A model generated the notes under the pieces. The model had not been told where the DNA came from. It saw only the letters and a program-made list of their open reading frames with translations, and ran no database searches. Of a stretch of 23,987 nucleotides of DNA, positions 1-23,987 are shown piece by piece. The stretch lies in the IMG/VR virus record IMGVR_UViG_3300017788_002015, positions 1 to 23,987 of that record, one strand, 5' to 3'. Position numbers and translations under genes: made by a program. This stretch comes from a virus. The stretch's first letter is position 1. Each line of letters begins with the position of its first letter.

Positions 1-155
1 AATTCGACCACCTTGAATTCTATAACGTTATCTTGGTCAATAACGACCGACTCCGACTCGTATGGAATGTTTAAAATACAACCTTCGTGATTAACCTTTA
101 AATATCCATTTTGAAATCTGATTGTCTGTTTAATCCAGCTATCAAACGTTACCAT
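1..155 (-). CDS. Partial CDS, N-terminal 51 residues, unrecognised
   Basis: An open frame begins with ATG at 155-153 and runs off the left edge without a stop. It begins MVTFDSWIKQTIRF and is rich in Val, Ile and Asn with alternating polar residues, as in a beta-rich virion protein. It lies 2 nt downstream of the stop of the larger tail-fibre gene, so it is probably the next gene of the same late transcript. No Shine-Dalgarno sequence is seen. No family is recognised; a structural or tail-associated role is inferred from position only. Confidence 0.6.
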   Translation of the reverse strand, partial: MVTFDSWIKQTIRFQNGYLKVNHEGCILNIPYESESVVIDQDNVIEFKVVE

Positions 156-157
156 AT

Positions 158-1606
158 TTAAGTTTTTATCAAATAACTGAATGCGGATCGATATCCCGAT
201 TGAGTTATATGGGAGTTCTTCGGAGATAAGTTTTCTGGGATACTTCCTGTAGCATTGACGTTTGGCACGAAGAATGCGTCACCAAATGCGCTGCTGGTTG
301 TTGGGAAGCCCGAACTATTCACACCCGAGAATCTCAACACTTGGGATGACCGTTTCAAACTTGCCGACGGAATGTTGTAGTATGAACCACTGTGTCTGAA
401 TATGCTACATGTAAACGGTTGGTCTTCGGCCAAAATCAATGATGCGGTGGTGCCTACGATAATAGATGACGGTGCTGTTTGAATTAACTGACAATCAACC
501 GTCTGATCAGTAGTCACTTCCGTAACCGTAAATTTGGAACTATATTCCACGTTAGAAGACGGATAGAAGGACATTAGTGGTAGTGGTCCAAGAGATATGA
601 CTTCGTCATAATTAGTTCCATTTACGTGAATATTGGTGCTATAGGTATTTGAGATTCCGCTGTTCTGTTCAGTGATGGTAAAAAGATAGGTATCCGCTCC
701 TAATCCACCGAATACTGCTGAAGATGTGGCGTTACTCAAAATTCTTGTGGTTCCCGTCTTTGCGGATGTCACTGTCCAGAATCCGTTGGATACGGGCGAT
801 CCTATAGTGAACGTTATTATTCCAGAACCTAGAGCATATCCGTAAATATTGACATCATCGTGATCAACCGTCACCGTCACTGACTGATTCACGGTGGTTC
901 TCTGCGCAGTCATTGTGCATGCCGGATAATAACCGAACTTTTTGCCTATAACATCGTATAGACCTTGGTAATCCGAAACAAACACGTCTTTTCCGTTACA
1001 GACTAGATATTGACCAGAAGACTCGAATTGATCTACATTTTCGCCGGCATAAAGAACCATGTAACCCGTTTCAATTCCATTTGAGGAGTAATCGGAATTC
1101 GTGGCTAGATGTGAATAGGAGGAACTGAATCCATATGAACTGCTTAAAGCAAATACATTAGAACCACTGGCGGAAGATGCTGAAATTGCACTCGACGCCG
1201 ACAGTGCGTTTGAACCGGAATTTGCATAACTTGATGAGATAGCGTAGTTGCTTGTTCCCGCAGTTACTCCCGAACCACTTGCATAGGAGGCTGATAAAGC
1301 GTAACTAGAACTAAATGAGTAACTGGATGTGATAGCATAGATTCCTGACCCGGAGCCTGCTAATGAGTAACTGGACGACAAACTTGCGGAAGCCCAACTT
1401 GCACTGATAATTAAGTGGGAATAGGAGGAGGTCAATGCGTAGCTCGCCGATTCAACCGATGCGCTCACAGCAATCGCCGTCATCAAATTTCCCCATGTGA
1501 TATTCTTGGATTCCGATATGGGTGATACATCTTGGACCAAGAATAAATCCTCGGATGAAATTTTTCCATCCAAATTGTTTAACTCAACTATTCGTTTATT
1601 GGCCAT
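158..1606 (-). CDS. Tail fibre / collar-type protein, 482 aa
   Basis: Probable adsorption-apparatus protein. Residues 1-45 form an N-terminal module (MANKRIVELNNLDG..., then SxxDLFLVQD and ESKNITWGNL) shared with the neighbouring 439-aa protein, probably for attachment to the tail. Residues about 48-175 are a low-complexity shaft of SSSYA/SASYA-type repeats, as in fibrous phage proteins. Residues 181-227 (GYMVLYAGE, VCNGKDV, YQGLYDVIGKKFGY) match the start of a phage tail-collar domain. Its usual end (FFVPN, then YLIKT) appears only at 445-482. Between them lie about 210 residues of Ser/Thr/Val-rich, Ig-like sequence, so the collar fold looks split by an inserted domain. No Shine-Dalgarno sequence precedes the ATG. 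It is the second of two paralogous fibre genes in a row. The fibre class is confident; the receptor is unknown. Confidence 0.85.
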   Translation of the reverse strand: MANKRIVELNNLDGKISSEDLFLVQDVSPISESKNITWGNLMTAIAVSASVESASYALTSSYSHLIISASWASASLSSSYSLAGSGSGIYAITSSYSFSSSYALSASYASGSGVTAGTSNYAISSSYANSGSNALSASSAISASSASGSNVFALSSSYGFSSSYSHLATNSDYSSNGIETGYMVLYAGENVDQFESSGQYLVCNGKDVFVSDYQGLYDVIGKKFGYYPACTMTAQRTTVNQSVTVTVDHDDVNIYGYALGSGIITFTIGSPVSNGFWTVTSAKTGTTRILSNATSSAVFGGLGADTYLFTITEQNSGISNTYSTNIHVNGTNYDEVISLGPLPLMSFYPSSNVEYSSKFTVTEVTTDQTVDCQLIQTAPSSIIVGTTASLILAEDQPFTCSIFRHSGSYYNIPSASLKRSSQVLRFSGVNSSGFPTTSSAFGDAFFVPNVNATGSIPENLSPKNSHITQSGYRSAFSYLIKT

Positions 1607-1627
1607 ATGTATATAAATAAGTAGAAC

Positions 1628-2947
1628 TTACGTTTGCCTTCTGATATTATAATAAAACGCTCTACCGTCGTTCTGAAGCGTGCTTCCGTTGTAGGTTCCA
1701 TTAGAATATGTTGCCACTAAATAAGTTCCTGCGTGACTCATACTTATCTGAATGTTGTTGGGATGTCCTAGAACAGATTGTGATATTGGTATCTTAGTGT
1801 TGAATGGTCCACTTCCTGTAATCACATTCGTCCAAACTCCGCCCGCGAAACTGCTGGAGAAAAGACTGCTATCCAATTTTGGCAGTCTAGCACTACCCGA
1901 TCCGGCCACCGTGAATTTAGAACCCAATGATGATGAGAGGTCGGTGTAGGCGGTAGAATTGTAAAGTCCTCCATCACAGTTATACCATTGTTCTGAGCCA
2001 GTAGGTCTAATTCCTGCGTAGAGAAATATCATTCCTGCCGCCGGGCCGTTGGAAGACGTTGTAGATAAGGAAGTCTTTTCTGTGAATGAAGCAGTCACCA
2101 CAAGAGATGCACTATAAGCAAATGTTCCGGCCGGTGTTGTATATACCACTGAACTTGCATATCTCGACGAAGTCGTCTGATGGATAAAATCTGAGAAACT
2201 TGCGGTAACGGTTGTTAAACTAGAAGTGTGAGCGTAATTTGAACTGTTAACCGAGTAATCTACTCTTCCTAAATTATGAAATAGAATGGTTCTGTATGAA
2301 TATGTAGAAGGGGATGGAGTAGTAACTACATCCACTGAGAAATTCAATGAGTCTCCTCCCGGTAATAGAACTGAACCGGAATCCAAGAGATTAGATATAT
2401 TAAACCCGTAACTTCCGGATGATAATCCTCCAACAAAATGCGTGGTGTTTGCTCCTCCGATTATTGCGCTTCTCAAATTGTCTTTATGAGAGGTGGGTGA
2501 GAGGATGTATAGACCTTTAGGGGATGCAATCTTAAAGGTTATTCCTCCACCAGCAGAACCGACTGCGTATATAGAGGTGTAATCGCTGCTGGAAGTTATT
2601 TCAATCAATTCTGATATTGAAATGACGTGACGAGTATGATGTGAAAAACTAGAACTAATCGCATGAACAGAAGAACCGCTCATATTTGTGGCCCAACTCG
2701 ATTGAGACACATAGTTTGCAAAACTGCTGGAAATACTGCTGGAAATCAGATTTCCCACAGCGGCGAGAGAGGATGTTTTGGCATAGCTCGCCGACAGAAA
2801 GATGGTTCCGTCCACCGAATCCGAAAGACTTCCGACGGACACGTTTTTTAATTCGTTTCCGGAAATGTCTTCTACAATCAATAAATCTGCCGGCGATACG
2901 CTGGAAGAGTTTAGTTGACTTAGATTAAAAATTTGTTGGTTCGCCAT
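1628..2947 (-). CDS. Tail fibre / collar-type protein, 439 aa
   Basis: Paralogue of the downstream 482-aa fibre. It opens with the same module (MANQQIFNLSQLN, SPADLLIVEDISG, ELKNVSVGSL). Ser-rich SSSY/SASYA-like shaft repeats follow at about 50-115 and again at about 230-300. Between them (about 115-225) is a beta-rich stretch without repeats. The C-terminal 135 residues, from 305, carry an apparently uninterrupted tail-collar-type domain: GMIFLYAG, WYNCDGG, YTDLSSSLGSKF, then RLPKLD and a terminal FYYNIRRQT. The two genes probably arose by duplication; in this copy the inserted domain sits in the shaft, in the other inside the collar. The gap to the 482-aa gene is 21 nt, suggesting a common late transcript. 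The ATG follows an A/T-rich leader without a Shine-Dalgarno sequence. Confidence 0.85.
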   Translation of the reverse strand: MANQQIFNLSQLNSSSVSPADLLIVEDISGNELKNVSVGSLSDSVDGTIFLSASYAKTSSLAAVGNLISSSISSSFANYVSQSSWATNMSGSSVHAISSSFSHHTRHVISISELIEITSSSDYTSIYAVGSAGGGITFKIASPKGLYILSPTSHKDNLRSAIIGGANTTHFVGGLSSGSYGFNISNLLDSGSVLLPGGDSLNFSVDVVTTPSPSTYSYRTILFHNLGRVDYSVNSSNYAHTSSLTTVTASFSDFIHQTTSSRYASSVVYTTPAGTFAYSASLVVTASFTEKTSLSTTSSNGPAAGMIFLYAGIRPTGSEQWYNCDGGLYNSTAYTDLSSSLGSKFTVAGSGSARLPKLDSSLFSSSFAGGVWTNVITGSGPFNTKIPISQSVLGHPNNIQISMSHAGTYLVATYSNGTYNGSTLQNDGRAFYYNIRRQT

Positions 2948-2972
2948 TATCTACTTTGTATAAACATAAGTA

Positions 2973-3710
2973 TTACTGGGAACATTTTTTATCCACGGAT
3001 TTCAACTTTTTGACGATGAATTTGACCAGTTTCGACCTTACAATGTCGTCGTCAGTGAACTCAAATGTGTAGATTCCGTTCTCTTTACTCTCATCATCGG
3101 AGAACGCATCTACCATTCTTTTAAAACCGCTTTTCACACCTATATCTGTTTGGTCAATATCTCCGATGATGAACACCTTGCTGAATTCGCCGGTTCTCGT
3201 AATGAGAGTCATCAATTCTTTATAGGTCATATTCTGTGCTTCATCGGTTATGATGACCTTTGCATTCCAACTCAATCCACGCAAATATCCTACCGGAACC
3301 GTGCCAATGCGGCCTTCTTCCATCAAGGTGTTGATTTCCGACTGAGGAATTAATTCTTCTAATTTATCGAGGAGCGGTTGTAGATATGGTGCCATTTTAT
3401 CTTGGCTCTCTCCCGGGAGAAATCCGATCTTGCTGTCGCTGCTTTCGACGGCACTTCTAACGTAGAGAATATCACTGACCAGTCGTTCGTTCATGAATTT
3501 TAATGCAGTAAGAACAGCGAGATAAGTCTTTGATGTTCCGGCTGGCCCAGAAACGAAGACGAGTTTAGCCTCCTTACTCGTAGAGAGATCCATAAACAAC
3601 TTCTGTTTATCGGTCAATTTCTGATCTTCTCGTATAGTCAGAACTGACTTAATTTTACTCTTTTGAAAAACCTTGGGACTTTGGTCGGGCTTTCGTTTTT
3701 TATTTTTCAT
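2973..3710 (-). CDS. phoH: PhoH-like P-loop ATPase, 245 aa
   Basis: Cytoplasmic P-loop ATPase of the PhoH family, which is very common in tailed phages. Walker A is GPAGTSKT at residues 55-62 and Walker B is VIITDEAQN at 152-160. Between them lie family signatures: RSAVESSDSKIGFLPGE (86-102), then the YLQPLLDKLEEL helix, then VPVGYLRGLSW (138-148). The C-terminal GDIDQTD block is typical sensor-I sequence. The first 30 residues are Lys-rich and may be a disordered extension; the length fits the short phage form. The ATG lies 4 nt after the stop of the 96-aa gene, implying co-transcription. The biochemical role in phages is unsettled (RNA helicase or RNase-linked functions have been proposed), so only the fold and ATP binding are claimed. 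Confidence 0.93.
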   Translation of the reverse strand: MKNKKRKPDQSPKVFQKSKIKSVLTIREDQKLTDKQKLFMDLSTSKEAKLVFVSGPAGTSKTYLAVLTALKFMNERLVSDILYVRSAVESSDSKIGFLPGESQDKMAPYLQPLLDKLEELIPQSEINTLMEEGRIGTVPVGYLRGLSWNAKVIITDEAQNMTYKELMTLITRTGEFSKVFIIGDIDQTDIGVKSGFKRMVDAFSDDESKENGIYTFEFTDDDIVRSKLVKFIVKKLKSVDKKCSQ

Positions 3711-3714
3711 TTTA

Positions 3715-4005
3715 TTAAAGTTTAAGATTTAGCTTCTTAATCCTTCCACACAGTTCATATTTTTCTAGTTTTAGAAAAACATTATACAGTGCTTCAATAT
3801 TTTCTTTGAAATTTTCCCGTGAGAGAGTGACGATGAAATCGGTTTGAGAAAATGAAAATACTTCGACCACGTCTAAATCTTTACTAACGGAATACTCTAC
3901 AGAATTCAAAACGTGTTCCAAGAGGGATAACTTATTGTTGAGAATGAATTTTTTTAATTCCTCATCCTTCTTGGGCAACTTTAACGGTTTGTATGTCTTT
4001 GCCAT
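3715..4005 (-). CDS. Hypothetical protein, 96 aa
   Basis: Unrecognised 96-aa protein starting MAKTYKPLKLPKKDEELKK, with a basic N-terminus and amphipathic helical character through the middle (KFILNNKLSLLEHVL). The ATG is preceded by AAGGTAGGAATT, one of the better ribosome-binding candidates in this part of the window. It is the first gene after the terminator at 4055-4092 and directly precedes phoH with a 4-nt gap, so the two probably share a transcript. No function can be assigned. Confidence 0.7.
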   Translation of the reverse strand: MAKTYKPLKLPKKDEELKKFILNNKLSLLEHVLNSVEYSVSKDLDVVEVFSFSQTDFIVTLSRENFKENIEALYNVFLKLEKYELCGRIKKLNLKL

Positions 4006-4054
4006 AATTCCTACCTTACATAAATATCTACAAATGAACGATTAGCACAAAAAG

Positions 4055-4092
4055 AAAAAGAGCGGCCAAGTGTTTTTTTGGCCGCTCTTTTT
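4055..4092. terminator. Bidirectional intrinsic terminator
   Basis: A perfect 15-bp inverted repeat (4055-4069 with 4078-4092) has a GAGCGGCCAA core, an 8-nt loop, and A/T tracts at both ends of the stem, so a U-tract follows the hairpin in either direction. It separates the 65-aa gene (ending at 4115) from the 96-aa gene (starting at 4005). It would stop minus-strand transcripts from the 103/65-aa unit and any plus-strand readthrough. Confidence 0.93.
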
Positions 4093-4114
4093 CTAACTAA
4101 ATTTGAATTAAATC

Positions 4115-4312
4115 TTAATAAACTCGGTGGATTTTTTCATTCTTCTCAACCACATCAACCTTAGCACTCCGATCCCATTTGGAGGTTAAATTAGACCAGT
4201 AAGAATATTCTTCTGATGCGTCTTCCTGTGAAGAGTATTCCTTGGATGATACTCTCCGATTGTTCCGAACTACCACGAACTTAACAGTTTTTTTAGCGAT
4301 GTTTTTTGACAT
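4115..4312 (-). CDS. Small basic hypothetical protein, 65 aa
   Basis: 65-aa protein, Lys/Arg/Ser-rich (MSKNIAKKTVKFVVVRNNRRVSS), with alternating beta-strand-like residues followed by an acidic aromatic segment (EEYSYWSNLT). No known motif is recognised. It is followed by the terminator at 4055-4092 and so is the last gene of its unit. A TATAAATA box lies 4 nt upstream of its ATG, within the 14-nt gap to the 103-aa gene, so it may also have its own late-type promoter. Confidence 0.7.
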   Translation of the reverse strand: MSKNIAKKTVKFVVVRNNRRVSSKEYSSQEDASEEYSYWSNLTSKWDRSAKVDVVEKNEKIHRVY

Positions 4313-4316
4313 AGTT

Positions 4317-4324
4317 TATTTATA
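4317..4324 (-). promoter_or_regulatory. Possible T4-late-type box TATAAATA
   Basis: On the minus strand the sequence reads TATAAATA followed by AACT and the ATG of the 65-aa gene. This equals the core of T4-type late promoters, which have no -35. It is so close to the ATG that the transcript would be leaderless or nearly so. No sigma factor is visible in the window to support it, and the region is A/T-rich, so this may be chance. Confidence 0.3.
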
Positions 4325-4326
4325 TA

Positions 4327-4638
4327 TCACTTTACCGAATCCGTCAATAAAATTTTGGCGGGCTTGTCAGTAGAAACTTCAGTCAGATACTTCGCAAGTT
4401 TCTCGGCATTTGTCAGTGATAGTGTAACGGAGTCTCCCCAAGGGTTTCCGGTTCGTAAAATATTCCAACACCATCTCAAGCGTTCTCGCCATGTAAAGGG
4501 AACGTTGCCAGCGTGTCCCAAGGCCCATATCGAAACATCTACATTTACTTGACCCTCATACTCATCACGAGTGACTTCAAGCAGGTGAGCCGAACACTCA
4601 CATTTGTAAAATTTTGATTTGTTTTTATAAGCATTCAT
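4327..4638 (-). CDS. Hypothetical protein, 103 aa
   Basis: 103-aa protein: NAYKNKSKFYKCECSAHLLEV at the N-terminus with a CxC pair, then a beta-strand block (VDVSIWALGH), an RERLRWCWNILRTG helix and a Leu-rich C-terminal helix. The layout (YKCxC, SIW, RLRW.W.IL.TG, then a strand and a helix) resembles a small uncharacterised protein widespread in large phages. Its function is unknown. It is divergent from the plus-strand small gene starting at 4664 and 14 nt upstream of the 65-aa gene, with which it probably shares a transcript. Confidence 0.8.
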   Translation of the reverse strand: MNAYKNKSKFYKCECSAHLLEVTRDEYEGQVNVDVSIWALGHAGNVPFTWRERLRWCWNILRTGNPWGDSVTLSLTNAEKLAKYLTEVSTDKPAKILLTDSVK

Positions 4639-4663
4639 CTCAGTTTTAATATTTATTATTACA

Positions 4664-4843
4664 ATGAAATCTTCGTATTCACATCATGGATTTTTAGCGA
4701 GGATTGACCACATCCTTCTTCATGGTAAATGTATATTGAAAATATCAGTCTATTTCATTAGAAGAAAAATAACTTGGAAAGAATACACTGTCAAGTTTAA
4801 ATTCTTTCGGGATGGAATTTCTAGGTCTATTTTTGATAGGTAA
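4664..4843 (+). CDS. Small hypothetical protein, 59 aa, divergent
   Basis: A 59-codon plus-strand frame runs from ATG at 4664 to TAA at 4841-4843. The product is basic and aromatic (MKSSYSHHGFLARIDHILLH ... ITWKEYTVKFKFFRDGISR) and protein-like. It faces away from the 103-aa gene across a 25-bp A/T-rich gap without a clear Shine-Dalgarno sequence. It is unusual in being on the plus strand inside a minus-strand block. No family is recognised, and it may be spurious. Confidence 0.4.
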   Translation: MKSSYSHHGFLARIDHILLHGKCILKISVYFIRRKITWKEYTVKFKFFRDGISRSIFDR

Positions 4844-4857
4844 GAAATATAAACATT

Positions 4858-4885
4858 TTGACTAAGAGAGTTTCGTCTCTTACAT
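4858..4885 (+). promoter_or_regulatory. Possible plus-strand promoter facing the tmRNA
   Basis: TTGACT, exactly 16 nt, then TTACAT: the same -35 and spacing as the early-promoter family but a poor -10. The spacer contains a 6-bp hairpin (AAGAGA/TCTCTT). A transcript from here would run towards and antisense to the tmRNA. No coding frame follows, so it could be fortuitous. Confidence 0.25.
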
Positions 4886-5011
4886 AGCTTTTCATTCGGG
4901 AGACCCCTATCTAGTTAAGTCGGTCAAACTTAATGACTTACAGTTGTTCACTAGAATATTCGTATATGACATATGACGAATAGTTACATAGTTCTTCACA
5001 AGTAGTTTATA

Positions 5012-5386
5012 TGGTGGAGATGAGGGGAGTCGAACCCCTTTCCAATAACCGAATCAACTATTCGACTACACGTTTATAGTTTTTGGTATTTTTGTAAAAA
5101 CAATTCTAAAACTCAAAAGTTGTTTTTCTTTAGATTTAAATTTCAGCATCAATTTCAATCACCTTTCAATGCCAATCACAATAATGTCATAATTAAAACT
5201 ATTGTGAATTATTTTAATTACGGGTGACCAATTAGGCCACAGCGAGAACTTCTTCCTCTACAGGAGTGAAGTCATATGCGATTACGTTTTTAGCGTGTAT
5301 CTTTTGATAGAATTTTAACGAGGCCAACTATCATCCTCGACGTGCCGAACAGCCTTTTTAATTACTGTCGAAACCAGTACATCCCC
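5012..5386 (-). ncRNA. ssrA: tmRNA (one-piece, phage-encoded), about 375 nt
   Basis: Transfer-messenger RNA, which rescues stalled ribosomes and tags nascent proteins. The 5' end at 5386 reads GGGGATGTACTGGTTTCGAC, the conserved tmRNA start. The 3' end at 5012 reads AGGGG-TTCGACT-CCCCT followed by CATCTCC-A-CCA, a T-arm plus acceptor with encoded CCA. GGGGATG (5') pairs with CATCTCC (3') over 7 bp with one G-U. The resume context ACGUAAUC-GCA precedes a 15-codon tag ending in UAA. The middle (about 5040-5230) has space for pseudoknots, which were not folded. SmpB is not visible in the window and may come from the host. The gene sits between the 494-aa gene and the 59-aa plus-strand frame, with its own promoter at 5410-5437. 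Confidence 0.95.
5232..5279 (-). other. tmRNA tag reading frame, AYDFTPVEEEVLAVA
   Basis: From the resume codon GCA (5279-5277) the frame reads AYDFTPVEEEVLAVA and stops at UAA (5234-5232). It is 15 residues, acidic in the middle and hydrophobic at the end. The C-terminus is LAVA rather than the common ALAA, which is relevant to recognition by ClpXP-type proteases. Confidence 0.9.
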
Positions 5387-5409
5387 AATAATAATCAAAG
5401 AACAGTATT

Positions 5410-5437
5410 ACTTTACACCCTATAAATAGGATGTCAA
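5410..5437 (-). promoter_or_regulatory. Promoter of the tmRNA
   Basis: On the minus strand TTGACA (5437-5432), a 16-nt spacer, then TAAAGT (5415-5410). This matches the 16-nt geometry of the early promoters. The predicted start lies 15-20 nt before the mature tmRNA 5' end, leaving a short 5' extension for RNase P to remove. A better -10 by sequence (TAATAC) sits 5 nt further on but would need a 21-nt spacer. Confidence 0.7.
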
Positions 5438-5444
5438 TCACGAT

Positions 5445-6929
5445 TTACCAATTTCCATTTCTTGTGTCGGCGTTACGTGCAGCGGTATTTCGCCAATTTG
5501 CATCATATTTTTTTGTCTTCTTAATGTCTTTATCTGACACATCCTTTATACTTCTGACTTTGACCACATCGTTTCTATATTTTGTGCGAGTATCTCTCCA
5601 TTTTTTTACCCTTTCGACGGCGTCTTTCATATCAACTGCATAAATTTCATCATAACATTCCACATTATTTACTACAAATTCAACAGCGTATTTTTTATAT
5701 AAGTGAACCTCTCCTAACAAATCTCTCTTCGTAGATTGTGTTGGAAGAGTATGTCCACAACTTGAACAAGTTCTTGTTCCTTGAATGTCGTTATGGATGG
5801 ACGTTTCTCCATAAGTTCCTTTTTTACATTTAATACATTTCTTTCCTGACACATCGACCGTCTTTTCTTTTTTTGGTTCTGACTTAGGCATTTCAAATGA
5901 TTGTATCTCATTCACGAAATCCCAATAGTTTCGTCCGTGAATATCCTCGAAAATTGCCTCAGAAACCTGTTCTCCCACTCCCGCCGGCGGTTCCGGAGTG
6001 ATTGTTAAAATATCGATATCCACATCTTCCGGAGCAATTTCAGAATAATCCTCACCGTGGGATTGACGAGTGGTAACTACCTTAACCGATACATCAGCAT
6101 CATAATCATATTCTACGCCGTCCACGTTAACGGTTCCCGAGACACCTTGGGAAAATGACTCTGAATTTCCTTCCTGTAATTGTTGGGCAAGGTGAGGATC
6201 CTTCCTCAATTTCATATTAAGTTGATAGGCATGTTGTTCAGCTTCGTGACGGTTATAATACTCTCCCACAACGTCTTCATTATAATCATCTCCTTGAACA
6301 TCGGATGTAACTTTAATTACCTGATACACAATTTCCTTTTCAGCATCTGAATCTCTGCTTCCCATACTCAAATCGAACTCACGAACAAAATAAGAGACTG
6401 ACATCTGCGATCCGTTCCTCGAAGAAAGGGCTTCTGAAATATTATACTGTTGTCTGAAAGTCTTGTAACTCAACACCACGTCCCCAGCAAATGAATAAAC
6501 CCCAACATCAATTTTACCGTTAGGATATTTTGCCCAAACATACTCAAACTTTTTATCTCCCATCATAAACGGAACTTCATCCCGCATTTGTTTCACGTAT
6601 TCAACATATAACGGTTCTTCATCGATTTCTTTAAGACACGTTTTCACCACTTCGGCCAAAAATTCTAACTTATCTTCGACAAGATATGAAAACCTTTTTG
6701 CGTCAGCAATTTCATCATCCATCATTTTTTTAAAATTAGAAGTGTTTTTCCACTGTTCGTATGCCCAACTGTTTTTAAATCTTTCCCAGGAAACCGCAGC
6801 GGACAAATCCGTCTCCATTAATTGACGATAATAAACAACCTGTTCAAAATCTTTTGCTTTTCTTGCAAGTTTTATTTTCCTTCGGATTTCAACAACGTCA
6901 TCTTCTCTCATATTTTCTTTTATTTTCAT
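5445..6929 (-). CDS. Large hypothetical protein with zinc ribbon, 494 aa
   Basis: Unrecognised 494-aa protein. The N-terminal third is charged and helical (KENMREDDVVEIRRKIKLAR). The middle, about 200-330, is acidic with many Asp/Glu and Val/Tyr strands. At about 365-397 there is a four-cysteine zinc-ribbon pattern, CIKC ... CSSCGH, with 23 residues between the pairs. The C-terminal 80 residues are strongly basic (RVKKWRDTRTKYRNDVVK; DKDIKKTKKYDANWR). The layout suggests a nucleic-acid-associated or structural phage protein. The start lies 8 nt after the stop of the 624-aa gene, so the two form an operon, and it is followed by the tmRNA gene. Confidence 0.8.
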   Translation of the reverse strand: MKIKENMREDDVVEIRRKIKLARKAKDFEQVVYYRQLMETDLSAAVSWERFKNSWAYEQWKNTSNFKKMMDDEIADAKRFSYLVEDKLEFLAEVVKTCLKEIDEEPLYVEYVKQMRDEVPFMMGDKKFEYVWAKYPNGKIDVGVYSFAGDVVLSYKTFRQQYNISEALSSRNGSQMSVSYFVREFDLSMGSRDSDAEKEIVYQVIKVTSDVQGDDYNEDVVGEYYNRHEAEQHAYQLNMKLRKDPHLAQQLQEGNSESFSQGVSGTVNVDGVEYDYDADVSVKVVTTRQSHGEDYSEIAPEDVDIDILTITPEPPAGVGEQVSEAIFEDIHGRNYWDFVNEIQSFEMPKSEPKKEKTVDVSGKKCIKCKKGTYGETSIHNDIQGTRTCSSCGHTLPTQSTKRDLLGEVHLYKKYAVEFVVNNVECYDEIYAVDMKDAVERVKKWRDTRTKYRNDVVKVRSIKDVSDKDIKKTKKYDANWRNTAARNADTRNGNW

Positions 6930-6937
6930 AACAAGGT

Positions 6938-8812
6938 TTATCCAACTGTTTTTTTAAAGTTTTCAAATGCTTTTACTACGTGTTGCCAAGCCTGTTTGTC
7001 TTTGATTGAATCGGTCATATTTGGCAATACATCATCTATCTTTAAAGGGGTTTTGTGAATCATTTCAACTTCTTTCTCCATCACAGCCATGTTTTTTCTA
7101 TAGTTGGAAGGTTCATCCGGCAAATCGTTATACATACGTGTATATTTATCACTTTCTTGTTGATTGCCGGTACGTTGTGCAGCAAATTTCTTTTTCAACA
7201 ACTCCATTTTATTGGCGTGATATTTTTTATAAGCCGGAGAGTTTTTATCGACAGCGTCAGCATCATCAAACTTCTTTCTCGATGGAGCAATCAAACGGAA
7301 ATTTATGAAACTAACGGCTGCATCCAATAATTTGACCACCAATTCTTCCGGCGTCTCACCCTCACTCATCATTCCATGTTTATTTGCCATATACAATCTC
7401 AATAAAGAAATTTTATCATGCAACGTCTCCAGACTCTTACCGACAAAAGATTTCATGAATTCCTCCGAAGAAGAATATTGTCCACTATATTTTGCTAAAG
7501 CGGTGACATTCATATCATTTGATTCTTTTAATTTGTCAATCCGTATATCTCGTTCATGGGGTTTTTCTCCGAGAGGAGGGTCCGTCGGACAGGAGGGGAT
7601 GTGTTCAATTAAATCTGATTCAGGAATTCTATATACTGTTTCATTTGGTTGAATTGGTCGGTCACACTTACAACACCTTTTTGATTCTTTTACAGTTTCA
7701 TTTATAATTTTTTCAAATCCTTCCATCAACTCCGTAACGGTTACATTATTTCCGTATTGTTCAGCTAAAGTTTTTAAAGCTTTCTTAATATCAATGCCTC
7801 GGTCACGGAGCTTTTGGATAATTGCCACGGCGGAAGTTCCATATGGTTTCAACTTCTTCTCCAGTTCAGCATAAAGAACGTCAGCAGGAACATATTCGGT
7901 TGCATCACCGAGTCTATCAATGGTCTTTATAACCACATTTTTAATTTCGGATTCGCCAGATGCTCGGGCAGCAGCGAGAGCAGCAATCTCTGCTTTTAAA
8001 TTTAAAAGCTTTACTTTAAACTGATTTTTTTCCGACGGATTCCATGTTGCGCCTTTAACGTGTTCATCCGCTTCAAAGTTAGCCAATTCTTTATTTAAAT
8101 CACGGATTCTTTTTTCTATTTCAGATTCAGTTTTTGTGGAATCATCGGCGACACCGAGAATTTTTTTAAGTGATTCAATTGAAAGAAACTTATATCGGTC
8201 ACTATCCGATGATGCATCCTCCATTCGTACCTCAAAAAGTAATTTATCAGTTGGGATGTCAGAGAGTTTTATTAAATGTAAAAATAGATCAAGATGTTGT
8301 TTGTATAAATCTATACCATCTCCCCATGCAGTGAAATAATATGTTCCGTTGACCAAGAAAACTCGAATTTTAATATTGGGTTCGGAGTAATGCTGCCCAT
8401 ATCCATTCTTCCCATAAACTTTACTTAAACATGAAAAAATACAGTCTTCCAAAAAATAATGACTTTTTCTGCCATCTAAATAACTTGGCAAATGCTCCTC
8501 AAGACAATCTCTTGCAGTTGATCTATTAAAATTGGAATCTTTAACATCTATAATGATATTTTCGTGAGGAGCTCTTTGAAAACCAATGAAATTATTCTTG
8601 GTATTCAGAATTGGATCATGCCAAAAAATGCCCGTCAAAACAGATTCTTCACTTTCATAGTCATAAGATTCAGACTCCTCGATTGTAGTTGCTCCGGGAG
8701 GAAACACATACAAAGTATCTGGAGATTCTTTCAATAGTAAAGGAACCAGATTATTCAAGAGGATTTGCTTTTTACGGTCTAGTTTTTTAATCAATTCCTG
8801 TAACGGTGTCAT
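6938..8812 (-). CDS. Large hypothetical protein, 624 aa
   Basis: Unrecognised 624-aa protein. It starts MTPLQELIKKLDRKKQILLN, then about 200 residues of globular alpha/beta sequence. A Lys/Glu-rich probable coiled coil spans about 225-290 (SEIEKRIRDLNKELANFEAD; LLNLKAEIAALAAARA). A cysteine cluster at about 385-415 (CCKCDRPI ... HIPSCP) is a possible metal site. The rest is long amphipathic helices. It is the first gene of the leftward block, beginning 650 bp from the divergent plus-strand gene at 9461. No Shine-Dalgarno sequence precedes the ATG; TATATAAG lies about 10 nt upstream. A virion or DNA-metabolism role cannot be decided from sequence alone. Confidence 0.8.
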   Translation of the reverse strand: MTPLQELIKKLDRKKQILLNNLVPLLLKESPDTLYVFPPGATTIEESESYDYESEESVLTGIFWHDPILNTKNNFIGFQRAPHENIIIDVKDSNFNRSTARDCLEEHLPSYLDGRKSHYFLEDCIFSCLSKVYGKNGYGQHYSEPNIKIRVFLVNGTYYFTAWGDGIDLYKQHLDLFLHLIKLSDIPTDKLLFEVRMEDASSDSDRYKFLSIESLKKILGVADDSTKTESEIEKRIRDLNKELANFEADEHVKGATWNPSEKNQFKVKLLNLKAEIAALAAARASGESEIKNVVIKTIDRLGDATEYVPADVLYAELEKKLKPYGTSAVAIIQKLRDRGIDIKKALKTLAEQYGNNVTVTELMEGFEKIINETVKESKRCCKCDRPIQPNETVYRIPESDLIEHIPSCPTDPPLGEKPHERDIRIDKLKESNDMNVTALAKYSGQYSSSEEFMKSFVGKSLETLHDKISLLRLYMANKHGMMSEGETPEELVVKLLDAAVSFINFRLIAPSRKKFDDADAVDKNSPAYKKYHANKMELLKKKFAAQRTGNQQESDKYTRMYNDLPDEPSNYRKNMAVMEKEVEMIHKTPLKIDDVLPNMTDSIKDKQAWQHVVKAFENFKKTVG

Positions 8813-8864
8813 AGGTTATGCTTATATAATTAGAAGTCAGTCGATCAAATGATGTCAAATAACT

Positions 8865-9047
8865 TCACGGTATATCGTCGTCAACACATATTTTAAAAAT
8901 ATCGTTATTGCTACATAAGAGATAGTCGCGGCATTGAGTTTTGCGGTTATACTCCACCATTCTAAAAAATGCTAGTATGCCAATATATTCATTCATGAGG
9001 TATATTACATCCGTCCTAGAAATCCCTATATCAACACCGTAAATCAC
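8865..9047 (-). CDS. Doubtful small ORF, 60 aa
   Basis: A GTG-initiated frame of 60 codons (IYGVDIGISRTDVIYLMNEY) lies in the divergence region upstream of the 624-aa gene. The composition is protein-like, with three cysteines near the C-terminus. It has no ribosome-binding site, no promoter of the common type, and overlaps the first copy of a repeat at 9041-9055. It is included because this stretch otherwise holds no gene. Confidence 0.25.
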   Translation of the reverse strand: MIYGVDIGISRTDVIYLMNEYIGILAFFRMVEYNRKTQCRDYLLCSNNDIFKICVDDDIP

Positions 9048-9206
9048 TCAGATAAAAATTGTTCCCTGGGTTTTTTCCTGAGAAACGATAAGAAACCCCT
9101 AAAACTACCGTATAGAAAATGAGAAATGAATCAAAAACCCAGTTAAACAGCTAAGGAAATCACTCAGATAAGAAACAATGATTTAGCACTAAAATCACCC
9201 AGAAAA
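9041..9206 (+). repeat. Three iteron-like 15-bp repeats
   Basis: AAATCACTCAGATAA occurs at 9041-9055 and again exactly at 9157-9171, with a third 13/15 copy (AAATCACCCAGAAAA) at 9192-9206. All are in the same orientation in the non-coding region between the two divergent gene blocks. Repeats like this commonly bind a replication initiator or repressor; that role is inference. Confidence 0.75.
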
Positions 9207-9285
9207 AAAATTGCCGTGTGTTTGCGCCATGTATATAACCGCAGTTTTAGCACTTAAATGCCCCATATATTTTTTTGCCGTGTGT
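9182..9285 (+). repeat. Two 40-nt imperfect direct repeats
   Basis: A 40-nt unit at 9182-9221 recurs at 9246-9285 with period 64. The copies share TTTAGCACT at the start and TTGCCGTGTGT at the end, with a diverged A/T-rich middle that includes an A or T run. The first copy includes the third iteron-like repeat. Confidence 0.75.
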
Positions 9286-9343
9286 GGCGCGCTACTCTCG
9301 TCCGTCATCCCAGTGGGGGGACCCCCATGTTCAGAAGTGGTAC

Positions 9344-9417
9344 CCGTCAAAATGACGGCCCACCCTACCCCAGATATGGGGGCCACCCGTCATTTTTGAG
9401 GGTTGTCTGGGGTAGGG
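9344..9417. repeat. Nested inverted repeats in the divergence region
   Basis: A perfect 12-bp inverted repeat (CCCTACCCCAGA, 9363-9374, with TCTGGGGTAGGG, 9406-9417) encloses a second copy of CACCCGTCA. Just outside is a tight hairpin, CCGTCA-AAA-TGACGG (9344-9358). TCAAAATGACGG and CCGTCATTTTTGA can also pair with each other, so two alternative structures are possible. It ends 7 bp before the -35 of the first rightward promoter. Confidence 0.8.
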
Positions 9418-9423
9418 GAGGGC

Positions 9424-9451
9424 TTGACTTTTTATAAAAACCCTCTAAACT
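9424..9451 (+). promoter_or_regulatory. Leaderless-type promoter of the 200-aa gene
   Basis: TTGACT, 16 nt, TAAACT, then 9 nt to the ATG at 9461. The expected transcription start is within 2-3 nt of the ATG. Confidence 0.88.
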
Positions 9452-9460
9452 GATCGCACA

Positions 9461-10063
9461 ATGATTCAACTCGAAAAGCAATTCGTAAGTGGTGATGGTG
9501 GATTCGGCGCTAATCCTCTCACCTACAAACAAGTCGTCCGTAATGACAAGTTCGCCGTTTATGAGCGCAGTCGTGACGGGGTGGTGAAGGACTACGAAAC
9601 CATCAAGGTCAAGATTTTGAAGGTTGGAACTCGTATTTTTAAGGAAATCGTCGCTGAAGACACTGAGAGGTATCCGGGCACGTCGGAATTTGGCCGGCTC
9701 GCATGGTCGTTCGGCGGCCAAGGTGGTAAGGAAGCGGCTCTCCGTAAATATGAAACCTTGAACAAGGAAGTCGTTGAGAAGGTGGAAAAGGTTGATAGTG
9801 AGGAACTTGGGGCGGTAAAGGCGACGGTTCCGAAGGTCAATGGTCAACGTGGTCGGCCTCGTGTCGAACGTCCGACTCTCACGTATCCTGCTACGGAACA
9901 ATGGGTTATGAAGGATCTATTGGTGTTGAATCCGAAGTGGAGTCAACCGTTGGCTTACATTCAACTCCAAAAGGATGTGAAGGGTGGAGTGGTGAAGGAA
10001 GTGGCTCGAATCAAGAATCCTTCGGGCCGCGGACGGGCAATGGTTGGTTATCGGATGGTGTAA
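9461..10063 (+). CDS. Probable DNA-binding protein with AT-hook-like motif, 200 aa
   Basis: The N-terminal domain (1-100) has the pattern of an uncharacterised phage/plasmid family: KQVVRNDKFAVYERSRDG, YETIKVKILKVGTRIF, then ERYPGTSEFGRLAWSF. A charged Val/Lys/Glu linker (100-125) follows, then a GQRGRPRVERP segment (129-139) with the GRPR core of an AT-hook. The C-terminal 60 residues look like a small winged-helix (VMKDLLVLNPKWSQPLAYIQ ... GGVVKEVARI ... VGYRMV). It is therefore probably a DNA-binding or regulatory protein. It is the first gene of the rightward block, right next to the repeat-rich region, and starts at the ATG 9 nt after a -10 box, so its mRNA is probably leaderless. Confidence 0.85.
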   Translation: MIQLEKQFVSGDGGFGANPLTYKQVVRNDKFAVYERSRDGVVKDYETIKVKILKVGTRIFKEIVAEDTERYPGTSEFGRLAWSFGGQGGKEAALRKYETLNKEVVEKVEKVDSEELGAVKATVPKVNGQRGRPRVERPTLTYPATEQWVMKDLLVLNPKWSQPLAYIQLQKDVKGGVVKEVARIKNPSGRGRAMVGYRMV

Positions 10064-10091
10064 AGGATAGGCCGGGAATGGCCGGGGTAAC

Positions 10092-10139
10092 GTCGGAGAG
10101 TGTGGATCGAGGTTGGACAGGGTCTTCACACTCTCCGAC
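10092..10139. repeat. 13-bp perfect inverted repeat
   Basis: GTCGGAGAGTGTG (10092-10104) and CACACTCTCCGAC (10127-10139) are separated by 22 nt. No U-tract follows, so it is a poor intrinsic terminator. It ends at the -35 (CTGACA) of the promoter proposed for the tRNA-like locus and may be an operator or an RNA hairpin closing the 200-aa gene transcript. Confidence 0.7.
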
Positions 10140-10166
10140 TGACAAGAGACGGGTATTGAATAACTT
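10139..10166 (+). promoter_or_regulatory. Promoter of the interrupted tRNA-like locus
   Basis: CTGACA, 16 nt, TAACTT. It shares the spacing of the family, and the predicted start falls at about 10172-10174, the 5' end of the tRNA-like sequence. Confidence 0.55.
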
Positions 10167-10284
10167 TTTAGGTGAACGTGTGGCGGAATGTAAAGACGCT
10201 AGCGAACCCGGAAACGAGTGTGAGACTAGAAGCTTGCCTCTATCGCCGGTGCGGGGAAGAACCGCAATATAGCGAGATGCGACA

Positions 10285-10685
10285 ACGCTTTGGCAGGAAA
10301 GACTGAACGAGTTGAATTGATGCCCATTGGCGAGCAATCAAAAACTATGAACGAAGAAACGAAACTCCCGACAACCAACGACCCAGAAACGGCAGAGGAC
10401 AAGGGCCGTTGTGCTCCAGCGCCTTGTTCGGACTTAAGCCACCGAGAGATAGCGACTCTCCATTTTAGGGCCGTGAAGCCCCCAAACAGGAAATACTGGA
10501 TGGCGTATCTCGAAGACCGAGGCGTGCTCATCCCGAACATCGTGAAGCCTACGCGACAAAAACTGTGGGAAGAACTTGAGAACATCGCAAAACTTCGGGG
10601 GCATCGCTTTGTCAGCGAATGCTACCTGATATAGTCCGAACTCTTGATTATGCGAACGATAATTACAAACACCAAATGAGACTGA
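10285..10685 (+). ncRNA. Group I intron-like core (approximate ends)
   Basis: Candidate self-splicing group I intron (IA2-like, as in T4 td). Element P is AAACGGCAGAGG at about 10387-10398, Q is GGGCCGTTGTGC at about 10403-10414, R is TTGTTCGGACT ending about 10434, and S is GATATAGTCC at 10628-10637, an exact match to the usual S block. P and Q can form P4 (ACGGC with GCCGT). GTTCGGACT is fully complementary to AGTCCGAAC in S over 9 bp, consistent with an extended P7. ATTAT-GCGAACG-ATAAT after S could be P9. The R-to-S distance is large, as when an ORF sits in P8. Splice sites were not determined. Confidence 0.55.
10347..10634 (+). CDS. Intron-located ORF, 95 aa, unrecognised
   Basis: ATG at 10347 to TAG at 10632-10634, whose last bases overlap the S element. 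The N-terminal 35 residues are low-complexity (EETKLPTTNDPETAEDKGRC) and overlap the P/Q/R elements, so they may be RNA structure read as protein. Residues 40-95 look more like protein (RKYWMAYLEDRGVLIPNIVK, then a Trp/Leu helix LWEELENIAKLRG). No LAGLIDADG, HNH or GIY-YIG signature is seen, so it is not called a homing endonuclease. A TTG at 10290 would extend it by 19 residues. No ribosome-binding site is seen. Confidence 0.4.
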   Translation: MNEETKLPTTNDPETAEDKGRCAPAPCSDLSHREIATLHFRAVKPPNRKYWMAYLEDRGVLIPNIVKPTRQKLWEELENIAKLRGHRFVSECYLI

Positions 10686-10748
10686 ACCTCTAGCGACGCA
10701 TCATGCAGGTTCAAATCCTGCCACGCTCACTTTATTTTCAATTAAAGG

Positions 10749-10776
10749 TTGACTTCTGTTAAAATAAGTCTAAGAT
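10749..10776 (+). promoter_or_regulatory. Early-type promoter of the second rightward tRNA-like element
   Basis: TTGACT, 16 nt, TAAGAT. The predicted start, about 10783, is just ahead of the inverted repeat that bounds the tRNA-like element, so here the module drives an RNA gene and probably the zinc-finger gene behind it. Confidence 0.75.
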
Positions 10777-10786
10777 GTTCTCAGTT

Positions 10787-10926
10787 GTTTGACTAACGGT
10801 GTGTTGGAACTGGAATACAACCGAAGAATCAAGTTGACCAGCAGACTAATGATCTGCTAATAGGGATTTGGTTCAAGTCGGAGAGTCATTCTCTTACAAG
10901 TTCGAATCTTGTCACGTTAGTCAAAC
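10787..10926 (+). ncRNA. tRNA-like RNA closed by a 12-bp stem
   Basis: GTTTGACTAACG (10787-10798) and CGTTAGTCAAAC (10915-10926) pair perfectly. Inside are a D-arm-like hairpin (GTTG-GAACTGGAATA-CAAC), a strong anticodon-like stem (AGCAGA/TCTGCT with a 7-nt CTAATGA loop), and a canonical T-arm (ACAAG-TTCGAAT-CTTGT) followed by CACGTTA. Spacers before and after the anticodon-like stem are far too long for a normal tRNA (about 17 and 38 nt), and the middle also holds a GAGA/TCTC hairpin. It may be a degenerate or specialised tRNA. No identity is assigned. Confidence 0.5.
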
Positions 10927-10942
10927 GACGCAATTTATACAA

Positions 10943-11107
10943 ATGGATACCGTCAAATTGTTGATGCATACAAAGTGTGGTCCCGGTGGAATTCACTGCC
11001 CGTGTTGCAACCGTGGGAAGGGAAAACATCGGAAAATGATGACCCGTAATATCCGTCGTTCCATGAAACATGACTTGGCGAAGGAGAGTTATGACGAATC
11101 CAACTGA
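10943..11107 (+). CDS. Small zinc-finger-like protein, 54 aa
   Basis: 54-aa basic protein MDTVKLLMHTKCGPGGIHCP... with a Cys/His cluster (KCGPGGIHCPCCNRGKGKH) at residues 11-29, likely to bind zinc, then an Arg/Lys-rich helix (MTRNIRRSMKHDL). Small proteins with an MHTKCGPGG-HC-CC core are common and uncharacterised in phages. The start chosen is ATG at 10943, after the tRNA-like element; an earlier in-frame ATG at 10868 would read through that RNA and is rejected. The last 17 nt overlap the next gene, whose Shine-Dalgarno sequence lies inside this one. Confidence 0.75.
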   Translation: MDTVKLLMHTKCGPGGIHCPCCNRGKGKHRKMMTRNIRRSMKHDLAKESYDESN

Positions 11108-11357
11108 ACTCCAATCGGTTAGGGAACTAATCGAATCTGTTGGCGGAAAGCCAAACGCACGTTACTACCGTGCAATGAAGTCGTCACGTCAGTTGGAAAA
11201 CATCAATTCCCTTCCCATTAAACAGGTGGAAGGAACAGACTACAAGGTGGTTTTGACCAACGGAAAAGAAATAAAAGTCTTTGTTCCTAAAGGAGATAAC
11301 GTCTTTCGGATTGTGACAGAAGCAGGTTATGAAGCCCAATCGGCGATGAAGGCTTGA
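11091..11357 (+). CDS. Hypothetical protein, 88 aa
   Basis: The start at 11091 is set by AAGGAG 5 nt upstream, one of the few good Shine-Dalgarno sites here, fitting a downstream gene translated from a polycistronic mRNA. The protein has an N-terminal helix (TELQSVRELIESVGG), a basic segment (ARYYRAMKSSRQLENINSL) and a small beta domain (YKVVLTNGKEIKVFVPKGDN). No function is recognised. The stop TGA (11355-11357) is embedded in the -35 hexamer of the next gene's promoter, which makes the penultimate codon Ala (GCT). Confidence 0.75.
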   Translation: MTNPTELQSVRELIESVGGKPNARYYRAMKSSRQLENINSLPIKQVEGTDYKVVLTNGKEIKVFVPKGDNVFRIVTEAGYEAQSAMKA

Positions 11358-11381
11358 CTTCTTTTAATAAACTGATATTCT
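11354..11381 (+). promoter_or_regulatory. Leaderless-type promoter of the 43-aa gene
   Basis: TTGACT, 16 nt, TATTCT, 9 nt to the ATG at 11391. The -35 contains the stop codon of the upstream gene. Confidence 0.88.
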
Positions 11382-11390
11382 ATTTCCACA

Positions 11391-11522
11391 ATGAACGAGA
11401 AACAGATTCCAAACTTCGACGAAACCATTCTTGCACTTGAGCAAATCTTCCGTGACCTTGGTTACTCGAAGCTATTCTGGCCGAATCTCGCCAAGAAGGA
11501 CGAGATTGAATCCAAAAATTAA
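11391..11522 (+). CDS. Hypothetical protein, 43 aa
   Basis: 43-aa protein MNEKQIPNFDETILALEQIF..., mostly one amphipathic helix with a basic and aromatic C-terminal half (YSKLFWPNLAKKDEI). The ATG stands exactly 9 nt after the -10 box, the diagnostic position in this phage. No function is recognised. It is followed 10 nt later by the 72-aa gene, probably on the same mRNA. Confidence 0.7.
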   Translation: MNEKQIPNFDETILALEQIFRDLGYSKLFWPNLAKKDEIESKN

Positions 11523-11532
11523 CCCTGACAAT

Positions 11533-11751
11533 ATGACTCTTATCAAGAAAGTTGTCTCCATCGGAGATCTTCGACAGAAGGCTAACAAGGATCCTAAATA
11601 TCTCCAGCTGGCCATGATTTCCGCAAGAAATCTCGGAGGAACATCCAAAAACCTTGATGACGCCATCAACTGGTTAAACACCAATGCATTAGAGACGGAT
11701 GAAGATGGTGTGGTCGGAGAGATAAACTTTTGTCGAGATTTGGTCAAATAA
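11533..11751 (+). CDS. Hypothetical protein, 72 aa
   Basis: 72-aa helical protein: MTLIKKVVSIGDLRQKANKD, then LQLAMISARNLGG, DDAINWLNTNA and an acidic C-terminus. Repeated helix-turn-helix spacing resembles a small helical bundle, but no DNA-binding signature is clear. It lies 10 nt after the 43-aa gene without a Shine-Dalgarno sequence. An in-frame ATG at 11431 would overlap the 43-aa gene in another frame and is not preferred. Confidence 0.7.
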   Translation: MTLIKKVVSIGDLRQKANKDPKYLQLAMISARNLGGTSKNLDDAINWLNTNALETDEDGVVGEINFCRDLVK

Positions 11752-11754
11752 TTG

Positions 11755-11782
11755 TTGACCTTCTATAAAAAACAGTTACTGT
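11755..11782 (+). promoter_or_regulatory. Leaderless-type promoter of the 75-aa gene
   Basis: TTGACC followed by an A/T-rich spacer and TTACTGTTTTCACAA-ATG. The discriminator matches the family exactly, but the -10 (GTTACT) is shifted to a 14-nt spacer, so this is a deviating member. Confidence 0.7.
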
Positions 11783-11790
11783 TTTCACAA

Positions 11791-12018
11791 ATGAAAACAT
11801 TCAAATTCATCGTTATCAACAAGAACAACATGACGCAACTTCGTCATTTCACTACGGCGGATCAAATATCCAGCTACTTTCTCGGGCGGCAGCTGAACAG
11901 CCACTTGATCATCGTTAACGAATGTAAGATTCTCAAGCTAGCTGATTACCCCGAACTTAATGATGGTCGGAAGTTGAAAACTTTGATTGATTCGTGGTCC
12001 AAGTTTAATGAGGATTGA
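11791..12018 (+). CDS. Hypothetical protein, 75 aa
   Basis: 75-aa alpha/beta protein: a strand (MKTFKFIVINKNNM), a helix containing QISSYFLGRQ, a second strand (HLIIVNECKILKL) and a C-terminal helix. The start at 11791 follows the TTTTCACAA discriminator. Its stop TGA (12016-12018) lies within the -35 TTGATT of the next promoter. No function is recognised. Confidence 0.75.
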   Translation: MKTFKFIVINKNNMTQLRHFTTADQISSYFLGRQLNSHLIIVNECKILKLADYPELNDGRKLKTLIDSWSKFNED

Positions 12019-12042
12019 TTTTGGTTAAAATAAGTCTAAACC
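12015..12042 (+). promoter_or_regulatory. Leaderless-type promoter of the 68-aa gene
   Basis: TTGATT, 16 nt, TAAACC, 9 nt (GTATTCACA) to a GTG start at 12052. The -35 contains the stop of the upstream gene. Confidence 0.8.
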
Positions 12043-12051
12043 GTATTCACA

Positions 12052-12258
12052 GTGAATCAAGAACTCAACACCATCAAAAACAGTCTCACCAAGCTCCTCA
12101 ACGCTAACGACATCAAGCCGAACACCAAGAAGGCTCAGATGGCCGAATTCTGTTTCCTTCAAGGTTTGATGGCGACAGGAAATGTCGGTGGTCGTGGAAT
12201 TCCAACTCAAACTCTCGCTCTCTGCATGGTATCCGGTCGGTCAATCCTCAGTCTGTAA
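12052..12258 (+). CDS. Hypothetical protein, 68 aa, GTG start
   Basis: 68-aa protein with helices at 1-20 (MNQELNTIKNSLTKLL) and 30-45 (KAQMAEFCFLQGLMAT), ending in a Gly/Ser/Leu segment (PTQTLALCMVSGRSILSL). The GTG start is fixed by its position 9 nt after the -10 box and by the TTCACA discriminator, not by a ribosome-binding site. Small proteins of the pattern NAEFCFLQGLMA are known from large phages without a defined role. Confidence 0.75.
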   Translation: MNQELNTIKNSLTKLLNANDIKPNTKKAQMAEFCFLQGLMATGNVGGRGIPTQTLALCMVSGRSILSL

Positions 12259-12266
12259 AAACCCTC

Positions 12267-12272
12267 TAAACT
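12267..12272 (+). promoter_or_regulatory. Possible -10 box of the zinc-ribbon gene
   Basis: TAAACT within AAAAACCCTCTAAACT, the same 16 bases that carry the -10 of the 9424-9451 promoter. No TTGAC-like -35 stands 16 nt upstream, and the ATG is 16 nt downstream rather than 9. It may be a decayed copy. Confidence 0.35.
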
Positions 12273-12288
12273 CTTAAAACAACCTGTT

Positions 12289-12438
12289 ATGCCCGAAGAA
12301 CTCATTGATTGGGAGAAGGAATACGTCGCTGGTAGGTGTCCAGATTGTGGTGAGTATATCCCAGAGACAGCTCAAGAGGGAGATGAATGCCGTAATTGTG
12401 GCCATGTTTTTTGGAAATTTAGGCCATCCGACCATTAA
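12289..12438 (+). CDS. Zinc-ribbon protein, 49 aa
   Basis: 49-aa acidic protein with two CxxC knuckles: CPDC at residues 18-21 and CRNC at 36-39, spaced as in a zinc ribbon, followed by GHVFWKF. Such mini zinc ribbons may act as adaptors or nucleic-acid-binding modules; no partner is visible. It lies 30 nt after the 68-aa gene, and its own promoter is weak, so readthrough is likely. Confidence 0.75.
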   Translation: MPEELIDWEKEYVAGRCPDCGEYIPETAQEGDECRNCGHVFWKFRPSDH

Positions 12439-12442
12439 ACGG

Positions 12443-12470
12443 TTGATATTTCCTATAAAAAGTCCATACT
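12443..12470 (+). promoter_or_regulatory. Leaderless-type promoter of the 103-aa basic gene
   Basis: TTGATA, 16 nt, CATACT, 6 nt to the ATG at 12477. This is the short-spacing variant of the family. Confidence 0.8.
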
Positions 12471-12476
12471 GTGTGC

Positions 12477-12788
12477 ATGAAAACAAACAAGACCACAGTG
12501 ACCAAAAGGGTGACGGTCAAGACAATCACCACCAACAAGGCCGTAAAATGCCCAATGGGCGGAACTTATCGTAAAGGAACAGTCTTGTGGCGGGAGAAAG
12601 AAGTCAATAAGACTACCGGCTTTCGGATTCGCAAGGATGGTTTTGTGGTTAATATGGGACATGGACTGGATTTCCTGGTGCCGATGGATGCATTGACTTT
12701 AACCAGAACCACTTACAACGAAGTGACCACGGTGACAAAGAAGAATAAAAAGACGGAGAAGCTGACCGAGAAGGACTTCGGATGGTAA
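12477..12788 (+). CDS. Basic hypothetical protein, 103 aa
   Basis: Very Lys/Thr-rich protein (MKTNKTTVTKRVTVKTITTN ... VTKKNKKTEKLTEKDFGW) with a central beta-rich domain (FRIRKDGFVVNMGHGLDFLVP). It may bind nucleic acid, but no motif is recognised. The ATG at 12477 is preferred over the GTG two codons upstream because of the 6-nt distance to the -10 box. It is the last rightward gene and converges on the leftward block. Confidence 0.75.
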   Translation: MKTNKTTVTKRVTVKTITTNKAVKCPMGGTYRKGTVLWREKEVNKTTGFRIRKDGFVVNMGHGLDFLVPMDALTLTRTTYNEVTTVTKKNKKTEKLTEKDFGW

Positions 12789-12913
12789 ATAAACCCAGTC
12801 AAACCCTCCCCGTGGGCAACCCACCGACTTCCGATGGAATGTCGTGGAACTCGAACGATTCCACAATACAACTGTTAATTTGTCCCGTGGGCCGAAGACT
12901 TACAAGATACACC

Positions 12914-13090
12914 TCAAGTCCAATATGCTTGATAGCAAAGAAGTGGACGTTTCCCCCCCTTAATTACCGATTCGTTGTCAATCAACAATTCATGCGCGGT
13001 CGTTTTATTCGTCCTAACCTTAGTAGTGAGTATGTTATCAACGAGATACTCTTTTAGTGTATCAACCAATCTGAATGTTTCTTGTATCAT
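12914..13090 (-). CDS. Hypothetical protein, 58 aa
   Basis: 58-aa protein MIQETFRLVDTLKEYLVDNI... with an amphipathic N-terminal helix and a basic C-terminal half (ESVIKGGKRPLLCYQAYW). The start is fixed by the promoter at 13100-13127, with 9 nt from the -10 to the ATG. It is the last leftward gene before the convergence at 12789-12913. That 125-bp gap holds a GTGGG-CAA-CCCAC hairpin but no clear U-tract terminator. No function is recognised. Confidence 0.7.
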   Translation of the reverse strand: MIQETFRLVDTLKEYLVDNILTTKVRTNKTTAHELLIDNESVIKGGKRPLLCYQAYWT

Positions 13091-13099
13091 TGTGAAAAT

Positions 13100-13127
13100 A
13101 GATTATCAGTTTATTAAAAGAAGTCAA
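13100..13127 (-). promoter_or_regulatory. Leaderless-type promoter of the 58-aa gene
   Basis: TTGACT, 16 nt, TAATCT, ATTTTCACA, ATG. The -35 contains the TGA stop of the 119-aa gene. Confidence 0.9.
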
Positions 13128-13483
13128 GCCGTCTGAGTATTATTACGAAGAAAGTTGGAAACTACTTCAACGTAACGATTTACGTCTTTATCAACTTCCA
13201 TCGTCCAATCATTTAGAGGGAATCCAACCGAATCGGTCGTCCAAGTATCATTTTCGGCGTGGTAAAACTCAAAAACGATACCGTCAACGTCACCTTCCCA
13301 CATGGGAGAACAATATAAACAAGTGAATGGAACTCCCTTATGAACTCCAATCCGTTCAAGACTGATTGAACCCGTCATTGGACAAGAGCCGAAGTCTCGG
13401 TGATCTTTGACCAACTTCGGAGTGAAGACGAAGTAAAGATAACGATAAAAGAGGCTCTGTTCGTTCTTACAGACAGGTTTCAT
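13124..13483 (-). CDS. Hypothetical protein, 119 aa
   Basis: 119-aa aromatic-rich protein. N-terminal MKPVCKNEQSLFYRYLYFVF, then a Cys/Met segment (DFGSCPMTGSISL, CLYCSPMWEGDVDG) with two spaced cysteine sites, and a C-terminal helix (YVEVVSNFLRNN). No family is assigned. Leaderless-type start. The stop TGA is embedded in the next promoter's -35, giving the typical ...TA ending. Confidence 0.8.
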   Translation of the reverse strand: MKPVCKNEQSLFYRYLYFVFTPKLVKDHRDFGSCPMTGSISLERIGVHKGVPFTCLYCSPMWEGDVDGIVFEFYHAENDTWTTDSVGFPLNDWTMEVDKDVNRYVEVVSNFLRNNTQTA

Positions 13484-13492
13484 TGTGGAAAT

Positions 13493-13520
13493 ATCTTACT
13501 CTTAATTTATAAAAAGTCAA
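13493..13520 (-). promoter_or_regulatory. Leaderless-type promoter of the 119-aa gene
   Basis: TTGACT, 16 nt, TAAGAT, ATTTCCACA, ATG. Confidence 0.9.
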
Positions 13521-13525
13521 GCCTC

Positions 13526-13813
13526 TTACCAACCTTCTTGGCGACTAGAAATTCGACTCAATCTAAAAGTCTCGTTCGTGACGTAATGCATTCCGTCGTG
13601 GTTGTTAAAATTCCATAGATCAAGCGGATGTCCACGACGTTGTTCCCATTCCTTTACAAGTTCGTTAAAGTGAAAGGGTCCGTCGTAACCACAGTCTTCA
13701 TAGCCGTAGTCACTGACGATGTAAAATCCATCACAGTCGCCAAACTTAGAGATGACGGACTGCTTGAGATCTCTCCGATACATCCACTTCAATCGTCTTT
13801 CTCGTGCGGTCAT
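13526..13813 (-). CDS. Hypothetical protein, 95 aa
   Basis: 95-aa protein with a basic N-terminus (MTARERRLKWMYRRDLKQSV), an acidic aromatic centre (DCDGFYIVSDYGYEDCGYDG) and a basic C-terminus. No family is recognised. The ATG is 6 nt after the -10 box. The stop (TAA) is 6 nt from the next gene's -35 hexamer. Confidence 0.78.
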   Translation of the reverse strand: MTARERRLKWMYRRDLKQSVISKFGDCDGFYIVSDYGYEDCGYDGPFHFNELVKEWEQRRGHPLDLWNFNNHDGMHYVTNETFRLSRISSRQEGW

Positions 13814-13819
13814 GGAAAG

Positions 13820-13847
13820 AGATTACCACCAATTTATAATTAATCAA
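13820..13847 (-). promoter_or_regulatory. Leaderless-type promoter of the 95-aa gene
   Basis: TTGATT, 16 nt, TAATCT, CTTTCC, ATG (6-nt variant). The -35 contains the stop of the 82-aa gene. Confidence 0.85.
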
Positions 13848-14092
13848 GCCACATCATTGAACATTTCCTCCGGCCATGCTGCTAGGATGGATGTAATAGT
13901 GACGTTAATATGGTCAACTGCATTGGCGACAGTTTGCGTGACTCCAAGTTCGTGTTGCGTTGCCAACACCCCATCAATCGCCGCAATGGTGCTTTTCCAT
14001 CCGGCTTCAGCGGCCCCGGCACGCTTCTCAGCAATCGTGAGAAGTTCAATGCATCGGGATCGAATCTTTTTTAGTTTTTCTGTGGTGTTCAT
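13844..14092 (-). CDS. Hypothetical helical protein, 82 aa
   Basis: 82-aa protein, largely helical: MNTTEKLKKIRSRCIELLTI, then ALA-rich helices (KRAGAAEAGWKSTIAAIDGV) and a Val/Ile/Thr-rich segment. A coiled-coil start is plausible. It lies 12 nt after the 64-aa gene and is probably co-transcribed; a TATAAT box stands 11 nt before its ATG but without a good -35. The stop lies in the next -35. No function is recognised. Confidence 0.75.
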   Translation of the reverse strand: MNTTEKLKKIRSRCIELLTIAEKRAGAAEAGWKSTIAAIDGVLATQHELGVTQTVANAVDHINVTITSILAAWPEEMFNDVA

Positions 14093-14104
14093 AAGTTTTA
14101 CAAA

Positions 14105-14299
14105 TTATATCATATCATCATTGATAATGTCTCCCGTCAACGATTTCAAATCAACCACCGATGAAATTTCACGAATGATTCGATTTTTCTCTCCACTAAC
14201 TTCTGTTATTGACTTAAATTCATCTCCTAAAGACAACCACAACTGAATCTCTGGTCTGAGATGAGTGTAGTTATTGACTTTAATTTTAATGATTTCCAT
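14105..14299 (-). CDS. Hypothetical protein, 64 aa
   Basis: 64-aa protein MEIIKIKVNNYTHLRPEIQL... with an N-terminal beta strand and mixed charged sequence ending SLTGDIINDDMI. The start is fixed by a promoter with 6 nt between the -10 and the ATG. No family is recognised. First gene of a two-gene unit with the 82-aa gene. Confidence 0.72.
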   Translation of the reverse strand: MEIIKIKVNNYTHLRPEIQLWLSLGDEFKSITEVSGEKNRIIREISSVVDLKSLTGDIINDDMI

Positions 14300-14305
14300 T
14301 TGAAT

Positions 14306-14333
14306 AGTGTAGGATTAAAAATCCGATTGTCAA
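14306..14333 (-). promoter_or_regulatory. Leaderless-type promoter of the 64-aa gene
   Basis: TTGACA, 16 nt, TACACT, ATTCAA, ATG (6-nt variant). Confidence 0.85.
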
Positions 14334-14353
14334 TAAAATTTTGATCTTGTTGG

Positions 14354-14536
14354 CTACTTCCTTCTCAACCTCAGATGCAACTGCTCGGGGGTAGTCGGTA
14401 GTGAGAGCCAACTTCGGCCCTCAAGTTCCGCAACACGCTGGCGTAGTTGGTTGCATTCGGCTAATGCTCGCTCATAAAGTTGACCGTTTGTCGTCCTTGA
14501 CTCCTCTGCCTGTTCAAAATCAGTCCTCGACTGCAT
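14354..14536 (-). CDS. Coiled-coil hypothetical protein, 60 aa
   Basis: Start at 14536: the ATG overlaps the upstream stop as TGATG and has a strong GGAGGAAC site 5-12 nt upstream, so translation is coupled. The product is MQSRTDFEQAEESRTTNGQL, then ALAECNQLRQRVAELEG (heptad-like coiled coil) and an Arg-rich end. In-frame earlier starts (TTG at 14569, ATG at 14560) would overlap the upstream gene by over 20 nt and lack the site. The coiled coil suggests oligomerisation or binding to a partner. Confidence 0.72.
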   Translation of the reverse strand: MQSRTDFEQAEESRTTNGQLYERALAECNQLRQRVAELEGRSWLSLPTTPEQLHLRLRRK

Positions 14537-14685
14537 CAGCAGTTCCTCCGCCTTCCGCATCCGTTCCAAGTGATCATTACATCATTAGGTTTTGGGTCGG
14601 TTGAGTCTATCTGTTGTGTTACCACGCGTAGTAGCTTCGTCAGTTCCTTGGCGAGTGCCAGTTTGAGGGAGAGATCTGTGTTCAT
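14536..14685 (-). CDS. Hypothetical protein, 49 aa
   Basis: 49-aa protein MNTDLSLKLALAKELTKLLR..., an amphipathic helix followed by a polar linker and a short Cys/Arg-rich tail (WNGCGRRRNC). The start is chosen by the promoter (8 nt from the -10). It forms a translationally coupled pair with the coiled-coil gene. No function is recognised. Confidence 0.7.
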   Translation of the reverse strand: MNTDLSLKLALAKELTKLLRVVTQQIDSTDPKPNDVMITWNGCGRRRNC

Positions 14686-14693
14686 TTCGATAA

Positions 14694-14721
14694 ATGTTAA
14701 CCCAAACGAACCGACTGTCAA
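14694..14721 (-). promoter_or_regulatory. Leaderless-type promoter of the 49-aa gene
   Basis: TTGACA, 16 nt, TAACAT, 8 nt, ATG. The -35 contains the stop of the 115-aa gene. Confidence 0.8.
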
Positions 14722-15065
14722 ATCAAACCCAACACGAGCAACCAACTCGGGCTGCCATATTCGTCATGTCCATCGGGTTCGACACGGGCACCAGTAGGAG
14801 TCTTGCACACACCATCATTCATCCACCGTTCGAGAGTATTGAAAGAAGGAATCTTGCCGAAAGTAACACCTTGAGCTTTTACCGTGGAAGCGAGAAGTTT
14901 CGTCACCAAAGGTCGCTCGTAACCAGTTGAATCCTTGAAGAACGCCCGAGATTCCATCTCCGGCTTAAAGTAAAGTTCAATCTCGATTCCAGCGGGAAAT
15001 TGAGCCGGCTTGTTGCTCTTGGAGTAGGTCAACTGACGAATCGTGGTGCATTTGATCGTTTTCAT
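14718..15065 (-). CDS. Conserved-type hypothetical protein, 115 aa
   Basis: 115-aa protein MKTIKCTTIRQLTYSKSN..., with a beta-rich N-terminal half (FPAGIEIELYF) and a distinctive C-terminal block: KIPSFNTLERWMNDGVCKT, then VEPDGHDEYGSPSWLLVLGL. The SFNTLERW...EPDG...GSPSWLLVLGL signature recurs in many phages and bacteria in small proteins of unknown role. Leaderless-type start. The final TGA is in the next promoter's -35. Confidence 0.85.
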   Translation of the reverse strand: MKTIKCTTIRQLTYSKSNKPAQFPAGIEIELYFKPEMESRAFFKDSTGYERPLVTKLLASTVKAQGVTFGKIPSFNTLERWMNDGVCKTPTGARVEPDGHDEYGSPSWLLVLGLI

Positions 15066-15074
15066 TGTGGAAAT

Positions 15075-15102
15075 ATCTTACCACTAACTTAAAATAAGTC
15101 AA
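15075..15102 (-). promoter_or_regulatory. Leaderless-type promoter of the 115-aa gene
   Basis: TTGACT, 16 nt, TAAGAT, ATTTCCACA, ATG. Confidence 0.9.
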
Positions 15103-15108
15103 GCCCCA

Positions 15109-15207
15109 TCACGGGTTCAGTATGATATACGCAATAGTTACCCAAACAATAAGTGTCAACCAGAAATGTATCTGGTTCATCAGTTTCTCAGTTGTCCACA
15201 GTTTCAT
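15109..15207 (-). CDS. Tiny membrane protein, 32 aa
   Basis: 32-aa frame MKLWTTEKLMNQIHFWLTLI..., with one hydrophobic segment (residues 13-31, FWLTLIVWVTIAYIILN) that would span the membrane and a charged N-terminus. It starts 22 nt after the 3' end of the tRNA-like element at 15230-15429 and may be co-transcribed with it. No ribosome-binding site is seen; the existence of the gene is inferred from the clean membrane segment and tight fit. Confidence 0.5.
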   Translation of the reverse strand: MKLWTTEKLMNQIHFWLTLIVWVTIAYIILNP

Positions 15208-15229
15208 TTAATTTTTCACACGATTTTAG

Positions 15230-15429
15230 TGAACGTGTCAGGATTTGAACCTGTATGATGTTTGTCGGTTGCCCTTGCATTGGTTTCCGTAGAGTTATTC
15301 CCTCCCGTTGGTTTGACAATACTCATCGCTATGTCTAGTAGCTACAAGCAAGTGCTGAATGAGTTTTACGTCATCAGGTCAGGTTTTGCTACCCTATTGC
15401 TTTGCGTCTTTACATTCCGCCACACGTTC
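15230..15429 (-). ncRNA. Expanded tRNA(Leu)-like RNA, about 200 nt
   Basis: The 5' end reads GAACGTG-TG-GCG-GAATGTAAAGA-CGC (identical over 27 nt to 10173-10199) and the 3' end reads ACAGG-TTCAAAT-CCTGA-CACGTTC-A. The acceptor strands pair perfectly (GAACGTG/CACGTTC) and the D-arm and T-arm are tRNA-Leu-like. The middle is about 145 nt instead of about 35. It holds AAGCAA/TTGCTT and GCTA-CTAGACA-TAGC hairpins but no clear anticodon arm. No CCA is encoded. A possible promoter -35 (TTGACA, 15508-15503) lies about 75 nt upstream. It is either an interrupted tRNA or a small RNA with a tRNA-like domain. Confidence 0.6.
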
Positions 15430-15544
15430 AAAAGAACAAAAACTATTAAATTGGTGGAGACTATCGCGCCCCGGCGTCTGATTTTCACAGAGGGATAACG
15501 AATGTCAATCCGTTATCACCAAAGAACTGTGGACATCTTATATT

Positions 15545-15567
15545 AAGTGTCCGAAAAGTCGACACTT
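15545..15567. terminator. Possible weak terminator hairpin
   Basis: AAGTGTC (15545-15551) pairs with GACACTT (15561-15567) around a 9-nt loop, directly after the 69-aa gene's stop. There is no proper U-tract on the minus strand. Confidence 0.4.
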
Positions 15568-15570
15568 TAT

Positions 15571-15780
15571 TTACTTCTTAACACTCGGAGAAACCCACTC
15601 TGTCCTCACCAGTGTGACCTCGTTTGCCAAATTGGTTTCGTAAGTTGCACGAACGGTGACACCTTCCACGACTTTGCGCCTCGCGACCTCATCCCCGCGA
15701 CCGAAGCCGACCAAAAATCCGATGACTATGGATAGAACCACACTGCCCATTACTTCTACGAAGGTTATGTTTTTATTCAT
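15571..15780 (-). CDS. Small membrane protein, 69 aa
   Basis: 69-aa protein MNKNITFVEVMGSVVLSIVI... with one transmembrane segment (residues 6-27) and a charged, probably cytoplasmic, C-terminal domain (EVARRKVVEGVTVRATYETN). The start is ATG at 15780 in the AAACAATGAA context common to internal starts here. A longer frame from 15903 would prepend 41 residues read through two hairpins and is rejected. It is preceded by a 245-nt structured leader (15781-16023) and a promoter at 16024-16051, unlike the other genes. Confidence 0.7.
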   Translation of the reverse strand: MNKNITFVEVMGSVVLSIVIGFLVGFGRGDEVARRKVVEGVTVRATYETNLANEVTLVRTEWVSPSVKK

Positions 15781-15801
15781 TGTTTTGTTTTTGAAAACCG
15801 G

Positions 15802-16018
15802 TGGGGAGATTTTCACTCCCCTTGGTTCCTTTCGACCGCTTATCCATTGCGGGTCTGCCTCTGTGAAGCGCTTCACAGTGTATCCGGCGACAGTCCTAAC
15901 CACTCTTTCGAGTTACCGGTTGAGAGTAATAATGTCTGCTCTCACTCAGACTATAACAGCTTCAGTTGTAACTATTGTTGTCAGCCCACAGAAGCCTTCA
16001 TAACTCTCACTGACAACA
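15802..16018 (-). promoter_or_regulatory. Structured leader upstream of the 69-aa gene
   Basis: Read on the minus strand from the promoter at 16024-16051, the leader contains a 10-bp perfect inverted repeat (TTGTTGTCAG with CTGACAACAA), a GTCTG/CAGAC hairpin, an ACTC-GAAA-GAGT hairpin, an 18-bp perfect palindrome CTGTGAAGCGCTTCACAG (15861-15878), and a GGGGAG/CTCCCC hairpin (about 15803-15821) just before the gene. It could be an untranslated regulatory RNA, a small RNA, or DNA operators. No known riboswitch is recognised. Confidence 0.55.
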
Positions 16019-16023
16019 AAACT

Positions 16024-16051
16024 AATTTACCATCAAATTAAAATATGTCAA
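16024..16051 (-). promoter_or_regulatory. Promoter of the structured leader and 69-aa gene
   Basis: TTGACA, 16 nt, TAAATT. This is one of the few members not followed by a start codon within 9 nt. The -35 contains the TGA stop of the 70-aa gene. Confidence 0.75.
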
Positions 16052-16260
16052 CTATTTTTCAAAGAAATATCGTAGCCGTATGAACCGTATTTTCCTTCCG
16101 TTCGACCTCCAGACGATGTTACGTCACCACGAATCACACCTTGAAACTGACCCGTGCTGATTGCTTTCTCGACTTCTTTGTGAGCGTCAAGTAGCACGTC
16201 CCAGTTCCCACGGTCCTTCAACGGAATCGTCACGGTAACTTGAAGAAATTTCTGGTTCAT
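16048..16260 (-). CDS. Hypothetical protein, 70 aa
   Basis: 70-aa protein MNQKFLQVTVTIPLKDRGNW... with a beta strand, a helix (VLLDAHKEVEKAISTG) and a Gly/Ser-rich end (DVTSSGGRTEGKYGSYGYD). The ATG overlaps the upstream membrane-protein stop as ATGA, so translation is coupled; a frame extending to 16347 overlaps that gene and is rejected. The stop TGA lies in the next -35. No family is recognised. Confidence 0.75.
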   Translation of the reverse strand: MNQKFLQVTVTIPLKDRGNWDVLLDAHKEVEKAISTGQFQGVIRGDVTSSGGRTEGKYGSYGYDISLKNS

Positions 16261-16394
16261 AGGCATAGAGTGACGAGTGCAACGATCAAAACTCCGAAGG
16301 CGATCCCAATTCCAAGATGACCGAACATGAACCCGATGGCACCACATGCAACCACTAGACTGAGAGGCTTAATGTTTTGTTGAATGAATTTCAT
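16257..16394 (-). CDS. Small membrane protein, 45 aa
   Basis: 45-aa protein MKFIQQNIKPLSLVVACGAI..., with two closely spaced hydrophobic segments (residues 10-25 and 28-45) and a Gly-rich turn, so probably a hairpin membrane protein. The ATG is in the AACAATGAA context. An alternative GTG at 16523, overlapping the 39-aa gene's stop as GTGA, would add 43 mostly basic residues to the same frame and cannot be excluded. It is coupled to the 70-aa gene downstream. Confidence 0.65.
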   Translation of the reverse strand: MKFIQQNIKPLSLVVACGAIGFMFGHLGIGIAFGVLIVALVTLCL

Positions 16395-16519
16395 TGTTGG
16401 AGTGGATACGACAATATAAAGAAAATCGAAGTTGACTCGACCGGCACTCGTCCCGGCTCTCTTCCGCTTATGAGGCGGGCGCTTATACAAAGATTTAAGC
16501 TTCGAGTCAATGTTAAAAC

Positions 16520-16639
16520 TCACTCTTTATTTCCAATCACGTAACGACAGAACGAAAACCCAACGATGGTGAGACAAACGAATCCCATGAAAGCTTTTAC
16601 GCCTTCGTCAGTGATGTTAATGTTAATTTCTGAGAACAT
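16520..16639 (-). CDS. Tiny membrane protein, 39 aa
   Basis: 39-aa frame MFSEINININITDEGV-type start (MFSEININITDEGVKAFMGF) followed by one hydrophobic segment (residues 17-31, AFMGFVCLTIVGFSF) and a short basic tail. It begins 24 nt after the 68-aa gene and probably shares its leaderless-promoter transcript. No ribosome-binding site is seen. Confidence 0.55.
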   Translation of the reverse strand: MFSEININITDEGVKAFMGFVCLTIVGFSFCRYVIGNKE

Positions 16640-16663
16640 GATGATATTGAATTGATGGTTGAC

Positions 16664-16870
16664 TTAGATGTTGCCCATGCTATAAACTTCCAAATACTTG
16701 CCTTTGGGAGTCTCGTCGGTGAACTGCTCGACGGGCTTGCCTTCCAAACCAAGGTCGTTTCGGATGGAGAGAAGAAACTTCATCTTTTCATCATAGGACA
16801 TCTGAGGAAGGTGAGAACCTTCATTGGTGATGGTTTCGTTGAGGGTGGAACCGATGGTTTCGTTGTTCAT
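16664..16870 (-). CDS. Hypothetical protein, 68 aa
   Basis: 68-aa acidic protein MNNETIGSTLNETITNEGSH..., with a helical middle (SYDEKMKFLLSIRNDLGLEG) and a polar C-terminus. The start is fixed by the promoter at 16880-16907. No family is recognised. It leads a unit with the 39-aa membrane protein. Confidence 0.75.
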   Translation of the reverse strand: MNNETIGSTLNETITNEGSHLPQMSYDEKMKFLLSIRNDLGLEGKPVEQFTDETPKGKYLEVYSMGNI

Positions 16871-16879
16871 TGTGAAAAT

Positions 16880-16907
16880 AGAATATCAGAAACTTAAAAG
16901 AAGTCAA
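16880..16907 (-). promoter_or_regulatory. Leaderless-type promoter of the 68-aa gene
   Basis: TTGACT, 16 nt, TATTCT, ATTTTCACA, ATG. The -35 contains the stop of the 136-aa gene. Confidence 0.9.
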
Positions 16908-17314
16908 GCCTTCTGTGTGTTAATCTCAAAAATCTGTCGAGCATTGAGTGAACGATTTCCAATCTGAGAAGGATCCTTAGCCACCGCACTTGAACCTGTG
17001 ATATTCTTATAGACCTTTACGTTAATGCCTTCGGTCCATTGGAAAGTAGGTTCCGTAGTCAACTTGCAGACCACCTTCTTTACTTTACCGAGTTGAATCA
17101 GCCGGCGAAGACCGGTCGTGAACACCTTGTTGAAGACTGACTCTTGGTGTTCCGAACGTCCCCGTGTCCAAGGAAGTGTCCGTTCAAGGTCAGCGACCAT
17201 CTGAGACTTGGTGTAGGTCAACCAAGGCCGGGAAGCGAATCCCTGCTCCAAGGCAGCGTGAATCTTGTCGGTGTATCCCTCAATAGGGAAGACCATTTCA
17301 GTGAGAGTTTTCAT
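16904..17314 (-). CDS. Hypothetical protein, possible winged helix, 136 aa
   Basis: 136-aa protein. Residues 20-95 read like a small winged-helix domain: HAALEQGFASRPWLTYTKSQ, a helix (MVADLERTL), then SVFNKVFTTGLRRLIQLGKV and a basic strand (KKVVCKLTTEPTFQW). This fits a DNA-binding protein, but no named family is recognised. It starts 3 nt after the 63-aa gene's stop (AAAGGTTAA ACA ATG), in the last position of a three-gene unit led by the 49-aa gene. It ends ...QKA with its TGA in the next -35. Confidence 0.78.
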   Translation of the reverse strand: MKTLTEMVFPIEGYTDKIHAALEQGFASRPWLTYTKSQMVADLERTLPWTRGRSEHQESVFNKVFTTGLRRLIQLGKVKKVVCKLTTEPTFQWTEGINVKVYKNITGSSAVAKDPSQIGNRSLNARQIFEINTQKA

Positions 17315-17317
17315 TGT

Positions 17318-17509
17318 TTAACCTTTTTTCACGTTCAACTTGTCAGTTCTGCAAATGATTGATCCATCACGACTTAATGTGTAAAAAAACCTCTCCGGTG
17401 GGAGTAAGTTAAAGAAATTATCGTTAACCCAACAGGCTTGTTCGTAGGAAAGACTGTCGTAAGGATGAACAGCAAGTCCGCTGAGTTTGTCAATGTGAGT
17501 GATTTTCAT
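17318..17509 (-). CDS. Hypothetical protein, 63 aa
   Basis: 63-aa protein MKITHIDKLSGLAVHPYDSL..., followed by a helix (YEQACWVNDNFFNLLPPERF) and a strand (FYTLSRDGSIICRTDKLNVK). It begins 2 nt after the upstream stop (TAA CA ATG), so it is the middle gene of a coupled three-gene unit. No function is recognised. Confidence 0.75.
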   Translation of the reverse strand: MKITHIDKLSGLAVHPYDSLSYEQACWVNDNFFNLLPPERFFYTLSRDGSIICRTDKLNVKKG

Positions 17510-17511
17510 TG

Positions 17512-17661
17512 TTATTTGGATGGTGAAACCACTTTGGTTCCGTAGAAACCGAAGTCAGTGGCTGCGATCCAACGAGCTAGTCGTTTATTGATGGTGGGAA
17601 TGATGATGGATTTGCCCGTCTCAATCTCACGAACCTTCCAGTTACGAACTTTTGGAATCAT
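17512..17661 (-). CDS. Hypothetical protein, 49 aa
   Basis: 49-aa basic protein MIPKVRNWKVREIETGKSII..., then a basic helix with a Trp (INKRLARWIAAT) and a Gly/Tyr/Val end. It leads the unit 17661-16904; the start is fixed by a near-consensus promoter with TATACT 9 nt upstream. No family is recognised. Confidence 0.72.
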   Translation of the reverse strand: MIPKVRNWKVREIETGKSIIIPTINKRLARWIAATDFGFYGTKVVSPSK

Positions 17662-17670
17662 TGTGGAAAC

Positions 17671-17698
17671 AGTATAGTCGGATTTTATAGAAAATCAA
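17671..17698 (-). promoter_or_regulatory. Leaderless-type promoter of the 49-aa gene at 17512-17661
   Basis: TTGATT, 16 nt, TATACT, GTTTCCACA, ATG. Confidence 0.9.
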
Positions 17699-17701
17699 TC
17701 A

Positions 17702-17860
17702 CTATTCATTGTCAAAACATCCTTCATCACCATGAGCCATCAAGTCGGCCAGGTCGTCTTCGCCGGAACCGTCACCGGGCCAGCCACGATGATCCATTTC
17801 ATCAGAAGTCTGGTGGGCGTGTTCGTGGGATTTGTTTTGAGGATCAAGTTTGTTGTTCAT
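17702..17860 (-). CDS. Small acidic protein, 52 aa
   Basis: 52-aa strongly acidic, His-rich protein MNNKLDPQNKSHEHAHQTSD..., then DHRGWPGDGSGEDDLADLMA. The composition suggests a disordered protein, or a nucleic-acid mimic or inhibitor; that is speculation. The start is fixed by the promoter at 17870-17897. It ends near the next gene's -35. Confidence 0.7.
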   Translation of the reverse strand: MNNKLDPQNKSHEHAHQTSDEMDHRGWPGDGSGEDDLADLMAHGDEGCFDNE

Positions 17861-17869
17861 TGTGAAAAT

Positions 17870-17897
17870 AGAATATCGGTTTATTAAAAGAAGTCAA
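17870..17897 (-). promoter_or_regulatory. Leaderless-type promoter of the acidic 52-aa gene
   Basis: TTGACT, 16 nt, TATTCT, ATTTTCACA, ATG. The -35 contains the stop of the 73-aa gene. Confidence 0.9.
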
Positions 17898-18115
17898 GCC
17901 TTCATCGCCTCAAACATTCCTAAAATGTCATCGTCAGAAGGAAATCCATAACATCTACCAATTAGTTGTCCAGCCAGATATACGTAAAATGCATCACTCT
18001 CCCACTCACCATCATAATTTAACTGTTGAAAGTATTTTATAAAAAAAGTGATTCCGGAGATGTTTCTCATGTCCTCCGATTTAACTCTGGAGTTCAATTT
18101 GGGTTTTTGAACCAT
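17894..18115 (-). CDS. Hypothetical protein, 73 aa
   Basis: 73-aa protein MVQKPKLNSRVKSEDMRNIS..., with an aromatic middle (ITFFIKYFQQLNYDGEWESD) and a helix-rich end (DDDILGMFEAMKA). The start ATG lies 4 nt after the 46-aa gene's stop, fixing the order of a two-gene unit; an upstream extension to 18229 overlaps the 46-aa gene in another frame and is rejected. The stop TGA lies in the next -35. Confidence 0.73.
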   Translation of the reverse strand: MVQKPKLNSRVKSEDMRNISGITFFIKYFQQLNYDGEWESDAFYVYLAGQLIGRCYGFPSDDDILGMFEAMKA

Positions 18116-18119
18116 ATTT

Positions 18120-18260
18120 TCAAAGTTCGGTGTAAGCCACGGAAATCGACATCGGCCCACCGTTATACTTCTTCCACGCCTTATATTCCGCTTGATTATG
18201 ATTTCGAGCTTTAATATATCCAACCTCAATGCCTAGCAGATACACGATGTAAGTTTTCAT
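18120..18260 (-). CDS. Hypothetical protein, 46 aa
   Basis: 46-aa protein MKTYIVYLLGIEVGYIKARN, then HNQAEYKAWKKYNGG and a short strand. The pattern of an N-terminal strand followed by KARNHNQAEYKAWKKY suggests a small alpha/beta fold. The start is fixed by one of the best promoter matches in the window. It leads a unit with the 73-aa gene. Confidence 0.75.
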   Translation of the reverse strand: MKTYIVYLLGIEVGYIKARNHNQAEYKAWKKYNGGPMSISVAYTEL

Positions 18261-18269
18261 TGTGAAAAC

Positions 18270-18297
18270 AGTATAGACTTAATTTATAAAAAGTCAA
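18270..18297 (-). promoter_or_regulatory. Leaderless-type promoter of the 46-aa gene
   Basis: TTGACT, 16 nt, TATACT, GTTTTCACA, ATG: a near-consensus member. Confidence 0.92.
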
Positions 18298-18357
18298 GCC
18301 TTCTGTTGATAAACAATTTCTGATTTAATTACTTAAAAAGTTCTCGATAGGCTAAAA

Positions 18358-18459
18358 TCAATCTGAGAAATCTTTTACAAGAAAGTAAATCGTAATTATC
18401 ACCACAACTATTCCAAGAAAAGTCATTGAGTTACAAACAAAATTAACAACGTCGGTCAT
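18358..18459 (-). CDS. Tiny membrane protein, 33 aa
   Basis: 33-aa frame MTDVVNFVCNSMTFLGIVVV..., with one long hydrophobic segment (residues 12-28) flanked by acidic ends. It begins 1 nt after the 173-aa gene's stop (TAAAATG), so it is translated by coupling. No family is recognised. Confidence 0.55.
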   Translation of the reverse strand: MTDVVNFVCNSMTFLGIVVVIITIYFLVKDFSD

Positions 18460-18460
18460 T

Positions 18461-18982
18461 TTAATGCCATTCACTGAAAAAGTGTTCACCATCTCTGTCG
18501 GGGTGCGCCCAAGCATAACTCGCAATCTTGAAGGACGGATTACCGTTCTCTGAGTAACGGAGTCGTTTTGTCATCGGTGTGCCAGTGAACGAATCCTTCT
18601 TCGCCTTCTTCTTACCAGACAGATTTGCATAATCCACTGTCTCGTCCGCAATCGGACGAATCACCACCGACTCACCCTTCACATCAACCACTTGATAGAA
18701 GTCAATGTTGGTCTGTTCGTATCCCCACGACGTATAAAACACGTCTCCGACCTTCGGAACACTCTTGACAATCGGAGCCAACTCCACATCCTTCTCACTC
18801 AAAAGAAACCGATGATGATCAATATAGACCTCAAGGGATTTCAAATCAAAACGACCATTATTTACTCTGTGCTTACGGACAACTTGGCCAACAGTTCCCA
18901 CCGGAAATACCTTAGTCTTATCGTAATCCCTCACAAGAGGAACAAGCGTCCGAACGATTGAGTTCTTTTTGATAGTGTTCAT
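18461..18982 (-). CDS. Conserved-type hypothetical protein, 173 aa
   Basis: 173-aa protein with two small beta domains. Residues 6-65 (KNSIVRTLVPLVRDYDKTKV, PVGTVGQVV, VYIDHHRFLL) resemble an SH3-like barrel. From about 75 the block VGDVFYTSWGYEQTNIDFYQ, VVDVKGESVVIRPI matches a recurrent domain of unknown function in phages and mobile elements. The C-terminus has a basic KKKAKKDSFTGTPMTKRL loop. Leaderless-type start with a TTGACA/TATACT promoter. It leads a unit with the 33-aa membrane protein. Confidence 0.85.
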   Translation of the reverse strand: MNTIKKNSIVRTLVPLVRDYDKTKVFPVGTVGQVVRKHRVNNGRFDLKSLEVYIDHHRFLLSEKDVELAPIVKSVPKVGDVFYTSWGYEQTNIDFYQVVDVKGESVVIRPIADETVDYANLSGKKKAKKDSFTGTPMTKRLRYSENGNPSFKIASYAWAHPDRDGEHFFSEWH

Positions 18983-18991
18983 TGTGGAAAC

Positions 18992-19019
18992 AGTATAGAC
19001 TTAATTTAAGAAATGTCAA
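18992..19019 (-). promoter_or_regulatory. Leaderless-type promoter of the 173-aa gene
   Basis: TTGACA, 16 nt, TATACT, GTTTCCACA, ATG: the closest to the bacterial sigma-70 consensus. Confidence 0.92.
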
Positions 19020-19026
19020 GCCTTAC

Positions 19027-19242
19027 TCATAACGAATTAATGTCCACATTTAAGGTGATAACATCAGGAATGTCTTGTCGCTCAAAGACTTCACAGCCAG
19101 TCAAACGTCGAAGGTCGTGAATTGACTTTAATACATTCACTCGATCCTCGACCAAAACATTGTCAAGGTTGAAACATGCGATAATATCCACGTCGCCGTC
19201 TTCGCGGGCGTGGCCAAGAGTAACGTAGGTCACGTTTTTCAT
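19027..19242 (-). CDS. Hypothetical protein, 71 aa
   Basis: 71-aa protein MKNVTYVTLGHAREDGDVDI..., then FNLDNVLVEDRVNVLKSIHD and a C-terminal strand (VITLNVDINSL); it appears to be an alpha/beta fold. It begins 2 nt after the 104-aa gene's stop, so it is coupled to it. No family is recognised. Confidence 0.75.
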   Translation of the reverse strand: MKNVTYVTLGHAREDGDVDIIACFNLDNVLVEDRVNVLKSIHDLRRLTGCEVFERQDIPDVITLNVDINSL

Positions 19243-19244
19243 TC

Positions 19245-19559
19245 TTAAATTAGTTCGTCGGCATCTGGAGCCTTGAATTCATCTGAATCGTCTTTGTTGT
19301 ATGCATCCACGAATGGCTTCAATGCTTCGAAATATCGGTCGCCTCGCCAAGAATTTCCTTGAGCAAACCCGACGTTCCCACGATTAAGTTCGCCGACGTT
19401 GAGAACTGCACAGTGTCCATCAGTATCGAAGATGGTCGCGACCATCCGATTGTTTAGAGGATGGAGATCTTCGTCACGAAAAAGAACAACCGTAAAAGGT
19501 TCACCACAGACTCCGTTTCTGTGACTTGAAATTGCGTCAATTTTTAGATTCAGATTCAT
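19245..19559 (-). CDS. Hypothetical protein, 104 aa
   Basis: 104-aa protein MNLNLKIDAISSHRNGVCGE..., beta-rich with VVLFRDEDLHPLNNRMVATI and a C-terminal acidic helical part (FVDAYNKDDSDEFKAPDADE). The pattern HRNGVxGEPFxVVLF recurs in small uncharacterised phage proteins. Leaderless-type start; it leads a unit with the 71-aa gene. Confidence 0.78.
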   Translation of the reverse strand: MNLNLKIDAISSHRNGVCGEPFTVVLFRDEDLHPLNNRMVATIFDTDGHCAVLNVGELNRGNVGFAQGNSWRGDRYFEALKPFVDAYNKDDSDEFKAPDADELI

Positions 19560-19568
19560 TGTGAGATT

Positions 19569-19596
19569 AGTGTAGAATGGTTTTAGAAAAAGTTAA
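19569..19596 (-). promoter_or_regulatory. Leaderless-type promoter of the 104-aa gene
   Basis: TTAACT, 16 nt, TACACT, AATCTCACA, ATG. Confidence 0.82.
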
Positions 19597-19635
19597 ATAA
19601 AAAGTTATTCCATTTTGGATCCACTTATCCTAAAT

Positions 19636-19827
19636 TCAATTACCGCCCATATATTGACCAAATTCTTCAACGGTCATGTGTTCGGCTTGTTGAACCTGGT
19701 TCTCTCCTTGATTAAACCAGGCCCGGCCACACGCAATCCCATCCTTGTCTTTGTCGAAGAACATCACTTGAGGAATCTCCACAGTGTAAGGTTTTGAGTT
19801 CAAAACGAAGTGGTAAAGAGGTTTCAT
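19636..19827 (-). CDS. Hypothetical protein, 63 aa
   Basis: 63-aa protein MKPLYHFVLNSKPYTVEIPQ, then VMFFDKDKDGIACGRAWFNQ and a helix (AEHMTVEEFGQYM). DKDKDG resembles a calcium-binding loop, but one loop alone is not enough to call an EF-hand. It starts 8 nt after the HD gene's stop in the AACAATGAA context and is therefore the second gene of that transcript. Confidence 0.75.
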   Translation of the reverse strand: MKPLYHFVLNSKPYTVEIPQVMFFDKDKDGIACGRAWFNQGENQVQQAEHMTVEEFGQYMGGN

Positions 19828-19835
19828 TGTTGGAT

Positions 19836-20270
19836 TTATTTTACATCAAGGTTAAGGAGAAAAGCAAGTCCTTTCGCATACTTTTTTACTTGTTTCTCAC
19901 TCGGATCGCTGGAAAGATTGTCCAACATATCAGCTACTTTTACAGCCCGAGACGTGTCATCAGCTGCAACTCGTTGAAGGTAATCGTCGTAATTGTCTCC
20001 AGCACTTTTCGTTAGTGTCTTAACCGACAGAACATTTGCCAGAGAAATTCCTCGGTTCAACAGTTGTTGTTCTGTGAAGTCAGAATCCTCCAGAACATCG
20101 TGAAGCAACGCAACCACGCGAAGGTCATCAGATTCAAACGTGGAGAACCGTTTAGCAACACGTTTCGGATGATTCACGTATGGTTCGCCGTTCGGACCTT
20201 GACGAAACTGTCCGGCGTGGGCTTCCTCCGCGATCTTTTCTGCAATCTCAACCTCTGTGACTTCGTTCAT
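19836..20270 (-). CDS. HD-domain protein, RelA/SpoT hydrolase-like (MESH1-like), 144 aa
   Basis: Single-domain HD phosphohydrolase of the type found in the (p)ppGpp-hydrolase half of RelA/SpoT and in MESH1. Motifs: AHAGQFRQG (17-25, His18), PYVNHPKRVA (30-39, His34), LLHDVLED (55-62, the His57-Asp58 pair plus Glu61-Asp62), GDNYDDYLQRVAAD (91-104), and KVADMLDNLSSD (111-122, Asp114). The metal-binding set H-HD-D is complete, so it is probably active. Substrate could be (p)ppGpp or another nucleotide. At 144 aa it lacks synthetase and regulatory domains. Leaderless-type promoter; co-transcribed with the 63-aa gene. Confidence 0.9.
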   Translation of the reverse strand: MNEVTEVEIAEKIAEEAHAGQFRQGPNGEPYVNHPKRVAKRFSTFESDDLRVVALLHDVLEDSDFTEQQLLNRGISLANVLSVKTLTKSAGDNYDDYLQRVAADDTSRAVKVADMLDNLSSDPSEKQVKKYAKGLAFLLNLDVK

Positions 20271-20279
20271 TGTGAAAAC

Positions 20280-20307
20280 AATATAGACTTAATTTATAAA
20301 AAGTCAA
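20280..20307 (-). promoter_or_regulatory. Leaderless-type promoter of the HD-domain gene
   Basis: TTGACT, 16 nt, TATATT, GTTTTCACA, ATG. The -35 contains the stop of the 63-aa gene at 20304-20495. Confidence 0.9.
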
Positions 20308-20495
20308 GCCGTTGGACGTTTGCTCTTGAAGATGTTATTATCAAACAATCCATCAAGCAATGCTTCCGCATTGATGTAATCCATTGTCTTGTCGGAGATT
20401 GCCTTAGTTCGTCCGTAAATCTTGATGGTGCCGTTAGCAAAAACGTGAACACGAACACCGTTAACGTCAAGAACTTTCATTTCAGTGGGATTCAT
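20304..20495 (-). CDS. Hypothetical protein, 63 aa
   Basis: 63-aa protein MNPTEMKVLDVNGVRVHVFA, then GTIKIYGRTKAISDKTMDYI and a helix (EALLDGLF). It has a beta-strand N-terminal half. A second ATG at codon 6 is possible. It begins 6 nt after the 69-aa gene's stop. It ends ...PTA with TGA inside the HD promoter's -35. No family is recognised. Confidence 0.73.
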   Translation of the reverse strand: MNPTEMKVLDVNGVRVHVFANGTIKIYGRTKAISDKTMDYINAEALLDGLFDNNIFKSKRPTA

Positions 20496-20501
20496 AGATG
20501 T

Positions 20502-20711
20502 TTAGAATTGGCCAGTCAATTTCGTCCAGTTTTTGTCAATATATTCGATGATGGCGTCGCCAAGGTCATCATCCACATCGCCTTCAAATTCCCAGTCAAT
20601 GAATTTTCCCTTCTGATTGACGTAGATCGTGACTGTGTGGTTATTTCCTTCAAATTCGACTTCAAATCGGAAGGTGTTGGTTAGATCTTGAGAGATACAC
20701 GTAGCATTCAT
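20502..20711 (-). CDS. Hypothetical protein, 69 aa
   Basis: 69-aa acidic protein MNATCISQDLTNTFRFEVEF, then EGNNHTVTIYVNQKGKFIDW and a helix (LGDAIIEYIDKNWTKLTGQ): four strands and a helix. No family is recognised. Leaderless-type start; it leads a unit with the downstream 63-aa gene. Confidence 0.77.
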   Translation of the reverse strand: MNATCISQDLTNTFRFEVEFEGNNHTVTIYVNQKGKFIDWEFEGDVDDDLGDAIIEYIDKNWTKLTGQF

Positions 20712-20720
20712 TGTGAAAAC

Positions 20721-20748
20721 AGTTTACTCCGTTTTTATAGTAAGTCAA
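20721..20748 (-). promoter_or_regulatory. Leaderless-type promoter of the 69-aa gene
   Basis: TTGACT, 16 nt, TAAACT, GTTTTCACA, ATG. Confidence 0.9.
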
Positions 20749-20753
20749 CTAGA

Positions 20754-20933
20754 TTAAGGCGTGTAAATGGTGGGATTATTACGAATTTCCAACGGAGTGT
20801 TCATTCTTACCCGTCTGTCACACTCTGCGTTTATTTCTTTGACGGTAAATGTCATCACCCACCCCTCTTGAATAATGTCATTCCGCATATCAATCAACTC
20901 TAGGATAGTGAATGTCTTAATGTCGGGCTTCAT
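20754..20933 (-). CDS. Hypothetical protein, 59 aa
   Basis: 59-aa protein MKPDIKTFTILELIDMRNDI, then QEGWVMTFTVKEINAECDRR, ending RNNPTIYTP. The start is fixed by a near-consensus promoter 9 nt upstream. No family is recognised. Single-gene unit. Confidence 0.74.
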   Translation of the reverse strand: MKPDIKTFTILELIDMRNDIIQEGWVMTFTVKEINAECDRRVRMNTPLEIRNNPTIYTP

Positions 20934-20942
20934 TGTGAAAAC

Positions 20943-20970
20943 AGTATAGACTTATTTTATAGAAAGTCAA
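20943..20970 (-). promoter_or_regulatory. Leaderless-type promoter of the 59-aa gene
   Basis: TTGACT, 16 nt, TATACT, GTTTTCACA, ATG. The -35 contains the stop of the 77-aa gene. Confidence 0.92.
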
Positions 20971-21200
20971 GCACGTTCCCAGCCGGTTTTGAATCCCATT
21001 TCAAATACTGCTGCTATACCACGATTTGAAAACGGAGGAGAAATGATGTCGATTTTATCACTTTCAAATTCAATTTTTCCGTCGTTTGGATTGAACCACG
21101 CTACAACCCATTCTTTTGTTCGTAGATCACGAAATGTTCCAATCCATGAGGTTGCACCCGATAGTTTTTCACTGGTATGGAGACAATAGTTTTTGTTCAT
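20967..21200 (-). CDS. Hypothetical protein, 77 aa
   Basis: 77-aa protein MNKNYCLHTSEKLSGATSWI, then a beta-rich part (EWVVAWFNPNDGKIEFESDK) and a C-terminal helix (AAVFEMGFKTGWERA). The YCLHTS...WIG N-terminal pattern is seen in small uncharacterised phage proteins. Leaderless-type start. Its TGA lies in the next -35. Confidence 0.76.
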   Translation of the reverse strand: MNKNYCLHTSEKLSGATSWIGTFRDLRTKEWVVAWFNPNDGKIEFESDKIDIISPPFSNRGIAAVFEMGFKTGWERA

Positions 21201-21209
21201 CGTGAAAAT

Positions 21210-21237
21210 ATCTTCCCAACTTTTTATAATTTGTCAA
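21210..21237 (-). promoter_or_regulatory. Leaderless-type promoter of the 77-aa gene
   Basis: TTGACA, 16 nt, GAAGAT, ATTTTCACG, ATG; the -10 is the weakest part. Confidence 0.8.
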
Positions 21238-21290
21238 CGCCGAATTTCTCAATAATGTCGAATTCCTTCTTCTACGGATTTTGGTGTTAC

Positions 21291-21869
21291 TCACAATACA
21301 AACGACTCATTGATTCTCAGTCCACGGAACTTTATTCCGTTAAAGTTAATGTCATAACTCTGATGATGATGACCAAAAACCACTAACTTTGGCTTCCGAA
21401 CCTCAATCATCCGCTGCAACAAGTCTCGGGTCAAACACTTATCGTAGATCAACATAAACTTCTCTACCAAAGACTGTGGACAATCGTGACAGACAAGAAT
21501 CTCTTTGTTACTCTTCTCCCAGAGGGCTAGGCAGTCGCTGCCTTGTCCATAGGAGAGCTCTTCGTTACGCCACCAGGACTTACCCTCAATCCGGTCATGT
21601 TGGTCAATAGACTTAGCCCCACTGACAAAGAAGATGTTTTCAAACTCGCCGAAGTCACCAAGACAAGCGGGCATGGTGTTAGCCAGATCACGGTTGTCGT
21701 GGTTTCCTACAAAGAAACGGAAGTTCTTTGGAGTGTTCTCACGAACGAATTCTGTCCGAAGAAACCCAATCCCAAGATCACCCAGTTGGACAACCGTTTG
21801 GTCTGGCCACAACCGACAAACTTGTTCAACACGATTCCAGTCAGAATGGACATCGGATAAAATAATCAT
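21291..21869 (-). CDS. Calcineurin-like metallophosphoesterase, 192 aa
   Basis: Metal-dependent phosphoesterase of the calcineurin-like superfamily. The full motif series is present: ILSDVHSDW (3-11, Asp6 and His8), VVQLGDLG (26-33, Asp31), FVGNHDN (53-59, Asn56-His57-Asp58), ILVCHDCP (124-131, His128), and VVFGHHHQSY (163-172, His167 and His169). It should bind two metal ions. Its substrate is unknown; relatives include phage protein phosphatases and 2',3'-cyclic phosphodiesterases. Length and the early start of motif I indicate a minimal catalytic domain. Leaderless-type promoter. About 90 bp without a gene separate it from the 77-aa gene. Confidence 0.92.
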   Translation of the reverse strand: MIILSDVHSDWNRVEQVCRLWPDQTVVQLGDLGIGFLRTEFVRENTPKNFRFFVGNHDNRDLANTMPACLGDFGEFENIFFVSGAKSIDQHDRIEGKSWWRNEELSYGQGSDCLALWEKSNKEILVCHDCPQSLVEKFMLIYDKCLTRDLLQRMIEVRKPKLVVFGHHHQSYDINFNGIKFRGLRINESFVL

Positions 21870-21878
21870 TGTGAAACA

Positions 21879-21906
21879 AGTTTAGACTTATTTTAACGGA
21901 AGTCAA
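21879..21906 (-). promoter_or_regulatory. Leaderless-type promoter of the phosphoesterase gene
   Basis: TTGACT, 16 nt, TAAACT, TGTTTCACA, ATG. Confidence 0.9.
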
Positions 21907-21937
21907 CAACCAAAAGAACATTTTCGGAAAGTGACCT

Positions 21938-22017
21938 TTATTTATGGTTTTAACCAATTAAATGAAGTTGTTAACCTATGTCATGCAACCATTTACATCA
22001 CTTATTTATGGTTTTAA
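21938..22017 (-). repeat. Two 16-bp direct repeats, possible late-type promoters
   Basis: TTATTTATGGTTTTAA (plus strand) occurs exactly at 21938-21953 and 22002-22017. On the minus strand this is TTAAAACCATAAATAA, containing CATAAATA, one base from the T4 late core. A related sequence, with the same TTCGGAAA neighbour, lies at about 23366-23395 upstream of the RNA ligase. Both genes downstream also have early-type promoters, so a second, later promoter class is possible. Confidence 0.55.
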
Positions 22018-22042
22018 GATCTTCGGAAAGATTTTCAGATTC

Positions 22043-23128
22043 TTATTTCTTTAAGACCTGCCACAACAACTTCTTATATTCATCGTTACCGAACTTCTTA
22101 CCATCCAACAACTTGAAACAGAAGGCTGCACGGTTGGTGATACCGTAGGAGGAGGTAATTTTCATCGCTGCATCCTTCCGAGACATGCCAGAGAGGGATT
22201 TCACAAATTGAATCATACCCGCTTCGATTTCCTTTACGGATTTGAAGGCGTCAACAACACTAGAAGCAAAACCACGAACCATCTCAAAGCATTCATAATC
22301 AAACTGTTGCACCAACTTTTGTTCAAACTCACCATAGGAAGGCTGGCCGTAAGACACATACAGGTCCACAGTGTTTTCAAGGGTAGCATTCTCTTTGAAC
22401 CGGTGCAACATCAGGTAGGTCGCTGCCTTAACTTTGTGAATCTCTTGACCACCCTTAGAATAGATACAAACCCCTTCCCGGCCCTTCCAGTTGTCCACCT
22501 GAGCCAGTAGATCCTCAGTCGAACCAAAGATGTAGGTAGCAGGTCGGTCAACCCCAAGGGTGCCGGCAAACACATCCAACCGGTCCTGAGAATCCAAAGA
22601 ATAGTCCTTGTGATTCACCCGACCGATAAGACGAAACTCTGGTTGGTCCCCGTATCGCAACACAATGACATTGACGGGTGAAAGCCACTCAAAGAGAATG
22701 GAGAACTCCCAGGTCTCTTGCATGAAGTAAGTCTTCAAATGCTTCAACACCGGTTCAAACGCATCTAACTCATACCCGTTATCCAACTTACGAGCATCCA
22801 CAGTTCCACGGGTGCGGAGAATAAACTCACCCTTGTAACGGGTGACAATCAGGAGGCTACCATCCAACTTCTCGACCACAGTAGCACCCTTGAGGCTAGT
22901 AGGAACGGGGAAGTGTTCGGGCTTCTCACCCCAATTCACAAACTTTGGAAAACCAGCGGAAATCAAGTCACCATTGGAGTTCCAGACAGAAGAACGGAAG
23001 TGCTTGTTGTCTTGGGACCAAGCACAACCGATGTGCTGAGGTTGAACCAGAAAACAAGTCTCACCCGCAATGACATGGGCGTGAACCATGAACATTTCCG
23101 GATTGATGGTTGAAAGATTGACGTTCAT
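22043..23128 (-). CDS. rnlA: RNA ligase, T4 Rnl1 family, 361 aa
   Basis: ATP-dependent RNA ligase of the Rnl1 type, which seals 5'-phosphate and 3'-hydroxyl RNA ends and in T4 repairs tRNA cut by a host anticodon nuclease. Numbered from the second Met: upstream FPKFVNWGE (60-68), nucleotidyl motif I EKLDGS with Lys87, LRTRGTVD (104-111), motif III FEWLSPVNVIVLRYGD from about 146 (Glu147), motif IV REGVCIYSK from 217 (Glu218), and motif V HKVKAATYLMLH from 231 (Lys232, Lys234). All catalytic motifs are intact; the C-terminal 110 residues are the variable Rnl1 helical domain. The second of two adjacent ATGs is chosen because it lies 9 nt from the -10. The symbol follows T4 usage. No Pnkp-like partner is visible in the window. 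Confidence 0.93.
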   Translation of the reverse strand: MNVNLSTINPEMFMVHAHVIAGETCFLVQPQHIGCAWSQDNKHFRSSVWNSNGDLISAGFPKFVNWGEKPEHFPVPTSLKGATVVEKLDGSLLIVTRYKGEFILRTRGTVDARKLDNGYELDAFEPVLKHLKTYFMQETWEFSILFEWLSPVNVIVLRYGDQPEFRLIGRVNHKDYSLDSQDRLDVFAGTLGVDRPATYIFGSTEDLLAQVDNWKGREGVCIYSKGGQEIHKVKAATYLMLHRFKENATLENTVDLYVSYGQPSYGEFEQKLVQQFDYECFEMVRGFASSVVDAFKSVKEIEAGMIQFVKSLSGMSRKDAAMKITSSYGITNRAAFCFKLLDGKKFGNDEYKKLLWQVLKK

Positions 23129-23137
23129 CATGGGTAC

Positions 23138-23165
23138 AGATTACCGTCTTTTTATAAAAAGTCAA
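23138..23165 (-). promoter_or_regulatory. Leaderless-type promoter of the RNA ligase gene
   Basis: TTGACT, 16 nt, TAATCT, then 6 nt to a first ATG and 9 nt to a second, adjacent ATG. Both observed spacings of the family are thus available here. Confidence 0.88.
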
Positions 23166-23418
23166 ACAGTTTTGAAATTTTTTCCTGTACACTTGCAATC
23201 TTCATTTGTCGTCGGATGTTCCATCCTCCCGACAAGAAAAAGAAAAAAAAGAGAAAGCAGTGGCTATCGCAACTGAAAAAGAGGTTTGCTCTAATGGCCA
23301 TCGCAAACCAGCAGGAGAGAAATAGTTTTTTATAGCTCCAGAACTAGCTAATTATATTTACATTTATTTCTCAGGGCTTTTAAGCTTTCGGAAAAGTGTT
23401 AACTATTTATTCAGTTTA
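23166..23418. other. 253-bp region without a confident gene
   Basis: It holds a GGATG-TTC-CATCC hairpin (about 23214-23226), an A-rich tract (AAGAAAAAGAAAAAAAAGAG), and the A/T-rich sequence with TTATTT...TTTTAAG...TTCGGAAA at about 23366-23397 that resembles the repeats at 21938-22017. A plus-strand 39-codon Lys-rich frame (23216-23335) is likely spurious. Confidence 0.5.
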
Positions 23419-23607
23419 TCACTCTGTAGTGACAAAGATTTCCTGATCACTGTCCGCAAGTTTTGCAACTTCACTTGCGTATTCTTCCATCACTCGGCTG
23501 TTGAAATTGCGATCCCTCCGGTCGTCTTTGATAGCTTCCTGCTTCCAGTAAGGGAATTTGGAAAAAACCGAATGGCTTGCCAGTTCGTAACGATTTTTAG
23601 TCTTCAT
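23419..23607 (-). CDS. Hypothetical protein, 62 aa
   Basis: 62-aa protein MKTKNRYELASHSVFSKFPY, then KDDRRDRNFNSRVMEEYASE and an acidic end. The start at 23607 overlaps the 42-aa gene by 11 nt and has AAGGAG 14 nt upstream; the frame continues upstream to 23661 but that part overlaps the 42-aa gene. No family is recognised. Confidence 0.65.
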   Translation of the reverse strand: MKTKNRYELASHSVFSKFPYWKQEAIKDDRRDRNFNSRVMEEYASEVAKLADSDQEIFVTTE

Positions 23608-23725
23608 AGGTGTTTCGTTTCTCCTTATTACGGTCGTATTTTTTCTTGGAAGATACGACACGGGTTACGGGGTTAAGTTCACCCCATGTTCTCCGCACCG
23701 ACTTGTATGCCTTAGTAACTTTCAT
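23597..23725 (-). CDS. Small basic protein, 42 aa
   Basis: 42-aa strongly basic protein MKVTKAYKSVRRTWGELNPV, then SSKKKYDRNKEKRNTYED. The start is fixed by the promoter at 23732-23759 (6-nt spacing). It probably binds nucleic acid, or a small ribosomal or polymerase target; no motif is known. It leads a unit with the overlapping 62-aa gene. Confidence 0.7.
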   Translation of the reverse strand: MKVTKAYKSVRRTWGELNPVTRVVSSKKKYDRNKEKRNTYED

Positions 23726-23731
23726 GGAATA

Positions 23732-23759
23732 ATCTTACTCCTTTTTTATAGAAAGTCAA
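23732..23759 (-). promoter_or_regulatory. Leaderless-type promoter of the basic 42-aa gene
   Basis: TTGACT, 16 nt, TAAGAT, TATTCC, ATG (6-nt variant). It directly abuts the stop of the 36-aa gene. Confidence 0.87.
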
Positions 23760-23870
23760 TCACCAATTTCGGAATTTATCCACCATTGATTCAACGAAGG
23801 ATAGAAAGGCCAGAAACAAGATCAGTGTTACAAATGGGTGTTCTCCCGTGAATGTTAAAATATCTTTCAT
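23760..23870 (-). CDS. Tiny membrane protein, 36 aa
   Basis: 36-aa frame MKDILTFTGEHPFVTLILFL... with one hydrophobic segment (residues 12-27, FVTLILFLAFLSFVES) and a basic/aromatic C-terminus (MVDKFRNW). The ATG overlaps the upstream gene's TGA as ATGA, so translation is coupled. No family is recognised. Confidence 0.6.
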   Translation of the reverse strand: MKDILTFTGEHPFVTLILFLAFLSFVESMVDKFRNW

Positions 23871-23987
23871 TGATCCCAACTTTCTGTGGTCGAAATGTTA
23901 TCCCTCCAGTTATCCGAAGATTCATCTTTGTGTCGCCAATCCTTTTTCTTGGTGGATTTCTTTTTAGATTGATTTCCCTCATATTTA
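23867..23987 (-). CDS. Partial CDS, C-terminal 39 residues of a Lys-rich protein
   Basis: An open frame enters from the right edge (KYEGNQSKKKSTKKKDWRHK) and ends ...TTESWDQ with TGA overlapping the next ATG. Highly charged and probably disordered. It is preferred over another frame from 23982 because of the ATGA junction, which is usual in this phage. Confidence 0.5.
   Translation of the reverse strand, partial: KYEGNQSKKKSTKKKDWRHKDESSDNWRDNISTTESWDQ

Follow-up and report, generated by a model that had tools for sequence, protein, structure and literature searches.

RNAs A and B, encoded on opposite strands of a stretch of virus DNA, appear to belong to a widespread and apparently undescribed class of viral RNA in which tRNA-Leu ends enclose exchangeable middles. 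The stretch, called here the window, is 23,987 nucleotides long (IMG/VR record IMGVR_UViG_3300017788_002015). No published description of the class was found in the literature searched, which excluded preprints and most subscription papers. The features of interest are the following.

10174 to 10729, plus strand (556 nt): RNA A, tRNA-Leu-like frame with a 505-nt payload
10174 to 10180, plus strand: A acceptor stem, 5' strand GAACGTG, pairing with 10722-10728 (6/7)
10183 to 10199, plus strand: A D arm GCG-GAATGTAAAGA-CGC, Leu type, D-loop GG lost
10200 to 10704, plus strand (505 nt): A payload
10705 to 10729, plus strand: A T arm GCAGGTTCAAATCCTGC, acceptor 3' strand CACGCTC and A73
about 10786-10928, plus strand: RNA C, probable third divergent Leu-type RNA, from its fold, D arm and T loop
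15230 to 15429, minus strand (200 nt): RNA B, A-type tRNA-Leu-like frame with a 149-nt payload
15404 to 15429, minus strand: B acceptor 5' strand (15429-15423), TG and D arm (15420-15404)
15255 to 15403, minus strand (149 nt): B payload
15230 to 15254, minus strand: B T arm ACAGGTTCAAATCCTGA, acceptor 3' strand CACGTTC and A73
15481 to 15508, minus strand: promoter-like sequence, TTGACA-16-GAAAAT plus TG, some 50 nt upstream of B, a consensus match only

An earlier note on this DNA had reported a 27-nt identity at the 5' ends of the two loci (10173-10199 on the plus strand, 15430-15404 on the minus strand), and this was exact on recheck. The 3' halves, also described as shared, match over 33 nt at 91%. 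The middles are oversized, as had been claimed, and unrelated to each other (505 and 149 nt, with no common stretch longer than 8 nt), and neither A nor B encodes CCA. The acceptor, D and T arms pair as in tRNA, as expected of a decoding tRNA-Leu. The acceptor stem of A (GAACGTG/CACGCTC) forms 6/7 pairs with a single A.C mismatch and that of B (GAACGTG/CACGTTC) forms 7/7. A has a GCG/CGC D stem and a GCAGG/CCTGC T stem, the T stem of B (ACAGG/CCTGA) includes one A.A mismatch, and A73 is present in both. The D arm is the same in A and B and was found in 28 IMG/VR contigs by pattern search. A strict scan of the window for the acceptor/D/T frame retrieved B only (0 in 10 shuffles); A was missed because of its A.C acceptor mismatch.

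Each payload includes a possible variable-arm helix that stops 2 nt before the T stem. In B it is formed by GATG+TTGTC (from 15327) and GACAA+CATC. That of A (GATGCG, 10276-10281, with CGCATC, 10697-10702) is weak, as chance alone predicts a 6-bp match in 505 nt. The single promoter-like site upstream of B compares with 0.9 expected from shuffles. A homologue search with the ORF within A found none, and a search via a 200-aa neighbour gene found no close relatives of A, B or the phage of the window. Evidence for selection on payloads therefore stays with other members of the class. RNA C exhibits a bulged, extended terminal stem, a Leu D arm (TGTTGGAACTGGAATACAA) that recurs unchanged in a Leu(UAA)-type tRNA of L248/L249, and the T loop TTCGAAT; its fold has a z of -4.9.

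ARAGORN called neither A nor B. With Rfam 15 at gathering cut-offs, no family beyond generic tRNA covers these RNAs, and permissive scans gave nothing credible, with no payload matched to any antitoxin or defence RNA already known. The earlier comparison with tmRNA holds for the layout but not otherwise, as no tmRNA-specific feature was found: the tmRNA model with its tag reading frame is absent at A and B (ARAGORN, Rfam), and so is the alanine identity pair G3-U70, position 3-70 being A.C in A and A-U in B. The window carries a separate ordinary tmRNA at 5012-5386 (ARAGORN, Rfam gathering cut-offs).

The wider class was sampled in 178 fetched related loci (1.77 Mb), with the reversed sequence as control. 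Acceptor/D/T frames number 252 in these loci vs 0 in the control, and they enclose about 200 distinct middles. With A included, the middles of the class span 19-505 nt. The shortest are 19-20 nt long, one of them (L067) containing AGGG-TACT-CCCT with a 4-nt loop. Acceptor/T geometry is 7/5, or 7/6 in Firmicutes phages. Some phages carry 8-17 copies each, and arrays of members sit among tRNA genes. Many environmental phages have members, and so do model phages such as SPP1. Predicted lengths before CCA are about 110 nt in SPP1 of B. subtilis and in phiJL-1 of L. plantarum, and 84 nt in Sha1 of L. plantarum. One candidate, L032, was rejected as a chance match inside an apparent ATPase gene. With hundreds of relatives and covarying ends, the sample bears out the proposal of the earlier note that a tRNA-like domain is joined here to another, non-decoding RNA in a new phage class.

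Acceptor stems carry double substitutions at 6/7 positions in the GTAAA group, which includes A and B, and at 7/7 in the mixed group. The T stem also covaries as RNA pairs, as does the terminal variable-arm helix, and payload stems covary within payload families. The tRNA elbow nucleotides are retained. A14A15 occurs in 208/208 frames (partly fixed by the search), U48 at the end of the middle in 195/208 and A73 in 177/208. In the AGTC group, A73, U48 and the D-loop GG are found in 124/138, 126/138 and 133/138 frames, and in the GTAAA group in 19/27, 26/27 and 3/27. These data bear on the idea that the ends serve at the DNA level, as recombination targets or as a selfish cassette system, with middles that are passenger DNA and an RNA that has no function. 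Such a cassette would account for constant ends around a variable middle and for horizontal exchange confined to the unit, and conserved ends would aid homologous exchange. However, a DNA site needs neither U48 nor covariation in the acceptor and T stems, the terminal helix and the payload stems, and we regard this explanation as highly improbable.

A helix of at least 6 bp ending exactly 2 nt before the T stem occurs in 59 cases vs 19.4 in shuffles. Given this terminal helix, a crossing (pseudoknot) helix is found in 25 cases vs 14.8 expected (sd 2.7). A pseudoknot common to all members, suspected from several payloads, was not retained: an initial test gave a weak result (46 vs 40.7), and support from the conditional test is confined to part of the class. 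The pseudoknot predicted for the SPP1 RNA combines CCTC/GAGG with GTACGGG/CCCGTAC. No general class-wide payload motif was detected by k-mers, and overall payload fold energy (z ~ -1) is not diagnostic. Anticodon-arm-like hairpins are present in 7/141 payloads vs 7.0 in shuffles, while canonical Leu tRNA controls give 21/26. The anticodon arm is lost in this class.

Decoding tRNAs with unusual introns, or decayed tRNA copies, had been considered in the earlier note. The ends are of Leu type and tRNA-Leu is a well known site of group I introns, but both readings are largely refuted and retain next to no credibility. Middles of 19-37 nt exist, the shortest leaving no room for both an intron and an anticodon arm; anticodon-arm hairpins stand at shuffle level; and no Rfam intron matches at A or B, the group I core RF00028 giving no match around either even at E<=10. 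Decay is contradicted by compensatory substitutions in the variable arm and in the acceptor and T stems, and by the many conserved copies.

The members are also exchanged between phages. Their ends are adapted to the host, being near-identical in unrelated Lactobacillus plantarum phages while the payloads vary. Grass and SBSphiJ (flanks 92.7% identical) have the same ends and different middles, and the Grass payload is common to the unrelated phage SPP1. Homology between unrelated phages often stops at the RNA boundaries, as in Satyr/Lenus (108 nt), L153/L228 (151 nt) and L081/L100 (86 nt). One payload core recurs in five frames, each of which has a different acceptor; the other 16 hits of that scan are frameless, mostly in coding DNA, and look like chance. 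Payload families move between phages as units. The payloads could alternatively be regulatory RNAs of the phage programme, acting by antisense pairing or as sponges that soak up RNA polymerase, the ribosome or RNA-binding proteins of the host, the frame serving only for processing and stability. A core kept across five frames is what a fixed protein or RNA partner predicts, and the arrays among tRNA genes also fit. However, phages that are 93% identical carry different payloads at one locus, and payloads are common to unrelated phages in a class without common motif. Neither suggests a core regulator, and this role is rather unlikely.

We consider it somewhat better than an even chance that A and B are phage RNAs with tRNA-Leu as their chassis, in which an exchangeable structured payload, most plausibly for counter-defence, replaces the anticodon region. 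Host RNase P and RNase Z would release the RNA from its transcript and the excised RNA would then receive CCA. It would be kept stable because its ends are buried within the tRNA fold. The payload would be the working part, projected at the position of the anticodon arm, and payloads may act as RNA decoys or antitoxin mimics against host defences, like the pseudo-ToxI of PhiTE against ToxIN. Such a role offers the best fit because payloads are replaced at one locus, held as multi-copy arsenals and transferred among the unrelated phages of one host. The defence role itself is proposed by analogy only, from this evolutionary pattern. More tentatively, the class might form arsenals of interchangeable RNA effectors, at most about 17 per genome, whose host-matched tRNA frame recruits the maturation (possibly charging) machinery and whose payloads are each a decoy or antitoxin directed against a different defence or host protein.

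Charging by bacterial (E. coli) LeuRS depends on A73, A15-U48, G18G19 and the elbow and is independent of the anticodon (PMC9976931). Since these identity needs exclude the anticodon, many members may be leucylated. In the subgroup of A and B, 24/27 members are without the D-loop GG and leucylation is therefore doubtful there. Charging could even be the point: leucylated, anticodon-less mimics would act around translation, by tmRNA-like ribosome entry or by titration of LeuRS, EF-Tu or tRNA enzymes, the payload tuning the effect. The RNAs keep what E. coli LeuRS needs (PMC9976931) and have lost the anticodon arm, which is consistent with this, as are ends that follow the host. Against it stand the GTAAA subgroup, without GG and with A73 in only 19/27, the many different payloads per phage, which charging alone leaves unexplained, and the absence of a tag reading frame at A or B (ARAGORN, Rfam). 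We judge it distinctly unlikely.

If the RNAs are made, viruses have a large and apparently undescribed class of non-coding RNA, one that is passed over or misannotated by tRNA finders. The proposed chassis-and-payload organization, if true, would mean that the tRNA-scaffold trick is used in nature and that tRNA processing, perhaps charging, is separated from decoding on a large scale, and it would make candidate RNA-based counter-defence elements accessible to searching. Isolated phages carry such RNAs, so the question is open to bench work now.

Several known systems resemble the class in part. As in tmRNA (ssrA, RF00023), a tRNA-like acceptor/D/T part closes a long non-tRNA middle, with pseudoknots in part of the class. 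However, the D arm is of Leu type rather than that of an Ala-type tRNA-like domain, G3-U70 is lacking, no tag reading frame was detected and each phage may hold many different payloads. Phage class II tRNA-Leu share the D arm, A15-U48, the T loop, mostly A73 and a helix stopping 2 nt before the T stem, but the class has an exchangeable 19-505 nt middle and no anticodon arm. Bacterial Y RNA (YrlA) is a non-coding RNA bearing a tRNA-like module, but the phage RNAs have no Rfam match to it and use the tRNA fold itself to enclose the payload. Allo-tRNAs and irregular tRNA polycistrons (Mukai 2017, reviewed in PMC7609411) are likewise unusual arrayed tRNA-like genes, some unusable in translation. 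Their acceptor domains are 8/4 or 9/3, their identity is Ser or Ala and they possess anticodon arms (PMC7609411), whereas the class is 7/5 or 7/6, of Leu type and without that arm. The pseudo-ToxI RNA of PhiTE, an antitoxin mimic countering ToxIN, is like the class a phage non-coding RNA, pseudoknotted, multi-copy and evolving by expansion and recombination (PMC3475682). This analogy is functional. Type III antitoxins are tandem 36-nt repeats without a tRNA frame, and no sequence match was found. The same layout recurs in the engineered tRNA scaffold of Ponchon and Dardel, which keeps the acceptor, D and T arms and receives a foreign RNA at the anticodon arm (PMC3753655); the phage RNAs differ in being natural, Leu-based and mobile between phages.

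Two loci of the window (a phage record of 23,987 nt in IMG/VR), A and B, carry tRNA-Leu-like ends around long middles.

10174-10729, plus strand: locus A, tRNA-type frame whose acceptor has a single A.C mismatch
15429-15230, minus strand: locus B, tRNA-type frame
5012-5386, minus strand: phage-encoded tmRNA

Both loci proposed in the earlier note are real (10173-10199 and 15430-15404 are identical over 27 nt). Their 3' ends are alike (33 nt at 91% identity), their middles (505 nt in A, 149 nt in B) are unrelated to each other, and neither encodes CCA, A73 being followed by CTT or CTA. Each locus begins with the 5' strand of a 7-bp acceptor stem, followed by TG and by a D arm made of a 3-bp stem and the 11-nt loop GAATGTAAAGA; it ends with a T arm (5-bp stem, loop TTCAAAT), the 3' strand of the acceptor and A73. 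These parts form the frame, and the insert replacing the anticodon region is the middle, or payload. Close relatives of A and B were sought and none was found. The payload of A contains a 114-codon open frame (10290-10634, plus strand), possibly a real gene in a loop and possibly chance, with no match in Pfam, PHROGs or phage tblastn. The window also carries tail-collar, PhoH, T4-type RNA ligase and phosphoesterase genes, and the predicted tag of its tmRNA is AKNVIAYDFTPVEEEVLAVA. A probable third Leu-type tRNA-like RNA (10786-10928, plus strand) has a well-defined fold (z -4.9); its terminal stem is bulged and extended, and a long hairpin occupies its centre. It has the same D arm as a Leu(UAA)-type tRNA found in two other loci (L248 and L249).

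A pattern search of IMG/VR with the D-arm sequence of A and B matched 28 contigs. The complete frame is found in 26, including the downstream T arm and pairing acceptor strand though these lie outside the search pattern. Scanning further with the 3' half and with variants of the D loop widened the collection to at least about 200 distinct middles (178 loci). Run over 1.77 Mb of collected loci, the same frame detector, restricted to Leu-type D arms, gives 252 frames, against none in the reversed sequences. Since the loci were collected with D-arm or T-arm patterns, counts on these parts are biased; payloads, and the acceptors of the GTAAA group (which includes A and B) and the mixed group, are unbiased by this selection.

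Acceptor stems vary among members and the changes are paired. Double substitutions occur at 6 of 7 positions in the GTAAA group, with 1 non-pair in 126 cells, and at all 7 in the mixed group; T stem covariation is also observed in the other groups. The final payload base is T (U48, which pairs with A15) in 195 of 208 frames. A payload helix that stops, on its 3' side, 2 nt (or 3) short of the T stem is enriched: at offset 2 and with at least 6 bp it is present in 59 of 154 payloads versus 19.4 in shuffles, and at offsets 0, 1, 5 and 6 there is no excess over shuffles. We interpret this helix as the class II variable arm of tRNA-Leu. It covaries within payload families (e.g. GGGTACA/TGTACTC, GGTAACA/TGTTATC, GAACACA/TGTGTTC). 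Pseudoknots are partly supported: conditional on the terminal helix, a second helix crossing it (H-type) is in excess (25 versus 14.8, sd 2.7), and hairpins 5' of it show no excess. Some payloads (L010, L137 and others) include a second T-arm-like hairpin, e.g. GAGGTTCAATTCCTC and GGGTTCAAGTCCC. In Firmicutes phages (L196-L216) the T stem has 6 bp and the T loop is TGCAAAT, where position 55 is G, which is atypical of a tRNA elbow.

Such loci might be decoding tRNAs or, as the earlier note allowed, tRNAs with introns. Anticodon-arm-like hairpins are at shuffle level (7 of 141 payloads versus 7.0) and score in 21 of 26 canonical Leu tRNAs used as control; the shortest middles are 19-20 nt, and permissive Rfam scans detect no intron at A and B. 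The class therefore corresponds to neither.

The ends track the host, and payloads are passed between phages. Nine phages from several unrelated genera have almost invariant ends (GTGCTTG-TGGCGGAATAGGTAGACGC ... GTAGGGTGCAAATCCCTAC-CAAGCAC) and mostly unrelated middles of 31 to 162 nt; eight are Lactobacillus plantarum or L. pentosus phages, and the ninth bears the label Hujiaoplasma phage. Between 3-kb stretches of Satyr and Lenus only 108 nt are in common, which amounts to the RNA; L153 and L228 share 151 nt, L081 and L100 86 nt. Grass and SBSphiJ, two phages of B. subtilis with 92.7% identity across a 3.2-kb stretch, have the same ends but different payloads, and Grass has its payload in common with SPP1, a phage to which it is unrelated. 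The SPP1 RNA is unannotated, between genes 9 and 11. Directly after it (X89721; L196 3110-3165) lies a second short, unannotated tRNA-like element with T arm GGGTTCAATTCCC and ends ACGGAC/GTCCGT. Upstream of the Grass RNA (L211 2343-2378), a sub-threshold Rfam match to abiF RNA, part of an abortive-infection system, is probably chance (21.6 bits versus a cut-off of 37, E 0.4). One payload core is found in 5 frames with 5 different acceptors, including Flavobacterium phage FL-1. Another family (L153, L197, L228, L229, L244) conserves the core CCAG-CTAAGTARTGTCTTATGCC-(TTCG)-GGTA-CTGG; this core recalls an aptamer or a site bound by a protein. T-arm/acceptor copies are clustered, up to 17 per phage (control 0), and lie mixed with ordinary tRNAs.

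We predict with good confidence that these loci make a stable RNA that does not decode and whose payload can be exchanged. Host tRNA enzymes would mature its ends, the tRNA fold would shield them, and the payload would protrude at the anticodon-arm position. E. coli LeuRS requires A73, A15-U48 and the D-loop GG, the anticodon being dispensable, and a tRNA-Leu from which the anticodon arm and the variable arm have been removed can still be charged (PMC9976931). Leucylation is thus plausible for those members that keep all three elements (A73, A15-U48, D-loop GG), and less likely for the A/B subgroup, where this GG is lost. In the way they evolve, being replaced at a single locus, passed among unrelated phages that share a host and gathered in arrays, the payloads are like counter-defence genes, and an RNA of phage PhiTE mimics an antitoxin pseudoknot (PMC3475682). 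By this analogy counter-defence is a tentative, rather doubtful role for the payload RNAs; the explanation as a whole, which stands between the anatomical claim and this role, is slightly favoured.

No Rfam 15 family except generic tRNA fits the class, and the features tested set it apart from tmRNA, group I intron tRNA and allo-tRNA (PMC7609411). On the evidence here it appears new, within a literature search that excluded preprints and most subscription papers. Its layout is the same as that of engineered tRNA scaffolds (PMC3753655).
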